NCBI RefSeq assembly: GCF_010731675.1 | Contig: NZ_AP022584.1 | Span: forward strand, 744,001 to 808,000 | Length of the DNA stretch: 64,000 bases | DNA from: Mycobacterium marseillense | GTDB lineage: Bacteria > Actinomycetota > Actinomycetes > Mycobacteriales > Mycobacteriaceae | Direction: 5' to 3' | Shown: piece by piece, positions 1-64,000 of the stretch | Layout of the letters: each line of letters begins with the position of its first letter | Numbering within the stretch: position 1 is the first letter of the stretch | The notes under the pieces: model-generated | Seen by the model: the letters and a program-made list of their open reading frames with translations, nothing else | Databases searched by the model: none | Told to the model about the DNA's origin: nothing | Position numbers and translations under genes: made by a program

Positions 1-3000
1 CTGTCCAGGTGACCGAGCGCCCCGCGGTGCCGGTCCTGCCGTGGGTGGTGTCCGCGAAATCGCCGTCGGCGTTGAAATCTCAGGCCGCCCGGTTGGCGAC
101 CCACCTACGCGACCAGCCGGATCTGGACGTCGCAGATGTGGCCTGGACGCTGGCCGGCCGGTCGACCTTCGAACAGCGGGCCGTCATCGTCGGCGACGAC
201 CGCGACCGCCTGCTGGCCGGGCTGGACGAGTTGGCCGCCGACGAGCTGGCCCCGTCGATCGTTCGCGGCACGGCAGCCCCCGGCGGCAAGACCGTGTTCG
301 TCTTCCCCGGTCAGGGCTCCCAGCTGCTCGGCATGGGCAGGGGGTTGCACGGCGCGTACCCGATTTTCGCCGAGGCCTTCGACGCCGTCCTGGCCGAACT
401 GGATCAGCACCTGCTGCGTCCCCTGCGCGACGTTATGTGGGGCAACGACGAAAGCCTGCTGAATACCACCGAATTCGCGCAGCCGGCGCTGTTCGCGGTG
501 GAAGTCGCCCTGTTCCGGCTGCTCGAATCCTGGGGCATCCACCCCGATTTCGTGATGGGCCACTCGATCGGCGAACTGTCCGCCGCCCACGCCGCCGGTG
601 TCCTGTCGCTGAAGAACGCCGCGGTCCTCGTGGCCGCCCGCGGCCGATTCATGCAGGCGCTGCCGGCGGGCGGGGCGATGATCGCCGTGCAGGCCACCGA
701 AGACGAGGTGCGGCCGCTGCTCGTGTCCTCCGAAGAAGCCGGCGTGGGCATCGCGGCCGTCAACGGGCCCGCCTCGGTGGTGATCTCGGGCGCTGAAGGC
801 GCGGTGACCGCGATCGCCGACCGACTCCGCGCCGACGGCCGCCGCGTCCACCAACTCGCCGTCTCGCACGCGTTCCACTCCCCATTGATGGACGCGATGA
901 TCGACGAATTCGGCACCGTCGCAGCGGGACTCACCGTCGGCAAGCCGACCATCCCGATCGTGTCCAACGTGACCGGGCAGCTGGCCGCCGATGACTTCGG
1001 CACAGCGGCGTACTGGAAGCGACACGTGCGCGACGCGGTGCGATTCGCTGACAGCGTCCGATTCGTCCATGCGGCCGGTGGCAACCGATTCCTCGAAGTC
1101 GGGCCGAGCAGCGGCCTGACGGCCTCAATCGAGGAAACGCTGGCCGACAACGCGGTGGCGGAGATCTCTGCGATGTCCGCGCTGCGCAAGGACCGCCCGG
1201 AGCCGGTCGCCTTGGTCAACACCGTCGCGCAGGGGTTCGTCGCCGGGATGGCGGTGGACTGGCGCGGCGCCATCGGCGCGGCGAATCTCGTCGAGTTGCC
1301 CACGTATGCCTTTGACCGGCGACGCTTTTGGCTCGCGCGCGACGACGCCCCGGCCGACGCTGTGGGCCTGGGCCTGGCCCCCGGCGAGCACGCCCTGCTG
1401 GGCGCGGTGGTCGAACTGCCGGCGTCGGGCGGGGTGGTGTTGACCGGCCGGTTGTCGCCGGGCACGCAGGGCTGGCTGTCCGATCATGCCGTCGGCGGTG
1501 TCGTGCTGTTCCCGGGAGCTGGATTCGTCGAGTTGGCGATCCGCGCCGGCGACGAGGTGGGTTGCGGAATCGTCGACGAATTGAATCTGGCGGCGCCGCT
1601 GGTCTTGCCGGCCGGCACCTCGGTCGCGGTTCAGGTCGTGGTCGGCGGCCCGGACGACTCGGGTGCGCGTGCGGTGTCGGTGTTCTCGCGGGGTGAGGCG
1701 GGCTCGGGGTGGTCGCTGCACGCCGAGGGCGTGCTGCGCGCGGGATCGGTGCAGCCGGGCACCGATCTGTCGGCGTGGCCACCGGTGGGTGCGGTCCCGG
1801 TGGAGGTCGGCGACGGTTATGACCAACTGGCCGAGCGTGGTTACGGGTACGGGCCCGCGTTCCGTGGCTTGACGTCGATGTGGCGGCGCGGCGACGAAAT
1901 CTTCGCCGAAGTGACCCTGCCCTCCGACGCGGGGGTGTCGGTGACCGGGTTCGGTGTCCACCCGGTGATGCTCGACGCGGCGTTGCACGCGGTCATCTTG
2001 GCGTCCGACGGTGATGAGCACGCCCCGGGCTCGATCCTGGTGCCGTTCTCCTGGCAGCAGGTGTCATTGCACGCCGCGGGGGCGGCGGCGGTGCGCGCGC
2101 GGATCGCGCGGGTGAGCCCCTCGGCGGTGTCGATCGAATTGGCCGACGGGCTTGGGCTCCCGGTGCTCTCGGTCGCCTCGATGGTGGCCCGTCCGGTGAC
2201 CGATCAGCAGCTCCTGGCCGCGGTGTCGAATGCGGGGCCGGACCGGCTCTTCGAGCTGATCTGGTCCGCTCAGCCGTCGTCGGCGGTGCAGCCGGTGTCG
2301 GTAAGTGCTTGGGGCACCCCGGCATCCGGTGAGACCCAGGAGGGCGAGGCCGAGCGATCGGTGGTGCTGTTCGAATCGCAGCCGGTGCCCGGCGACGTGA
2401 TCACCGAGGTGTACGCGGCGACGCGAGCCGTGCTGCCCGTGCTGCAATCCTGGTTGTCCCGCGACGGCGCCGGAACGCTGATAGTGGCGACCCGCGGCGC
2501 GATGACGTTGCCGGGGGAGGACGTCACCGATCTGGCCGGCGCGGCGGTGTGGGGACTGGTGCGCTCGGCGCAAACCGAACACCCCGGCCGGATCGTGCTC
2601 GTCGACACGGATGCGCCACTGGATCCCGACGCGATCGCCGCCGTGTTGGCGGTCGGTGAGCCGCAGGCATTGCTGCGCAACGGGATGGTCCACACCGCGC
2701 GGGTGCTCGGCAGCCGCGCCGTCGGCGCCCTGCTGACGCCGCCCGAGGACGGCCCGTGGCGGCTGGGCATGAGCAGCTACGGCACGATCGAAAATCTGCG
2801 GATAGAGCGGATTCCCGACGCCGATGCGCCCTTGGGGCCGGGCCAGGTGCGGGTTGCGCTGTCAGCCATCGCCGCCAACTTCCGTGACGTCATGATCGCC
2901 TTGGGCCTTTATCCCGATCCGGACGCGATCATGGGCATCGAGGCAGCCGGCGTGATCACCGAAACCGCCTTGCAGAACGGGCGTTTCGCGGTCGGTGACC

Positions 3001-5063
3001 GCGTCATGGGACTGTTCCCGGACGGCACCGGAACGATTGCCAGGACCGACGAGCGACTGCTCGTCAAGGTGCCGGCGGGATGGTCACACACCGCCGCTGC
3101 GACGGCTTCGGTGGTGTTCGCCACGGCGCGCTACGCCCTGGTGGACCTGGCCGCCGCCAAGCCCGGTCAGCGGATGCTCGTGCACGCCGCCGCCGGCGGG
3201 GTGGGAATGGCCGCGGTCCAGCTGGCGCGCCAGATCGGCCTGGAGGTGTTCGCGACGGCCAGCCGTGGCAAGTGGGACACATTGCGGGCCATGGGGTTCG
3301 ACGACGACCACATCGCCGATTCGCGCAGCCTGGAATTCGAGGACAAGTTCCGGGCCGTCACCGGCCGGACCGGCGTGGCCGGGATGGACATCGTGCTCGA
3401 CTCGCTGTCCGGCGACTTCGTGGACGCCTCCCTGCGGCTGGTCGCGCCCGGCGGGGTCTTCCTGGAAATGGGCAAGACCGACATCCGCGATCCCCAGGTC
3501 GTCGCCCGCGACCACTCCGGGGTGCGCTACCGCGCCTTCGACCTCTTCGAAGCCGGACCGGACCGCATTGCGCAGATGCTCGACGAACTGGCCGCCATGT
3601 TCGCCGAAGACGTGCTGCGGCCGCTCCCGGTGACCCGATTCGACGTGCGCCGTGCCCCCGCCGCGCTGCGCTATCTGAGCCAGGCCCGCCACGTCGGCAA
3701 GGTCGTCATGACCATGCCCGACGCGTGGACGACGGGCACCGTGTTGATCACGGGCGCCACCGGGATGGCCGGTTCGGCGGTCGCGCGGCACGTCGTGACC
3801 CGCCACGGCGCGCGCAACGTCGTGTTGGTCAGCCGCCGCGGTCTTGATGCGCCGGGTGCCGCGGAGCTGGTGGCCGAGCTGACTGCGGCCGGTGCCCACG
3901 CGGAGGCAGTGGCCTGCGATGCCGCCGACCGCGAGGCATTGGCCAAGGTGATCGCCGACATCCCGATGCAGCGCCCGCTGACCGGCGTGATTCATGCCGC
4001 CGGCGTCTTGGACGACGCGGTGGTGACGTCCTTGAATCCCGAGCGGATGGGTGCCGTGCTGCGGTCCAAGGTCGATGCGGCATGGAACTTGCACGACTTG
4101 ACCCGCGACCTGGATGTGTCGGCCTTCGTGATGTTTTCGTCGATCGCCGGCCTGGCGGGCGCCTCGGGTCAGGCCAACTACGCCGCCGGCAACTCATTCC
4201 TCGACGGGCTGGCCGCGCACCGCCGCGCCCACGGCCTGCCGGCGATCTCGCTGGGTTGGGGGCTGTGGGATCAGGCCAGCGCCATGACCGGCGCGCTGGG
4301 CGCTGCCGACCTCGCCCGCTTCGGGCGGGACGGGATCGTCGCGATGTCCTCAGGCGAGGCGCTGGAATTGATGGACACCGCGCTCATCGTCGACGAGCCG
4401 TTCATGCTGCCCGCCCACATCGACCTCGCGGCGCTGCGGGTCAAGTTCGACTCGGGCACCTTGCCGCCGATGTTCGTCGACCTGATCAATGCGCCGACGC
4501 GACGCCAGGTCGACGACTCGCTGGCCGCCGCCAAGTCGAAATCCGCTCTGCTGCAACGCCTCGAAGGGCTCCCCGAGGACGAGCAGCAGGCGATCCTGCT
4601 GGACTTGGTGCGTTCGCACATCGCCACCGTGCTCGGCAGCTCCAGCCCCGAGGCCATCCATCCGGACCGGGCGTTCCAGGAGCTCGGCTTCGACTCCCTG
4701 ACCGCAGTCGAAATGCGCAACCGGCTCAAAGCCGCGACCGGGCTGGCGCTTTCACCGACGCTCATCTTCGACTACCCGAACTCCGCGGCGCTGGCCGGCT
4801 ACATGCACCGAGAACTCCTCGGAGCATCGGAACACACCACGGCGGCCCCGGCCCCGGGCGAAGCCGAGATCCAGCGCGTTGTCGGGTCGATTCCGGTCAA
4901 GCGGCTCCGGCAGGCGGGCGTATTGGAACTGCTGCTGGCGTTGGCCGACGAATCCAGCGGCAACGGGCAGGCCGCGGCGCCCGCGACCACGGAGAAGAAC
5001 ATCGCCGACATGGACCTCGACGATCTGGTCAACGCGGCGCTGCTGGACGACGATGACGAATAG
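1..5063 (+). CDS. pks12: Type I polyketide synthase, last module (AT-DH-ER-KR-ACP), 5' truncated; Pks12-like
   Basis: This is the C-terminal module of a modular polyketide synthase. The frame is open through base 1 and begins in the linker between ketosynthase and acyltransferase, so the GTG at 9 is not a real start. Counting from that GTG: acyltransferase at about 97-400 with GHSIGE (nucleophile Ser186) and HAFH near 288, the signature of a malonyl-CoA-specific AT; dehydratase with HxxxGxxxxP at His493; enoylreductase with AAAGGVG near 1060; ketoreductase with GATGMAG near 1248 and its SxnY region near 1377-1390; ACP with LGFDSL (phosphopantetheine Ser near 1563); acidic tail. The module is fully reducing. 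The following gene resembles Rv2047c, the neighbour of pks12 (Rv2048c), which makes mycoketides for mannosyl-phosphomycoketide lipids. The name rests on that context; MAS-like PKSs share the domain order. Confidence 0.85.
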
Positions 5064-5092
5064 TCATGAACGCAATTGAGTGAGGGCACTCA

Positions 5093-7702
5093 GTGAGAAT
5101 TGCTGTCACCGGGGCCAGCGGAGTGCTCGGCCGCGGCCTGGCCATGCGGCTGCTCACCCAGGGCCACGATGTCGTCGGGATCGCCCGCCACCGCCCCGAA
5201 AGCTGGCCGAGCGCAGCCGACTTCGTCGGCGCCGATATCCGTGACGCGGCCGCGGTCAAACGCGCCCTGGCCGGTGCGGATGTGGTCGCGCACTGCGCGT
5301 GGGCGAACAGTCCCGGGCCCGACGAACGCATCAGCCACCAGGTCAACATCGACGGCAGCCGCAACGTGCTCGACGCCATGGCCGAGGCCGGGTCCAGGCG
5401 AATCGTTTTCGCGTCGACCGCGCACGTGTACGGGGGGAGCGGCGCGCCGAAGACCGAACACGACGCCTTGACCCCGGTCAGTGCCGACGGTCAATTCAAC
5501 GCGCGGGTCGAACGCATGCTTGCGGAATCGGGCACGGAATGGATCGCAATCCGCTCCGCGCTGATCCTCGGCCGAAGCGTCGACAACTGGGCGCGCCGGG
5601 TGTTGGCACTACCGGTGTTCCCCGCCCGATCAAGCGATCGCCGCATACAGGTCGTCCACCTCGACGACGCGCTTCGGCTGTTCAACTGCGCGATCGTGGA
5701 CGATGGAATCGACAGCGGCGCAGTCAATCTCGCTGCTCCCGGGGAGGTGACCATCCGGCGGATCGCCGCCGCGCTGCGCCGCCCGGTCGTGCGGCTGGGC
5801 TTCGAGCCGGCGGAATTGCAACGGGCACAGGGTGCTCCACTCATGGACCTCTCGCGGCTCCGCGACAAGTGGGGATTCCGGCCCGCATGGGAATCCGGCG
5901 AATGTATCGACGATTTCGCGCTGGCCGTGCGCGGCCGGGTCACCGTGGGCAAGCGGGTGATATCGCTGCCCTGGCGGTTGGCCAACATCCAGGACCTACC
6001 GTCGGTCGACGCACCTAGCGACGACGGCGTCAAACCCAATTTGGCGGGCGCAGCGGGGGATAACGGGGAATTCGATACACCGATCGACCCCCGCTTTCCC
6101 ACGTTCCTGGCCACGAACCTGTCGGAGGCGCTGCCCGGCCCGTTCTCGCCGGCATCGGCGTCGGCGACGGTCCGGGGACTGCGGGCCAGCGCTGTATGCG
6201 TTGCCGAGCGATTGCGGCCCGGGGGCACGATCCAGCGCGAAATCGCGATGCGCATGGTCGCGGTGTTCGCCCACCGCCTGTACGGCGCGATTACGACCGC
6301 GCACTTCATGGCCGAGACGGTGCCTTTCGTGAAGCCCACGACGGTGGTGAGCAACAGCGGATTCTTCGGCCCCAGCATGGCCGCTCTGCCGATCTTCGGC
6401 GAGGAACATCCGCATTCCGACACCGGCCGAATCCGCAAGCAACTGCGCACCGTCCGCAACATCGGGGTATTCGGCGTCAACCTGATCGGCCTGTCGGCCG
6501 GTGCGGCCATGGACACCCGCGAGTTCGTTGCCGACGTCGATCGTCTCGAGCGCTTGACCGACGGCGATCTCGCCGGAATCGACGAGCGTCGGCTGCTGAG
6601 CCTGATCTCGTTGGCGCGGGACCAGGTGGTGCACGGCTGGGTGCTGGCGGCGGGTTCGTTCCTGCTGTGCGCGGCGTTCAACGTGTTGCTGCGCGGGTTG
6701 TGCGGGCGGGACATCGCCGCGCCCGGCGGGCCGGAATTGGTCAGCGCGCGTTCGGTCGAGGCGATGCAGCGGTTGGTGGTTGCCGCGCAGCGCGATCCCA
6801 AAGTGGCAGCGCTGCTGACAGAACCGGGGGACCGGCTGGACAAGCTCGCCGTCGAGGCACCGGAATTCCACGCCGCGCTGTTCGACGAGCTGGCACTGAT
6901 CGGGCACCGTGGCCCGGCCGAGCTCGAGATGCTGTCCACCAGCTACGCCGACGACCCCGAGCTGCTGGTCCGGATGGTGACCAGAGCGATGAGCGCACCG
7001 TCCGCGTCGCAGCCGCAGCGTCCTCAGATTCCGTTGCATGCCAAGCCAATTGCGGTGCTGGCCACCCAGCAGCTGCGCGACCGTGAGGTCCGCCGCGACA
7101 AGGTGGTGCGCGCGAACTGGGTGCTGCGCACGCTGCTGCGCGAGTACGGGCGCCGGGCGGTCGAGGCCGGGGTCTTCGCTGCCGGCGATGACGTGTTCTA
7201 CCTGCTCGTCGACGAACTGGATGCCTTACCGGCGGATGTGGGCGCGCTGGTGGCCCTGCGCCGGGCCGAACAACGCCGACTGGCCGCGGTGGCGCCGCCG
7301 ACGGTCTTCAGCGGAAGTTGGCAGCCGACCGTTACCTCGTCGGCGGCCCTGGCCAGCGGGGGCACCATGCGCGGTGTCGGCGTGTGCGGGGGACGGGTGC
7401 GCGGCCGGGTGCGCATCGTGCGTCCCGAGACGATTGACGACCTGCAGCCCGGTGAGATCCTCGTCGCCGAGGTCACCGACGTCGGATACACGGCGGCGTT
7501 CTGCTACGCCGCCGCAGTCGTGACCGAACTGGGCGGCCCGATGTCCCACGCCGCGGTGGTGGCCCGCGAATTCGGCTTCCCCTGTGTCGTCGACGTTCAG
7601 GGGGCGACCAAGTCGTTGCCGCCGGGTGCCCTGGTCGAGGTCGATGGCGCGACGGGCGAAATCCACGTTCTGGAGCTCGCCCCGGACGACGCGCTGAGCT
7701 AG
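5093..7702 (+). CDS. Epimerase / PEP-utilising swivel-domain fusion (Rv2047c-like)
   Basis: This 869-residue protein has an N-terminal NAD-dependent epimerase/dehydratase domain (GASGVLGRG at the start, about 1-290). A middle region of unknown fold follows. The C-terminus is a PEP-utilising-enzyme mobile (swivel) domain with GGPMSHAAVVAREFG; in relatives the His of this motif carries the phosphoryl group. No ATP-grasp or PEP-binding barrel is evident, so the phosphoryl chemistry of true PEP synthases is not obviously complete. It starts at a GTG 29 bases after pks12 on the same strand and is probably co-transcribed with it. Size and position match Rv2047c (about 854 residues), a conserved companion of pks12 with unknown function. 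The stop overlaps the convergent P450 stop by four bases. Confidence 0.85.
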   Translation: MRIAVTGASGVLGRGLAMRLLTQGHDVVGIARHRPESWPSAADFVGADIRDAAAVKRALAGADVVAHCAWANSPGPDERISHQVNIDGSRNVLDAMAEAGSRRIVFASTAHVYGGSGAPKTEHDALTPVSADGQFNARVERMLAESGTEWIAIRSALILGRSVDNWARRVLALPVFPARSSDRRIQVVHLDDALRLFNCAIVDDGIDSGAVNLAAPGEVTIRRIAAALRRPVVRLGFEPAELQRAQGAPLMDLSRLRDKWGFRPAWESGECIDDFALAVRGRVTVGKRVISLPWRLANIQDLPSVDAPSDDGVKPNLAGAAGDNGEFDTPIDPRFPTFLATNLSEALPGPFSPASASATVRGLRASAVCVAERLRPGGTIQREIAMRMVAVFAHRLYGAITTAHFMAETVPFVKPTTVVSNSGFFGPSMAALPIFGEEHPHSDTGRIRKQLRTVRNIGVFGVNLIGLSAGAAMDTREFVADVDRLERLTDGDLAGIDERRLLSLISLARDQVVHGWVLAAGSFLLCAAFNVLLRGLCGRDIAAPGGPELVSARSVEAMQRLVVAAQRDPKVAALLTEPGDRLDKLAVEAPEFHAALFDELALIGHRGPAELEMLSTSYADDPELLVRMVTRAMSAPSASQPQRPQIPLHAKPIAVLATQQLRDREVRRDKVVRANWVLRTLLREYGRRAVEAGVFAAGDDVFYLLVDELDALPADVGALVALRRAEQRRLAAVAPPTVFSGSWQPTVTSSAALASGGTMRGVGVCGGRVRGRVRIVRPETIDDLQPGEILVAEVTDVGYTAAFCYAAAVVTELGGPMSHAAVVAREFGFPCVVDVQGATKSLPPGALVEVDGATGEIHVLELAPDDALS

Positions 7703-8925
7703 TCGAACTCCATCTCCAGATTGACCGGCCCGCTCAGCCCCAGCATCGGTTTCCACTGTGCCGTCGCCACGCGGCGCGGGTTGGTCATGCGCCGGGCCAG
7801 GACTTTGAGCGCCCCGGCGAGTTCGGTTCGGGCGAGGTTCGCGCCCAGGCAATAGTGCGCTCCGCCACCGAACGTCAGAATGGGCGGTGGGTCCTCGCGG
7901 GTGATGTCGAACCGGCTCGGGTCGGGATAGACCCCCGGATCGCAGTTGGCGGCAAAGGTATTCACCGAAATGAAGGTACCGGCCGGGAAGGTGTAATCGG
8001 CGAAGGTGACGTCGTCGAGAACGGTGCGCAGGGTGGTACAGACCGCGGGCGAATGGCGCATGCATTCCTCGACGGACGGCATCGCGAGGTCGGGGTTGTC
8101 GCGGAGCATCGCCACCTGGTCGGGGTGATCGCACAGCGCGTGCATGCACGCGGCCAGCTGATTGCGGGTGGTGTCGGTGCCGGCGCTGAGGATGCTGAAC
8201 GCCAGCATGCGCATCTCCGCGTTGCTCAGCCGGTCGCCGTCGTCCTGCGCGCGGATCAGTTCGGAGATCAAGTCGTCGGTCAACCGGCTCCGTCGTTCGG
8301 CGATCATGTCGTCGATGTAGGCGTCGAATTCGTCCCACGCCCGCATCACGATGTGCTGCTCGTTCGCCAGGTCGGAGTCGAACCGCACGATTTTGAAAAT
8401 GTCCTCCGCCCAAAGGGAAAACTGCTCCCAGTCCTCGGGTGGGGCGCCCAACAACGCGCAGATGATCGGGATGGGGTAGGGCCGTGCGATGTCGGTGACG
8501 AAATCGCAGCGGCCGGCCTCGGCGACCTGATCGATCAGCTCGTTGATCACCGTGTCGACGGTGTCTTCCATGCGCGCGGACGCCCGCGGCGTGAAGGCCT
8601 TGGACACCAGACCGCGCAGCCGCCGATGTTCCTCGCCTTCCATGCCGAGGATGGTGCCCAGCACCCGGTCATAGAGCGGGCCGGAGGTGATCCCGCGAGC
8701 CGTCATGTGCATGCCGGGCGGGAAGACGAACCGGGGATCGCGAAGTATCCCTCGGGCGAGTTCGTAGCCGAGCACCTCGGGTCCCAACGGCCCGAGGGCG
8801 ATCGGAGAACGCTTGCGCGCCTCGTGGATCTGGGGGGCGACCTGGTGCACGGTGTCGGTGATGTCGTAGTGCAGCGTGGGGAGGCCGGCGTCGAAGACGC
8901 TGGGTGCTGCGGTGTCGACGGTCAT
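7699..8925 (-). CDS. Cytochrome P450
   Basis: This is a 408-residue soluble bacterial P450. The I-helix has AGTDTT (acid-alcohol pair), the K-helix has ExxR (ECMR), and the haem loop is FGGGAHYCLG with the thiolate Cys at about 359. No signal or membrane anchor is seen. It is the last gene of a minus-strand operon that begins at 16237, 16 bases after another P450. It should be a monooxygenase needing ferredoxin and ferredoxin reductase, and neither is encoded nearby. The substrate cannot be read from the sequence. Neighbouring DapB-like and SDR enzymes suggest stepwise oxidation of a lipid- or terpenoid-like compound, which is inference. Confidence 0.95.
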   Translation of the reverse strand: MTVDTAAPSVFDAGLPTLHYDITDTVHQVAPQIHEARKRSPIALGPLGPEVLGYELARGILRDPRFVFPPGMHMTARGITSGPLYDRVLGTILGMEGEEHRRLRGLVSKAFTPRASARMEDTVDTVINELIDQVAEAGRCDFVTDIARPYPIPIICALLGAPPEDWEQFSLWAEDIFKIVRFDSDLANEQHIVMRAWDEFDAYIDDMIAERRSRLTDDLISELIRAQDDGDRLSNAEMRMLAFSILSAGTDTTRNQLAACMHALCDHPDQVAMLRDNPDLAMPSVEECMRHSPAVCTTLRTVLDDVTFADYTFPAGTFISVNTFAANCDPGVYPDPSRFDITREDPPPILTFGGGAHYCLGANLARTELAGALKVLARRMTNPRRVATAQWKPMLGLSGPVNLEMEFD

Positions 8926-8941
8926 GGTGTCTCCTTGTCGG

Positions 8942-11603
<2,662 letters not shown>

Positions 11604-11616
11604 CGGGCCGGCCCCG

Positions 11617-12048
11617 TCATGGATGCGTCGCCGCCTGCGCTTGGCGGGCGAGGCGTTCGTCGTGGATCTTGACGAGCTCGCGGAACCCCAGCCGGTGGTA
11701 CTTCGGTATCGGCTGGATGCCCCAGACGTCCTGCGCGGTGGCCTTGCCCTCGGCGCCCTCCGGGGGCCCGAACGGCGGGTAGGGGTACTTGCACTCCAAG
11801 GTGTCGTTGGAGTACCGGATCTTCAGTAGCTCACTGCAGATCTGCGTGAGGCTCAGCGTCGGGTACCCGTAGTAGACCGCCATGAACGGCAACGTGAAGG
11901 CGCCCTCGATCACCAGCGCCACCAGGCACACCAACACGGCGCGCTTGATCCAGGTGTGCATGCGGGCGTAGTACGGCGTTGTCCCCGGCTCGAGATCGGC
12001 GGCCGGGTCCTTGTCTTCGGTGGCGGACGGTACGGACGGACTAGTCAT
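11617..12048 (-). CDS. One-helix membrane protein of unknown family
   Basis: This 143-residue protein has a charged, proline-rich N-terminus. One strong transmembrane helix follows at about 37-60 (rich in Val, Leu and Ala, then FMAVYYGYP), and then an apparently exposed C-terminal segment with two Cys near 75-90 and a KYPYPPFG stretch. I do not recognise a family. It lies 12 bases downstream of the larger membrane protein (12061-12786) and 13 bases upstream of the DapB-like gene, so it is firmly inside the operon. By position it could be a structural or cofactor-binding subunit of a complex with the two polytopic membrane proteins; that is inference. Confidence 0.8.
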
Positions 12049-12060
12049 GGCACTGCTCCT

Positions 12061-12786
12061 TTAGTCGGAGAAGATTTCGCGATTGACGGTGTGCAGATAG
12101 GGGATGGCCAGGAACGGGGTGATGTAGAAGATGTCGTAGAGCCACCAGCCGATGACTGGGAACACGACGCCGGCGTAGCGCACGTCGGCGAACATGGTCA
12201 TGTTGAACACGTAGGCGGACCAGATCACCACGCCCATCCAGCAGGTGACGACCATCCACTGATGACCCCACCGCTTCATCTGTAAAAACCCGATCGCCGC
12301 GGCCACCCGCATCGAGAAGACCGTGAGGATCAGGCCCGCCACATAGGCTTTCTCGCCCGGGCCCGCCGCGCCCCCGATCCACAGCTCGTTGTAATGCCAG
12401 AAGTAGCCGGCGTCGAACATGTTGCCCCACCCGACCATCAGCACCCTGTTGATCAACGTATGGTTGGCGACCAGGTCCAGCGCCCAGCCCAGACTGTTGA
12501 GCATCCCGTCGATCAGGACCAGGTAGCCGATGAGGGTCACGATCATGGGCCGGACCGACAGCCCGGCGCGCAGCGCCTGGCGCTGCAGCCATACCCCGCG
12601 CATGAAGATGGGGAAGCCGATCAGGCCGGGCGCCCACATGCCCATCAGGGCGGCGCCGACGATCATCCACTTGTCGGCGTGGCGCTGGGCCCGCCGGGAT
12701 TCGTCGTGGTGATCCTCGAGGCTGAGCGACCCGTCGGCACGGTCCGGTCCGGCCCCCGAATTCCGTTTCAGCAGCGGTACATTCAC
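12061..12786 (-). CDS. Polytopic membrane protein, paralog A
   Basis: This is a membrane protein of about 241 residues with roughly five to six hydrophobic helices. It is highly similar to the protein at 15494-16237 over its last 150 residues, including an identical stretch from NMFDAGYFWHYNELW and the end WWLYDIFYITPFLAIPYLHT. Polar residues conserved in both copies and lying in or near helices are Asp104, His109, Asp125, His131, Glu134, Glu145, His175, Asp201, Asp218 and His232, a pattern that could bind metal. I chose the GTG at 12786, which overlaps the preceding stop (GTGA) and gives MNVP, matching MNSP of the paralog; GTGs at 12798 and 12795 are possible. Family not certain; an AveC-type membrane protein or an unrecognised membrane oxidoreductase are options. 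Confidence 0.85.
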   Translation of the reverse strand: MNVPLLKRNSGAGPDRADGSLSLEDHHDESRRAQRHADKWMIVGAALMGMWAPGLIGFPIFMRGVWLQRQALRAGLSVRPMIVTLIGYLVLIDGMLNSLGWALDLVANHTLINRVLMVGWGNMFDAGYFWHYNELWIGGAAGPGEKAYVAGLILTVFSMRVAAAIGFLQMKRWGHQWMVVTCWMGVVIWSAYVFNMTMFADVRYAGVVFPVIGWWLYDIFYITPFLAIPYLHTVNREIFSD

Positions 12787-12911
12787 AGATCCCACCACCC
12801 CCGCGCGAACGACATGTATAGCTGGACGCCGAACATCGCCAGCAGATAGCCGTAGATGAAGATCTGGAAGATGATCAGCGCCCTTTTGCGCTTCTCCTCC
12901 TGTCGGTCCAT
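12783..12911 (-). CDS. Small single-helix membrane peptide (42 aa)
   Basis: This is a 42-codon gene between the MoxR ATPase and membrane protein A. It starts at an ATG preceded by a strong ribosome site (GGGAAAGGAG about 8 bases upstream). A basic N-terminus (MDRQEEKRKR) is followed by one hydrophobic helix of about 20 residues (ALIIFQIFIYGYLLAMFGVQ) and a Trp-rich end. Its stop overlaps the start of the next gene. Good ribosome site, coupling and membrane-helix design support a real gene. Such peptides are common accessory subunits of membrane redox enzymes. No homology is claimed. Confidence 0.72.
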   Translation of the reverse strand: MDRQEEKRKRALIIFQIFIYGYLLAMFGVQLYMSFARGWWDL

Positions 12912-12928
12912 GCCGGTTGCTCCTTTCC

Positions 12929-13723
12929 CTAAGGCGAACTGTTCGAGGTGGCCAGGCTGGCTGCCGCGACTTCGCGCAGACCGTCGGTGACCGCGCCGTC
13001 GGTGCTCAGCGGCGCGAGTATGCACGCGTCGGCGGCGTCCATTTCGGTTGCGCCGGCCGCGATCAGCTGTGCGGCGGTGACCAGCACCCTGGTCGACGGC
13101 GGCTCGAAGTGGAAGGCGTCGTCGGCGGTGCGGATCGCCACCGCGCACCCCACCAACCGCGCGGCGGTGGCCAGGGGGATTCCGGATTCGGCGACGATCA
13201 CGTCGGCCTCGCGGTCGGGCGGCAAATACCGCATCGCCAGCGTGACGAACCGTTGGCGGAACGAGGGTTTGAGTTCTTTCAGTGAGCTGCGATAGGCCGG
13301 GTTGTACGAACACACCAGCATGAACTCGTCGGGGGCCTTCACCACCTCGCCGGCGCGGTCGAGGTACAACGACCGGCGGTGATCGGTGAGCGAATGCAGG
13401 ATCGCCAAGGAGTCGTGGCGAGCCTCGACGACCTCGTCGAGATAGCAGATCGCGCCGGCCTTGACGGCCCGGGTGAGCGGACCGTCGGTCCAGACGACAT
13501 CGCCGCCGGTCACCATGAAGCGGCCGACCAGATCGGAGCTGGTGAGGTCGTCGTGGCAACTGATCGTCACCACCGGCCGCTGCAGCAGTGAGCCCATGTG
13601 CTCGACGAACCGGGTTTTGCCGCACCCGGTGGGACCGGTCAGCATCACCGGCAGACGCCGTAGGAAGGCCTGCTCGAACAGCTGAACTTCGTTGGCGTTG
13701 GCGAAATATGTGTCGGTGGTCAT
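12929..13723 (-). CDS. MoxR-type AAA+ ATPase, NorQ/CbbQ/NirQ-like
   Basis: This 264-residue AAA+ ATPase has Walker A GPTGCGKT at 30-37, Walker B CYLDEV near 93-98, a sensor Asn in CSYNPAY and an Arg-finger region (SFRQRF). It matches the MoxR subfamily that includes NorQ, NirQ and CbbQ. These ATPases work with a VWA partner to remodel a client enzyme, for example inserting the iron of nitric oxide reductase or reactivating Rubisco. The VWA partner is the next gene upstream (24-base gap). A ribosome site GAGGGAAG precedes the ATG. No NorB, Rubisco, CO dehydrogenase or ammonia-monooxygenase subunit is present, so the client is most likely one of the operon's membrane proteins (inference). Confidence 0.92.
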   Translation of the reverse strand: MTTDTYFANANEVQLFEQAFLRRLPVMLTGPTGCGKTRFVEHMGSLLQRPVVTISCHDDLTSSDLVGRFMVTGGDVVWTDGPLTRAVKAGAICYLDEVVEARHDSLAILHSLTDHRRSLYLDRAGEVVKAPDEFMLVCSYNPAYRSSLKELKPSFRQRFVTLAMRYLPPDREADVIVAESGIPLATAARLVGCAVAIRTADDAFHFEPPSTRVLVTAAQLIAAGATEMDAADACILAPLSTDGAVTDGLREVAAASLATSNSSP

Positions 13724-13747
13724 TATCTTCCCTCAGGTGGTCGGCGG

Positions 13748-15274
13748 TCAGGCTGCGACCAGTTCGCGATGGACATGGGCCAATACCCGGGGCAATTCCT
13801 CGATGCGCCGGATCCGTTGCGACCGGCGCGGCCCGAAAACCTCCGGAAGGGGGTCGACCCGGGTCGGGCCGACGCCCACGTAGTACATCGACACCCCAGC
13901 CTCGTTGGCCTCCTCGACGGCGTGCGCGGCATCGGCCCAGGCGTAGCGGCCTTCGTAGCCCTCATCGGAGATCAACCCGTCACCGATGACGATCAGCAGG
14001 CGGCGCTCGGAGGCCTGCGCCAGCAGGCGACTGGTCAAATGGCGCAGTGGCGCACCGAGTCTGGTGTAACCGCGGGTGGACAGGCCCAGCCCGCTCGGCG
14101 GCACGAACCGGCGGTCTTCGAAATCCCTCAGGCAACGCACTTCGACCCGGTGCCGGGTGTTGCCGGTGAACACGAAAACTCCATGGCGCTCACGCGCCAG
14201 CGTCATGGCACGCGAAAGTGCGTCGGCACAAGCCAATTCGAGCTGGAAGACGCGGCCGCCGTGCACCCCCAACGACGAGCTGCCGTCGAGCAGCACCGCG
14301 GTGGTGACGTCGCGGCTGCTGGGCAGCAGGTCGCGGAACACCCTCGGCTCCTTGGCCTCGCCGGTCGTCAGGTCGATGTAGTGGTTGACGTATTGGTCGA
14401 CGTCGAGGTCGGAGCCGTCTTCGAGTCGATTGGTCATCGCACGGTGGGTGTGTTCTTCGAACCACTTGCGGACGTCGACGGCCACCGGCACGGGCGGGCG
14501 GAGGTGTCGGCCGTCGGCGTGTTCTATCACGGCGACGTGGTCGTGCATGAATCGCTGTGTCCACATGTTCCATTCGGGATAGGGGATCCCGGGCCGGTGC
14601 TGGGGTGTGACGTCGAGATCGTTGTCCTGCGGCCGGCTCGGCGGCGGCAGGTTCGGATTGCGAACGCCCCCATCACCGCCGACCGGAACCGAGTACGGCC
14701 GCGGAAGGCGCTTTTGCGTGGTGGTCCACGGCATCCGGCCAAAGCTGCGTCGTAGCTTGTCGGTCAATCCCTGCGGTGCCGTGTAGGCCGACGGCAAGGT
14801 GCCCAGTAGCGGAGGGACCGTCAATTCCTGGCCGGTGGCCGCCAATGCGATTGCCCGGTCGAGCATCTGGGTGCCGTCCATGTCAGCGGCCTCGGCGTGG
14901 ACGTGGAGGAGTAGCCCTTGGACATCGGGGAGCAGGCCGGGCCACCGCGACGCGATCCACCCGAGGGCGACGCCACCTTCGACGAGCGCGAGCGCGCGCA
15001 GTTCACGGGCGGACAGCTCGCCCAGACGGTAGTCGGTGACGCGCTCCTTCGATGGCGAACATTGCAGGGCCACGCCGCACGTCAGGGTTCTGCGCGTCCA
15101 CTCGGCGGCGGGGTAGGGGACGTGGACGAACGTGAGCGTCGCGTTCAGGCCGAAACCTCGGCGCTCACCGGTGATGAGCCGCACGCCTTCGCGGCGCTGC
15201 TCGCTCAGCGCGACCGCCGTCACCGCGCAACTGCGTTCCAGCGCCATGGCATGGCCGTCGGAATGCTCAGTCAT
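13748..15274 (-). CDS. VWA-domain protein, NorD/CbbO-like partner of MoxR
   Basis: This 508-residue protein has a variable N-terminal half and a C-terminal von Willebrand A domain. The metal-ion-dependent adhesion site DGSSS sits at Asp330, Ser332 and Ser334, with a later Thr in the TRGYTRLG loop and an Asp in IVIGDGL. This layout is that of NorD/CbbO proteins, which pair with NorQ/CbbQ ATPases as substrate adaptors. It lies directly upstream of the ATPase gene and downstream of a 34-residue membrane peptide. The VWA site probably binds Mg and contacts an acidic residue of the ATPase ring or client, as known for CbbQO. The client here is unknown. Confidence 0.9.
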   Translation of the reverse strand: MTEHSDGHAMALERSCAVTAVALSEQRREGVRLITGERRGFGLNATLTFVHVPYPAAEWTRRTLTCGVALQCSPSKERVTDYRLGELSARELRALALVEGGVALGWIASRWPGLLPDVQGLLLHVHAEAADMDGTQMLDRAIALAATGQELTVPPLLGTLPSAYTAPQGLTDKLRRSFGRMPWTTTQKRLPRPYSVPVGGDGGVRNPNLPPPSRPQDNDLDVTPQHRPGIPYPEWNMWTQRFMHDHVAVIEHADGRHLRPPVPVAVDVRKWFEEHTHRAMTNRLEDGSDLDVDQYVNHYIDLTTGEAKEPRVFRDLLPSSRDVTTAVLLDGSSSLGVHGGRVFQLELACADALSRAMTLARERHGVFVFTGNTRHRVEVRCLRDFEDRRFVPPSGLGLSTRGYTRLGAPLRHLTSRLLAQASERRLLIVIGDGLISDEGYEGRYAWADAAHAVEEANEAGVSMYYVGVGPTRVDPLPEVFGPRRSQRIRRIEELPRVLAHVHRELVAA

Positions 15275-15305
15275 CGGTCCAATCCCGCGCTCCCCGGACC
15301 CCGGC

Positions 15306-15410
15306 TCAGAACGTGCCGATGTTGGAGAACAGCCAGTACCAGAACCAGATGATCAGTCCGGTGCCGCCCCACGCGGCGACATAGCGAAGGATCTCCCACA
15401 GATAGCCCAC
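15306..15410 (-). CDS. Small single-helix membrane peptide (34 aa)
   Basis: This is a 34-codon gene starting at GTG with a near-perfect ribosome site (GAGGAGGT, seven bases upstream). The peptide is almost entirely one membrane helix, very rich in Trp and aromatic residues (VGYLWEILRYVAAWGG, then LIIWFWYWLF). It stands 31 bases before the VWA gene and 83 bases after membrane protein B. The operon thus has one tiny membrane peptide near each of the two large membrane proteins (the other is at 12783-12911), which argues for a paired structural role. Too short for family assignment. Confidence 0.68.
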   Translation of the reverse strand: MGYLWEILRYVAAWGGTGLIIWFWYWLFSNIGTF

Positions 15411-15493
15411 GATGTGACCTCCTCGGTGACGTGGTCAGTTGATGCGTGCTGAGTTGTCGAGAACTCTCGCGAACCGAAGGCGCGTAGAGCATT

Positions 15494-16237
15494 TCAGTCG
15501 GAGAAGAGTTCGCGGTTGACGGTGTGCAGATAGGGGATGGCCAGGAACGGGGTGATGTAGAAGATGTCGTAGAGCCACCAGCCGACGACCGGCAGCACGA
15601 CGCCGGCAAAGCGCACATCGGCGAACATGGTCATGTTGAACACGTAGGTAATCCAGATGACCACGCCCATCCAGCAGGTGATCACCATCCACTGGTGGCC
15701 CCACCGTTTCATCTGCAGAAAGCCGATGGCGGCGGCGATCCGCATGGTGAAAACGGTCAGGATCAGGCCGACCTCCAAGGCCTTTTCGCCGGGGCCCGCC
15801 GCGCCCCCGACCCACAGCTCGTTGTAGTGCCAGAAGTAGCCGGCATCGAACATGTTGCCCCAGCCGTTGAGTAGTACGCGGGCCAGAATGGTGTGGTTGG
15901 CCACCAGGTCGAGCGCCCACCCGACGGTGTTGATCGCGGCGTCGATGATCACGAGGTAACCGAGCAGCGTGACGAGCATCGGCCGCACCGAGAGGCCGTC
16001 ACGCTGGGCGCGGCGCAGCAACCGCACGCCCCACAAGAACAGCGGCAGACCGAAGATGCCAAGGGCAGCGGTGCCGATCAGCAGGCTGCCGGAGATGAGC
16101 CATTTGTCGGCCCGGCGCTGCGCGAGCTGTGAGCGTTCCATGTGCTCGTCGATGGCCAGACCCGGCGGGGCGGAGCCCGGTGATCGCGTGGCTGCACCTA
16201 TCCCCGAATCGCGCTGATGCAGCTTCGGCGAATTCAC
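15494..16237 (-). CDS. Polytopic membrane protein, paralog B (first gene of operon)
   Basis: This is a 247-residue membrane protein, GTG start with GGGGAGGG ribosome site, and the first gene of the minus-strand operon. It is a paralog of the protein at 12061-12786. The N-terminal 45 residues differ, while the remainder is mostly identical, with conserved Asp110, His115, Asp131, His137, Glu140, Glu151, His181, Asp207, Asp224 and His238. The strongest block is GWGNMFDAGYFWHYNELW followed by GGAAGPGEK. Retention of both copies in one operon suggests a heterodimer or two related substrates. The D-His spacing does not match the copper ligands of PmoC/AmoC. A promoter and operator lie just upstream (16279-16304). 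Confidence 0.86.
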   Translation of the reverse strand: MNSPKLHQRDSGIGAATRSPGSAPPGLAIDEHMERSQLAQRRADKWLISGSLLIGTAALGIFGLPLFLWGVRLLRRAQRDGLSVRPMLVTLLGYLVIIDAAINTVGWALDLVANHTILARVLLNGWGNMFDAGYFWHYNELWVGGAAGPGEKALEVGLILTVFTMRIAAAIGFLQMKRWGHQWMVITCWMGVVIWITYVFNMTMFADVRFAGVVLPVVGWWLYDIFYITPFLAIPYLHTVNRELFSD

Positions 16238-16278
16238 GAACCCTCCCCGCCATCGACACTGTTTGGATCGGCGAATGC

Positions 16279-16304
16279 ACTATAACAGGCTGACTGCAGT
16301 CAGC
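16279..16304 (-). promoter_or_regulatory. Promoter -10 and palindromic operator of the membrane-protein operon
   Basis: On the minus strand a -10-like TATAGT occupies 16284-16279, about 42 bases before the GTG of membrane protein B. Immediately upstream is a perfect 16-base palindrome, GCTGACTGCAGTCAGC (16289-16304), lying where the -35/-10 spacer would be. The core TGAC-N4-GTCA recurs at 16438-16449 and 18387-18398, always near a promoter in this block. This is the expected layout for repression by the TetR protein encoded at 17643-18242; the link is inferred from position and repetition. Confidence 0.7.
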
Positions 16305-16436
16305 AGAAGTCGGCGGTCGTGTCGAAAGTGCCCCACGCGGGGAGCTTCGTGCGGATTCCCGCAGATAATGCGCGCCACAGGGGGAATACTCGCCGTCCAC
16401 GCCGCTCGGGCACGCCGGGCCGGCGGCGTGATTGCA

Positions 16437-16490
16437 CTGACGGAAGTCAGCTGGACGTCGTTGACACACGCGTCGTCAGATGCCTACGCT
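16437..16490 (+). promoter_or_regulatory. Operator copy and promoter of the DapB-like gene at 16532
   Basis: CTGACGGAAGTCAG (16437-16450) is the second copy of the TGAC-N4-GTCA inverted repeat, with five-base arms. It is followed by a perfect -35 hexamer TTGACA (16461-16466) and, after 18 bases, TACGCT (16485-16490) as a weak -10. The start codon is at 16532 behind an AAAGGAG ribosome site. The operator just upstream of or against the -35 would allow control by the nearby TetR protein. Confidence 0.6.
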
Positions 16491-16531
16491 CAGCGAGCGC
16501 TCAGGCGTTCTGGCCATGCAAAGGAGTAGCG

Positions 16532-17635
16532 ATGACGCTCAAGCCGACGGCCGAGAAGAAGTATCGCGTAATCCAATGGGGCGTCGGCAATGTCGGGACG
16601 ATAGCGCTGCGCCATTTCGTGCACAACCCGGCCTACGAACTGGTCGGAGTCCTGTGCAATCGTCCGGAAAAGGTCGGCAAGGACGCCGGTGAGCTCTGCG
16701 GCAAACCGCCGACCGGCGTGCGGGCCACCACTGACAAGGCTGCCATCGAGGCACTCGACGCCGACTGCGTGTTCTATGCGCCGTTGTGGTCCGACCCCGA
16801 CGAGGTGTGCCGCTTACTGCGCGGCGGTAAGAATGTCGTCGCGTCGGGTGGGGCGTGGTGGTATCGGACCGAGCACAGTCAGGCGGACATCGACAAGATC
16901 GACGCCGCGTGCCACGAGGGTGGCACGTCGTTTCATGCCGGTGGGGTGAACCCGGGGTTCGCCGGGGACCTGCTCGTCCTGACGCTGGCCCGAATCGTCA
17001 GTCAGATCGACACGATTCACATCTACGAGGTGGTGAACTTCGGGCGCGACACCCTGAAGTACCTGTTCGAGATGGGAATGGGAAGCGATCCGGTCGGGTT
17101 TGAGGATGGCCCGAATCTGTTGGGGCAGGCGTGGCCGTTGTTCGCCCAGTCGATGGCAATGGTCGTGGAGGGGATGGGTAAAACGGTCGAGAAGTACACG
17201 ACCGAGGTGGAACTCGGGACTGCCACGCGCGACATCCCCTTCGAGGGAGGGGAGACCAGCGACATGCCGGGCTTCAAGGGTGTGATCAAAAAGGGAACTG
17301 TCGCTCGGCAGCACCACAAGTGGACGGCATGGATGGACGGCAGGCCCCTCATCGTCTTTCACGAGATCTACACGATGGACACCTTCGACGCCATTGAACC
17401 GCAGGAGGATTGGCCCCAGCATTACCACTACCGGATCGTGATCGAGGGCGATTCCTCCACGGAGCTGATCCTGCAGGGCGCACAGGACCCCGACGGCGGC
17501 TACGCGCTGCCCGGATACACCTGGACCGCGATGGGCCCCGCGAACGCCATTCCCGCGGTCTGCGACGCCCCACCCGGGTTCATGTCCCACCGGGAACTCG
17601 GACTGATGCCGCTGCGCGGCGTCATACGGCCCTAG
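16532..17635 (+). CDS. DapB-like NAD(P)-dependent dehydrogenase
   Basis: This is a 367-residue member of the same DapB-like family as the genes at 10554 and 19303, with Rossmann motif GVGNVGTIA near residue 17 and the shared VNPGF segment. The frame is open to 16319, but the ATG at 16532 follows an AAAGGAG ribosome site and starts just before the Rossmann strand, so the shorter form is preferred. It is divergent from the eleven-gene operon and separated from it by a 294-base region with two operator copies. That region contains no convincing gene. Function: oxidation or reduction of an unknown substrate, probably in the same pathway. Confidence 0.88.
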   Translation: MTLKPTAEKKYRVIQWGVGNVGTIALRHFVHNPAYELVGVLCNRPEKVGKDAGELCGKPPTGVRATTDKAAIEALDADCVFYAPLWSDPDEVCRLLRGGKNVVASGGAWWYRTEHSQADIDKIDAACHEGGTSFHAGGVNPGFAGDLLVLTLARIVSQIDTIHIYEVVNFGRDTLKYLFEMGMGSDPVGFEDGPNLLGQAWPLFAQSMAMVVEGMGKTVEKYTTEVELGTATRDIPFEGGETSDMPGFKGVIKKGTVARQHHKWTAWMDGRPLIVFHEIYTMDTFDAIEPQEDWPQHYHYRIVIEGDSSTELILQGAQDPDGGYALPGYTWTAMGPANAIPAVCDAPPGFMSHRELGLMPLRGVIRP

Positions 17636-17642
17636 TGGCCCG

Positions 17643-18242
17643 TCAGAGTTTCAAACTACGCAGCGTCCTCGCGACGTAGTCCTCCAGCAGGGTGTGTCCG
17701 GTCGGCCAGTGGTTGGTGGTGATCAACAGCGCGTAAAGACCCAGCAGGAAGAACACGGCGCTGTTCATGGGATTGACGTGCGGATCCGTCTCACCGCGCT
17801 CCTGCGCCTGCGCGATTTCCTGGGCGACCAAGACGATCAACGGGTGATCCCTGCCGTCCTCGGCCTGCGGGCGGGTCTGGGAGAAGTGCAGCGCGAGAAA
17901 GTCATTGAAGAGCCGATCGCCCAGCCGCCGTTCCAGCCCGACCACCAGGCGGACCGCCTCATTCAATGCGGAAGAGAGGTCGTGCCTGGACTTCAAGAAT
18001 TGGGCGAACTGCTTGGCGATGCGATCCTCTTCTCGGCGCTCGAGCTCCAGCAGGACATGCTCCTTGGTGGGGAAGTGGAAGAAGAAGGTCCCGTGCGCGA
18101 CCCCCGCGGCGGCCACGATCGCACCGACGTCCGCCTCGGCCATGCCGGCGCGGGCGAACTCCGCGATCGCGGCGCCCATCAAACGCTCCCTCGTCTGCAG
18201 GCGCTTTGCTTCTCGTGCCGACAGCCGGTCCGTCACAGCCAT
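17643..18242 (-). CDS. TetR-family transcriptional regulator
   Basis: This 199-residue regulator has an N-terminal TetR helix-turn-helix (about 10-58, with VGAIVAAAGVAHGTFFFHF as recognition region) and a variable ligand-binding C-terminal half. The ATG at 18242 has a GAGGAAG ribosome site; the open frame beyond it runs into the operator region. It is convergent with the DapB-like gene at 16532 and divergent from the SDR at 18452. Three copies of TGAC-N4-GTCA lie around it, two in the divergent promoter region 16279-16490 and one at 18387. It is therefore the likely local repressor of this block; the ligand is unknown. Confidence 0.9.
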   Translation of the reverse strand: MAVTDRLSAREAKRLQTRERLMGAAIAEFARAGMAEADVGAIVAAAGVAHGTFFFHFPTKEHVLLELERREEDRIAKQFAQFLKSRHDLSSALNEAVRLVVGLERRLGDRLFNDFLALHFSQTRPQAEDGRDHPLIVLVAQEIAQAQERGETDPHVNPMNSAVFFLLGLYALLITTNHWPTGHTLLEDYVARTLRSLKL

Positions 18243-18385
18243 GTGCTTCCTCACAGTTGACCCGACTCGTACGAGAGTTCCGGGGCTCAACGGCCCATTA
18301 TGCCGCGTGTGGGCCAGAAACGCTTGCACAACTTGATCATTCTCGGACAATCGGCGGCCATGCGGACGGCGATCCTGCAGATTCA

Positions 18386-18414
18386 TTGACTTTAGTCAGC
18401 AAGCTTCATAGATT
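18386..18414 (+). promoter_or_regulatory. Promoter overlapped by third TGAC-N4-GTCA operator
   Basis: TTGACT (18386-18391) and TAGATT (18409-18414) are separated by 17 bases and form a reasonable sigma-A-type promoter for the SDR gene at 18452. The inverted repeat TGACTTTAGTCA (18387-18398) lies directly over the -35. It is the third copy of the motif found upstream of 16237 and 16532. The position predicts repression by the divergent TetR gene. Confidence 0.68.
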
Positions 18415-18451
18415 GAACGGCGCACCCCACGCGCGATCGAAGGAGCTCGGG

Positions 18452-19240
18452 ATGGCGTTGGAACAGTTCCAGCTGGATGGGCAGGTCGCGATCGTCACGG
18501 GCGCCGGGAAGGGCGTCGGGGCGGGCATCGCCCGGGTGTTGGCGGAGGCCGGTGCCACGGTGGTCGGGACCGCCCGCACCGAGGCGGATATCGTTGGCAC
18601 GATTGAAAGTATCGAGGCCGCGGGCGGCAAAGGCCTGGCGCTCGTCGCCGACGCGATGAGTCGTGCTGATTCAGAGCGCGTCGTCAGCACCGCGATGGAA
18701 CGGTTCGGCCGCATCGACATTCTCGTCAACAATGTCGGCGGCTCCACCTACGCACGGTTCCTGGACATCACCGACGAAGACTTCCGGCACACCTTCGATT
18801 GGTGCGTGACATCCGCGTTCATCATGAGCCAACTCGTCGCCCCGCACATGCTCAGCGCCGGACGCGGATCCATCGTCAACATCTCGTCGGGTTCCGCAAG
18901 GTTCGGCATCCGCGCGTTGACCGCCTACTGCGTCGCCAAGGGCGGCCTCGAGGCGCTCACCCGCGCCATGGCGCAGGAACTCGCGCCGAAGATCCGCGTC
19001 AACGCCATTGCGCTGGGTTCGTTCGCCACCGACGGGCTGCGGGGCAGCCTGGACTTGATGCCCGGGTCGCTGGAGAAAATGCAGGAGGCCACCCCGCTGC
19101 ACCGGCTGGGTGACGTCGAGGATCTCGGGCGGCTCACGGTGTACCTGAGCACGCAAGACTGCTACGCGACGAACGCGATCTTCCACGTCGACGGCGGCAT
19201 CGACTCCAACAATTCGCCGTTGCCAATCCCCGATTACTGA
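18452..19240 (+). CDS. Short-chain dehydrogenase/reductase
   Basis: This is a 262-residue classical SDR with cofactor motif TGAGKGVG near 20, NNVGG structural motif, catalytic Ser in NISSGSA and YxxxK (YCVAK). NADPH or NAD use is not certain. The ATG at 18452 follows an AAGGAGC ribosome site and is preceded by a promoter with an overlapping operator. It appears to start an operon with the DapB-like gene at 19303 and the SDR at 20387, forming a three-enzyme oxidation/reduction unit. Substrate unknown; steroid- or terpenoid-like alcohols are common for such mycobacterial SDRs. Confidence 0.93.
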   Translation: MALEQFQLDGQVAIVTGAGKGVGAGIARVLAEAGATVVGTARTEADIVGTIESIEAAGGKGLALVADAMSRADSERVVSTAMERFGRIDILVNNVGGSTYARFLDITDEDFRHTFDWCVTSAFIMSQLVAPHMLSAGRGSIVNISSGSARFGIRALTAYCVAKGGLEALTRAMAQELAPKIRVNAIALGSFATDGLRGSLDLMPGSLEKMQEATPLHRLGDVEDLGRLTVYLSTQDCYATNAIFHVDGGIDSNNSPLPIPDY

Positions 19241-19302
19241 CCTGGGCCGCGAAGCAACGCGTCATGATGGGTCATCGCCCGCGGTCGGAAGGATGAGGGT
19301 CA

Positions 19303-20385
19303 GTGCGCAGAGTCATACAGTTCTCCACCGGAAATGTGGGCCGGCATTCGTTGCGGGCCATCATCGGCCGACCGGATCTGGAACTGGTCGGCGTGCACGC
19401 CGCCAGCGCGGACAAGATCGGCAAGGACGCGGCGCAGCTCTGCGGGCTGGACGAACCGACCGGCATCATCGCCACCGACGATATCGACGCGCTGCTCAAC
19501 CTCGGTGCCGATTGCGTCGTCTACACCTCGCAGGGTGAGACGCGGCCCATGGAGGCCATCGAACAGATGGCCAACTTCCTCGCGGCGGGCATCAACGTCG
19601 TTGGCACGTCGATGGTTTGGCTGGTGACGCCCCGCCACGCCGACGACTGGTTGCGGGAACCGTTGGAGCGCGCCTGCGCGGCCGGCAATACCTCGCTGTA
19701 CGTCAACGGCATCGATCCCGGCTTCTCCGGCGATACGCTGGTGCACTCGGCGGCCAGCCTGACCACGCGAATCTCGTCGGTCACCGTGCAGGAAATATTC
19801 GATTACGGAAACTACGACGACGCCGAGTTCACAGGTGCCGCAATGGGATTCGGGACTACGCCGGACGACGACTCGCCGATGATGTTTCTGCCCGGGGTGA
19901 TCGTGGCGATGTGGGGCGGTCAGGTTCGCAGTCTGGCCGACCATCTCGACATCAAGCTCGACGACGTGCGCCAGCGCTGCGAACCCTGGTACACGCCTGA
20001 ACGCATCGAATGCACGATGATGACGGTCGAGCCGGGGCAGATGGCCGCCGTCCGATTCGCTACCGAGGGCGTACGCGCCGGCAAGCCGGTCATCACCCTC
20101 GAGCACGTCACCAGGCTCACCCCGGCCGCGGCTCCCGACTGGGAATTCCCGCCCGAGGGCCACACCGGCGTGCACCGGGTCGTCGTCGAGGGTGAACCGC
20201 GGGTGGAGATCAACACCCACGTGTCCCACCCTCTCTACGATTCCACCGATGCGGGCTGCATCTCGACCGCCGGCCGGGCCGTCAACGCGATCGACTGGGT
20301 GTGCAGTGCGCCCACGGGGCTGGTCGGTGTCGAGGACATCCCGCTCTCGGCGACGATGCGCGGGCTGATGTGGAACGAGCAGTGA
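19303..20385 (+). CDS. DapB-like NAD(P)-dependent dehydrogenase
   Basis: This 360-residue protein is the third member of the DapB-like family here. It has a GTG start, Rossmann motif STGNVGRHS at 8-16 and an IDPGFSGD segment equivalent to the NPGF of its paralogs. It lies 62 bases after the SDR at 18452, and its stop is immediately followed by the next SDR. Its sequence is clearly diverged from the other two paralogs, so the set is not a recent local amplification. Function is a predicted NAD(P)-linked oxidoreductase step on an unknown substrate. Confidence 0.88.
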   Translation: MRRVIQFSTGNVGRHSLRAIIGRPDLELVGVHAASADKIGKDAAQLCGLDEPTGIIATDDIDALLNLGADCVVYTSQGETRPMEAIEQMANFLAAGINVVGTSMVWLVTPRHADDWLREPLERACAAGNTSLYVNGIDPGFSGDTLVHSAASLTTRISSVTVQEIFDYGNYDDAEFTGAAMGFGTTPDDDSPMMFLPGVIVAMWGGQVRSLADHLDIKLDDVRQRCEPWYTPERIECTMMTVEPGQMAAVRFATEGVRAGKPVITLEHVTRLTPAAAPDWEFPPEGHTGVHRVVVEGEPRVEINTHVSHPLYDSTDAGCISTAGRAVNAIDWVCSAPTGLVGVEDIPLSATMRGLMWNEQ

Positions 20386-20386
20386 A

Positions 20387-21205
20387 CTGACGACCTCAGC
20401 GCCAGGACGCGTTGCCGGTAAACGCATTCTGATCACCGGCGCCGCTCGCGGCATGGGGCGCGGCCATGCGCTGCGGCTGGCGCAGGAGGGTGCCGACCTC
20501 ATCCTCGTCGACATCTGCCAATCCTTGCCCCAGATCGAGTATGCCTTGGCCACGGAGGATGACCTGGCCGAAACAGTAAGGCTGGTACGGGATCTCGGCC
20601 GTCGCTGTGTGAGTCGCGTCGTGGACGTCCGCGACGAGGTGCAACTGCGGTTCGCGGTCGACGACGGAGTCCGCGAGCTGGGAGGGCTGGACGGCGCGGT
20701 CGCCAACGCCGGTGTGTTGACGGTGGCGTCGTGGGACAAAACCACCGCCGAGCAGTGGCGAACCGTGGTCGACGTGAACCTGATCGGAGTGTGGAACACC
20801 TGCGCGGCCGCGATACCGCATCTGCTCGAACAGGGCGGAGGCAGCCTGGTCAACGTCAGTTCCGCGGGCGCGATCAAGGGTTTTCCGTTGCAGACGCCAT
20901 ACACGGCGGCCAAGCATGGCGTCGTCGGCTTGACGCTGGCCTTGGCGAACGAGCTGGCGGCACAGAACGTGCGTGTCAATACCGTGCTTCCCACCGGCGT
21001 CCCCACCGGGATGGTTCCGCCGTCGTTCGGGCCTCTCCTGGGCGAGCAGCGCTCCGATCTCATTCCGATCTTCGTCAATGCGATGCCCACGCCGGCTGTC
21101 GAACCCGCCGACGTCAGCAGCGCAGTGCTGTTCCTGCTGTCCGACGAGTCCAGATACGTCACGGGGCTCGAGTTCAAAGTCGACGCGGGCGTGACCATCA
21201 ACTGA
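20387..21205 (+). CDS. Short-chain dehydrogenase with apparent CTG start
   Basis: This is a classical SDR. The glycine-rich motif TGAARGMGRG, then NAG, NVSSAG and YTAAK (catalytic Tyr/Lys) are all present. The first in-frame ATG (20453) lies inside the cofactor motif and would remove the first beta strand. In-frame codons upstream as far as the stop at 20366 include no ATG, GTG or TTG. The best start is CTG at 20387, one base after the upstream stop, giving a normal leader (TTSAPGRVAGKRILIT). Either a rare CTG start or a mutated ATG is used. The gene would be 272 codons. It is likely coupled to the DapB-like gene. Confidence 0.8.
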   Translation: MTTSAPGRVAGKRILITGAARGMGRGHALRLAQEGADLILVDICQSLPQIEYALATEDDLAETVRLVRDLGRRCVSRVVDVRDEVQLRFAVDDGVRELGGLDGAVANAGVLTVASWDKTTAEQWRTVVDVNLIGVWNTCAAAIPHLLEQGGGSLVNVSSAGAIKGFPLQTPYTAAKHGVVGLTLALANELAAQNVRVNTVLPTGVPTGMVPPSFGPLLGEQRSDLIPIFVNAMPTPAVEPADVSSAVLFLLSDESRYVTGLEFKVDAGVTIN

Positions 21206-21349
21206 AGCGAAATTCCGCGTGCCGCCAAAACGGCCTATCGGAGGGACGTCCCGATGACGATTTGCCCGGCGGCCCACAAAGTTTGCGTGTTCATGCTGCG
21301 GGGGGTCGGGGTACGGGATACAAATAGCTGACCTCACAAAGGAGGGCTC

Positions 21350-21970
21350 ATGACAAAAGTCCGGACTTCCGCGGTCGGTGTGGCGGCGACTGCGATGCTG
21401 CTCAGCGCCGCGATGGCGGGCTGCGGTGAGGACAAGAACTCGACGGCGTCATCGGGCTCGGCCTCGTCGTCGAGCGCGGCTGTGCCGTCGAGCGCTCCGT
21501 CCTCACCCGGGGCGCCGGCGAATTACAGCTCCCTGCTGATCAAGCCCGCCGATGTCGGCCCCCGTGCCACCGCCGACGGGCCGCCCAGCCAGAACCCGGG
21601 CGGCATCGTCGGCGTCGGCCAGATCTTCAAGAACCCCGATGGCAAGCGCACGATCATCGACACGATCGCGGTCTTTCCCGATGCGGGGACGGCCGACAAG
21701 ACGGCGGCGAACATGCGGGACGTCGTGGGTAAGAAGGTCAGCGGCGAGCAGCAGCCCATCGACGTCGGCACCAACGGATTCATGGTGATCGGGCAGAGCA
21801 CCGACCCGGCCAACCCGATGGAGATCTCCGAGGCGGTATTCGTCCAGGGCAAGGCGATGGTCGACCTGGAATTCGACTGTGTCATAGGCAATCCCACGCC
21901 GGCCGACGTCCTGCTCGATCTCGCTCGCAAACAGGATGCCGCGATCCAGGCCGGCCTGCCGGCTAGCTGA
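21350..21970 (+). CDS. Putative lipoprotein
   Basis: This 206-residue protein has a lipoprotein signal: basic start, hydrophobic stretch and lipobox AMAGC, with the modified Cys at about 25. A Ser/Ala/Pro-rich tether of about 35 residues and a compact domain follow. An AAAGGAGG ribosome site precedes the ATG. It should be anchored on the outer face of the cytoplasmic membrane. I do not recognise the family with confidence; the domain resembles small mycobacterial Lpp/Lpq lipoproteins. It ends 12 bases from the convergent TetR gene. Confidence 0.85.
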   Translation: MTKVRTSAVGVAATAMLLSAAMAGCGEDKNSTASSGSASSSSAAVPSSAPSSPGAPANYSSLLIKPADVGPRATADGPPSQNPGGIVGVGQIFKNPDGKRTIIDTIAVFPDAGTADKTAANMRDVVGKKVSGEQQPIDVGTNGFMVIGQSTDPANPMEISEAVFVQGKAMVDLEFDCVIGNPTPADVLLDLARKQDAAIQAGLPAS

Positions 21971-21982
21971 GCGGGCGTCGCG

Positions 21983-22612
21983 TCACAGCGGCCAGCCGTC
22001 CGGTTCCAGCGTGTAGCGCAGTTCGGCCGCCGGGGGCAATGGCCGTCGCTCGTCGACCGATATCGCGTCGACGACAAGAGCGACGTAGCGTCGCCACCCG
22101 TCGCTGTCCGAATCCATCGTCGACAGCACGCTGAAGAGCATCGCGACCAGGCGGGGCAGGTCGTCGCTGACCAGATCGGGGCGGATCCTGCCGAGCCGCT
22201 GTCCTTCGCGCGCGAGCTCGCCGAGCGCGGCGTTGAGCGACACCGAGATGTCCGACGTGAGGGACCCGGCCCGGCGCGCGGCGGCCAGCAGGCTGTGCTC
22301 GCGGGCGCCGAGCGAGATCGCCGCTTCGATCAGTTGGGTCAGGCCGTGCAGTGGGTCCTTGGCGCGGCGGGCGCCGTCGATCACCGGGGTGAGATCCTCG
22401 GCGATGCTTTGTTCGAGCGCCGCCAGCACGAGGTCCGCCTTGGTCGGGAACCTGCGGTAGAGGGTTCGTTCACCGACACCGGCCCGGCGTGCGACCGTTT
22501 CCATCGGGGCGTCGGGGCCCAACTCGCCATAGACCTCGCGCGCCGCGCGCAGGATGCGCTCGACGTTGCGCGCCGCGTCCGCCCGTAACGGCCGGTCTTC
22601 CACCGCGGTCAT
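21983..22612 (-). CDS. TetR-family transcriptional regulator
   Basis: This is a 209-residue TetR regulator with helix-turn-helix METVARRAGVGERTLYRRF near 40-60 and a helical C-terminal domain. It is divergent from a P450-SDR pair with only 83 bases between the two starts, and that gap carries repeated AACTGRCAG elements. It therefore probably controls both itself and the P450 gene at 22696. Ligand unknown; the substrate of the P450 is a reasonable guess. Confidence 0.92.
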   Translation of the reverse strand: MTAVEDRPLRADAARNVERILRAAREVYGELGPDAPMETVARRAGVGERTLYRRFPTKADLVLAALEQSIAEDLTPVIDGARRAKDPLHGLTQLIEAAISLGAREHSLLAAARRAGSLTSDISVSLNAALGELAREGQRLGRIRPDLVSDDLPRLVAMLFSVLSTMDSDSDGWRRYVALVVDAISVDERRPLPPAAELRYTLEPDGWPL

Positions 22613-22623
22613 TGTGACAGCGT

Positions 22624-22687
22624 AACTGACAGTTGACTACCGACGACGGCCGCTTTACGCTCGACAACTGGCAGACAACTGACACTT
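22624..22687. promoter_or_regulatory. Repeated operator-like elements between TetR and P450
   Basis: The short divergent region holds a perfect 11-base palindrome AACTGACAGTT (22624-22634), a one-mismatch copy AACTGACACTT (22677-22687) and a degenerate copy AACTGGCAGAC (22666-22676) directly abutting the second. The elements lie between the starts of the TetR gene (22612) and the P450 gene (22696). This is a typical arrangement for autoregulation and control of the divergent gene. Confidence 0.6.
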
Positions 22688-22695
22688 AGTGGGAA

Positions 22696-23928
22696 ATGCG
22701 GCTTATGTCAATATCTTTCGAGACGTCCGACTCGCGCTCGGACGCCGGGCTCCCTTCACTGCCCGTGCCGCGTCCGGCGCGGTGTCCGCTCGCGGCGCCG
22801 GCGGAGTTCGCGAGCTGGCGGCAGGAGCCCGGGTTACGACAGGCGATGTTCCACGGCAACCCGGTCTGGGTGGTGAGCCGCTACCAGGACATCAGGGCCG
22901 CGCTGGTCGATCCGCGCCTGTCCGCGAAGACCATTCCGGACTCGATCATGCCCACCGACGCCGACAACAAGATCCCGGTGATGTTCGCGCGCACCGACGA
23001 CCCCGAGCATCACCGGATCCGGCGGATGATGACCAGCAATTTCACGTTCCGGCGTTGCGAATCGATGCGGCCGGAAATCCAGGAGATGGTCGACCACTTT
23101 CTCGACCAAATGATGGCCGTCGGCCCACCGGCGGACCTCGTTCGTGAATTCGCCTTGCCGGTGCCATCATTGGTGATCGCGCTGCTGCTGGGAGTGCCGC
23201 CCGAAGACCTCGAGCTCTTCCAACACAACACCACCGCGGGGCTCGACCAGAAGACGACCGACGCGGAAAAGGGCCAGGCCTTCGGGGCGATGTACGCCTA
23301 TATACAGGAGTTGGTGCAACGCAAGGAACGCGAACCCGGCGACGATCTGATCAGCCGGCTGATCACCGACTACGTCGCGACGGGCCAACTCGATCACGCG
23401 ACCACGGCGATGAACAGCGTGATCATGATGCAGGCGGGTCACGAGACCACCGCGAACATGATCGCGCTGGGAACGGTTGCGCTGCTGCAACATCCACGCG
23501 CCTTTGCACGACTTGGCCAGACCGACGATCCCGCGGTCGTCGCGAACATGGTCGAAGAACTGATGCGCTATCTGAGCATCGTGCATAGCCAGGTCGACCG
23601 CGTGGCGACCGAAGACCTGGTGATCGGCGGTCAACTGATCCGCGCCGGCGAATTCGTGATGATGAACCTGCCCGCCGGGAACTGGGACACCGAATTCGTC
23701 GAGAACCCAGAGAGTTTCGATATCGATCGCAACACCCGCGGGCACTTGGGCTTCGGCTACGGCGTGCACCAATGCATCGGGGCCAACTTGGCCCGCGTGG
23801 AGATGCAGGTCGCCTTCGCCACCCTCGCGCGGCGGCTGCCCGGACTGAAGCTGGCCGTTCCGCCGGAGGAGTTGCGCTTCAAGGAGGCCGACATCTACGG
23901 CATGAAAGAGCTTCCGGTCACCTGGTGA
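22696..23928 (+). CDS. Cytochrome P450
   Basis: This is a 410-residue soluble P450. I-helix AGHETTA, K-helix ExxR (ELMR) and haem loop FGYGVHQCIG (Cys about 360) are intact. The ATG at 22696 is used; an ATG at 22705 is an alternative and neither has a strong ribosome site. Its stop overlaps the start of the SDR that follows (TGATG), so the two are translationally coupled, suggesting hydroxylation followed by alcohol oxidation. It is not closely similar to the two P450s at 7699-10123. Expression is probably controlled by the divergent TetR. Confidence 0.95.
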   Translation: MRLMSISFETSDSRSDAGLPSLPVPRPARCPLAAPAEFASWRQEPGLRQAMFHGNPVWVVSRYQDIRAALVDPRLSAKTIPDSIMPTDADNKIPVMFARTDDPEHHRIRRMMTSNFTFRRCESMRPEIQEMVDHFLDQMMAVGPPADLVREFALPVPSLVIALLLGVPPEDLELFQHNTTAGLDQKTTDAEKGQAFGAMYAYIQELVQRKEREPGDDLISRLITDYVATGQLDHATTAMNSVIMMQAGHETTANMIALGTVALLQHPRAFARLGQTDDPAVVANMVEELMRYLSIVHSQVDRVATEDLVIGGQLIRAGEFVMMNLPAGNWDTEFVENPESFDIDRNTRGHLGFGYGVHQCIGANLARVEMQVAFATLARRLPGLKLAVPPEELRFKEADIYGMKELPVTW

Positions 23929-24911
23929 TGGCGACCATGCCGCTGCGGTTCGATCACCAGGTGGCCGTGATCACGGGCGCCGCCGGGGGATTGGGCAGGG
24001 AGTACGCGCTGCTTCTCGCGTCGCGTGGGGCGCGCGTCGTGGTCAACGATACGGGCGGGTCGGTGACCGGGGACGGCTCGAACGCCGAGGCGGCGGGCGC
24101 CGTCGTAGAGGAGATCCGACGGTGCGGCGGTGAGGCGATCGCCGATGGCCACAGCGTCACGAATCCCGATGGTGCGCAAGCGATCATCGATACCGCCCTG
24201 CGCGCCTGGGGGCGCGTCGACATCGTGATCAACAATGCGGGAATCGTCGGTGACGCGCCATTCGAGGACATGACCGCCGAGCGGCTCGACCCGCTGGTGG
24301 ACGTGCATCTCAAGGGCGCGTTCTACGTGACACGCCCCGCGTGGAAGGCCATGCGGGAGCAACGGTACGGTCGCGTGCTCAACACCTGCTCGGCCGCGGG
24401 AATCCTTGGCGCCGAACGCATGAGCAACTATGGCGCGGCGAAGACCGGATTGGTGGGCCTGACGCGTGTGCTCGCGGCCGAAGGGGCCGCGCACGGCATC
24501 AAGGTCAATGCCATTTCCCCGATCGCTTACACGCGGATGCTGACGCAATCGCTCGACGCGGCCACCGGCCAGCTGGCCGTCGACAATGATCCGGCATCCC
24601 AGGCGGTGCTGAATGATCTTGTCGGCCAGTATCTTCAGAAGCTGGATCCCGGACAGGTCGCGCCCGTGGCGGCGTTCCTCACCCACCGGGATTGCCCGGT
24701 TTCCGGTGAGATCTACACGGTGGGCGCGGGCCACGTCGCGCGGTTCTTCATCGGCAGGACAAGGGGTTTCTACCGGCCCGGCCTATCGGTCGAGGACGTG
24801 CGCGATCACCTCGACGAGATCCGCGACGAGGCCGGATACACCGTTCCGGGCGGTCCCGGCGACGAGATGAGCGAGCTCTTCGCGAGCATCATGGGCGGGC
24901 TCAGCAGCTGA
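23928..24911 (+). CDS. Short-chain dehydrogenase, MFE/17beta-HSD4-like
   Basis: This is a 327-residue SDR with TGAAGGLGREYA cofactor motif, NNAG, catalytic Ser in NTCSAAG and YGAAK. A C-terminal extension with a FYRPGLSVEDV segment is typical of SDRs related to the dehydrogenase domain of peroxisomal multifunctional enzyme type 2. Such proteins oxidise 3-hydroxyacyl-CoA or steroid-side-chain intermediates. The start overlaps the P450 stop. Its own stop overlaps the convergent lppI-like gene by 11 bases, which marks the right edge of the inserted block. Confidence 0.9.
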   Translation: MATMPLRFDHQVAVITGAAGGLGREYALLLASRGARVVVNDTGGSVTGDGSNAEAAGAVVEEIRRCGGEAIADGHSVTNPDGAQAIIDTALRAWGRVDIVINNAGIVGDAPFEDMTAERLDPLVDVHLKGAFYVTRPAWKAMREQRYGRVLNTCSAAGILGAERMSNYGAAKTGLVGLTRVLAAEGAAHGIKVNAISPIAYTRMLTQSLDAATGQLAVDNDPASQAVLNDLVGQYLQKLDPGQVAPVAAFLTHRDCPVSGEIYTVGAGHVARFFIGRTRGFYRPGLSVEDVRDHLDEIRDEAGYTVPGGPGDEMSELFASIMGGLSS

Positions 24912-25581
24912 ACGCCGCGCCGACTCCGTCCGGCGGCGGCACCGACTTCAGGCAGCCGAAGGGCTGAATGCCGGCGGGCGCGAAGCGCGCCGCCGACTGA
25001 TGCGCGTAGTTCACGCAATACAGGCCGGCCTGGTCGGCGCGGCACCGGTAGTCGCCGAACGACAGCGAGTCCCCGTTCGCCAGCTCCGGTCCGTTGCCGT
25101 TGACGAAGGGGCCGGGATCGGCCCGGGCGGCTCCCACCTGCAGGTGCACGCCGTCGAAGGTGACCCAACCGCCTTGCCATTCGCCATAGGCCGTTGCGGG
25201 TGCCGGCGCTGGAGCAGTCAGGTTCACCAGGCAATTCAGGGCGCCCCCGGTGTGTGGGGCGTCCGTCATGCAGGAGACTTTGCCGCCCGCACCCGAAAGC
25301 GCGACGTCGTCACCCAGCGGCGTGGCCACACCGTCGCGGGTGGCCGTGTGGTAGCGGCCCGGATCGGCGGGGTGGGCCGCCTCTATCCAGGCGATGACGT
25401 CGGAAACCGCGGCGCCGGCGGCCGGTGCCGCGGCCGCTGCGGGCGATGTGTTTCCCGACGGGCCCGTAGTGGGCCCGGCGGATGTCGGGGCGGCGCCGGG
25501 CGTCGACTCCGAGTGGCTGCCCGTGGTGTGTGAGCACCCGGCGACCAGTAACGACGCGGCGATCATCGCAGCTATCCGCAT
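24901..25581 (-). CDS. lppI: Lipoprotein LppI-like
   Basis: This 226-residue predicted lipoprotein has a short signal ending in lipobox LVAGC (Cys about 16), a Ser/Thr/Ala/Pro-rich spacer to about residue 60 and a folded domain with paired Cys residues. It is attached to the outer face of the membrane. Size and position next to a divergent LipT-like esterase match M. tuberculosis lppI (Rv2046), which lies beside Rv2047c and lipT. In this genome it is separated from the Rv2047c-like gene by the 17-kb block. Function unknown. Confidence 0.82.
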   Translation of the reverse strand: MRIAAMIAASLLVAGCSHTTGSHSESTPGAAPTSAGPTTGPSGNTSPAAAAAPAAGAAVSDVIAWIEAAHPADPGRYHTATRDGVATPLGDDVALSGAGGKVSCMTDAPHTGGALNCLVNLTAPAPAPATAYGEWQGGWVTFDGVHLQVGAARADPGPFVNGNGPELANGDSLSFGDYRCRADQAGLYCVNYAHQSAARFAPAGIQPFGCLKSVPPPDGVGAAFSC

Positions 25582-25660
25582 GCAGTCAGGCTAGCCGCCG
25601 CGCCGCGCAAATAACGCGCTGCGCGCGCGTTACGGCGGTCATGTCGGTTACCGTCGGGTT

Positions 25661-27178
25661 ATGCATGACCGGACTGTCCGCGCACGCACGGCCACCGGCA
25701 CCGTCGAGGGTTTCACCCGCGACGGGGTCCATCGGTGGCGCTCCATCCCGTATGCCCGTCCACCGGTGGGAGACCTGCGCTTCCGGGCGCCGCAGCCGGC
25801 GGCGTCGTGGTCGGGGGTGCGGCACTGCCATGGCTTCGCCAATTGCGCGCCGCAGGAGCGCCGTTACACCCTGCTCGGTTTGTCGGGCTTGGGCGGCCGC
25901 TATCAGCCGATGAGCGAGGACTGCCTCACCCTCAACGTCGTGGCACCCGAGGACGGCGCGGAGGGGCCGCTACCGGTGATGGTCTTCATCCACGGCGGCG
26001 GCTACTTCCTGGGCAGCTCGGCGACACCGCTCTACGACGGCGCGGCGCTGGCGCGCCGGGGATGCGTGTACGTGTCGGTGAATTACCGGCTCGGCGCGCT
26101 GGGATGCGTGGACTTCTCGTCGCTGTCGACGCCCGATATCACCATTGACAGCAACCTGTATCTGCGCGATCTGGTGCTCGCGCTGCAGTGGGTGCGCGAC
26201 AACATCGCCGGATTCGGCGGTGACCCGGACAATGTGACGATCTTCGGCGAGAGCGCCGGCGCGTGCATCACCGCGTCCCTGCTGGCGGTGCCGTCCGCCA
26301 AAGGCCTGTTCGCCCGGGCGATTTCGGAAAGTCCCGCTTCGGGCCTGACGCGCTCGAAAGAGGTTGCCGCCGAGTTCGCTGATCGCTTCGCCGCCCTGCT
26401 GGGCGTGCGCAGGCAGGACGCTGCCGACGCGCTGATGCGGGTGTCCGCGGCCCAACTGGTGAAGACCCAGCACGCATTGATCGACGAGGGCATGCAGAAC
26501 AGGCTGGGCGCCTTCCCGATTGGCCCGGTCGTCGGGGACGACATGCTGCCGACGGATCCCGTCGAGGCGATGCGGCGCGGTGACGCGCATCCGGTACCGC
26601 TGATCGTGGGCACCAACGCCGAAGAGGGTCGGCTGTTCACCCGGTTCCTCGCGATGTTGCCGACCAACGAATCGATGGTCGAAGAACTGCTGGCCGAAGC
26701 GGAACCCGCTATCCGCGAACGCATTACCGCCGCATACCCGGAATACCCTGAGCGGGCGGCGTGCATCCAACTCGGGGGTGACTTCGCATTCGGTTCGGCG
26801 GCCTGGCAGATCGCCGAAGCCCACGCCACGCACGCGCCGACCTACCTCTACCGGTATGACTACGCCCCGCGCACGCTGCGCTGGTCGGGTTTCGGCGCCA
26901 CCCATGCCACCGAGTTGCTGGCGGTCTTCGATGTCTACCGCACCAGATTCGGGGCGCTGCTGACCGCGGCGGTGGACCGGCGGGCCGCGTTGCGGGTCAG
27001 CAACCAGGTGCAACGGCGGTGGCGCGCCTTCAGCCGCACCGGTGTCCCGGGCGAGGATTGGCCCCGTTACGACGCCGCCGACCGCGCCGTGATGGTGTTC
27101 GACCGCAAATCGCGGGTCGAGTTCGATCCACACCCGGATCGCCGGATGGCATGGGACGGCTTCTCACTCGCGCATTGA
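25661..27178 (+). CDS. lipT: Type-B carboxylesterase LipT-like
   Basis: This is a 505-residue carboxylesterase of the cholinesterase/type-B fold. The oxyanion-hole motif HGGGY, the nucleophile motif FGESAGA (Ser near 197), an acidic residue in the NAEEGRLF region and a late His (GATHATEL) form the expected catalytic set. No signal peptide is seen. Length and position beside lppI fit M. tuberculosis lipT (Rv2045c, about 511 residues). It should hydrolyse carboxylic esters; the natural substrate is not known. The next gene starts 18 bases downstream on the same strand. Confidence 0.88.
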   Translation: MHDRTVRARTATGTVEGFTRDGVHRWRSIPYARPPVGDLRFRAPQPAASWSGVRHCHGFANCAPQERRYTLLGLSGLGGRYQPMSEDCLTLNVVAPEDGAEGPLPVMVFIHGGGYFLGSSATPLYDGAALARRGCVYVSVNYRLGALGCVDFSSLSTPDITIDSNLYLRDLVLALQWVRDNIAGFGGDPDNVTIFGESAGACITASLLAVPSAKGLFARAISESPASGLTRSKEVAAEFADRFAALLGVRRQDAADALMRVSAAQLVKTQHALIDEGMQNRLGAFPIGPVVGDDMLPTDPVEAMRRGDAHPVPLIVGTNAEEGRLFTRFLAMLPTNESMVEELLAEAEPAIRERITAAYPEYPERAACIQLGGDFAFGSAAWQIAEAHATHAPTYLYRYDYAPRTLRWSGFGATHATELLAVFDVYRTRFGALLTAAVDRRAALRVSNQVQRRWRAFSRTGVPGEDWPRYDAADRAVMVFDRKSRVEFDPHPDRRMAWDGFSLAH

Positions 27179-27196
27179 CCTGGCACGCTAACCCTC

Positions 27197-29209
27197 ATGC
27201 ACGCCGAGACCGAGCAAGTCATCGAAACCCCGAGTGACCTCACCGCCTCCTGGTTGGCCGCGGTGATCGGCACCGGACCCATCGCCGATTTCTCGGTCGA
27301 GCGCATCGGCACCGGCCAGATGAGTGAGTGCTACCGCATCCGGCTCGACTACGCCGAGCCCGGCGGCGGGCCCGAGTCGGTGGTGCTCAAGGTCGCGGCC
27401 ACCGACCCCGTGAGCCGGCAGACCGGGCTGGCGCTGGGACTCTACGAGCGGGAGGTCCGCTTCTACGGCGACATCGCGCCACGGCTGGGCGGGCCGATCG
27501 CGCCCTGCTACCACGCGGCGGTCGACGCCTCGACGGGCGTGTTCGACCTGTTGCTGGGCGACGCGGGCCCGGCCGTGACCGGCGATGAAATCGCCGGCGC
27601 CACAGCCGAACAGGCCCGCCTCGGTGCCGTCGAGTTGGGACGGCTGCATGGGCCGCTGCTCGGCGACGTCTCGCTGGCCGAAGCGCCGTGGCTCAACCGC
27701 GAGTCACCCCTGAACCAGGCCATGATCGCCCCGCTGTACGCGGGATTCGTCGACCGCTACGGCGACCAGATCGCGCCGGAGCACCGGGTGGTGTGCGAGC
27801 GGCTGGTGGCCACGTTCGACGGCTACCTCGCGCAAGAGGCCCAGGCCGCCGAACAGGGGCGCGTCCAGGGCCTGGTGCACGGCGACTACCGATTGGACAA
27901 CATGTTGTTCGGCACCGCCGGTGCCGACCGCGCGCTGACGGTGGTCGACTGGCAAACCGTGTCGTGGGGCCCGGCGCTGACCGACCTGTCCTACTTCCTC
28001 GGGTGCGCGCTGCCCACCGAGGACCGTCGGGAGCACTACGACGCGCTGCTGCGGGCATACCACGAGGCGCTGGGCCCCGGCGCGCCCCTCAGCCTGGCCG
28101 ACGTCGCCGACGGTGTGCGCCGGCAGAGCTTTTTCGGCGTGATGATGGCGATCGTCTCCTCGATGCTGGTGGAGCGCACCGACCGCGGCGACCAGATGTT
28201 CATGACGATGCTGCGCCGGCACTGCGATCACGTCCTGGACACGGACGCGCTGGCGACGCTGCCCGCCGCGGTGGCACCCGAGCCGTTGCAACCCTCGCCC
28301 GAGGACGAACTCGCCCACGATCCCACCGCCGAACCGTTGTGGAGCGAGAGCTGGTACGCCGACTTTGCCGACACCGCACAGGGATTGGGGGGCTGGTTTC
28401 GCCTCGGTCTGGTCGCCAACGAGCAGACCGCGTGGGTTCACGTGCTGCTGTGCGGCCCCGACATGCCGACCGTCGCCGTCGACGCGCAGGTTCGGCTGCC
28501 GGCGGACCCTTGGACGGTGCGCACCGACGAGTTCGAGCTCGGCCATTCCGCCGGCACGCCATTGCGGAGCTATCGCGTCGACGTGCGCGCGCGGGGTCAG
28601 GCGTACTCCGACCCGGCGGCGCTGTTGCGCGGGGAATCCGGCACGCCCGTCGACATGACCATGAACCTGGTGTGGGACACCGACGGCACCCCGTACAAGT
28701 ACGGGCTGACGACGCGGTATGAGATTCCGTGCACCGTCTCGGGCACCGTCAGCATCGACGGGACCGATTACCGCCTCGACGCGGTGCCCGGCCAACGCGA
28801 TCACTCCTGGGGAGTGCGCGATTGGTGGAGCATGGATTGGATTTGGAGCGCGCTGCACCTGGACGACGGCACCCATCTGCACGGCGTCAACATCCGCATT
28901 CCCGGCGCGCCCGCGTTCAGCATCGGCTATACCCAGGGCGCCGACGGCCGGGTCACCGAGCTGCAAGCCGTCGACTCGCGGGAGTCCTTCGCCGACAACG
29001 GCTTACCGTTGGACGCGACGGTCACGCTCAACCCGGGGGAGATCACCGCCACCGTGGACGTGCGCGGCCAGGCACCGGTTCGGCTCGTCGCCGCGGACGG
29101 GCGGGTCAGCCACTTCCCGCGCGTCTGGGCCACGATCACCACCGCCGACGGGCGCAACGGCGTCGGTTGGCTGGAATGGAACCGCAACCTCGGCGAACAC
29201 ACCGGGTGA
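27197..29209 (+). CDS. Phosphotransferase-like domain fused to a beta-rich domain
   Basis: This is a 670-residue fusion. The N-terminal part (about 15-340) is an aminoglycoside-phosphotransferase/ecdysteroid-kinase-like kinase with the catalytic loop HGDYRLDN and the metal motif DWQ, so ATP-dependent phosphorylation of a small molecule is plausible. The C-terminal part (about 365-670) is a beta-rich domain with DHSWGVRDWW and HLDDGTHLHG segments, like the AttH/DUF7064-type lipocalin-like domains. Such domains bind hydrophobic ligands in relatives. The fusion suggests phosphorylation of a lipid or terpenoid. Its stop overlaps the next start (GTGA). I do not recall this gene at the pncA-lipT position of M. 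tuberculosis. Confidence 0.82.
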   Translation: MHAETEQVIETPSDLTASWLAAVIGTGPIADFSVERIGTGQMSECYRIRLDYAEPGGGPESVVLKVAATDPVSRQTGLALGLYEREVRFYGDIAPRLGGPIAPCYHAAVDASTGVFDLLLGDAGPAVTGDEIAGATAEQARLGAVELGRLHGPLLGDVSLAEAPWLNRESPLNQAMIAPLYAGFVDRYGDQIAPEHRVVCERLVATFDGYLAQEAQAAEQGRVQGLVHGDYRLDNMLFGTAGADRALTVVDWQTVSWGPALTDLSYFLGCALPTEDRREHYDALLRAYHEALGPGAPLSLADVADGVRRQSFFGVMMAIVSSMLVERTDRGDQMFMTMLRRHCDHVLDTDALATLPAAVAPEPLQPSPEDELAHDPTAEPLWSESWYADFADTAQGLGGWFRLGLVANEQTAWVHVLLCGPDMPTVAVDAQVRLPADPWTVRTDEFELGHSAGTPLRSYRVDVRARGQAYSDPAALLRGESGTPVDMTMNLVWDTDGTPYKYGLTTRYEIPCTVSGTVSIDGTDYRLDAVPGQRDHSWGVRDWWSMDWIWSALHLDDGTHLHGVNIRIPGAPAFSIGYTQGADGRVTELQAVDSRESFADNGLPLDATVTLNPGEITATVDVRGQAPVRLVAADGRVSHFPRVWATITTADGRNGVGWLEWNRNLGEHTG

Positions 29210-29700
29210 GCGGATCGGCCCCCGTCGTGGTGATGGGCGTATCCGGATCGGGCAAGTCGACGGTCGGGGCGGCGCTCGCGCGACGTATGCGGGTTCCCTT
29301 CGTCGACGCCGACACCTTGCACCCGGCCGCCAACGTCGCCAAGATGGCGGCCGGCCACCCGCTCGACGACGACGACCGCCATCCCTGGCTGGACACGGTC
29401 GGCGAATGGCTCTCCGCTCACCGCGACGGCGGGGTGGCGAGTTGTTCGGCGCTGAAACGGACCTATCGCGACCAGTTGCGCGCGCACTGCCCGGGCGTCG
29501 AGTTCCTGCATCTGTCCGGTTCGGCGGACCTGATCGCCGACCGGATGGCGGCCCGGACCGACCACTTCATGCCGGCCGCGCTGCTGCGCTCGCAATTGGA
29601 CACGCTGGAGGCCCTCGGCCCCGACGAGGCCGGCATGACCGTCGATGCCGGGCGCGACGTCGACGCGATCGTCGACGCCGTGCTGACGCAGCGCCGCTAG
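29206..29700 (+). CDS. Gluconokinase, GntK-type
   Basis: This 164-residue kinase has P-loop GVSGSGKST at 11-19, the substrate region DADTLHPAANVAKM followed by PLDDDDRHPWL, SALKRTYRD and a late HFMPAALLRSQLDTLE. All are diagnostic of the small gluconokinases that make 6-phosphogluconate from gluconate and ATP. The GTG start overlaps the previous stop. No gluconate transporter is nearby. The gene is followed by a toxin-antitoxin pair with its own operator. Confidence 0.88.
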   Translation: MSGSAPVVVMGVSGSGKSTVGAALARRMRVPFVDADTLHPAANVAKMAAGHPLDDDDRHPWLDTVGEWLSAHRDGGVASCSALKRTYRDQLRAHCPGVEFLHLSGSADLIADRMAARTDHFMPAALLRSQLDTLEALGPDEAGMTVDAGRDVDAIVDAVLTQRR

Positions 29701-29718
29701 CAGGGCCAAATGCGTTCG

Positions 29719-29757
29719 TGTAGCATTTTGCTACAGAACGTAACCAGATGCTGCATC
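29719..29757 (+). promoter_or_regulatory. Two palindromes upstream of the toxin-antitoxin pair
   Basis: TGTAGCATTTTGCTACA (29719-29735) has perfect seven-base arms around TTT, and GATGCTGCATC (29747-29757) has perfect five-base arms around T. They fill the space just before the AGGAGG ribosome site of the antitoxin gene at 29770. Antitoxins of the ribbon-helix-helix class commonly repress their own promoter through such repeats; that role is inferred. Confidence 0.6.
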
Positions 29758-29769
29758 CAGGAGGAAGTC

Positions 29770-30159
29770 ATGCCCGACGCTCCCGATCGCGTCACCCGGG
29801 TGGCGTCCGACCTGATGGACAGCGCGGCGGCCGAGGGCGCCCGCCAGAGCCGGTCGGCCAAGCAGCAACTCGACCACTGGGCGCGGGTCGGGCGGGCGGT
29901 GTCCAGCCAGCACACCGCCTCGCGGCGGCGGGTTGAGGCCGCGCTCGCCGGCCAGCTGCCGACCGGCGAACTGACCGTCGAGGAGGGCGTGGTGTTCAAC
30001 GCCGAGATCTCCGCGGCCATCGAAGAAAGCCTGGCGCACACCAACTACGGGGCGACGCTGGCGGGGCAGGGAGTCACCACGGTCGCCCTCAACGACGACG
30101 GCGACATCGTCGAGCACCGGCCCGACGGCGCCGCCGTGGTGCTGGCGCGCGGACGCTGA
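29770..30159 (+). CDS. ParD-like antitoxin (Rv0367c-like)
   Basis: This is a 129-residue protein beginning MPDAPDRVTRVASDLMDSA, with a long Arg/Ala-rich helical region (SRSAKQQLDHWARVGRA) typical of ParD-like DNA-binding antitoxins. The open frame begins 20 codons earlier, but the ATG at 29770 follows AGGAGGAAG and excludes the palindromic operator. It precedes a zeta-type kinase toxin by 24 bases. The pair matches in order and size the Rv0367c-Rv0366c module of M. tuberculosis as I recall it (129 residues for the first protein). Expected to neutralise the toxin and autoregulate. Confidence 0.78.
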   Translation: MPDAPDRVTRVASDLMDSAAAEGARQSRSAKQQLDHWARVGRAVSSQHTASRRRVEAALAGQLPTGELTVEEGVVFNAEISAAIEESLAHTNYGATLAGQGVTTVALNDDGDIVEHRPDGAAVVLARGR

Positions 30160-30183
30160 CCCGGCGTCCGTCGGCCCGGCCCG

Positions 30184-30762
30184 ATGCAGCGACTTGACCT
30201 GGTGGTCGGGCCGAACGGTGCCGGCAAGTCGACCTTCATCGCGTTCACCCTGGCGCGACTGCTGCCCGGCAGCCTGGTGGTCAACGCCGACGAAATCGCT
30301 AGGCAGCGCTGGCCGGAGGAGCCGGCGGGGCACGCCTACGACGCCGCGCGAATCGCCGCCGAGACCCGCGCGAAGCTGATCGACCTGGGGCGGTCGCTCA
30401 TCGCGGAGACCGTGTTCTCCCACCCGTCGAAGCTCGACCTCATCCACTCCGCCCGCCGCGCGGGCTTCAGCGTCATCGTGCACGCATTGCTCATCCCGGA
30501 AGACCTCGCCGTCGAACGTGTCCGGCACCGCGTGCGCGCCGGCGGCCATGACGTACCGGAAACCAAGGTCCGCGAGCGCCATCGCCGCTTATGGACACCG
30601 GTCACCGAGGCCGTCGCGCTGGCCGACATCGCCACCGTCTACGACAACAGCCGCCTGCGCGGGCCGCGCATCGTCGCCCGCCTCAGCGGCGGCATGACGG
30701 TCGGTCGCCCCGACTGGCCGGCGTGGACGCCAGGGACCCTGGGGTCACGCTGGACGGACTAG
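30184..30762 (+). CDS. Zeta-type toxin kinase
   Basis: This 192-residue P-loop kinase has GPNGAGKST at 9-17, NADEIARQRWP, a catalytic-type Arg/Glu region and RVRHRVRAGGHDVP. This is the pattern of zeta toxins and related kinases. Zeta toxins phosphorylate UDP-N-acetylglucosamine and block cell-wall synthesis; this has not been shown for the mycobacterial type. It lies just downstream of the ParD-like antitoxin, rather than the classical epsilon antitoxin, so the module is a hybrid type. No transmembrane segment. Confidence 0.82.
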   Translation: MQRLDLVVGPNGAGKSTFIAFTLARLLPGSLVVNADEIARQRWPEEPAGHAYDAARIAAETRAKLIDLGRSLIAETVFSHPSKLDLIHSARRAGFSVIVHALLIPEDLAVERVRHRVRAGGHDVPETKVRERHRRLWTPVTEAVALADIATVYDNSRLRGPRIVARLSGGMTVGRPDWPAWTPGTLGSRWTD

Positions 30763-30838
30763 GTCTGATGGCCCGGCTCCCCACTCGCGCCGTTGCGGCG
30801 CTCGCCGTCATCGGACTAGGTCCACCAGCCCGACGCAA

Positions 30839-31906
30839 TTACCAGGCCAGCTTGCGGCGGCCGGTCTCGACCTGCCCGCCGACGCGCTCGCGCGCGGTGT
30901 CGGCGAGGTGGCTGCCGCGCTTGCGCGCGGTTTCGGCGAGTTCCTCGGAGCGTGCCCGCGCCGTGTCGGCCAGCTTCTCACTGCGCTTGCGTGCCTTCTT
31001 GGCCAGCTTCTCACTGCGCTTGCGTGCCTTCTTGGCCAGTGGCGCGGCGCGGTCGGCGGCCTCGTCGGCCAGCTCTTCGCCGCGCTTGCGTGCCTTCTCG
31101 GCCAGATAGGCGGCGCGGTCGGCGGCCTCGTCGGCCCATTCCTCGCCGCGCTTGCGTGCCTTCTTCGCCAGCGGCCTGCTTCGCTCGGCCGCGGTGCTGG
31201 CCAATTCGCGGCCGCGTTCCAGCGCGGTCTCGGCATACGGTGCACCGCGGTGCGCTGCCGTGCTGGCCAATTCGCGGCCGCGTTCCAGCGCGGCTTCGGC
31301 ATAGGGCGCACCCCGTTCCGCGGCGGTGCTGGCCAATTCGCGGCCACGTTCGGCACCGACCTGCAAGCCGTGCGCGATCCGGTCGCCCAGCTCCGAAAAA
31401 TCTGCGTCGAAGGTCGAATCGTCGGATCCGGGCCACGCCGACGACACCCGGTCCGAGAGCCGTTCGGCCGCCCGGCGTCCGCGCCACCCCAGCGACGGCT
31501 TGCCCGCGGTGTCGGCGGAGGCGATCAACAAGCCGCCCAACAGGCTGAGGTCGGTCAGAAACTGCTGACGTTTCTGCGCTTTGGCCGCGGGATCGCTTTC
31601 GTTCCAGAACGAGTGCGCCCCGATGTTGGCGGGCAACACCGTCACCGCCAGCGCGGCCGACGCGATGCGGGGAAGCTTGCCGGTGGCAAGGAGCAGGCCG
31701 CCACCGATCTGGACGGCCGCGGTGATTTGGGCGACCGTTTCGGGGTCGCTCGGAATGTTGCCGCTCACCGAATCTGGCAACGCCTGGAGGCCATCCACCG
31801 CCGGCGCCGCCGCCTGGGCCGCCGATTTGGGATTGAGTAGTGAATTGACTCCTTGCCCGATGAACGCGACTGACAACAGGGGTCGCGCGATTCTCCTGAT
31901 CACCAT
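30839..31906 (-). CDS. DoxX-like membrane protein with long repetitive amphipathic tail
   Basis: This is a 355-residue protein. The first 150 residues form a DoxX-like four-helix membrane domain (starting MVIRRIARPLLSVAFIGQG). The remainder is about 150 residues of repeated, highly charged helix built on an 11-residue period. Three 22-residue units of the type ERGRELASTAAERG are followed by two of the type KARKRGEELADEAADRAA and shorter KARKRSEKLA units. The tail resembles apolipoprotein- or LEA-like amphipathic helices that lie on membranes or bind lipids. The ATG at 31906 is preferred over one 11 codons earlier. Convergent with the zeta toxin. Confidence 0.82.
   Translation of the reverse strand: MVIRRIARPLLSVAFIGQGVNSLLNPKSAAQAAAPAVDGLQALPDSVSGNIPSDPETVAQITAAVQIGGGLLLATGKLPRIASAALAVTVLPANIGAHSFWNESDPAAKAQKRQQFLTDLSLLGGLLIASADTAGKPSLGWRGRRAAERLSDRVSSAWPGSDDSTFDADFSELGDRIAHGLQVGAERGRELASTAAERGAPYAEAALERGRELASTAAHRGAPYAETALERGRELASTAAERSRPLAKKARKRGEEWADEAADRAAYLAEKARKRGEELADEAADRAAPLAKKARKRSEKLAKKARKRSEKLADTARARSEELAETARKRGSHLADTARERVGGQVETGRRKLAW
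30968..31349. repeat. In-frame tandem repeats (66- and 33-base periods)
   Basis: Within the DoxX-like gene the sequence GTGCTGGCCAATTCGCGGCC recurs at 31194, 31260 and 31326, an exact 66-base period. A 33-base unit containing TTCTCACTGCGCTTGCG is duplicated around 30968-31033. The periods are multiples of 33 bases and keep the frame, coding for 11- and 22-residue helical repeats. Near identity at DNA level suggests recent slippage or unequal exchange, so copy number may vary between strains. Confidence 0.85.
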
Positions 31907-32001
31907 GGCCCGTGTATTACCCGACTGCCTATCGAGCAAACCGCGACGCCGATTTGCGCAGCTAGGGCGGCGCCGCGGCCCGCCCGGATAGTCTGGAGCC
32001 C

Positions 32002-32562
32002 GTGCGAGCGTTGATCATCGTCGACGTGCAAAACGATTTCTGCGAGGGTGGCGCCGTGCCGGTGACCGGCGGCGCCGCCGTGGCGCCCGCCATCAACACC
32101 TACCTGGCCGGCTCGCCGGGCTATCGCCACGTGGTGGCGACCCAGGACTTCCACATCGACCCGGGCGAGCACTTCTCCGACCGGCCGGACTATTCCTCGA
32201 CCTGGCCCCCGCACTGCGTCGCCGGCAGCGTGGGCGCGGAACTTCGCCCCGACTTGGACACCACGCCCATCGACGCCGTCTTTCGCAAAGGCGCGTACTC
32301 CGCGGGGTACAGCGGCTTCGACGGCGCCGACCAGAACGGCACGCCCCTCCTGGAGTGGTTGCGGCAGCGCGGCGTTGACGACGTCGACGTGGTCGGCATC
32401 GCCACCGACCATTGCGTCCGGCGGACCGCCGAGGACGCGGCCCGGGCCGGTCTGAGGACCCGGGTGATCGTGGACCTGACCGCGGCCACGGCACCGGACT
32501 CCGCCGCCCAGGCGCTGGCGGACATGGAATCCGTTGGCGTCGAATTGGTGGGGGGACCCTGA
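32002..32562 (+). CDS. pncA: Nicotinamidase / pyrazinamidase PncA
   Basis: This 186-residue enzyme deamidates nicotinamide to nicotinate in NAD salvage and activates the drug pyrazinamide. Numbering is identical to M. tuberculosis PncA. The catalytic triad Asp8, Lys96, Cys138 is intact, and the Fe/metal site has Asp49, His51, His57 and His71. His57, replaced by Asp in pyrazinamide-resistant M. bovis, is retained. GTG start. Its stop overlaps the start of the Rv2042c-like gene (TGATG), as expected for the conserved pncA locus. Confidence 0.97.
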   Translation: MRALIIVDVQNDFCEGGAVPVTGGAAVAPAINTYLAGSPGYRHVVATQDFHIDPGEHFSDRPDYSSTWPPHCVAGSVGAELRPDLDTTPIDAVFRKGAYSAGYSGFDGADQNGTPLLEWLRQRGVDDVDVVGIATDHCVRRTAEDAARAGLRTRVIVDLTAATAPDSAAQALADMESVGVELVGGP

Positions 32563-33362
32563 TGGTGGTGCCGCTGGACCGGGAACGTCTGCTCGCGGCG
32601 GTGGAGCGCTCGCCGCAGGCGGCCGCCGCGCACGATCGCACCGGATGGGTGGGGCTGTTCACCGGCGACGCCCGCGTCCAGGACCCGGTGGGTTCGCGGC
32701 CCCACGTGGGGCATGAGCAGATCGGCCGCTTCTACGACACGTTCATCGGCCCGCGCGACATCAAATTCCATCGCGATCTCGACATCGTCTTCGGCACGGC
32801 GGTGCTGCGCGATCTCGAGCTCGAGGTCGCCATGGGTCCCGCCGTGACCATGTACATTCCCGCGTTGCTGCGCTACGACCTCCGAGAAGCCAACGGCGAC
32901 TGGCTGATCGGCCAACTACGGGCGTATTGGGAGCTGCCCGCCATGATGGCGCAGTTCCTGCGCGCCGGGCCGGGCGCGGTGAGCCCCGCGCTGCACCTGT
33001 CCAAAGGCCTGCTGACCAATCAGGGATGGCAGGGGACCGCCGGATTCATGGCCGGATTCCGGCGCGTGGGTGCGCGCCACCAACGGCTGGTGCGCAGTTT
33101 TGTGGCGGCCGCCGCGCGAGGAGACACGTTCGTCGCGGCGCGGACGCTGTCACCAAGGGCCACAATAACTTTGGGTGATCGCGACCCGCTCGAACCGGCC
33201 GAACTGGTGGAACAACTGAACGGGGCCGGTGCGACCAAGGTGATCAGCGCCGGCCCGACGGTCGCGGTCTCGATCAACTCCGACCACGGGCGCGCCATCC
33301 TGTTCGCCGATGTGGCGTGGCGCCGCAACGCCATCAACCGGATCCGGTACTTTCCCGGCTGA
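32562..33362 (+). CDS. SnoaL/NTF2-like conserved protein (Rv2042c-like)
   Basis: This 266-residue protein has two NTF2/SnoaL-like cone domains (about 1-130 and 150-266). The first shows the family pattern in VGLFTGDARVQDPVGS and HEQIGRFYDTF. No complete catalytic set is evident. It overlaps the pncA stop. Size and position agree with M. tuberculosis Rv2042c (about 265 residues), a conserved protein of unknown function. Ligand binding or a small isomerase role is possible. Confidence 0.83.
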   Translation: MVVPLDRERLLAAVERSPQAAAAHDRTGWVGLFTGDARVQDPVGSRPHVGHEQIGRFYDTFIGPRDIKFHRDLDIVFGTAVLRDLELEVAMGPAVTMYIPALLRYDLREANGDWLIGQLRAYWELPAMMAQFLRAGPGAVSPALHLSKGLLTNQGWQGTAGFMAGFRRVGARHQRLVRSFVAAAARGDTFVAARTLSPRATITLGDRDPLEPAELVEQLNGAGATKVISAGPTVAVSINSDHGRAILFADVAWRRNAINRIRYFPG

Positions 33363-33373
33363 TCCGGCGATGT

Positions 33374-33724
33374 TCAGCGGGCGACCATCAGCGCCAGCGA
33401 CGTCGCGGACAGGCACAAGTAGGCCGCCGGGAACGCGATGTTGTACAGGACGCGCGCCTTCACGTGCGTCAACACCGCGCCGACGAAAAACAGAACCAGG
33501 CCCGCGGCGGCCGCGATGCCCAATTGGCGTGGACCCAACAGCCCGACCACGATCCCGGCGGCCCCGGCCAGCTTCACCGCGCCCAGCGCCGGTAACCAGG
33601 AACGGGGCACGCCGACTTGGGCGGAGTTCGCCAGCACGAATCGAGCCGGAACGAAATCGGCGATGGCGATTGCGGCGGTGACGGCCGCGGTCGACAGCGT
33701 GATCACGACAAGTGCGGTGTTCAT
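33374..33724 (-). CDS. DoxX-like small membrane protein
   Basis: This is a 116-residue protein with four hydrophobic helices, of the DoxX-like class. An Arg/Pro turn after helix 1 (FVPARFVLANSAQVGVPRSWLP) is typical. It is transcribed divergently from the ECF sigma gene at 33890, a pairing seen repeatedly for ECF41 sigma factors and DoxX or carboxymuconolactone-type proteins. The expected location is the cytoplasmic membrane, and a role in redox or stress physiology is suspected. A ribosome site AAGGG lies about nine bases before the ATG. Confidence 0.85.
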   Translation of the reverse strand: MNTALVVITLSTAAVTAAIAIADFVPARFVLANSAQVGVPRSWLPALGAVKLAGAAGIVVGLLGPRQLGIAAAAGLVLFFVGAVLTHVKARVLYNIAFPAAYLCLSATSLALMVAR

Positions 33725-33889
33725 CTGGATCAATCCCTTGTCGCGCAGCGAATTCCGCCACGAATTGTCTGGTTGGTGAGCGCGCCGCGGCGCACAATCG
33801 GTAGGGTCATGGTGTTGGTCTCCTTCGCGACAGGAAGTCCGGTGGACGCGGTCATCTCCTTGACGATTTCCGTGCAGAAAAGGTGACCC

Positions 33890-34861
33890 ATGAGCGCAAC
33901 AACGGATTTGGTGGCTCTCGCACAGCGCTTCGACGCGGACCGGCGCCACCTGCGATCGGTCGCGTTCCAGCTTTTGGGCTCGGTGGCCGACGCGGACGAC
34001 GCGGTGCAGTCGGCGTGGCTGAAGGCCAGCCGCGCGGACTTTCACGCCGTCGACAACCTCTCCGGTTGGTTCACGACGATCACTGCCCGTGAGGCGCTGG
34101 ACCAGCTGCGGGCGCGCAAGCGGCGGGCCGAGCAGCCCCTCGCCGAACCCGACGAGCTGGACCGGCTGGCTGAGGCGGCGTCGGCCCCTGCCGACGAGGA
34201 CGCGCTGCTGGCCGAGTCGGTGAGCAGCGCCCTGCTCGTCGTGCTCGACCGCCTCTCACCGGCACAGCGCGTCGCTTTCGTGCTGCACGACGTGTTCGCC
34301 ATGCCATTCGAGACGATCGCCGCGTTGTTGCACCGGTCGCCGGATGCCGCGAAGAAACTCGCCAGCCGGGCCCGCGGCCGCCTGCATGCCGCCCCGCCCG
34401 CCGCACCCCGCGGCACCCCCGACCACCTCGAGGTGGTCGAGGCGTTTTTGGCGGCCTGCCGCGGCGGCGACATCGCCGGTCTGCTCGAGCTGCTGGCTCC
34501 CGACGTTGTGCGCACGGTCGACCGGGCCCTGGTGCCCGCCGACGTGCCCACCACGGTGCGCGGCGCCAGGCAGGTCGCCGAGGAGACCCGCCGTTTCACC
34601 CGGCGGGCGCGCGCCGGTGCTGTCATGCTCATCGACGGGACACCGGGCATCGTGATCGCCACCCACGGGCGCGCTCAAATTCTGCTGGTGATCGGCATCG
34701 GGGCCGACGGTCGCATCCACACGATCGACATCACCGGCGACGCCGAGCGCATCCGACGGGCGGCGCTGACGTTGCCACGCCGGCCGATCCAGGAACATCA
34801 CAACCTCATCGGGTACCAAGGACGTCAGAGGGAGCCGGCCGACGGCCGGGACCACGGCTAG
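33890..34861 (+). CDS. ECF41-type sigma factor with SnoaL-like C-terminal domain
   Basis: This 323-residue sigma factor has region 2 (about 10-80, LLGSVADADDAVQSAWLK), region 4 (about 125-175, LSPAQRVAFVLHDVF and FETIAALLHRSPDAAKKLASRARGRL) and a fused SnoaL-like domain (about 185-290). This is the ECF41/SigJ architecture. In that group the C-terminal domain regulates activity in place of an anti-sigma factor. The divergent DoxX-like gene is a probable target. It separates the Rv2042c- and Rv2041c-like genes, which I recall as adjacent in M. tuberculosis, so it looks like a local insertion. Confidence 0.9.
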   Translation: MSATTDLVALAQRFDADRRHLRSVAFQLLGSVADADDAVQSAWLKASRADFHAVDNLSGWFTTITAREALDQLRARKRRAEQPLAEPDELDRLAEAASAPADEDALLAESVSSALLVVLDRLSPAQRVAFVLHDVFAMPFETIAALLHRSPDAAKKLASRARGRLHAAPPAAPRGTPDHLEVVEAFLAACRGGDIAGLLELLAPDVVRTVDRALVPADVPTTVRGARQVAEETRRFTRRARAGAVMLIDGTPGIVIATHGRAQILLVIGIGADGRIHTIDITGDAERIRRAALTLPRRPIQEHHNLIGYQGRQREPADGRDHG

Positions 34862-34873
34862 ACCGGGAGAGCC

Positions 34874-36199
34874 ATGCTCGATAAGCCGTTCGGACGGCGC
34901 AGCCTGCTGCGGGGCGCCGGCGCGCTGTCCGCCGCCGCGCTGGCGCCGTGGTCCGCCGGATGCGCTCCCGACGACGACGCGCTGACCTTCTTTTTCGCGG
35001 CCAATCCGGACGAGCGTGAGGCGAGGATGCGCATCGTCGACGAGTTCGCGCGCCGCCATCCCGACATCAAGGTGCGTGCGGTGTTGTCCGGGCCGGGCGT
35101 CATGCAACAGCTTTCGACGTTTTGTGTCGGCGGCAAATGCCCCGACGTGCTGATGACGTGGGAACTTTCTTACGCTGAACTCGCCGACCGCGGCGTGCTG
35201 CTGGATCTCGACGACCTGTTGGCGCGGGACAAAGCGTTCGCCCAGCAGCTCAAAGCGGACAGTATTCCGGCGCTGTATGAAACGTTCAGGTTCAACGGAA
35301 GACAGTTCGCGCTCCCCGAACAGTGGTCGGGAAACTACCTGTTCTACAACAAGCGGTTGTTCGCCGACGCCGGGGTACCGGCCCCGCCCAGCACGTGGGA
35401 ACGGCCTTGGGATTTCAGCGAATTCCTGGACACCGCACGCGCGCTGACCAAGCGCGACGCCTCCGGGCGGGCTGCGCAGTACGGCTTCGTCAACACCTGG
35501 GTGTCGACCTACTCGGCGGGATTGTTCGCGATGAACAACGGCGTCCCGTGGTCCCACCCGCGGGTGAATCCGACCCACCTCAATTTCGACGACGCCGCCT
35601 TCCAGGAGGCGGTGCAGTTCTACGCCGACCTGGCCAACGAACATCGGGTCGCGCCGAACGCATCGGAGACGCAGTCGATGTCCACCCCCAACCTGTTCGC
35701 GGTGGGGCGGGCGGCGATCGCGCTGGGTGGGCACTGGCGCTACCAAACCTACCTGCGCGCCGAGGACCTCGATTTCGACGTCGCGCCGTTGCCGGTCGGT
35801 CCGGCGCTGGCCAACCGAGGAGCCGCGTGTTCGGACGTCGGCGCCACCGGGCTGGGCATCTCGTCGACCAGTCCACGCAAGGAACAGGCCTGGGAGTTCG
35901 TGAAATTCGCGACGGGTCCCATCGGCCAGGCGCTGATCGGTGAATCCTGCCTGTTCGTTCCCGTCCTGCGGTCGGCCCTCAATTCGGAAGGTTTCGCCAA
36001 CGCCCATCGAAGGATCGGCAATCTGAGCGTGCTCACCGAAGGCCCGGCGTTTTCGCAAGGCTTGCCGATCACGCCGGCGTGGGAGAAGGTGAACGCCTTG
36101 ATGGACCGCAACTTTGGCCCCATCCTGCGGGGGCGCGAACCGGCGACGTCGTTGGCAGGCCTGTCCCGCTCCGTCGACGAAGTGCTGCGCAGCCCATGA
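34874..36199 (+). CDS. Sugar ABC transporter substrate-binding lipoprotein (Rv2041c-like)
   Basis: This 441-residue family 1 solute-binding protein has a signal with twin Arg (GRRSLLRGAG) and lipobox WSAGC (Cys about 30), so it is probably Tat-exported and lipid-anchored. The body has the typical pattern PDVLMTWELSYAELADRGVLLDL and a late WEFVKFATGP. It delivers a sugar or polyol to the permeases encoded next. The operon of binding protein, two permeases and ATPase corresponds to Rv2041c-Rv2038c. The substrate is not readable from sequence. Its stop overlaps the next start (ATGA). Confidence 0.92.
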   Translation: MLDKPFGRRSLLRGAGALSAAALAPWSAGCAPDDDALTFFFAANPDEREARMRIVDEFARRHPDIKVRAVLSGPGVMQQLSTFCVGGKCPDVLMTWELSYAELADRGVLLDLDDLLARDKAFAQQLKADSIPALYETFRFNGRQFALPEQWSGNYLFYNKRLFADAGVPAPPSTWERPWDFSEFLDTARALTKRDASGRAAQYGFVNTWVSTYSAGLFAMNNGVPWSHPRVNPTHLNFDDAAFQEAVQFYADLANEHRVAPNASETQSMSTPNLFAVGRAAIALGGHWRYQTYLRAEDLDFDVAPLPVGPALANRGAACSDVGATGLGISSTSPRKEQAWEFVKFATGPIGQALIGESCLFVPVLRSALNSEGFANAHRRIGNLSVLTEGPAFSQGLPITPAWEKVNALMDRNFGPILRGREPATSLAGLSRSVDEVLRSP

Positions 36200-37164
36200 C
36201 CGCGATGCACTCGGGTGGCGCGACCGCTCCAGCGCGGAAGGCGCGCGGAAAAGCTCAGGACAACCCGAGCCCATGGCGCCGGCGCGCCTGGGCGGGCCGG
36301 CTGTTCGTCGCGCCCAACCTGGTTGCGGTCGCCGTGTTCATGCTCTTTCCGCTGGGCTTCTCGCTCTACATGAGCTTCCAGCGGTGGGACGTGTTCACCC
36401 CGCCGAAATTCGTGGGACTGAAGAACTTCGGGGAACTGTTCACCTCGGATCCGCTGTTCCTGATCGCGATCCGCAACACGGTGATCTTCACCCTGGGGAC
36501 GGTGGTGCCCACCGTGGTCATCAGTTTGGCCGTCGCCGGTGTGCTGAACCAGAAAGTCAGGGGCATCAGCGTTTTCCGCACCATTGTCTTTCTCCCCTTG
36601 GCGATCTCGTCGGTGGTCATGGCCGTGGTGTGGCAGTTCGTTTTCAATACCGACAATGGCTTGCTCAACATCATGCTGGGCTGGTTTGGGCTCGGCCCCG
36701 TCCCGTGGTTGGTCGAACCGCGCTGGGCCATGGTCTCGCTGTGCATCGTCAGCGTGTGGCGCAGCGTGCCGTTCGCCGCGGTCGTCTTGTTGGCCGCGAT
36801 GCAGGGTGTGCCGGGGACGGTGTACGAGGCGGCCAAGATCGACGGAGCCGGCGAGATAAGGCAATTCGTCTCGATCACGGTCCCGTTGATCCGGGGGTCG
36901 ATCTCGTTTGTGGTCATCATCTCGGTCATCCACGCCTTCCAGGCGTTTGACATGGTCTACGTCCTCACCGGCGCCAACGGCGGACCGGAATCGGCGACCT
37001 ACGTCCTGGGCATCATGCTGTTCCAGCACGCGTTTTCGTTCCTCGAGTTCGGCTACGCATCCGCGCTGGCGTGGGTGATGTTCGCGGTCCTGCTGGTGCT
37101 GACCGTGGTGCAGTTGAAAGTCAGCCATCGACGTTCTTTGGAGACTTCGCGTGGGCTTAAGTGA
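36196..37164 (+). CDS. Sugar ABC transporter permease (UgpA/MalF type)
   Basis: This 322-residue inner-membrane permease has six helices and the cytoplasmic EAA loop EAAKIDGAGEIRQF, which docks the ATPase. A basic N-terminal tail (about 30 residues) precedes helix 1. It overlaps both neighbours: four bases with the binding protein and 14 bases with the second permease, indicating tight translational coupling. Corresponds to Rv2040c. Confidence 0.93.
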   Translation: MTAMHSGGATAPARKARGKAQDNPSPWRRRAWAGRLFVAPNLVAVAVFMLFPLGFSLYMSFQRWDVFTPPKFVGLKNFGELFTSDPLFLIAIRNTVIFTLGTVVPTVVISLAVAGVLNQKVRGISVFRTIVFLPLAISSVVMAVVWQFVFNTDNGLLNIMLGWFGLGPVPWLVEPRWAMVSLCIVSVWRSVPFAAVVLLAAMQGVPGTVYEAAKIDGAGEIRQFVSITVPLIRGSISFVVIISVIHAFQAFDMVYVLTGANGGPESATYVLGIMLFQHAFSFLEFGYASALAWVMFAVLLVLTVVQLKVSHRRSLETSRGLK

Positions 37165-37993
37165 GGGTGTCATCAGGCGGACCGCGATGCGCGGCGGCAT
37201 GGTCTATGCCGCGCTGCTCGCCATCGCTTGGTGCGCGCTGTTCCCGATCGCCTGGGCGGTGTCGGGCTCGCTGAAAACCGAGGGCGAGGTCAGCGAGCCC
37301 ACCCTGCTGCCGGCGCACCCGCGGTGGTCCAACTACACCGAAGTGTTCGCGCTGCTGCCGTTCGGGCGGATGTTCTTCAACACCGTGCTGTACGCGGGCT
37401 GTGTCACCGCGGGGCACGTGTTCTTTTGCTCGCTGGCCGGATATGCGTTCGCGCGACTGGATTTCCGCGGCCGCGACGCGCTGTTCGTGGTGTATTTGGG
37501 CACGCTGATGGTACCGCTGACGGTGACGGTGATCCCGCAGTTCCTCGTCATGCGGGCGCTGGGATGGGTCGACACTCCCTGGGCGATGATCGTACCGGGT
37601 TTCTTCGGCAGTGCGTTCGGCACGTACCTGATGCGGCAATTCTTCCGGACCCTGCCCACCGATCTGGAGGAAGCGGCGATCCTCGACGGCTGTTCGCCGT
37701 GGCAGGTCTATTGGCGAATCCTGCTGCCCCACGCCAGGCCGGCGGTGATGGTGCTCGCGGTGCTCACCTGGGTCAACGTCTGGAACGATTTTCTCTGGCC
37801 GCTGTTGATGATTCAGCGCAACAGTCTGGCCACTCTGACGCTGGGGCTGGTCCGGATGAAGGGTGAATACGTTGCCCGATGGCCGGTCCTGATGGCGACC
37901 TCGATCCTCATCATGCTGCCGCTGGTCGTCATCTACGCGTTCGCGCAGCGCTCGTTCGTTCGCGGCATCGCGGTCACCGGGATGGGTGGGTGA
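37151..37993 (+). CDS. Sugar ABC transporter permease (UgpE/MalG type)
   Basis: This is a 280-residue permease with six helices and EAA loop EAAILDGCSPWQVYWRI. GTG start inside the end of the previous gene. It forms the second half of the membrane channel of the importer with the 36196 gene. It corresponds to Rv2039c. The typical periplasmic segment after helix 1 (GSLKTEGEVSEPTLLPAHP) is present. Confidence 0.93.
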   Translation: MGLSEGVIRRTAMRGGMVYAALLAIAWCALFPIAWAVSGSLKTEGEVSEPTLLPAHPRWSNYTEVFALLPFGRMFFNTVLYAGCVTAGHVFFCSLAGYAFARLDFRGRDALFVVYLGTLMVPLTVTVIPQFLVMRALGWVDTPWAMIVPGFFGSAFGTYLMRQFFRTLPTDLEEAAILDGCSPWQVYWRILLPHARPAVMVLAVLTWVNVWNDFLWPLLMIQRNSLATLTLGLVRMKGEYVARWPVLMATSILIMLPLVVIYAFAQRSFVRGIAVTGMGG

Positions 37994-37995
37994 TC

Positions 37996-39066
<1,071 letters not shown>

Positions 39067-39126
39067 TCGTGCTCCCGGTTTTCGGCGCGCCGCGCGGGCG
39101 CGGCCCGGCCCGGTCCGGCTAGGCTG

Positions 39127-40098
39127 GTGGCAGTGAGTGACGTGCGTGCCGACCTGGTATGTGAAGGCGGCGGTGTCCGGGGGATCGGGCTGGTGGGAGC
39201 GGTGGATGCGCTCGACCAGGCCGGGTACCGGTTTCCCCGCGTCGCGGGAAGCAGCGCGGGCGCCATCGTCGCGTCGCTGGTGGCCGCCCTGCAGGTCGCC
39301 GGTGAGCCGATCAGCCGGTTGGCCGACATCATGCGGGCCATCGATTACCGGAAGTTCCTCGACCGCAACCTGATCGGGCGGGTTCCGCTGATCGGTGGGG
39401 CGTTGTCGTTGCTGACGTCGGATGGTGTGTATCGGGGGGCCTACCTCGAAGAGTTGCTCGCCGGTCTGCTCGGTGATCTGGGCGTGCGGACGTTCGGCGA
39501 TCTGCGCACGGGTGAACACCCCGAACAGTTCGCGTGGTCGCTCGTGGTGACCGCCAGCGACCTGTCCCGCCGCCGACTGGTGCGAATCCCGTGGGACCTC
39601 AGCACGTATGGCCTCGACCCCGATGAATTTTCGGTCGCGCGCGCGGTGCATGCGTCGTCGGCCATTCCGTACGTGTTCGAGCCCGTTCGGGTCGCGGGCG
39701 CGACGTGGGTGGACGGCGGATTGCTGTCGGACTTTCCGGTCCAGTTGTTCGACCGGCCGGACGCCCAGCCGCGGTGGCCCACCTTCGGAATCCGGCTGTC
39801 TGCGCGTCCCGGCATCCCGCCCACGCATCCCGTCCACGGTCCGGTGTCGTTGGGGCTCGCGGCGATAGAGACGCTGGTGAGCAACCAGGACAACGCCTAC
39901 ATCGACGATCCCTGCACCGTCCGGCGCACTATCTTCGTGGATGCCGACGAAGTCAGCCCGATCGACTTCGACATCACCGCGCAGCAGCGTGAAGCCCTCT
40001 ACCACCGGGGATTGCAAGCGGGCCAACAGTTTCTGCGGACGTGGAGCTACGCGGACTATCTCGCAGCGTGCGCCGGCCCGGTGCCCAAATCGCCGTGA
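39127..40098 (+). CDS. Patatin-like phospholipase (Rv2037c-like)
   Basis: This is a 323-residue patatin-like hydrolase: oxyanion loop EGGGVRGIG, nucleophile elbow GSSAG (Ser near 44) and the catalytic Asp in VDGGLLSDFP. A Ser-Asp dyad lipase or acyl hydrolase acting on phospholipid or other acyl esters is expected. No signal peptide is seen. GTG starts at 39127 and 39133 are both possible. Position after the ABC operon matches Rv2037c (about 324 residues). Confidence 0.88.
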   Translation: MAVSDVRADLVCEGGGVRGIGLVGAVDALDQAGYRFPRVAGSSAGAIVASLVAALQVAGEPISRLADIMRAIDYRKFLDRNLIGRVPLIGGALSLLTSDGVYRGAYLEELLAGLLGDLGVRTFGDLRTGEHPEQFAWSLVVTASDLSRRRLVRIPWDLSTYGLDPDEFSVARAVHASSAIPYVFEPVRVAGATWVDGGLLSDFPVQLFDRPDAQPRWPTFGIRLSARPGIPPTHPVHGPVSLGLAAIETLVSNQDNAYIDDPCTVRRTIFVDADEVSPIDFDITAQQREALYHRGLQAGQQFLRTWSYADYLAACAGPVPKSP

Positions 40099-40119
40099 CG
40101 GCGGCGAAGCCGCCGGGTG

Positions 40120-40407
40120 CTATCCGCGCGAGCAGCGGATCACATGAACGCGACGCTGGACACGCTCGACGTCATCCGGCGTCGGCAGCTGGTTGGTGAT
40201 CCGGGTGATCTCCACGCCGATGTCGATGGGGCTGATCGGCCAGACGCGACGCGCGACGAGATCGCTTGCAATGGCGGTGATGTCGTGGCCACAGAGTCGT
40301 CGGCGCGTCAAAGCCACCAGTGGCACGTGACCGGGGGCCGGCATGCCGGTGGGGTAGCCGGCCCGCACAAACGCCACAATGCTTGTCACCCAATGCGACA
40401 AGTCCAT
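40120..40407 (-). CDS. DUF3349 family protein
   Basis: This is a 95-residue protein beginning MDLSHWVTSIVAFVRAGYPTG, a recognisable start of the small mycobacterial DUF3349 family, with the helical PLVALTRRRL and ITAIASDLVAR segments. A GAGGTGG ribosome site lies six bases before the ATG. Convergent with the patatin-like gene (21 bases apart). Function unknown; family members are small helical proteins. The 222 bases between this gene and the next hold no further gene that I can support. Confidence 0.82.
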   Translation of the reverse strand: MDLSHWVTSIVAFVRAGYPTGMPAPGHVPLVALTRRRLCGHDITAIASDLVARRVWPISPIDIGVEITRITNQLPTPDDVERVQRRVHVIRCSRG

Positions 40408-40629
40408 TCGTCCACCTCGCTAACCGCCGCCGATTGCGCATGAGCGGCAGTGCTTGCCTTAGCTAGCAACGTACCATCGGCGACGTCATCAGCCAGGTAA
40501 CGCCACACAGTTAAACGCATCTTTTTGCGGCTTGCCCGCGTTGGCGCGCCGAGAGTGATCTTGCCGACCATCGCCACGCCGTGGCGCGCCGTAACGCCGT
40601 TTGGCCGAAAGGCTTTCTAGGATTGCCGC

Positions 40630-41463
40630 GTGGTGGATCGCTATGGAGCCGATGTGCTGGCCGCGGGACGATGCAAGCCCCGCTCGACCGAACACCCGGC
40701 CGAACTGGGCCTGGTCGTCGAGGACGTCGAAACCGGCTACGTCGGCGCGGTGGTGCGTGTCGAATACGGTCGGGTGGACCTGGAAGATCGGCGGGGCCAT
40801 GTGCGCGGCTTTCCTTTAGGCCCTGGCTATTTGCTTGAGGGGCGCCCCGTCATCCTCACCGCGCCGCGGCGGGCCGCCCCCGCCGCGGCGACCAGGACGG
40901 CGTCGGGCTCGGTCGCGGTGCCGGGCGTGCGCGCGCGGGTCGCGCGCGCCAGCAGAATCTATGTCGAGGGCCGCCACGACGCCGAACTCATCGCGCAGGT
41001 GTGGGGTGAGGACTTGAAGATCGAAGGCGTCGTCGTCGAGCAACTCGGCGGCGTCGACGATTTGGTGGACATCGTCGCCGAGTTCGCGCCCGGCCCGGGT
41101 CGGCGCCTCGGAGTGCTCGTCGACCACCTGGTCACCGGCTCCAAGGAAGCCCGCATCGCCGACGCGGTGCGACGCGGCCCGGGCGGCGCCGACACCCTCG
41201 TCGTCGGTCACCCCTACGTCGACATCTGGCAGGCCGTGAAGCCGCAGCGGCTGGGTCTGGCGAAATGGCCGGACGTGCCGCGGCAGCTCGACTGGAAGCA
41301 CGGCGCGTGCCAGGCGCTTCGCCTGCCGCATGCCGATCAGGCCGACATCGCCAGGGCGTGGCGGCATATCCGTTCGCGGGTGCGCGACTGGAACGATCTG
41401 GAGCCGGCGCTGATCAGCCGGGTCGAGGAACTCATCGACTTCGTGACGCACCCGGCCGGCTGA
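40630..41463 (+). CDS. DUF3097 family protein
   Basis: This 277-residue actinobacterial protein matches the DUF3097 pattern: a basic Arg/Ala-rich linker near 80-100, then ARASRIYVEGRHDAELIAQVWG and LGVLVDHLVTGSKE. The last two resemble a TOPRIM-like nucleic-acid enzyme core (Glu followed by DH). GTG start, with a second GTG next to it. No experimental function known to me. It stands alone, with efeU 73 bases downstream. Confidence 0.8.
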   Translation: MVDRYGADVLAAGRCKPRSTEHPAELGLVVEDVETGYVGAVVRVEYGRVDLEDRRGHVRGFPLGPGYLLEGRPVILTAPRRAAPAAATRTASGSVAVPGVRARVARASRIYVEGRHDAELIAQVWGEDLKIEGVVVEQLGGVDDLVDIVAEFAPGPGRRLGVLVDHLVTGSKEARIADAVRRGPGGADTLVVGHPYVDIWQAVKPQRLGLAKWPDVPRQLDWKHGACQALRLPHADQADIARAWRHIRSRVRDWNDLEPALISRVEELIDFVTHPAG

Positions 41464-41536
41464 CGGCCAGGGCCCGGTCGGCTCCTGTCAGGTCGGCTAC
41501 GCTGAGCCGCAGATCGGCGGGACAGAAATAGGGCGC

Positions 41537-43156
41537 ATGCAGGGCGTATTCGGCGTATACGGTGTTTTCATAGGCACGTTCCTCATCGGCCTGCGCGAAG
41601 GCCTCGAGGCTTCGCTCATCGTGAGCATCGTCGGCGCCTTCCTCAAGCGCAACGGCCAGACCATCCGCCCGATGTTCGCCGGTGTGGCCGTGGCCGTGTT
41701 GCTCAGTGTCGCGGTGGGTATCGGCCTCGACCTGTTCGCCGCGAGCCTGCCGCAGGTCCAGCAAGAGATGATGGAAACCGTCATCAACGCCATCGCCGTG
41801 GTGTTCGTGACGTCGATGATCATCTGGATGAACGGCAACGCCGCGCAGCTCAAGGGCGAACTCGAGCGCGACGCCCGCCAGGCCGTGAACCGTGGCGGCG
41901 CGCTGGCGCTGGCCGTGATGGCGTTTCTCGCCGTCCTCAAGGAGGGCTTCGAGACGTCGGTGTTCTTGCTGGCCGCCGCCCAGACGTCGCACGGCAACCG
42001 CTGGTTCGCCCTGCTCGGCGGCGCGGTGGGCATCGCAACGGCGATCGGGCTCGGCGTGGGCCTGTACTTCGGTGGCGTGCGGCTCAACCTCGGCCGGTTC
42101 TTCCGGGTGACCGGGGTCTTCTTGGTGCTGATCGCCGCCGGGCTGGTGGTGGGTGCCTTGCGCACCGCACACGAGGCGGGCTGGGTGCGCATCGGCCAGC
42201 GGCGGGTGCTCGACCTGTCCGGGTGGATACCGAGCAATTCCGTCCTGGGCGCGGTGACCTCGGGCGTGTTCGGCATCCCTGCCGATCCGCGCCTGATCGA
42301 GGTGCTGGGCTGGCTGCTGTATGCCGTGTCGGTGCTCATCGTGTTCCTGTGGCCGGCCCGGCTCGCGGCCGCGCCGCGAGCCCGGAGCCGGCTGCTGGCG
42401 GCCGCCGCGGCGTTGCTGCTCATCGTGGCGGCGGGGCTGACGATCATGGCGCCGGCCGGGAGCTCGTCGCTGAACGCGCGGGCGCGCACCGTCACCGACC
42501 GCGCGGGCCGCACCGCGGCCGTGTCGATAGGGACCGGTCCGCACGGGCGTGAGCTGACCGTGGCCTCGGGGGGCGCCGCGAGCATCCACAGCATCGTGCT
42601 TGTCCCGGCGGACCACCAAACCGTGGACGGCTTGCCGGTACAGGTGTGGCAGGCTTCCGAGGCCGCCGGTGCCGACGGCGCGCCGGAAGTCACGCTGGAT
42701 CAGTTGCTGAGCATGGCGGGGGGCCGGCTACCCGTTGGTCTCGGGGTCGGCCGCACGCCGGGGCCGTTTCAGGGTCAATGGTCGACGACGACCGTCTACA
42801 CCGTGCTCGCGCAGGGTGATGTCGTGGTGCGCGCGCAAGCGACGAGCAACCGCACGGCGATCTTGACCGGTGGCGGGCTGACGGGGGCGAAGACCGTCAG
42901 TCTGGGCGGGCTGGCGACGGACTGGTCCACCTCCGCCGCCGAAGACCACTCGACTGCGGCCGAGATCGCCGCAAGCGGACGCAACCGCGGGGAGCGGCAG
43001 CTCTGGACTGTCTGGCTTCCACTGGTAATCGCGGGTTTTGCGTTGGCATGCGCGTTGTCAGCGATAGCCTCGGGGCGCGGGGACCGCGGGCAAACCGACG
43101 AGAGGAAATCGATTGATGGTGAATCGCATCGCCGCGGCAGCGTGCCGGCCTCGTGA
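41537..43156 (+). CDS. efeU: Iron permease EfeU (FTR1 family) with extra extracytoplasmic domain
   Basis: This is a 539-residue protein. The first 275 residues are a standard seven-helix FTR1/EfeU iron permease with the two metal motifs REGLE (20-24) and KEGFE (135-139). Unlike usual EfeU (about 276 residues) it continues with another helix (about 287-305), about 185 residues predicted outside the membrane, and a final helix (about 491-512). The added domain has no recognised family. It is the first gene of an efeUOB operon and overlaps efeO by 41 bases. Import of ferrous or ferric iron is expected. Confidence 0.9.
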   Translation: MQGVFGVYGVFIGTFLIGLREGLEASLIVSIVGAFLKRNGQTIRPMFAGVAVAVLLSVAVGIGLDLFAASLPQVQQEMMETVINAIAVVFVTSMIIWMNGNAAQLKGELERDARQAVNRGGALALAVMAFLAVLKEGFETSVFLLAAAQTSHGNRWFALLGGAVGIATAIGLGVGLYFGGVRLNLGRFFRVTGVFLVLIAAGLVVGALRTAHEAGWVRIGQRRVLDLSGWIPSNSVLGAVTSGVFGIPADPRLIEVLGWLLYAVSVLIVFLWPARLAAAPRARSRLLAAAAALLLIVAAGLTIMAPAGSSSLNARARTVTDRAGRTAAVSIGTGPHGRELTVASGGAASIHSIVLVPADHQTVDGLPVQVWQASEAAGADGAPEVTLDQLLSMAGGRLPVGLGVGRTPGPFQGQWSTTTVYTVLAQGDVVVRAQATSNRTAILTGGGLTGAKTVSLGGLATDWSTSAAEDHSTAAEIAASGRNRGERQLWTVWLPLVIAGFALACALSAIASGRGDRGQTDERKSIDGESHRRGSVPAS

Positions 43157-44378
43157 ATTCGTGCTGACTGCAACGGTTCTCGTTGCGGTGGCGGTGCTGC
43201 CGGTGGCCGCATGTAGCCATTCGAACGGCCAGTCCGCCCCTTCGAGAGCCGGGCAAGGCGGCCGGCCCGGCGGCACCAGCGCGGTCAAGGTCACCATGGC
43301 CAACGACGCCGGCAAGGACGGCTGCGCGCTGGACACCGCCTCCGTGCCCGCCGGGCCGGTGACCTTCACGGTGGCCAACACGAACGCGCCCGGGATCAAC
43401 GAGGTCGAATTGCTCAGGGACCAGCGGATCATCGGCGAGAAGGAGAACCTTGCACCCGGCCTGGACCCGGTGTCGTTCACCGTCACGCTGGACGGCGGCG
43501 CCTACCAGCTTTACTGCCCCGGGGCGAGCACGGAATACCAGACCTTGACGGTGACGGGTACCGCGCCGGCGACGCCGACGGGCACCGTGGCCAGCATCCT
43601 GAGCCAGGGCACCAAGGACTACGCGGCCTACGTCGTCAATCAGATCACCCAGCTCAACGACGCTGTGAAAGTCCTCGATGCGGCGGTGCAGTCGGGCAGC
43701 CTCAAGGCCGCGAAGACGTCCTACGCCAAAGCCCGGTTGTTCTGGGAGCGTTCGGAGTCCACCGTGGAGGGCTTCGTGCTGCCGGGCTTCGCGGTCGGTG
43801 ACAACGCCGGCAACCTCGACTATCTGATCGACATGCGGGAGTCCACCCCGGTCGACGCCAAGGTCGGATGGAAGGGATTCCACGCCATCGAGCGTGACCT
43901 GTGGCAGGGCGGCGCGATCAGCGCCGCAACGAAGACGTTCAGCACCGAATTGGTCGGCAACGTCGGCAAATTGAACGGCATCGTCACCACTTTGGCCTAC
44001 AAGCCCGAGGACCTGGCCAACGGTGCCAGCGACCTGATCGAAGAGATCCAAAACACCAAGATCACCGGCGAGGAAGAGGCCTTCAGTCACATTGATCTGA
44101 TGGACTTTTCGGGGAACGTCGAAGGTGCCCAGCAGGCATACGCGTCGCTGCGGCCGGGCCTGGACAGGATCGACGCCAATCTCGTCACGCAAATCGATCA
44201 GCAGTTTCGCGACGTGCTCGCCGTGCTGGACGGGTACCGCGACCCCACCGCCCTGGGTGGCTACCGGACCTACACCCCCGCGCTGAAGGCCAGCGATGCG
44301 CCGAAGCTCACCGCGGTCATCCAGCCGCTCCACCAGAGCCTGTCCACCGTTGCCCAAAAAGTCGTCGCGGGCGGCTGA
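43116..44378 (+). CDS. efeO: EfeO iron-uptake lipoprotein
   Basis: This 420-residue lipoprotein has a signal ending in VAAC (Cys about 33), an N-terminal cupredoxin-like domain (about 55-150, ending LYCPGAS) and a C-terminal imelysin/M75 domain with HxxE (GFHAIERDLW). This two-domain form is EfeO, which binds metal outside the membrane and hands it to EfeU. The start ATG at 43116 lies within the end of efeU. Its stop is two bases before efeB. Confidence 0.93.
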   Translation: MVNRIAAAACRPREFVLTATVLVAVAVLPVAACSHSNGQSAPSRAGQGGRPGGTSAVKVTMANDAGKDGCALDTASVPAGPVTFTVANTNAPGINEVELLRDQRIIGEKENLAPGLDPVSFTVTLDGGAYQLYCPGASTEYQTLTVTGTAPATPTGTVASILSQGTKDYAAYVVNQITQLNDAVKVLDAAVQSGSLKAAKTSYAKARLFWERSESTVEGFVLPGFAVGDNAGNLDYLIDMRESTPVDAKVGWKGFHAIERDLWQGGAISAATKTFSTELVGNVGKLNGIVTTLAYKPEDLANGASDLIEEIQNTKITGEEEAFSHIDLMDFSGNVEGAQQAYASLRPGLDRIDANLVTQIDQQFRDVLAVLDGYRDPTALGGYRTYTPALKASDAPKLTAVIQPLHQSLSTVAQKVVAGG

Positions 44379-44380
44379 TC

Positions 44381-45697
44381 GTGACCGACGATGAAACCGG
44401 TTTCACCACCGACGCTCCGGACGGCGTTGGAGCACAGTCGGATTCGGCCGCGGTGTCGCGCCGGCGCGCGCTCGGCGGCGTCATGCTCGCCGGGCTCAGC
44501 GGCGCCGCCCTCGGCGCCGTCGGGGGCGGCCTGGCCGGGCACGCCATGGCGGCCGGACAGCGCGGCGACGACGACGACACCGTCGACCTGCGTCGCAGTT
44601 ACCCCTTCTACGGGCAAGCTCACCAGGGCGGAATCGACACCCCGCCACAGCGTTACGCAATGTTCATGTCCTTCTCCGTGGCCGCCGGCGCCGGCCGCGC
44701 CGAGCTGCAGACCCTGCTGGCTCGATGGTCGGCCGCGGCCGCAATCCTGCAGCAGGGGAAGCCGGTTGGTACCGTGCAGCCGCAGGTCGACGTGCAGCCG
44801 CCCGCCGACACGGGAGAGGCCTACGGGTTGAGTCCCGCCAGCCTGACCGTCACCATCGGGTTGGGCCCGGCCCTATTCGGTGACCGATTCGGCCTGGCCG
44901 CACGCCGGCCCGCCGGATTCACCGACCTGCCGCCCCTCAACGGGGACAACCTCGATCCCCGCTTGCACGGCGGCGACCTGTCCGTGCAGGCATGCGCCGA
45001 CGACCCCCAGGTGTGCTACCACGCAGTGCGTAACTTGGCCCGGCTCGGCCGCAACATCGTCTCGCCGTTCTGGGCGGTGCTGGGATTCGGCCGCGCCTCG
45101 GCCGGCCCGGGTCAGCACACACCGCGAAACCTGTTGGGATTCAAAGACGGAACCCGCAATGTCGCCACGGACGCGGAGTACCACAATTTCGTGTGGGTCG
45201 ACAACAGCGACCAGCCCTGGATGAACGGCGGGACCTACCAGGTCGTCCGCAAGATCCGGATGCTGCTGGAAACATGGGATGTCGACCGGATCGGCAACCA
45301 GCAGAGGATCTTCGGCCGCACCAAGGACGAAGGCGCACCGCTAAGCGGCAAGACCGAATTCGATACGCCCAACTTCGCCGCCAAGGGCGCCGACGGCAGC
45401 CCGCTCATCGATCCGATGTCCCACGTCGGCCTGGCCGCCCGCGAAAACAACGACGGCATCATGATCCGCCGGCGCTCCTACAACTACACCGACGGTCTGG
45501 ACTCCAACGGCCAACTCAATGCCGGTCTGCTGTTCCTTTCGTATCAAAACGATCCGCAAGATTTTATCCGCCTGCAGAACCGGCTGGGCGCCCACGATCT
45601 GCTCAACGAATACATCCGTCACATCGGATCAGCAATCTTCGCGGTGCCTCCCGCGCCGGCTGAAGGGCACTACATCGGCCAAAGCCTGTTCCGCTGA
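44381..45697 (+). CDS. efeB: EfeB, Tat-exported DyP-type haem peroxidase
   Basis: This 438-residue protein has a Tat signal with consecutive Arg at 27-29 followed by a hydrophobic stretch. The mature protein is a dye-decolourising peroxidase with GFKDGTRN (distal Asp and Arg) and a proximal His region (SHVGLAAREN). In EfeUOB it is thought to oxidise iron or extract it from haem outside the membrane. It completes the operon. M. tuberculosis has a single DyP gene elsewhere (Rv0799c, from memory), so the full triad is notable here. Confidence 0.93.
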   Translation: MTDDETGFTTDAPDGVGAQSDSAAVSRRRALGGVMLAGLSGAALGAVGGGLAGHAMAAGQRGDDDDTVDLRRSYPFYGQAHQGGIDTPPQRYAMFMSFSVAAGAGRAELQTLLARWSAAAAILQQGKPVGTVQPQVDVQPPADTGEAYGLSPASLTVTIGLGPALFGDRFGLAARRPAGFTDLPPLNGDNLDPRLHGGDLSVQACADDPQVCYHAVRNLARLGRNIVSPFWAVLGFGRASAGPGQHTPRNLLGFKDGTRNVATDAEYHNFVWVDNSDQPWMNGGTYQVVRKIRMLLETWDVDRIGNQQRIFGRTKDEGAPLSGKTEFDTPNFAAKGADGSPLIDPMSHVGLAARENNDGIMIRRRSYNYTDGLDSNGQLNAGLLFLSYQNDPQDFIRLQNRLGAHDLLNEYIRHIGSAIFAVPPAPAEGHYIGQSLFR

Positions 45698-45860
45698 GCA
45701 AACGTCGCCGCCCCGCGGTGGCCGCTGAGGGGCGCCGTGTTTCGTCCGTGTGATGTCTTGTGTCGGGGCGGTAAATCAATCCCGCCCGCCGTCACGCATC
45801 GGTGCCCGCCGAGCACTAACTCCGTGAAACCGCAGAATCAGCGAGAAACGGAGAACTCAC

Positions 45861-46385
45861 ATGACCGACGCGCTCGTAATCGACGCCGAAGGCCTTGACC
45901 GGCTGTCCTGTAACGCCAAGGCCAACCCCGAGACCGGCAAGAAGACGCTCAAAGCCACGACGGTGTGTGAGACCGGGTTTCGCAACATGACCTACGTCCG
46001 CGACTTGGCGCCGATGCTGGTGGGGGAGCCCCCTGCCCTACTCGGTGATGACTCGGCCCCCAACCCCTCCGAGACCGCCCTGGCCGCGCTGGGCTCGTGC
46101 GTCTCCGTGGGGCTGCTGGCCAACGCCACCCACCGCGGCGTGACCCTCACCAAAATCGAGGTCGAGATGGAAGGCGACATCGACATCTCCGCGGTCTGGG
46201 GCGTGGGGGACACTCCGGAACGAAAGCGCCTCGGGTTCAGCGACATCCGCTGCACAGTGCGCCTGGCCGGCGACGCCGACGAGGCCACGCTCAAGGAAAT
46301 CCACGACAACGCCATCGCGTGGTCGCCGGTCGTGAACACGTTTCGCAACCCGGTGAGCGTCGAATCGACTCTGTGCACCGGATGA
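45861..46385 (+). CDS. OsmC-family protein
   Basis: This 174-residue protein has the OsmC/Ohr fold pattern. The first reactive Cys is probably that in ALGSCVSVGLLANATHRG, a typical position. The partner Cys positions differ from classical Ohr, so peroxidase activity is uncertain. ATG with AACGGAG upstream. It opens a six-gene operon, and its stop overlaps the cyanase start (ATGA). The 163 bases before it contain no gene. A thiol- or hydroperoxide-stress role would fit the redox-type anti-sigma factor in the same operon. Confidence 0.87.
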   Translation: MTDALVIDAEGLDRLSCNAKANPETGKKTLKATTVCETGFRNMTYVRDLAPMLVGEPPALLGDDSAPNPSETALAALGSCVSVGLLANATHRGVTLTKIEVEMEGDIDISAVWGVGDTPERKRLGFSDIRCTVRLAGDADEATLKEIHDNAIAWSPVVNTFRNPVSVESTLCTG

Positions 46386-46894
46386 ACGTCATGCCGCAAA
46401 CCCGAACCACGGCAGAAACATACACCAAATCCGACCTCGCCGAGGCCATCCGGCTGGCCCGCGCCCGGCAAGGACTGAGCTGGGCGGCAATCGCCGAAAC
46501 CCTTGGCAAGGACCCGGTATGGACGGTCGCCGCGCTGCTCGGGCAGCATCCGCTGTCGGCTGGCGACGCCCGTGCGGTGGCGTCGCTCCTCGGCCTCGAC
46601 GATGAGGCGGTGGCCGTCCTGCAAATGATGCCGCACCGGGGATCCGATGCGACGATAGCGAAAGATCCAACGATCTACCGGTTCCACGAGGCGCTGGGGG
46701 TCTACGGCCCGGCGATCAAAGAACTCATCCATGAAGAATTCGGGGACGGCATCATGAGCGCTATCAACTTTCAGCTCAGCGTGCAGCGCCGTCCGCACCC
46801 GCAGGGCGACAGAGTGGTCGTCACATTCGACGGCAAGTTCCTCGATTACGCGTGGCAACACTCCGCCGATCAGACTCAGGAGGCAGCGAAATGA
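46382..46894 (+). CDS. cynS: Cyanate hydratase (cyanase)
   Basis: Cyanase converts cyanate and bicarbonate to ammonia and carbon dioxide. The N-terminal helical domain (KSDLAEAIRLARARQGLSW) and the catalytic C-terminal domain are complete. RFHE carries the active-site Arg and Glu (R96/E99 in E. coli) and GIMSAINF the Ser (S122). Length 170 from the ATG at 46382, or 167 from the ATG at 46391; the former overlaps the upstream stop. The next gene overlaps as well. No carbonic anhydrase or CynX is nearby, but a formate/nitrite-family channel is encoded four genes on. Confidence 0.95.
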   Translation: MNVMPQTRTTAETYTKSDLAEAIRLARARQGLSWAAIAETLGKDPVWTVAALLGQHPLSAGDARAVASLLGLDDEAVAVLQMMPHRGSDATIAKDPTIYRFHEALGVYGPAIKELIHEEFGDGIMSAINFQLSVQRRPHPQGDRVVVTFDGKFLDYAWQHSADQTQEAAK

Positions 46895-47958
46895 CGGCGA
46901 CCCTGGATCCCGCGGCCAGCAGGCTGGATGTCGCTCTGTTGGAAGACATTCAGGCCCACGCCGCGGCGTTGGACGGTGGCGAGGGCCTTTCCCGTCGCAG
47001 CTTCACCGCGCTGGGGCAGGCCCGCCTGCTCGGAATCGGCGCCCCGGGCAACTTCGACGGCCTGCTCCCGGCGATGGCCGAGGTGATCCAGGCGATCTCC
47101 GGGACGTGCATGAGCACCGGTTTCTCGCTGTGGGCCCATCGCATGACCGTCGAGTATTTGCTCACGGCGGCAACCCCGTTCAGCGCGCCCGCCGCAGAAC
47201 GACTACTGTCGGGAACCGTGCTGGGAGTCACCGGCATGGCCGCGGCGTTCAAGGAGGCGGCCGGATGTGGCAGCGTGGAATTGACCGCGACAACGGTGAC
47301 GGGCGGCTATCGCGTGTCCGGTCCGATCAGATGGGCCAGTAACCTCTACCCCGACTCGACCATGGTGACGGCGGTGCGCACCGATGCCGGTGAGAGATTG
47401 ATCGTCGCCTTGCCGTTGGACACACCCGGGGTTCTCGTGGGCGAGCACTTCGACCTGCTGGCCATGGGGAGCACGGCCTCGTCGTATCTGAACCTCGATG
47501 GCGCTCACGTCCCCGACACGCAGGTGCTGTCACGCGATTTCGAGGGCTTTCTGCAAGCGGTCCGCCCGACTTTCCTTGTGCTGCAGTCGGCTATGTGTCT
47601 GGGGCTGGCCAGGACGGCTCTCGAGCAGAGCAGGCGGGGACTGGGCGGCGTCAACGCGGTGTTCGGCGCCGACGTCGACCGCGTCGCGGACAACCTCACC
47701 GAGGCCGAGACGACGCTGGCCCGTTTGGCCGAGGCGGTTGGCGGCCCCCGGTCGCCGGCCAAGAAGGAGTTGTTGTCGCTGCGGCTTACCGCGGCCGAAC
47801 TGTCCAGCGCCAGCGCTGCTTTGGAGATCCGGACCGCCGGCGGCAAGGGATATGCGAGCCGCACGTCGGTAAGCCGGCGCTACCGGGAGGCCGCGTTCAT
47901 CCCCGTCCAGTCACCGTCCGAAGGCCAACTGCGCTGGGAGTTGGCCCAATGCACCTGA
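46891..47958 (+). CDS. Acyl-CoA-dehydrogenase-like flavoprotein
   Basis: This 355-residue protein has the acyl-CoA dehydrogenase fold. The middle beta domain shows GVTGMAAAFKEAAGCG and VSGPIRWASNL, and the C-terminal helical domain ends with REAAFIPVQSPSEGQLRWEL. The usual catalytic Glu region is not obvious, and the last part resembles DszC/SfnC-like monooxygenases or related flavoproteins rather than beta-oxidation enzymes. The start overlaps the cyanase stop. The role in a cyanase/OsmC operon is unknown; oxidation of a nitrogen- or sulfur-containing compound is one idea. Confidence 0.82.
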   Translation: MTATLDPAASRLDVALLEDIQAHAAALDGGEGLSRRSFTALGQARLLGIGAPGNFDGLLPAMAEVIQAISGTCMSTGFSLWAHRMTVEYLLTAATPFSAPAAERLLSGTVLGVTGMAAAFKEAAGCGSVELTATTVTGGYRVSGPIRWASNLYPDSTMVTAVRTDAGERLIVALPLDTPGVLVGEHFDLLAMGSTASSYLNLDGAHVPDTQVLSRDFEGFLQAVRPTFLVLQSAMCLGLARTALEQSRRGLGGVNAVFGADVDRVADNLTEAETTLARLAEAVGGPRSPAKKELLSLRLTAAELSSASAALEIRTAGGKGYASRTSVSRRYREAAFIPVQSPSEGQLRWELAQCT

Positions 47959-47968
47959 GCATGGATCG

Positions 47969-48589
47969 ATGGTGACTCCAGTGGCGGTGCCGCCGGAGGG
48001 CACCCAATCACAACGCCTGGTCGGCGGGGTTCCGCTGGCCAGCCTGGTGCGCGACTACCACCGCCCAATGGTGAATTTCGCCCGAACCATGGTGGATTCG
48101 CTGGCGGTGGCCGAAGAAGCCGTGCAGGAGGCGTGGGTGCAGGTACTGCAATCGCCGGATTCTTTCCAGGGGCGCTCCTCGGTGAGCACCTGGCTGTTCG
48201 GGATCGTCAAACACACCACCTCACGGCATCGCAGCCGCGAATCGCGAATCCGCCACCACGAGGTGCTGGCCGCCCCGGATGCGGACCCGCTCTCGGGCCG
48301 CATGCATCCCGACGGCCACCCCGATGCCGGGCACTGGCGCGAGCCGCCGTCGCGCCGGTTTCTGCCCGAAGATCACACCGTCCAAAGCGAACTCGTCGGC
48401 CACGTCCGTGCGGCACTGGATGCCTTGCCCGAGCGGCAACGACAACTGGTCATCCTGCGCGACATCGTCGGCACCCCGGCCGACGAAGCGGCCGAGCTCC
48501 TCGACCTGACCGCCGAGGCGCAGCGGGCACTGCTCTACCGCGCCCGGGGAAATCTTCGAAACGAACTGGAAAAGCGGTATCAACGATGA
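47969..48589 (+). CDS. ECF sigma factor
   Basis: This 206-residue sigma factor has region 2 (about 25-95, including AEEAVQEAWVQVLQSPDSFQGRSS as the promoter-melting part) and region 4 (about 150-200, LPERQRQLVILRDIV). Between them is a His/Pro/Asp-rich linker (RMHPDGHPDAGHW) known in one ECF subgroup. The stop overlaps the anti-sigma start (ATGA). It probably transcribes its own operon, but I found no clear duplicate promoter motif upstream of 45861. Confidence 0.92.
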   Translation: MVTPVAVPPEGTQSQRLVGGVPLASLVRDYHRPMVNFARTMVDSLAVAEEAVQEAWVQVLQSPDSFQGRSSVSTWLFGIVKHTTSRHRSRESRIRHHEVLAAPDADPLSGRMHPDGHPDAGHWREPPSRRFLPEDHTVQSELVGHVRAALDALPERQRQLVILRDIVGTPADEAAELLDLTAEAQRALLYRARGNLRNELEKRYQR

Positions 48590-48855
48590 CCGTTCACGAC
48601 AACACCGTCCCCACCCTCGATTGCGTTGACTTCGTCCGCCTGGTCGACGACCTCGTCGACTCCGACCCGCGGCAGTGGGGCCCGATCGTCGCCAAGCACC
48701 TCGACGAATGCCCCCCGTGCCTGGTCTATCTGCAGCAGATGCTCGACCTCAAGATCCTGCTGAGCCACGCCTTCGACGGCGAGCGCCTCACCGAGGACCA
48801 CGTCTCCGGAGTCCTCAACGCGATCAACACCTTACGGAAAGGCGAAGACGGATGA
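48586..48855 (+). CDS. Zinc-type anti-sigma factor
   Basis: This is an 89-residue protein with HLDECPPC, the HxxxCxxC core of zinc-binding anti-sigma domains such as RsrA and RshA. These release their sigma factor when the Cys residues are oxidised. It has no membrane helix and so should be cytosolic. It overlaps the sigma gene by four bases and the channel gene by four bases. It is expected to hold the adjacent ECF sigma factor inactive until thiol stress or metal loss. Confidence 0.85.
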   Translation: MTVHDNTVPTLDCVDFVRLVDDLVDSDPRQWGPIVAKHLDECPPCLVYLQQMLDLKILLSHAFDGERLTEDHVSGVLNAINTLRKGEDG

Positions 48856-49766
48856 CCATCAACGCTCAAGCGCAGTCGCTGCCGAACCCGGTAACGGCGG
48901 CGGGCACGGTCACCGCGTTGCCCACCGGCGTCACCACCAACCGCGCCCCCGAGGATCCCTTCGAGCCACTGACCGTGGGAGCCATGGTGGACCGGGTTGC
49001 GGCTATGGCGGTGGAAAAGGCCGCGCATCCCTGGGCCTTCCTGATGCGCTCCTTGGTCGGCGGCGCGATGGTGGCGTTCGGCGCGCTGCTGGCCCTGGTG
49101 GTCAGTACCGGCGTCAAGACCCCTGGGGTGGCGAGCCTGCTGATGGGCCTGGCGTTCGGCATGTCCTTCGTCCTCATCCTGGTGTCGGGCATGTCCCTGA
49201 TCACCGCGGACATGGCCGCCGGCTTCCTCGCTGTGCTCAAACGCACGCTGAGCGTCGGAAACTACGCCCTGCTGGTCACCGTCGGCCTCCTCGGAAACAT
49301 CGTCGGCGCACTGATATTCGTCACCATCTGCGCCGCGGCAGGCGGCCCATACCTGGGCGCCTTCGCCGAGCGCGCGGCGACCGTCGGCACGCTCAAGGCG
49401 GGCCAGCCCTTCTGGACCGCGCTGCTGCTCGCCGTCGTCTGCACGTGGTTCCTGCAGACCTCAATGTGCATGTTCTTCAAGGCCCGCAGCGACGTCGCCC
49501 GGATGACTTTCGCGTTCTACGGCCCGTTCGCCTTCGTGATCGGCGGCACCCAGCACGTGATCGCCAATGTCGGATTCCTCGGCCTTCCCCTGCTGCTTAA
49601 CCTCTTCCACCCGACCGCACCCCGCGGCGCGATCGGCTGGGGATTCGGCGCGCAAGGCTTGCTTATTAACATCGGCATCACCACCGTCGGCAACCTCATC
49701 GGCGGTACGGTCTTCGTGGCGCTGCCGTTCTGGATCATCGCATGGCTGCAACGCCGCCAGATTTAA
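48852..49766 (+). CDS. Formate/nitrite transporter (FNT) family channel
   Basis: This 304-residue membrane protein has six helices and the FNT pattern, including the central-pore region GGTQHVIANVGFLGL with the conserved His and Asn. FNT proteins form pentameric channels for formate, nitrite, hydrosulfide or other small anions. It is the last gene of the cyanase operon, so cyanate, bicarbonate or nitrite are candidate substrates (inference). A GGTGGTC/GACCACC inverted repeat just after the stop (49775-49789) may aid termination. Confidence 0.9.
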   Translation: MTINAQAQSLPNPVTAAGTVTALPTGVTTNRAPEDPFEPLTVGAMVDRVAAMAVEKAAHPWAFLMRSLVGGAMVAFGALLALVVSTGVKTPGVASLLMGLAFGMSFVLILVSGMSLITADMAAGFLAVLKRTLSVGNYALLVTVGLLGNIVGALIFVTICAAAGGPYLGAFAERAATVGTLKAGQPFWTALLLAVVCTWFLQTSMCMFFKARSDVARMTFAFYGPFAFVIGGTQHVIANVGFLGLPLLLNLFHPTAPRGAIGWGFGAQGLLINIGITTVGNLIGGTVFVALPFWIIAWLQRRQI

Positions 49767-49795
49767 CCGGCGGCGGTGGTCCGACCACCCGGCAA

Positions 49796-49815
49796 TTGAG
49801 GACCTAAGCCCCATG
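49796..49815 (+). promoter_or_regulatory. DosR (DevR) box-like site
   Basis: TTGAGGACCTAAGCCCCATG agrees at 16 of 20 positions with the DosR box as I know it (TTSGGGACTWWAGTCCCSAA). Its centre is about 60 bases upstream of the start of the universal stress protein at 49866. Universal stress protein genes are among the best known DosR targets. The site predicts induction by hypoxia or nitric oxide. Confidence 0.62.
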
Positions 49816-49865
49816 ACCGGCAGATCGTCCTCGGGTAGCGTCGTTGATGACAGAGGGAGGACGAA

Positions 49866-50756
49866 ATGCCCGGACCCGTCAAACAACTCGGAGTCGTCGT
49901 GGCTGTCGACGGCTCGTCGGTATCAACGGTCGCCGCGCGGTGGGCGGCCCGAGAAGCGGCGATGAGGAGCATCCCGCTGACCGTCGTACACGCGGTGTCG
50001 ACGCCCGCCGCAACATTCCCGCCAGTCCCGTATCCCGAATCCCTCGTCACCAATCTGGAAGACGAGGGCAAAAAGGCGATCATGCACGCGGTGAAGGTCG
50101 CCGAGGAGGCGATGCCGGCGGACCGCAAGGTGCCCATCGGCAGAAAACTGGTGTACTCGACGCCCGCATCGGCGTTGCTCACGATGTCCGATACCGCGGA
50201 GATGATCGTCATCGGCAACTCCGGGCGCGGAGTGCTGGCCCGGGGCCTGCTCGGGTCCGTCAGCTCGACCGTGGTCCGTCACGCGAACTGTCCGGTCGCG
50301 GTTGTTCGCGACGAAGGTCTACCGGATTCGCCTGACGCCCCGGTCGTTTTGGGGACAGACGGTTCACCGGCTTCCGAACTGGCAACGGAAATCGCGTTCG
50401 ACGAGGCGTCGCGTCGCGGCGTGGACCTGGTGGCCATCCACGCATGGAGCGACGCCGCGATCGACGAGGTGTTCGCGATCGACTGGCCGGTCATGGAAGG
50501 GGAAGCCCAGCGCAGCCTGGCCGAGAGCCTGGCAGGCTGGCAGGAACGCTATCCCGACGTCACCGTGCATCGGTTCATCGCCCGCGATCGAGCGGCGCGG
50601 CATCTCATCGACAAATCAGAAACCGCACAACTCGCGGTGGTCGGCAGTCACGGACGGGGTGGGCTGACCAGAATGCTGTTGGGCTCGGTCAGCAATGCGG
50701 TGCTGCATTCGGCGCGGGTGCCGGTGATCGTCGCTCGGCCGGCGGCTTCGTCATAG
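49866..50756 (+). CDS. Universal stress protein, two Usp domains
   Basis: This 296-residue protein has two tandem Usp domains (about 1-150 and 158-296). Each has the ATP-binding signature G-x2-G-x9-GS: GNSGRGVLARGLLGSVSS and GSHGRGGLTRMLLGSVSN. This is the same design as Rv2623 and Rv2005c of the dormancy regulon. ATG behind AGGGAGGACG. The DosR-like box at 49796 supports hypoxic control. An ATP-dependent growth-slowing or stress role is inferred from relatives. Confidence 0.94.
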   Translation: MPGPVKQLGVVVAVDGSSVSTVAARWAAREAAMRSIPLTVVHAVSTPAATFPPVPYPESLVTNLEDEGKKAIMHAVKVAEEAMPADRKVPIGRKLVYSTPASALLTMSDTAEMIVIGNSGRGVLARGLLGSVSSTVVRHANCPVAVVRDEGLPDSPDAPVVLGTDGSPASELATEIAFDEASRRGVDLVAIHAWSDAAIDEVFAIDWPVMEGEAQRSLAESLAGWQERYPDVTVHRFIARDRAARHLIDKSETAQLAVVGSHGRGGLTRMLLGSVSNAVLHSARVPVIVARPAASS

Positions 50757-50761
50757 GGCGT

Positions 50762-52057
50762 TCATGGAACGGCGCGTGGGCGCAACGCCGCGAAGAGCGC
50801 CCCGGCGGCGAAAACCACCGCGATCGCCCACGGAAACCGCCCGTCGGGGGCGAAGCCCCGCGCGGCGACCACGGCGAGGGCGTAGGCGGCCATCGCGGCC
50901 CCGGCGAGCATCATCGGTTCGGCGCCCCGCTCGGTGAGCGGGACACCGATCAGTGGCAGGGGAGCCGCGAAAATCCTTCGCGCCCACCACAACAGCGCGA
51001 TCTCGACCGCCGTCACGACGCTGAGGATGGCCACCCACTCCAGCCGGGCCAGCCACCAGGCGGCGCTTCCTTCGGGGGGTTGCGGCAGGAGTCCGGCCGG
51101 GTACCCGACGATCGCCACGATGACGACGGGAATCATGTGCCAGAGATAAAGGGCCATGATGTTGTTGTTGGCGATGGACAGGACCCGCTCGACGCGGACG
51201 GCGCGCAGCGCGCGGTTGAGGGCGGGCGCGAGCGCCATCACGATGCCGGTCTGCGCACCACCGAAGGCCAACAGCGCCGCGGTGGGCGGTGTCGTGTTGT
51301 CGATGGTCTGCCCGGGAACGCCGATCATGCTGACCGGATAGACCCGCAGCCAGACCAACACCGCCAGGACCACCGCCGAGACGGCGGCCAGCAGCCACGG
51401 TCTGCGGCCCGTCAACAGCCCACCGCGCCAAGCGATCCCGAGCTGGTACAAGGCGCCCCAACCCAACAGGTAGTTCATCCAGTCGAGATAGTGCACGTGA
51501 GTGCTGAGCCTGACGACATCGACGACCGCGACCGCCAACGCCAGCGCACCCGGCGCCAGGAGCCCCCAACGGCGGTGTGCGGCAATCGCAACCGGCGTCA
51601 ACGACACCACCACCAGATACACGGCCAGGAACCAGAGGTGCATCGCCACCGCCCAGCCCGCGTACTCGAGCACCGAACCGGCAACACCGCAAACGCCCAA
51701 CACCACCACCGCGACCGACACCAATATCGCGTACGCTGCGGTCGGCCCGAGCACCCGCGCCAGCCGATGCTGCAACCAGGTCCGGCGCGAGACCCCGGCG
51801 GTGTCGCGCCGATGCGTCCATGACACCGCACCGGCATAACCCGCCACCAAAAAGAACGTCGGCACCGCCTGGAAGGGCCAGGTCAGCCACTGGGTCCAGG
51901 GCATGTCGACGAGCGGGTTCTGCCGGCCGAACTGTCCGTCGTGGTAGGTCACCGACCCGGCCAGCCAGTGTCCCAGCACGATCAGCACCACTCCGGACAC
52001 GCGGTAATAGTCGACCGCCAGATCGCGGGCCGGGCGCGGGCTGTTTGCGCGGCCCAT
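50762..52057 (-). CDS. Acyltransferase-3 (OafA-type) membrane protein
   Basis: This is a 431-residue integral membrane protein with about ten helices. The N-terminal pattern DYYRVSGVVLIVLGHWL and the later LWFLAVYLVVV and ALYLWHMIP blocks are typical of acyltransferase family 3, which O-acylates sugars or lipids on the cell surface. The early catalytic His would be in LGHWL. It is convergent with the universal stress gene and divergent from the aldo-keto reductase at 52155. Acceptor unknown. Confidence 0.85.
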   Translation of the reverse strand: MGRANSPRPARDLAVDYYRVSGVVLIVLGHWLAGSVTYHDGQFGRQNPLVDMPWTQWLTWPFQAVPTFFLVAGYAGAVSWTHRRDTAGVSRRTWLQHRLARVLGPTAAYAILVSVAVVVLGVCGVAGSVLEYAGWAVAMHLWFLAVYLVVVSLTPVAIAAHRRWGLLAPGALALAVAVVDVVRLSTHVHYLDWMNYLLGWGALYQLGIAWRGGLLTGRRPWLLAAVSAVVLAVLVWLRVYPVSMIGVPGQTIDNTTPPTAALLAFGGAQTGIVMALAPALNRALRAVRVERVLSIANNNIMALYLWHMIPVVIVAIVGYPAGLLPQPPEGSAAWWLARLEWVAILSVVTAVEIALLWWARRIFAAPLPLIGVPLTERGAEPMMLAGAAMAAYALAVVAARGFAPDGRFPWAIAVVFAAGALFAALRPRAVP

Positions 52058-52154
52058 CAGATCGGGGAAAGCTCGACGCGGGACACAGCGCCACGGTACC
52101 GTCCAGCGCTCAGCGAGACCTCGTTAAACCACGGCAAGGACAAGGAGCAGGGCC

Positions 52155-53126
52155 ATGAAACAGGCTCAACTCGGCCAGCTGCGTGTCGGGCGCCTGGGAC
52201 TGGGCGCGATGGGAATGTCGGTGGCCTATGCCGGCGCCGGCAGCGACGACGCCGAATCGATCCGCACCGTTCATCGCGCCATCGACCTGGGTGTCACCCT
52301 GATCGACACCGCCGAGGTCTACGGCCCCTACGTCAACGAGGAACTTCTGGCGCGTGCCCTGCGGGGCCGCCGCGATCAGGTGGTGGTGGCGACCAAGTTC
52401 GGTCTCATCTCGCACACCGGCCGCGACGGTCTCGACAGCAGCCCCGCCAATATCCGCCTGGCCGTGGACGGTTCGCTGCGTCGGCTGGAGACCGACCACA
52501 TCGATCTGTACTACCAGCATCGCCTCGACCGCCAGACCCCGATCGAAGACACGATGTCCGCGCTGGCCGAGGTGGTCGCCGCTGGGAAGATCCGGCACAT
52601 CGGCCTCTCCGAAGTCGGCGTGGACACCATCCGCCGCGCGCACGCGGTGCATCCCATCACGGCCGTCCAGTCGGAGTATTCGCTGTGGACGCGCGACCAA
52701 GAACCGGCGATCCTGCCGTTGCTGCGTGAGCTGGGCATCGGGTTCGTCGCTTACTCGCCGCTGGGCCGCGGCTTCCTCACCGGCACCGTCCGCTCCACCG
52801 AGGAGCTTCCCGACAGCGACTACCGCAAGACAAATCCACGGTTCTTCGACGAGAACTTCCAGCACAACCTGCGGTGCGCGGACGAAGTGCGCGACATCAG
52901 CGCTGACGTCGGCGCCACGGCGGCCCAGGTCGCGTTGGCGTGGCTGCTCGCGAAAGGCCCCGACATCGTGCCGATTCCGGGCACCAAACGCGTCACCCGT
53001 TTGGAGGAAAACGTCGGGGCCGACGCGGTCGAGCTGTCCTCCGAGCAACTGGCCCGGCTCGATCACCTCACCCCACCGGTGGGAGGGCATCACGCGGAGG
53101 CACAAATGGCATGGATCGACCGCTAG
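52155..53126 (+). CDS. Aldo/keto reductase
   Basis: This is a 323-residue (beta/alpha)8 NADPH-dependent aldo/keto reductase. The catalytic set is visible as Asp in LIDTAEVYG, Tyr of the same motif, Lys in VVATKFG and His in YYQHRLD. A cofactor loop near the end reads [15 protein letters not shown]. Similar to the AKR13-type reductases. AAGGAGCAGG precedes the ATG. It overlaps the next gene by 16 bases. Substrate unknown, probably a small aldehyde or ketone. Confidence 0.93.
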
Positions 53127-54103
53127 TGGTCGCCAAGAAGCTGGTGATCGGCGCCAGCGGGTTTCTGGGATCACACGTCACACGGCAGCTGGCGACGGCG
53201 GGCGAAGACGTGCGAGTCATGTTGCGCCGCACCAGCTCCACGGCGGGTATCGATGATCTCGACGTCGAGCGATGCTACGGAGACGTGTTCGACGACGCCG
53301 CGCTGTGCGCGGCGATGGCGGGCTGCGACGTCGTCTACTACTGCGTCGTCGACGCCAGAATGTGGCTGCGCGATCCCGCGCCGCTGTTTCGCACCAATGT
53401 CGAGGGTTTGCGCCACGTTCTGGACGCGGCTTTGGACGCCGACCTGAAGAAGTTCGTATATACCTGCACCGCAGGCGCTTTGGCGATCAGCGACCACAGG
53501 CCGGTCACCGAGGAGGATCCGCACAACTGGGATCAGGGCGGCGCCTACATCGAGGCGCGGCTGGCCGGCGAAAATCTGCTGCTGTCGTACGCACGGGACA
53601 AAGGTCTGCCGGGCGTGGCGATGTGCATCTCCACCACCTACGGACCGGGGGACTGGGCCCCGACACCGCACGGTTCGCTGCTCGCCCTGGTCGCCAAGGG
53701 CCGCTTCCCGTTCTATTTCGATTACTCGTCCGAAGTGGTGGGCATCGAAGACGCTGCCGGCGCAATGCTTCTCGCCGCCGAGCGCGGCCGCGACGGTGAA
53801 CGCTACATCGTCTCCGACAGGTACATGAGCGTCCGGGAGCTGCACGAGATCGCCGCCACCGCCGTCGGCAGGCGATCGCCGCGCATCGGCATCCCGATGT
53901 CGGCGTTGCGGGCCGGGGCACGGGTCAACGACGCGGCGGCCAGGCTGCTGGGCCGCGACCTACCGTTCGCCCATGCGGGAATCCGGATGGCCGAATTGAT
54001 GTCGCCGCTGGACCACTCCAAGGCCACCCGCGAACTGGGATGGACACCCGAACCCGTCGAGGAGTCGATCCGCAAAGCCGCCGTCTGGTTCGCCTCGCGT
54101 TAG
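53111..54103 (+). CDS. NAD-dependent epimerase/dehydratase-like protein with YxxxR
   Basis: This is a 330-residue extended SDR with [12 protein letters not shown] at the start and the family pattern of 3beta-HSD/dihydroflavonol-reductase-like enzymes. The catalytic Tyr segment reads [13 protein letters not shown], that is YxxxR rather than the usual YxxxK. This may be a conservative change, or may indicate altered or lost catalysis. ATG at 53111, inside the end of the aldo-keto reductase gene; a GTG at 53127 is possible. Convergent with the next gene, overlapping by four bases. Confidence 0.85.
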
Positions 54104-55200
54104 TCGACGCTGGCCAATGCGGCTGTGCCGTACTTCTTTTCGATCAATCCCCATGGGTCGGCATAGGGCCCGCGGCCCTCCAGCCGCCGCTGCACCATGA
54201 AGACCGCACGCACGATCGGGCGCAACACCGGGCCGAGCAGCCGCAGCACGTTGCGCATGGGGCCCTGCGACTCGGCGAGCCAGGCCACGGTCTGCTGCCA
54301 GTCGTGGTCCTGAAACTCGAGTAGCGCCTGCGCTTCGCTGGTGTCGTACCAACCGGTGAAACTCCAGCCGCGGTCGTCGGCCGGGTCGCCCGGCAGGCCG
54401 GCCGAGGGGCCGAGCGGACCCAGGCCCGTCGCGGTCATGATGTCGTCCTGCAGACCGTGCTGCAGGAGCACGTACGTTTCGTTGCCGCCGATGAGCAACA
54501 CCTTGCCGGAGATGGCGGTTTCGCGGTCGACGCCGTTGGCGAAGGCCAGCGCCACGTCCCGCGCGTCCACCGCGTGAATGCGGTTATCGCTCGGCATCGA
54601 CCGCATCAGGATGAGGTAGTCGCCGTTGATGCTGGCCTGGGTGTCCGGCGAGATGACACCCGCGAGCCGGTAGAGCGCGTAAGGCAGGCCGCTGGCGCGA
54701 ATCGCCGCCTCGGCGAGCACCTTGTCCTGACCGTATTGATCGATGGGGTTCACCGGGGTGTCCGGGGTGATCCGCTCGGGCTGGCGGAAGGGGTTCCGCG
54801 ATCCGTACACCGCGGCGCTGGACGCCATGAGGAACAGCGGTGGCCGGGGGAGCGCGGCGCACGCGGCCAACAGATTCTCGGTGCCACCGACGTTGACGCG
54901 CCGGGCCAAGCCGGGGTTGCGATACGACGGTGGGGAGACGATGGCGGCCAAGTGGATGATCGCTCCGGGCCGGTGCGCGGCGACCAGATCGCGCACCGCG
55001 TCGGCGTCCAGCAGATCGGTGTAGGCGGGAATCAGCGTCCCGGGGTGGTCCGCGGCGGTCAGTTGTCTCTCGATGGCCACGGTGTTGTCGTTGCGCAGAT
55101 CCATCGCCACGACGGTGCGCCCCCGGTCGAGCAGGAGCTGCGTGCAGCGCCTACCGACTTGCCCGAATGCACCGGTGACCAGAACGGTGTCGACAGTCAC
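54100..55200 (-). CDS. NAD-dependent epimerase/dehydratase
   Basis: This 366-residue extended SDR has the nucleotide motif TGAFGQVG near 10-16, HLAAIVSPP and a complete YxxxK (YGQDK), so a working dehydrogenase/epimerase is expected. The C-terminal 60 residues form an additional helical part with a hydrophobic stretch (RNVLRLLGPVLRPIVRAVFM) that could associate with membrane. It leads the minus-strand pair with the SnoaL-like gene seven bases upstream. Possible sterol or sugar-nucleotide substrate. Confidence 0.88.
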   Translation of the reverse strand: MTVDTVLVTGAFGQVGRRCTQLLLDRGRTVVAMDLRNDNTVAIERQLTAADHPGTLIPAYTDLLDADAVRDLVAAHRPGAIIHLAAIVSPPSYRNPGLARRVNVGGTENLLAACAALPRPPLFLMASSAAVYGSRNPFRQPERITPDTPVNPIDQYGQDKVLAEAAIRASGLPYALYRLAGVISPDTQASINGDYLILMRSMPSDNRIHAVDARDVALAFANGVDRETAISGKVLLIGGNETYVLLQHGLQDDIMTATGLGPLGPSAGLPGDPADDRGWSFTGWYDTSEAQALLEFQDHDWQQTVAWLAESQGPMRNVLRLLGPVLRPIVRAVFMVQRRLEGRGPYADPWGLIEKKYGTAALASVD

Positions 55201-55207
55201 GACGGCG

Positions 55208-55726
55208 TCACTGATCCATCAGCCGCCCGGCGATTTTGCCGATCGCCGTGCGGATTCGGGGGGACACGTAGATCGAGAACAGCGGAGTCACGATGTCCTC
55301 GCGGAGCCGAGTTAGCTTGGAGCTCTTGATAAGCCATCGCCCCGCGACGTTTTCATAGGTCTCGTGGTAGTGGCCGTAGCCGACCAGGGTTGCCCCGGGC
55401 CCGAAACGGACGACGTCTTGCAGCGCCCATATCCCGCGCGCGGTGGTCGGGGATGTGAGTTCGATTTCGGGGGTGTGCACTTGGTGCGCGGTGGCCTGCG
55501 TGGGGCGGCCCAGGGCCTGGCGGGTGAAGGCGACGAAGTCATCGGCGCCGGCGATCACCCTGCCGCCCGCTTCGGAGGTGTCACTGACGAAGTCGTCGGC
55601 GAAGATCGTCCGCCAGGCCGCCCAGTCCTTGGTGTCCAGGTAGCGGCAGTAGCGCGCTTTGAGCTGCTTGATGGACTCGATCGCCGGCAGGCTATCGGCG
55701 ACCAGGCTTTCCGCGCGCTCTGTCAT
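55208..55726 (-). CDS. SnoaL-like (NTF2-fold) protein
   Basis: This 172-residue NTF2-fold protein has the typical IKQLKARYCRYLDTKDWAAW opening with FADDF, and a His pair in GYGHYHETYE. Members include polyketide cyclases, ketosteroid isomerase relatives and small dehydratases. ATG at 55726. The frame extends 41 codons upstream, but that stretch overlaps the intergenic region. Probably co-transcribed with the epimerase gene downstream (54100). Specific reaction unknown. Confidence 0.85.
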   Translation of the reverse strand: MTERAESLVADSLPAIESIKQLKARYCRYLDTKDWAAWRTIFADDFVSDTSEAGGRVIAGADDFVAFTRQALGRPTQATAHQVHTPEIELTSPTTARGIWALQDVVRFGPGATLVGYGHYHETYENVAGRWLIKSSKLTRLREDIVTPLFSIYVSPRIRTAIGKIAGRLMDQ

Positions 55727-55788
55727 TGCGGCTCGATTCTGTCCGTAAAAGTCATGGCGTGACGTTTCACTGGCGAAGTGTAAACCTG

Positions 55789-56595
55789 TCAGCCTTTGAA
55801 GTAGACGATCTGATGCGTGGTGGCCAGGAGTCCGCCCGCCCGGGTCCATACCTGAGCGCTCTGGTCGAAGTATCCGTTCGCGAAGCGGTTGGCGTGGGCG
55901 GTGGCCAGCACGAAGTCGTCACCCAGCGCGTCGAGTTGCTGCCGATCGGCGTGAAAGTAGGTCGTCAGCGAGATCGTCCCGGACGGCAGGAAGGCGCCGC
56001 GCCGCAGGAACACCCGCGGGTAGAAGATGTCGCACAGCGCGGCGAGTGCCGGATAGTCGACACGGCGACGCGCGCGGTCGCGCACCCACAGCGTGGAGGT
56101 CGAGGAGGTGCTGGGGTCCTCGCCTTTGCCGGGCATGGCCCCCTCGACGTATCGAGTGTCGTAGAGGCCGGTCCATCGCACGAGGCCCGGGTCGACGGCG
56201 GGCAACTGCTCCGGGGCCGGCGCGCTCGGCGGCGGCGTCTCCGTGTCGGCCCAGCTCTCGCGCCGGACCGCGAAGATGGCGGTCGCCGTGGTCTTGACCA
56301 CCCCATCCTGGCTGAGCTCGACGATCCAATGCTGGTTGGTGCGGTTGGTGCGCGCGGCCCGAAGCTCGATGTCGAAGTCGCCGTCGGCGATCGGTGCGGC
56401 GAAGTTGACCGTCAGGGCGAGCGGTTCCCCGATGCGGTCGGGGTGTCCTTCGACGGCGGCCAGCAGGACCGCGGCCGTGATTCCGCCGAATGGCCCGACC
56501 ATGTTGGCCCACTCGGGGTGCGTGCGACCGCGTCTGACGTCCGCGCCGATCGTGTCGAGGCGGACGGCTTCATCGAAGGGATGTGTGTCGGTCAT
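55789..56595 (-). CDS. Acyl-CoA thioesterase-like protein (double hot-dog)
   Basis: This is a 268-residue protein with the TesB-like double hot-dog pattern: GGITAAVLLAAVEGHPDRIGEPLALTV in the first half, with ANMVGPFGG as the family start, and LTTYFHADRQQL followed by ATAHANRFANGYFDQ in the second. It is expected to hydrolyse acyl-CoA thioesters. ATG at 56595. It lies upstream of and in line with the SnoaL-like gene, 62 bases apart, and divergent from the DUF1801 gene. Confidence 0.85.
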   Translation of the reverse strand: MTDTHPFDEAVRLDTIGADVRRGRTHPEWANMVGPFGGITAAVLLAAVEGHPDRIGEPLALTVNFAAPIADGDFDIELRAARTNRTNQHWIVELSQDGVVKTTATAIFAVRRESWADTETPPPSAPAPEQLPAVDPGLVRWTGLYDTRYVEGAMPGKGEDPSTSSTSTLWVRDRARRRVDYPALAALCDIFYPRVFLRRGAFLPSGTISLTTYFHADRQQLDALGDDFVLATAHANRFANGYFDQSAQVWTRAGGLLATTHQIVYFKG

Positions 56596-56720
56596 GTTGG
56601 TCGACGGCAGACTACTTGCGGTCGAGCTTGCCGCTGGACACGGGGTCGTTGCACCCGACCGGCGAATCACCTCCCCTGATACGGTCCGGCGAGCGACAGC
56701 CTGAACGAAAGCGAGCCGCG

Positions 56721-57110
56721 ATGCCCAACTCCAAGCACGAAGCCGTTACGAAATCTCCCGCCGAGCTGATCGATGCCAGGATCGAGGAATTGGGGGATTG
56801 GCGCGGCGAGACGCTCGCCCGGATCAGGCAACTGATCAAGAAGGCCGTCCCCGGGGTGGTCGAAGAGTGGAAGTGGCGTGGCGTTCCGGTCTGGTACCAC
56901 GACGGGATGATCTGTACCGGCGAGACGTACAAGAACGTCGTGAAGATGACCTTCGCGAAGGGCGCGTCGCTGCAGGATCCGGCGGGCCTGTTCAACTCCA
57001 GCCTCGACGGCAACACCCGACGCGCAATCGATTTCCACGAGGGCGACAAGATCGACGACAAGGCGTTGACGGCGCTCATTCGCGCCGCGGTGGACCTGAA
57101 CAGGTCGTAG
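56721..57110 (+). CDS. DUF1801 family protein
   Basis: This 129-residue small protein has the DUF1801/YdhG-like pattern: ETLARIRQLIKKAVPGVVEEWKW, VPVWYHDGMIC, and NVVKMTFAKGA followed by LFNSSLDG. ATG 56721 is preceded by GAAAGCGAGCC. The function of the family is not established. It is separated from the following acyl-CoA dehydrogenase by a promoter-like region with a direct repeat. Confidence 0.88.
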   Translation: MPNSKHEAVTKSPAELIDARIEELGDWRGETLARIRQLIKKAVPGVVEEWKWRGVPVWYHDGMICTGETYKNVVKMTFAKGASLQDPAGLFNSSLDGNTRRAIDFHEGDKIDDKALTALIRAAVDLNRS

Positions 57111-57122
57111 GGCGCCAACCTA

Positions 57123-57153
57123 TACAGTCGCGTCGCCGTTGCTGTACAGTCGC
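57123..57153 (+). promoter_or_regulatory. Direct repeat TACAGTCGC upstream of acyl-CoA dehydrogenase
   Basis: TACAGTCGC occurs at 57123-57131 and 57145-57153, exactly 22 bases (two helical turns) apart, just before the acyl-CoA dehydrogenase gene. Same-face spacing is typical for a regulator binding site. One TACAGT could also serve as a -10 hexamer. The regulator is unknown. Confidence 0.45.
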
Positions 57154-57190
57154 CCAGCACAAGGTCGACGCTCGAGTGAGAGGCCATCCG

Positions 57191-58438
57191 GTGACGTCCG
57201 AATCGGTCGAGGAATTTCGGAGCCGGGCCCGGGCGTGGCTGGCCGCGAACATGCCGCCACTCGATCCGGCCAAGGCGGCGCTGCTGGAGCGGGATCAGCC
57301 GCCGGCGTGGCACCGGGCTCGCGAATTGCAGAAGCTCCTGTGGGAGGGCGGATTCGCCGGGATCTGCTTCCCGCGCGAGTATGGCGGACTCGGGCTGAGC
57401 TACGAATACAAGAAGGCCTTCGATGCCGAGTCCCAGGCCTATGAGACGCCGCTGCTGCTCAACGTCCCGTCCTTCGGTATCTGCTGCGCGACGATTCTCG
57501 ATACGGGCAGCGAGGAGCAAAAGCGCACCCACATCCCGGCCGCGCTCCGCGGCGACGAGGTACTGGTGCAGTTGCTCTCGGAGCCCAGCGGGGGATCGGA
57601 TCTGGCGGGCGTCATCACCCGCGCCGAACGCCGGGACGCGCGATGGATCATCAACGGCGCCAAGACCTGGAGCACCTGGGCATTCGCCGCCGACTACGGC
57701 CTGTGCCTGGCCCGCACCAACTGGGATGTGCCCAAACACGACGGGCTCACGATGTTCCTAGTGCCGCTGCGGCATCCCGGCATCACGGTCAACCGTGTCG
57801 AACAGGTCAACGGGTCGATCGAGTTCTGCGAAGAATTCTTCGACGACGTCGACGTAGGCGATGACGCCGTCGTCGGCGAGCCGGGCAAAGGCTGGGAGGT
57901 CGCGTCGCGCCAGCTTTACCACGAGCGTCGCTGTATGGGCGACGGTTCGGAGTACACCAGCGGACCGGGAATCGCTGAGGCCGAGGATGTTTCGGTTGAC
58001 CTGCTGGCGTTGGTCGACAAGACTCACCAGCACGACAGCGAACGGGTGCGGGAGATGATCGGGCGCGCGTTGGTTCACCGCACGGTCCACGGTCAGCTCA
58101 GCGAGCACGTCTTTCATGCCGTCGCCGGCGGCGCCCTGCCGCCGGCCGCGGGATCGATCATCCGGCTGTCCATGGCCGCGGTGCACGACGTCGAAACCGA
58201 TACCGCCCTTGCCGTGTCGGGCACGTCGGCCGTGGTCGAGGACGACGGCGGACTGCTCGACATCGGGGTGCGCTATCTGGGCCGGCAGACGGCCAGCATC
58301 GGCGGCGGCACCACCGAGATGGCGCGCAACGTGATCGGTGAGCGGGTGCTGAACTTTCCGCGCGAGCGTGCCGACGACCGCGGGGTGCCGTTCAATCAGG
58401 TACGGCGCGGCAAAAGTCCGGGAGGCGAACGGAATTGA
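57191..58438 (+). CDS. Acyl-CoA dehydrogenase
   Basis: This 415-residue acyl-CoA dehydrogenase has the FAD-binding middle domain LSEPSGGSDLAG and INGAKTWSTWA, and the C-terminal helical domain with the QTASIGGGTTEMARNVIGERVL end. The pattern fits FadE-like enzymes that often work as alpha2beta2 pairs in steroid degradation; no obvious partner FadE is adjacent. GTG 57191 is used; GTG 57176 is also in frame. The next gene starts within its stop. Confidence 0.92.
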   Translation: MTSESVEEFRSRARAWLAANMPPLDPAKAALLERDQPPAWHRARELQKLLWEGGFAGICFPREYGGLGLSYEYKKAFDAESQAYETPLLLNVPSFGICCATILDTGSEEQKRTHIPAALRGDEVLVQLLSEPSGGSDLAGVITRAERRDARWIINGAKTWSTWAFAADYGLCLARTNWDVPKHDGLTMFLVPLRHPGITVNRVEQVNGSIEFCEEFFDDVDVGDDAVVGEPGKGWEVASRQLYHERRCMGDGSEYTSGPGIAEAEDVSVDLLALVDKTHQHDSERVREMIGRALVHRTVHGQLSEHVFHAVAGGALPPAAGSIIRLSMAAVHDVETDTALAVSGTSAVVEDDGGLLDIGVRYLGRQTASIGGGTTEMARNVIGERVLNFPRERADDRGVPFNQVRRGKSPGGERN

Positions 58439-59301
58439 GCGATCGGCTTCGTGACATCCGAGAGTTGGCGGGGGATTCCGACGCCTACCGCGACGAACTG
58501 TACAGACGCTGGACGGGCCTGCTCAGCTACCGCTACATCGGCCGCAAACACTCGTCGATGGATCTCGGCGAGACCGATGACACGGTCATCATTCGCCGGG
58601 ACATGCGCAACGAAGCCGGCGGAATCATGGTGGCGCCGTTGGCCATTTCGTCCCCGGAGGGCTGCCAGACCGACATGGTCGCCGTGCCCAACCCGGTCAT
58701 CGCGTCGGTGCAGATCGCCGACCCCGGCTACGACGTGACACGGGTCGAGATCGTCGGGTCGGGCATCGTGCACCAGGGCCGCACCATGGGCTACGGGCGG
58801 TGCACCATCGTCGACGCCGACAACCCGCAGCGGGTGATCGCGTTCAACGAGGGCCAGGGCGCGATCATCGGCATCCCGCCCGAAGGCCTGGGCAGGATGG
58901 ATGTTTCGGGCACGGAGCTGGTGATCGAGGACTCTCCGGATCTGCCGCCGCTGTGGCAGGCCTTCGGCGCCAGTCGCCGCGGCGACGGCCATTGGGTACT
59001 GCCCGAACTCAGCACCGAACTCGCGTCACCGGATGCGGCGCTGCACATCGGGCCCCAGCATGTCGTTCTCGAGACCGCCGCAATCGATTTGGCTGCCGAG
59101 GTCGCCGGAACCAGAAAGCTGCAGGTCGTCAGCTGGCATGTGATGTTCATGTCGCGGGGCAAGGTGGGTCCCTTCCGGGTCGAGGGCACCGCGCATCCCG
59201 GCCGGCCCGGGCGCGTCGGCGTGCGCATGCTGCTGCACGACGAGGGCAACGCCGACAAGGCCGTCACGTCCGCCGCGGCCGTCTTCGACATCGTCGGCTG
59301 A
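58435..59301 (+). CDS. Predicted double hot-dog (thioesterase-like) protein
   Basis: This is a 288-residue protein starting at TTG in an overlap with the acyl-CoA dehydrogenase stop. Strand-rich segments such as IMVAPLAISSPEGCQTDMV, VASVQIADPGYDVTRVEIVG and GYGRCTIVDADNPQRVIAF resemble PaaI-like hot-dog folds, repeated once. I do not recognise a named family. Coupling to an acyl-CoA dehydrogenase supports an acyl-CoA hydrolase or binding role, which is inference. Confidence 0.7.
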   Translation: MSDRLRDIRELAGDSDAYRDELYRRWTGLLSYRYIGRKHSSMDLGETDDTVIIRRDMRNEAGGIMVAPLAISSPEGCQTDMVAVPNPVIASVQIADPGYDVTRVEIVGSGIVHQGRTMGYGRCTIVDADNPQRVIAFNEGQGAIIGIPPEGLGRMDVSGTELVIEDSPDLPPLWQAFGASRRGDGHWVLPELSTELASPDAALHIGPQHVVLETAAIDLAAEVAGTRKLQVVSWHVMFMSRGKVGPFRVEGTAHPGRPGRVGVRMLLHDEGNADKAVTSAAAVFDIVG

Positions 59302-59392
59302 GCCGGGTCCCGCGCCTCGCTGCAGAGCTGGTTGGTGTCGCTCCGGCGGAGGGCGCTACCCTTCCCGGGGGCGACAAAGGAGCGTGACGACC

Positions 59393-60316
59393 ATGCAGAT
59401 TTCTCTGTTCGGGCAACTCAGCGGGTCGGGCGGTCAATCGCCGATCGACGCGACAATCGCCAACCTCGCGATGCTGCGCGACGAGGGCTTCTCACGGGTG
59501 TGGATGAGCCAATTGCCCTATGAGCCAGACCTTCTCACGATCCTGGGCATCGCCTTGCACGAGGTCGACACGATCGAGGTAGCCAGCGGTGTGGTGCCGA
59601 TCCAAAACCTGCATCCGATGCTCATGGCGCAGCGCGCCCTGACGTTGAGTCTCGCCTCGGGCGGGCGGTTCACGCTCGGGCTCGGCATGACCCATCAGGC
59701 CGTCACCGAGGGGATGTGGGGCATCCCGTGGGACAAGCCGGTGCGCAGGCTGAACGAGTACCTCGACGGGCTGTTGCCCCTGCTGGCCGGTGAACCCGCG
59801 GCAGCGGCGGGGGAGACGGTGACCACCCGCGGTGCGCTGATGATCTCCGGGGCGCCGAGGCCCGACGTGTACATCGCAGCCCTGGGTCCGCAGCTGCTCA
59901 AGATTGCCGGGCGACGCACGTCGGGCACCTGCACCTGGATGACCGGGCCCAAGACGCTGGCCGAGCACGTCGGCCCGACGCTGCGCCAGGCGGCCGCCGA
60001 TGCCGGCCGCGAGGCCGACGTGCGCGTCGCCGCGTCGTTGCCCGTCAGCGTCACCGACGACGTCGACGCCGCCCGCAAGCACGCGGCCGAACAGTTCGCC
60101 ATCTACGGCCAGTTGCCGTCGTACCGTGCGATGCTCGACCGCGAGGGCTACGCGGGTCCGCAGGATGCCGTCATCATCGGCGACGAGGACATCGTCCGCG
60201 GCCGGCTCGACGAACTGCGCGCCGCAGGCGTCGACGAGTACGTCGCCGCGACATTCGATCCGTCGCCGGAGGGCCGGGCCCGCACGCGAGCGCTGCTGCG
60301 CGCGTATGACTCCTGA
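59393..60316 (+). CDS. LLM-class (luciferase-like) F420/FMN oxidoreductase
   Basis: This 307-residue luciferase-like (beta/alpha)8 oxidoreductase has FSRVWMSQLPYEPDLLTILG, ASGVVPIQNLHPMLMAQRALTL and SGGRFTLGLGMTH, the classical pattern of the mycobacterial F420-dependent group. The ATG at 59393 is ten bases from AAAGGAG; a GTG at 59384 would be too close to it. Probably a hydride transfer to an unknown substrate with F420H2 or FMN. Confidence 0.9.
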   Translation: MQISLFGQLSGSGGQSPIDATIANLAMLRDEGFSRVWMSQLPYEPDLLTILGIALHEVDTIEVASGVVPIQNLHPMLMAQRALTLSLASGGRFTLGLGMTHQAVTEGMWGIPWDKPVRRLNEYLDGLLPLLAGEPAAAAGETVTTRGALMISGAPRPDVYIAALGPQLLKIAGRRTSGTCTWMTGPKTLAEHVGPTLRQAAADAGREADVRVAASLPVSVTDDVDAARKHAAEQFAIYGQLPSYRAMLDREGYAGPQDAVIIGDEDIVRGRLDELRAAGVDEYVAATFDPSPEGRARTRALLRAYDS

Positions 60317-60331
60317 CCGGGGGTGTTTGGC

Positions 60332-60368
60332 TATGGCCATACATCGCCTCCGGTACGTATGGTGCATA
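60332..60368 (+). promoter_or_regulatory. Palindromic elements upstream of the fabG3-like gene
   Basis: TATGGCCATA (60332-60341) is a perfect ten-base palindrome and TATGGTGCATA (60358-60368) a close second copy, 26 bases further. The parts CCATAC and GTATGG also form an inverted repeat across the region. They lie 30-65 bases before the start at 60397, where an operator would be expected. The binding protein is unknown. Confidence 0.5.
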
Positions 60369-60396
60369 GACGAGCTCACACGACAGGAGAAGCGCA

Positions 60397-61179
60397 GTGG
60401 CAGAACGGTTGGCGGGAAAGGTCGCCCTCATCAGTGGCGGCGCCCGGGGAATGGGCGCATCGCACGTGCGGTCGCTGGTTGCCGAGGGTGCCAAGGTGGT
60501 GTTCGGTGACATCCTCGACGACGAGGGCAAGGCCGTGGCCGCGGAGGTCGGCGATGCGGTCCGCTACCTGCACCTCGACGTGACCAAGCCCGAGGATTGG
60601 GATGCGGCGGTGACCACCGCCCTGAGCGAGTTCGGCCGCATCGACGTACTGGTCAACAACGCGGGCATCATCAACATCGGCACGCTGGAGGACTACGCGC
60701 TCTCGGAGTGGCAGCGCATTCTCGACATCAACCTGACGGGAGTGTTTCTCGGCATCCGCGCCGTGGTGAAGCCGATGAAGGAAGCGGGCCGGGGATCGAT
60801 CATCAACATCTCGTCGATCGAGGGGATGGCCGGCACCATCGCCTGCCACGGCTATACCGCAACCAAATTCGCGGTGCGAGGGCTGACGAAGTCGGCAGCA
60901 CTGGAACTGGGGCCGAGCGGAATCCGGGTGAACTCAATCCATCCCGGCCTCATCAAGACCCCGATGACCGATTGGGTCCCCGACGACATCTTCCAGACGG
61001 CGCTGGGCCGGGCCGCCCAACCCGTGGAGGTCTCCAACCTCGTGGTCTATCTGGCCAGCGACGAGTCCAGCTACTCCACCGGCTCGGAGTTCGTCGTCGA
61101 CGGCGGCACCACCGCCGGGCTGGGACACAAGGACTTCTCCAACGTCGAGACCGACGCGCAACCCGACTGGGTCACGTAG
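60397..61179 (+). CDS. fabG3: Short-chain dehydrogenase, Rv2002 (FabG3)-like
   Basis: This is a 260-residue classical SDR with SGGARGMGASHV cofactor motif, NNAGIINIGTLEDY, NISSIEGMAGT and YTATK. Length and long identical stretches agree with my memory of M. tuberculosis Rv2002 (FabG3), a 3alpha/20beta-hydroxysteroid dehydrogenase also discussed as an acyl reductase. GTG start behind GACAGGAGAAGCGCA. Palindromic elements lie upstream and a long hairpin follows. Confidence 0.9.
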   Translation: MAERLAGKVALISGGARGMGASHVRSLVAEGAKVVFGDILDDEGKAVAAEVGDAVRYLHLDVTKPEDWDAAVTTALSEFGRIDVLVNNAGIINIGTLEDYALSEWQRILDINLTGVFLGIRAVVKPMKEAGRGSIINISSIEGMAGTIACHGYTATKFAVRGLTKSAALELGPSGIRVNSIHPGLIKTPMTDWVPDDIFQTALGRAAQPVEVSNLVVYLASDESSYSTGSEFVVDGGTTAGLGHKDFSNVETDAQPDWVT

Positions 61180-61187
61180 TCATTTGC

Positions 61188-61248
61188 CGCGAGACTGTAA
61201 CTGGCGACGCATTTCCCGAGAGGCGGCGTCGGCAGTTACAGTCTCGCG
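61188..61248. terminator. Long hairpin between convergent genes
   Basis: CGCGAGACTGTAACTG (61188-61203) is exactly complementary to CAGTTACAGTCTCGCG (61233-61248). After one mismatch the pairing continues six bases inward (CGACGC with GCGTCG), giving a 23-base stem with a 15-base loop. It fills the space between the fabG3-like gene and the convergent mmpL gene and has no U-tract, as is usual in mycobacteria. Probably a bidirectional terminator; the arms may also be a dispersed intergenic repeat. Confidence 0.75.
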
Positions 61249-61258
61249 ACGAAATGGG

Positions 61259-64000
61259 TTACGTAGCGGCGGTTACCGATTCGCGCTCTTTGGCGGCGGG
61301 CTGGGGCCACTGCGAGGGGACCGGCCGCTGACGCACGTGTTGTGGCCACCAGAACCACTTGCCCAGCAGCGCCGCAATCGATGGCGTCATCAGCGACCGC
61401 ACGATCAGGGTGTCGAACAACAGACCGAGCCCGATCGTGGTACCCACCTGGCCGATGACCGTCAATTCGCTGACCGCCATCGTCATCATCGTGAAGGCGA
61501 AGACCAGGCCCGCTGAGGTGACCACCGAGCCGGTCCCGCCCATCGAGCGGATGATGCCGGTGTTCAGGCCGGCGTGGATCTCCTCTTTGAACCGCGCCAC
61601 CAACAGCAGGTTGTAGTCGGCGCCCACGGCCAGCAGGATGATCACCGACATCGCGAGCACCATCCAGTGCAGCTCGATGCCGATGAGGTGCTGCCAGATC
61701 AGCACCGACAGCCCGAAGGATGCGCCCAGCGACAGCAAGACCGTTCCCACGATGACCGCCGAGGCCACCACGCCGCGGGTGATGAGCAGCATGATGATGA
61801 AAATCAGGCACAGCGAAGCGATTCCGGCGATCAACAGATCGTAGGTGTTGCCGTCGCTGAGGTCCTTGTAGATCGACGCGGTGCCGGCAAGGTAGATCTT
61901 GGAGCCCTCCAGCGGGGTGCCCTTGAGCGCCTCATACGCGGCCTTCTTGATCGCCCCGATGTGCGAAATGCCTTCCTGCGACATCGGATCGCCGTCATGG
62001 CTGATGATGAAGCGCACGGCGTGCCCGTCGGGGGAGATGAAGTTCTTCATGCCCTTCTTGAACTCTTTGTTGTTGAAGGTCTCCGGGGGCAGATAGAACG
62101 AGTCGTCGTTCTTGGAGGCATCGAACGCCTTACCCATGGCGCTGGAGTTCTTCTGCGCCTCCTTCTGCTGATCCTGCAGACCCTTCTGGGTCGAATACAT
62201 GGTCAGCATCGTCGTTTTCATGGCCTTCATGTTTTCGATCATGGATGGCATCAGCGCCACCATCTGCGGCATCAGCGTGTCGAGATGATCCATGACCGGC
62301 AGCAGGCTCTGGATGTCATCGGTCATCGTGTCGATGCCGTCGAGGCCGTCGAAGACCGAGCGAAGCGACCAGCACACCGGGATGTCATAGCAGTGCTTTT
62401 CCCAGTAGAAGTAGCTGCGGACCGGGCGGAAGAAGTCCTCGAAATCGGCCATGTGGTCGCGCAATTCGTTGATGTCGATGGTCATGTCGTGCATCTTCTT
62501 GACCATGACGTGCATGTCGTTGGCCATCTGCACGGTGATGCTGGACATCTTTTCCATGCTGTCGATGGTCGTCTGCATCATGTCGGCCTGGTGCAGCATG
62601 TCGGCCATCTGATCTTCTTGATACTTCTGGCTCATCTGCTGGCTGACGCCCTGCATGCTGATCTGGAAGGGAATCGACGTGTGCTCGATCGGCGTGCCCT
62701 GCGGACGGGTGATGGCCTGCACGCGGCTGATGCCGGGCACCCGGAAGACCGTCTTGGCGATCTTGTCGATCACCAGAAAGTCCGCCGAATTCCGCAAATC
62801 GTGGTCGCTTTCGATCATCAGCACCTCGGGGTTCATCCGCGCCTGCGAGAAGTGCCGATCCGCGGCCGCATACCCTTCGTTGGCAGGCAGATCCGTCGGT
62901 AGATAGTTGCGGTCGTTGTAGTTGGTCCGGTATCCGGGCAGCGTCAGCAGACCCACCAGCGCCACCCCGATGGTGACGACCAGGATCGGGCCGGGCCAGC
63001 GCACGACGAGCGCACCGACCTTGCGCCACCCGCGAATCCGTTGCGTGCGCTTGGGTTCGAGCGTCTTCCCGAAACGCACCACCACCGAGATGACCGCGGG
63101 CCCCAACGTCAACGCCGCCGCGACGACGACCACCATCCCGATCGCCAGGGGGATACCCAGCGTCTGGAAGTACGGCAGGTTGGTGAAGTGCAGGCAGAAG
63201 GTGGCGCCGGCGATGGTCAAGCCCGACCCGAGCACCACGTGCGCGGTGCCCTTGTACATCGTGTAGTACGCATCTTCGCGGGACTCGCCGATAGAGCGGG
63301 CTTCCTGATACCGGCCGATCAAGAAGATCGCGTAGTCGGTGGCGGCCGCGATCCCCAACGTGACCAACAAGTTCGTCGCGAACGTCGAGAGCCCGATGAG
63401 CTTGAAATAGCCGAGGAATGCGACCATTCCGCGCGCGGCCGACAGCTCGAGCACCACCATCACGAGTGTGAGCAACACCGTGATGATCGACCGATAGACC
63501 AACAGCAGCATCGCGATGATGACGGTGAACGTTGCCCCCGTGATGAGCTGCATGCTGCGGTCGCCGGCCTCGTGCTGGTCCGCCGACAACGCCGCGGGAC
63601 CGGTGACGTAGGCCTTGACCCCCTTGGGCGGCTGCACACTCTTGACGATCTTCTGGACGGATTCCACCGACTCGTTGGCCAGCGCCTCGCCCTGGTTACC
63701 GGCGAGGTAGACCTGGACGTAGGCGGCCTTGCCGTCGTTGCTCTGCGCGCCGGCCCCGGTCAGAGGATCGCTCCACATGTCCTGAACGTGCTCAACGTGT
63801 TTGGTGTCGGCGTCGAGCTTCTTGACGACCTCGTCGTAGTAGGCGTGCGCGTCCGCGCCCAGCGGATTCTGGCCCTCGAGGACGATCATCACCGAGCTGT
63901 TGGACTTGTACTCGTCGAACACCGCGCCCATGCGCTTGGTCGCGACCACCGACTGCGCATCGTCCGGTGCCATGGACACCGAACGCATCTTGCCGACCTC
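61259..64000 (-). CDS. MmpL4/5-like RND transporter, 5' end outside window
   Basis: This covers the last 913 codons of an MmpL lipid/siderophore exporter; the frame is open through base 64000 (EVGK before the first internal Met), so the N-terminus is missing. The proton-relay pairs are present: [14 protein letters not shown] and [13 protein letters not shown]. The second extracytoplasmic loop contains the long Met/Gln-rich coiled coil ([22 protein letters not shown] onward) and two Cys that mark the MmpL4/MmpL5 class. These work with MmpS partners in siderophore export and drug efflux. A partner mmpS would be expected just upstream, outside the window. Confidence 0.93.

Follow-up and report, generated by a model that had tools for sequence, protein, structure and literature searches.

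A mycobacterial system of paralogous membrane proteins, micro-proteins and a NorQ/NorD-type AAA+/VWA pair, possibly an acid-base lipid-transforming complex

In this study, we analysed a 64,000-nucleotide stretch (the window) of the 5.5 Mb genome of Mycobacterium marseillense and found that two paralogous polytopic membrane proteins, A and B, together with the small proteins mp34, mp42 and oneTM143, make up an uncharacterised system of mycobacteria and their relatives that is nearly always encoded with a MoxR ATPase and a VWA protein, by sequence a NorQ/NorD-type pair. We propose that the five proteins form one dedicated membrane complex, which the pair would assemble or activate from the cytosol and which may transform a lipid-like substrate (terpenoid, steroid or acyl) through acid-base chemistry; for this statement as a whole, we see the chances as even. 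Gene content, co-occurrence, selection and the sequence class of the pair were observed directly; the fold is predicted, and the physical complex, the client relation, the topology, the role of the C-terminal tail, the chemistry and the substrate are proposals.

All seven open reading frames that a sequence-only reading had assembled into an operon were confirmed on the minus strand (Table 1), in the order A, mp34, VWA, MoxR, mp42, B and oneTM143, followed by a DapB-like gene. Their spacing is tight, with gaps of 12-83 bases and a single 16-base overlap (mp42/B).

Table 1. Features of the operon and its surroundings in the window
Feature	Position	Strand	Evidence
A: membrane protein, polytopic, 247 aa; fold predicted as EXPERA-like (EBP/TMEM97-like)	15494..16237	-	
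mp34: putative membrane peptide, 34 residues, aromatic-rich	15306..15410	-	pN/pS 0.11
NorD-type VWA protein, 508 aa, MIDAS motif DxSxS-T-D	13748..15274	-	NorD match E 3e-30
MoxR AAA+ ATPase, NorQ/CbbQ-type, 264 aa	12929..13723	-	AAA_5, CbbQ_C; NorQ E 1e-75
mp42: single-helix peptide, 42 residues, overlapping start of B	12783..12911	-	
B: A paralogue, 245 aa	12061..12798	-	
oneTM143: one-helix subunit, 143 aa, three Cys	11617..12048	-	
DapB/diaminopentanoate-dehydrogenase-like oxidoreductase, operon-downstream context	10554..11603	-	
Cytochrome P450, CYP143 kind, context (region searched; match from its residue 67, ~10100)	8942..10300	-	
Cytochrome P450, second, context	7699..8925	-	
DapB-like oxidoreductase, divergent, context	16532..17635	+	

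Distribution, duplication and small proteins

Among 201 genomes of the host family, A was present in 19, and a close VWA (E 5e-147 or better) was found in the same 19. Mp34, VWA, MoxR, mp42 and oneTM143 were all present around A in 17 of the 19 loci; of the two exceptions, L033 is truncated where its contig ends and L042 is without VWA and MoxR, its genome carrying a complete cassette at another locus (L041). A complete set with two A/B copies was likewise observed in 76 of the best 80 named GTDB loci of 337 relatives, a set overlapping with the former (e.g., L031 and L109, L033 and L122), and the remaining four loci reach a contig end. Two genomes of another family (L067 and L068) have the full set but a single A copy. 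The closest named relatives of A were Mycobacterium species, at up to 96% identity, and the module occurs in many environmental and non-tuberculous mycobacteria as well as some relatives. Beyond the host family A is rare: it was detected in 16 of 200 genomes of an order sample, every one within the host family, in 19 of 296 of a class sample and in 6 of 296 of a phylum sample, these samples sharing many genomes. In the class of G757, one genome out of 199 had a more distant relative of A (A'), as did three of five in the family of G388, all of them already known. The sequence-only reading had staked its proposal on A/B homologues generally keeping company with MoxR-VWA, which held in close relatives, whereas four of six distant loci lack the pair.

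A and B share 73% identity overall and 127 of their last 150 residues, so that, of the earlier description as near-identical, the mostly identical C-terminus stands, while the full proteins are better called strongly alike. When 89 sequences were placed in a tree, the A and B copies, 36 of each, formed two groups (support 0.997 and 0.33) inside a 72-member group (0.999), a topology that suggests one duplication. Both copies were retained in all 36 loci, records of Mycobacterium, Mycolicibacterium, Aldersonia and Nocardia included; in the remaining lineages of the tree each locus carried a single copy, apart from G031, which has a tandem pair of its own.

The two micro-ORFs are not chance products, since their median pN/pS against the window copy was low (0.11 for mp34 over 92 loci and 0.23 for mp42 over 98 loci), indicating purifying selection. 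Ribosome-binding-like sequences, recognised by eye, precede mp34, mp42 and oneTM143. Mp34 is Trp-rich, and its Kyte-Doolittle peak of 1.18 over 19 residues lies under the threshold of 1.4 applied here, so its membrane helix is only probable; the notion of two single-helix peptides thus holds as to real, selected ORFs and has to be qualified for the helix of mp34. OneTM143 contains three Cys (41, 71 and 86) rather than the two first counted.

The NorQ/NorD-type pair and its client genes

The assignment of MoxR and VWA to the NorQ/NorD type was borne out by sequence comparison. MoxR matched PF07728 (AAA_5, E 1.5e-36) and PF08406 (CbbQ_C, E 6.3e-21), both above cut-off, and its best solved relative was NorQ (E 1e-75). 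Residues 214-507 of the VWA protein aligned to NorD (E 3e-30) with LLDGSSS, GYTRLGA and VIGDG in register as the MIDAS motif DxSxS-T-D, while the Pfam VWA profile gave 20.9 bits, below its 23.8 cut-off. As placed by sequence alignment alone, the match covers the region of PdNorD (403-448) whose finger extension enters the NorQ pore, as described in an excerpt of PMC13036017. The pair resembles NorQ/NorD of cNOR in the AAA_5 and CbbQ_C ATPase, in the MIDAS-bearing VWA, in the membrane client encoded alongside and in an operon with small membrane proteins, which in nor are norE and norF (excerpt of PMC13036017). It differs in that NorB/NorC are lacking beside it, with no COX1 match in the window and no COX1 domain in A/B, in the size of the VWA protein (508 aa, shorter than the 638 and 646 aa of NorD) and in that the small proteins here track the client, not the helper pair.

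This tracking was seen in loci with reduced gene sets. In L042 and L074, mp34-mp42-A-oneTM143 occur without helpers in the 17-18 kb fetched, in keeping with the earlier idea that the micro-peptides are parts of the client module; the L074 genome has two more A copies on another contig, 3.3 kb apart, a spacing like that of the usual cassette. In six distant loci, whose A' is 33-39% identical, profiles of oneTM143, mp34 and mp42 were compared with 1722 six-frame ORFs; up to E 1, the oneTM143 and mp34 profiles matched only ORFs near A'. For oneTM143 these matches, weak and to its helix region, were in L072 (4e-6), L070 (1e-5), L050 (0.0017), L069 (0.046) and L165 (0.22), and for mp34 in L069 (2e-6), L071 (0.02) and L165 (0.09); in L069 both profiles matched the same ORF, hence an mp34-oneTM143 fusion. 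At this limit there was no oneTM143 match in L071 and no mp34 match in L050, L070 or L072, and mp42 gave one weak match only (L071, 0.17, 355 bases off). From the helperless loci and these matches, A appears to be the partner to which the small proteins belong, with the helpers as an accessory. The small proteins would pack around the A/B core as helical subunits.

VWA and MoxR were present in two of the distant loci, L071 and L165 (A' 35-39% identical). L070 (9633-10502) and L072 (8154-8990) have a stand-alone AAA ATPase gene directly after A' and no MoxR-VWA; this ATPase matched the AAA part only of an FtsH profile (~153-407 of 598; E 8e-107 and 3e-102), under the equivalog cut-off. Neither MoxR-VWA nor such an ATPase gene was found in the stretches fetched for L050 and L069. 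A membrane family with a weak DUF4386 match under cut-off was also noted at or near A or A' (L072:10206-10937, L034, L070, L113, L123 and L163).

Given the co-occurrence in 19 of 19 genomes and in conserved loci, the proposal that A/B is the client of the MoxR-VWA pair has gained ground, and we consider it very likely. By analogy with NorQD, the pair would pull on its client via the VWA MIDAS, for which the acidic A/B tail, E-[IL]-[FW]-x-[DE], is our proposed handle. Of the 120 close matches listed, 75 end in EIFSD and 26 in EIFTD, and the distant proteins next to MoxR-VWA end in ELWSEE (L071) and EQFADVR (L165). In the clade whose inspected loci (L050, L069, L070 and L072) are without NorQD, the tail is RQWNR-like in L050 and in most of P0128-P0175; L070 and L072 end in RRDLWKP, keeping the acid at 243, and L069 in KRQFVSN. 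The acidic tail is also present without adjoining helpers in L042 and L074. For cNOR, contact of the NorD MIDAS or its linker with two acidic residues on the client's surface has been proposed (excerpts of PMC13036017 and PMC9976466), and we hypothesise from few lineages that the A/B tail may be an equivalent handle. As an observation on its own, the tail is acidic in NorQ/NorD-linked relatives and mostly basic in others (window codons 15494-15529 in A and 12061-12096 in B).

Fold, conserved residues and competing explanations

A had no match in a sequence search of PDB, and A, B and the small proteins had none in Pfam and NCBIfam. For the predicted structure of A, EBP and TMEM97 were the four best fold matches, well above others, although Foldseek alone was not significant. 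We therefore think it quite likely, as far as the model goes, that A/B adopts an EXPERA-like fold, similar in predicted shape to sterol isomerases, in which a four-helix core (residues ~81-244) is joined by additional helices at the N-terminal side. The EXPERA/EBP profile (PF05241) had no match to A (P0003) up to E 1 and reached only one of 58 members, at E 0.16; sequence homology between A/B and bacterial EBP-like proteins was not significant, and the host genome's own EBP-like protein found no sequence match in PDB. TMEM97, the sigma-2 receptor, is known for binding and not as an enzyme, and neither EBP nor TMEM97 is known to need a metal. The EXPERA motif is DxRY, where A/B carries DAGY; A/B further differs from EBP/TMEM97 in that it shows no significant sequence similarity to them, comes as two paralogues and is accompanied by micro-subunits and AAA+ helpers. 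The affinities to AveC and PmoC/AmoC raised by the sequence-only reading were not recovered in HMM comparisons: the all-Pfam-A scan gave neither AmoC/PmoC nor any other membrane monooxygenase family, or other convincing Pfam match, for A/B, and no AmoC/PmoC-type fold was among the fold matches listed for A. AveC_like (PF17198) was rejected as the A/B family, with no profile match and non-significant hhalign results (P 0.07 and 0.06), in which a local match of 15-17 columns laid D99xxxN103 over AveC DPLxN.

In the alignment, all 42 close rows had H115, H137 and H238, and 40 of them had H181, whereas in 16 distant rows only 1, 3, 0 and 2 were kept at H115, H137, H181 and H238, respectively. L071 is without all four, and L165 has a single one, at the H115 place (judged by eye), both being MoxR-VWA loci. 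The many shared histidines remarked on earlier are therefore real within the close clade and confined to it. D99/N103-D131-E151 are invariant in A/B, with the acids in predicted helices. These residues might carry out acid-base chemistry, a proposal that we rate a little short of even, and a dehydratase-like or similar reaction, the second option of the sequence-only reading, may be involved.

Judging from the neighbouring genes, a lipid-like compound may be handled by a pathway in which the complex would act with P450s and DapB-like and SDR oxidoreductases. DapB3 was matched in 73 of 80 A/B loci, and P450-like matches, both counts at a loose limit (E 0.05), were in 64 and 48; P450 clusters covered 40, 23 and 20 of 110 loci. 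SDRs are frequent, and CoA ligases occur in some loci. The CYP143-kind P450 of the window matched PDB 8amo (E 3e-166). Another recurrent neighbour of A, in 35 of 110 loci clustered, is a large protein that carries a PEP-utilising mobile domain (cluster 13; e.g., L101:18498-20606).

Instead of acting by acid-base chemistry, A/B could be a membrane metalloenzyme, an oxygenase or the like, that receives its metal through the pair as nitric oxide reductase receives iron; NorQD is essential for FeB insertion into cNOR according to excerpts of PMC9976466 and PMC13036017. The near-universal histidines of the close rows and the frequent P450 genes would fit; however, the histidines are poorly kept in the distant rows, including L071 with its MoxR-VWA genes, so the His-ligand metal oxygenase favoured by the sequence-only reading is not supported, and the predicted fold resembles EBP/TMEM97. 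We regard a metalloenzyme as unlikely, even though a variant may be conceived in which carboxylates and Asn at D99/N103/D131/E151 hold the metal. The likeness to TMEM97 and the common P450-like matches near A would also suit a non-enzymatic lipid-binding or trafficking/assembly factor, with MoxR/VWA remodelling a complex that includes A/B and, for example, P450s. We find this rather improbable, since the core genes are constant whereas the P450s beside them differ between loci, and since invariant acids placed in predicted helices are suggestive of catalysis, although ligand binding would be another role for them.

Two further explanations detach the pair from A/B. It might serve a nitric oxide reductase encoded elsewhere and stand here by chance; the host genome has four COX1-family matches, none inside the window, and two of these proteins (L176 and L177), with 776 and 774 aa, have the size of a quinol-NOR. 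Yet no MoxR or VWA homologue was found at E 1e-5 in the 17-18 kb around each of the two, and the exact co-occurrence with A, together with the presence of the pair next to A' of no more than 35-39% identity, largely contradicts this very improbable explanation. A conflict or defence role, suggested by the frequent mention of MoxR in a paper on NTP-dependent conflict systems (PMC7159879), is hardly credible: with PADLOC, A, B, VWA and oneTM143 remained unmatched and MoxR obtained only two weak matches of AAA type (the better at E 2e-5), hence no convincing family, and the neighbours are metabolic.

AveC_like proteins beside further NorQ/NorD-type pairs

The preferred reading, in which a NorQ/NorD-type pair assembles a membrane complex that transforms lipids, may have a counterpart in AveC_like membrane proteins. 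The 201 genomes contained 30 further NorD-type matches (~30% identity), 29 of which lie within 1.5-2.6 kb of an AveC_like gene, and 31 of 62 AveC_like matches had such a VWA within 6 kb. Pairs of this kind adjoin AveC_like proteins in L171, L172, L173, L174 and L175; in the host genome the arrangements are AveC_like-MoxR-VWA-P450 (L171, 7319-12286) and VWA-MoxR-binding protein-AveC_like-P450 (L172, 8254-13401). As in the A/B operon, a polytopic membrane protein stands next to a NorQ/NorD-type pair and P450s (L171-L173), but it belongs to a separate Pfam family, and mp34, mp42 and oneTM143 were not found there at E 1e-5. An AveC_like model (pLDDT 80.5) had no EBP-like protein among the 50 fold matches listed, and so gave no sign of a fold shared with A/B. 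Streptomyces AveC is described as a spiroketalisation and dehydration enzyme (excerpt of PMC13303154), and in an excerpt of PMC5819568 the mycobacterial spirocyclase AveC protein is named only as an indel marker; among the matches listed in open-licence PMC, no literature on A/B, or on AveC with MoxR, was found.

NorQ/NorD-type AAA+ pairs thereby gain two new candidate membrane client families, one of them EXPERA-like, which raises the testable question of whether these machines are metal inserters only or broader assemblers of membrane complexes. Speculatively, and with more doubt than belief, actinobacterial NorQ/NorD-type machines could serve in general to assemble lipid-transforming enzymes embedded in membranes, beyond metal insertion, with one branch for a heteromeric EXPERA-fold enzyme with micro-subunits, recognised via its acidic tail at the VWA MIDAS, and a sister branch for AveC_like. 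Heterologous expression of AveC_like or A/B enzymes may need the matching pair.

The one NorD-type match with no AveC_like gene found nearby (G099 C22, L197; VWA gene 5550-7576) had its MoxR matched partly, and Rieske-oxygenase-like and aldehyde-dehydrogenase-like ORFs, named by eye, lie close to its VWA gene. In L174 (14966-15687, genome G167), an EBP-like gene is present as two abutting ORFs beside AveC_like genes.
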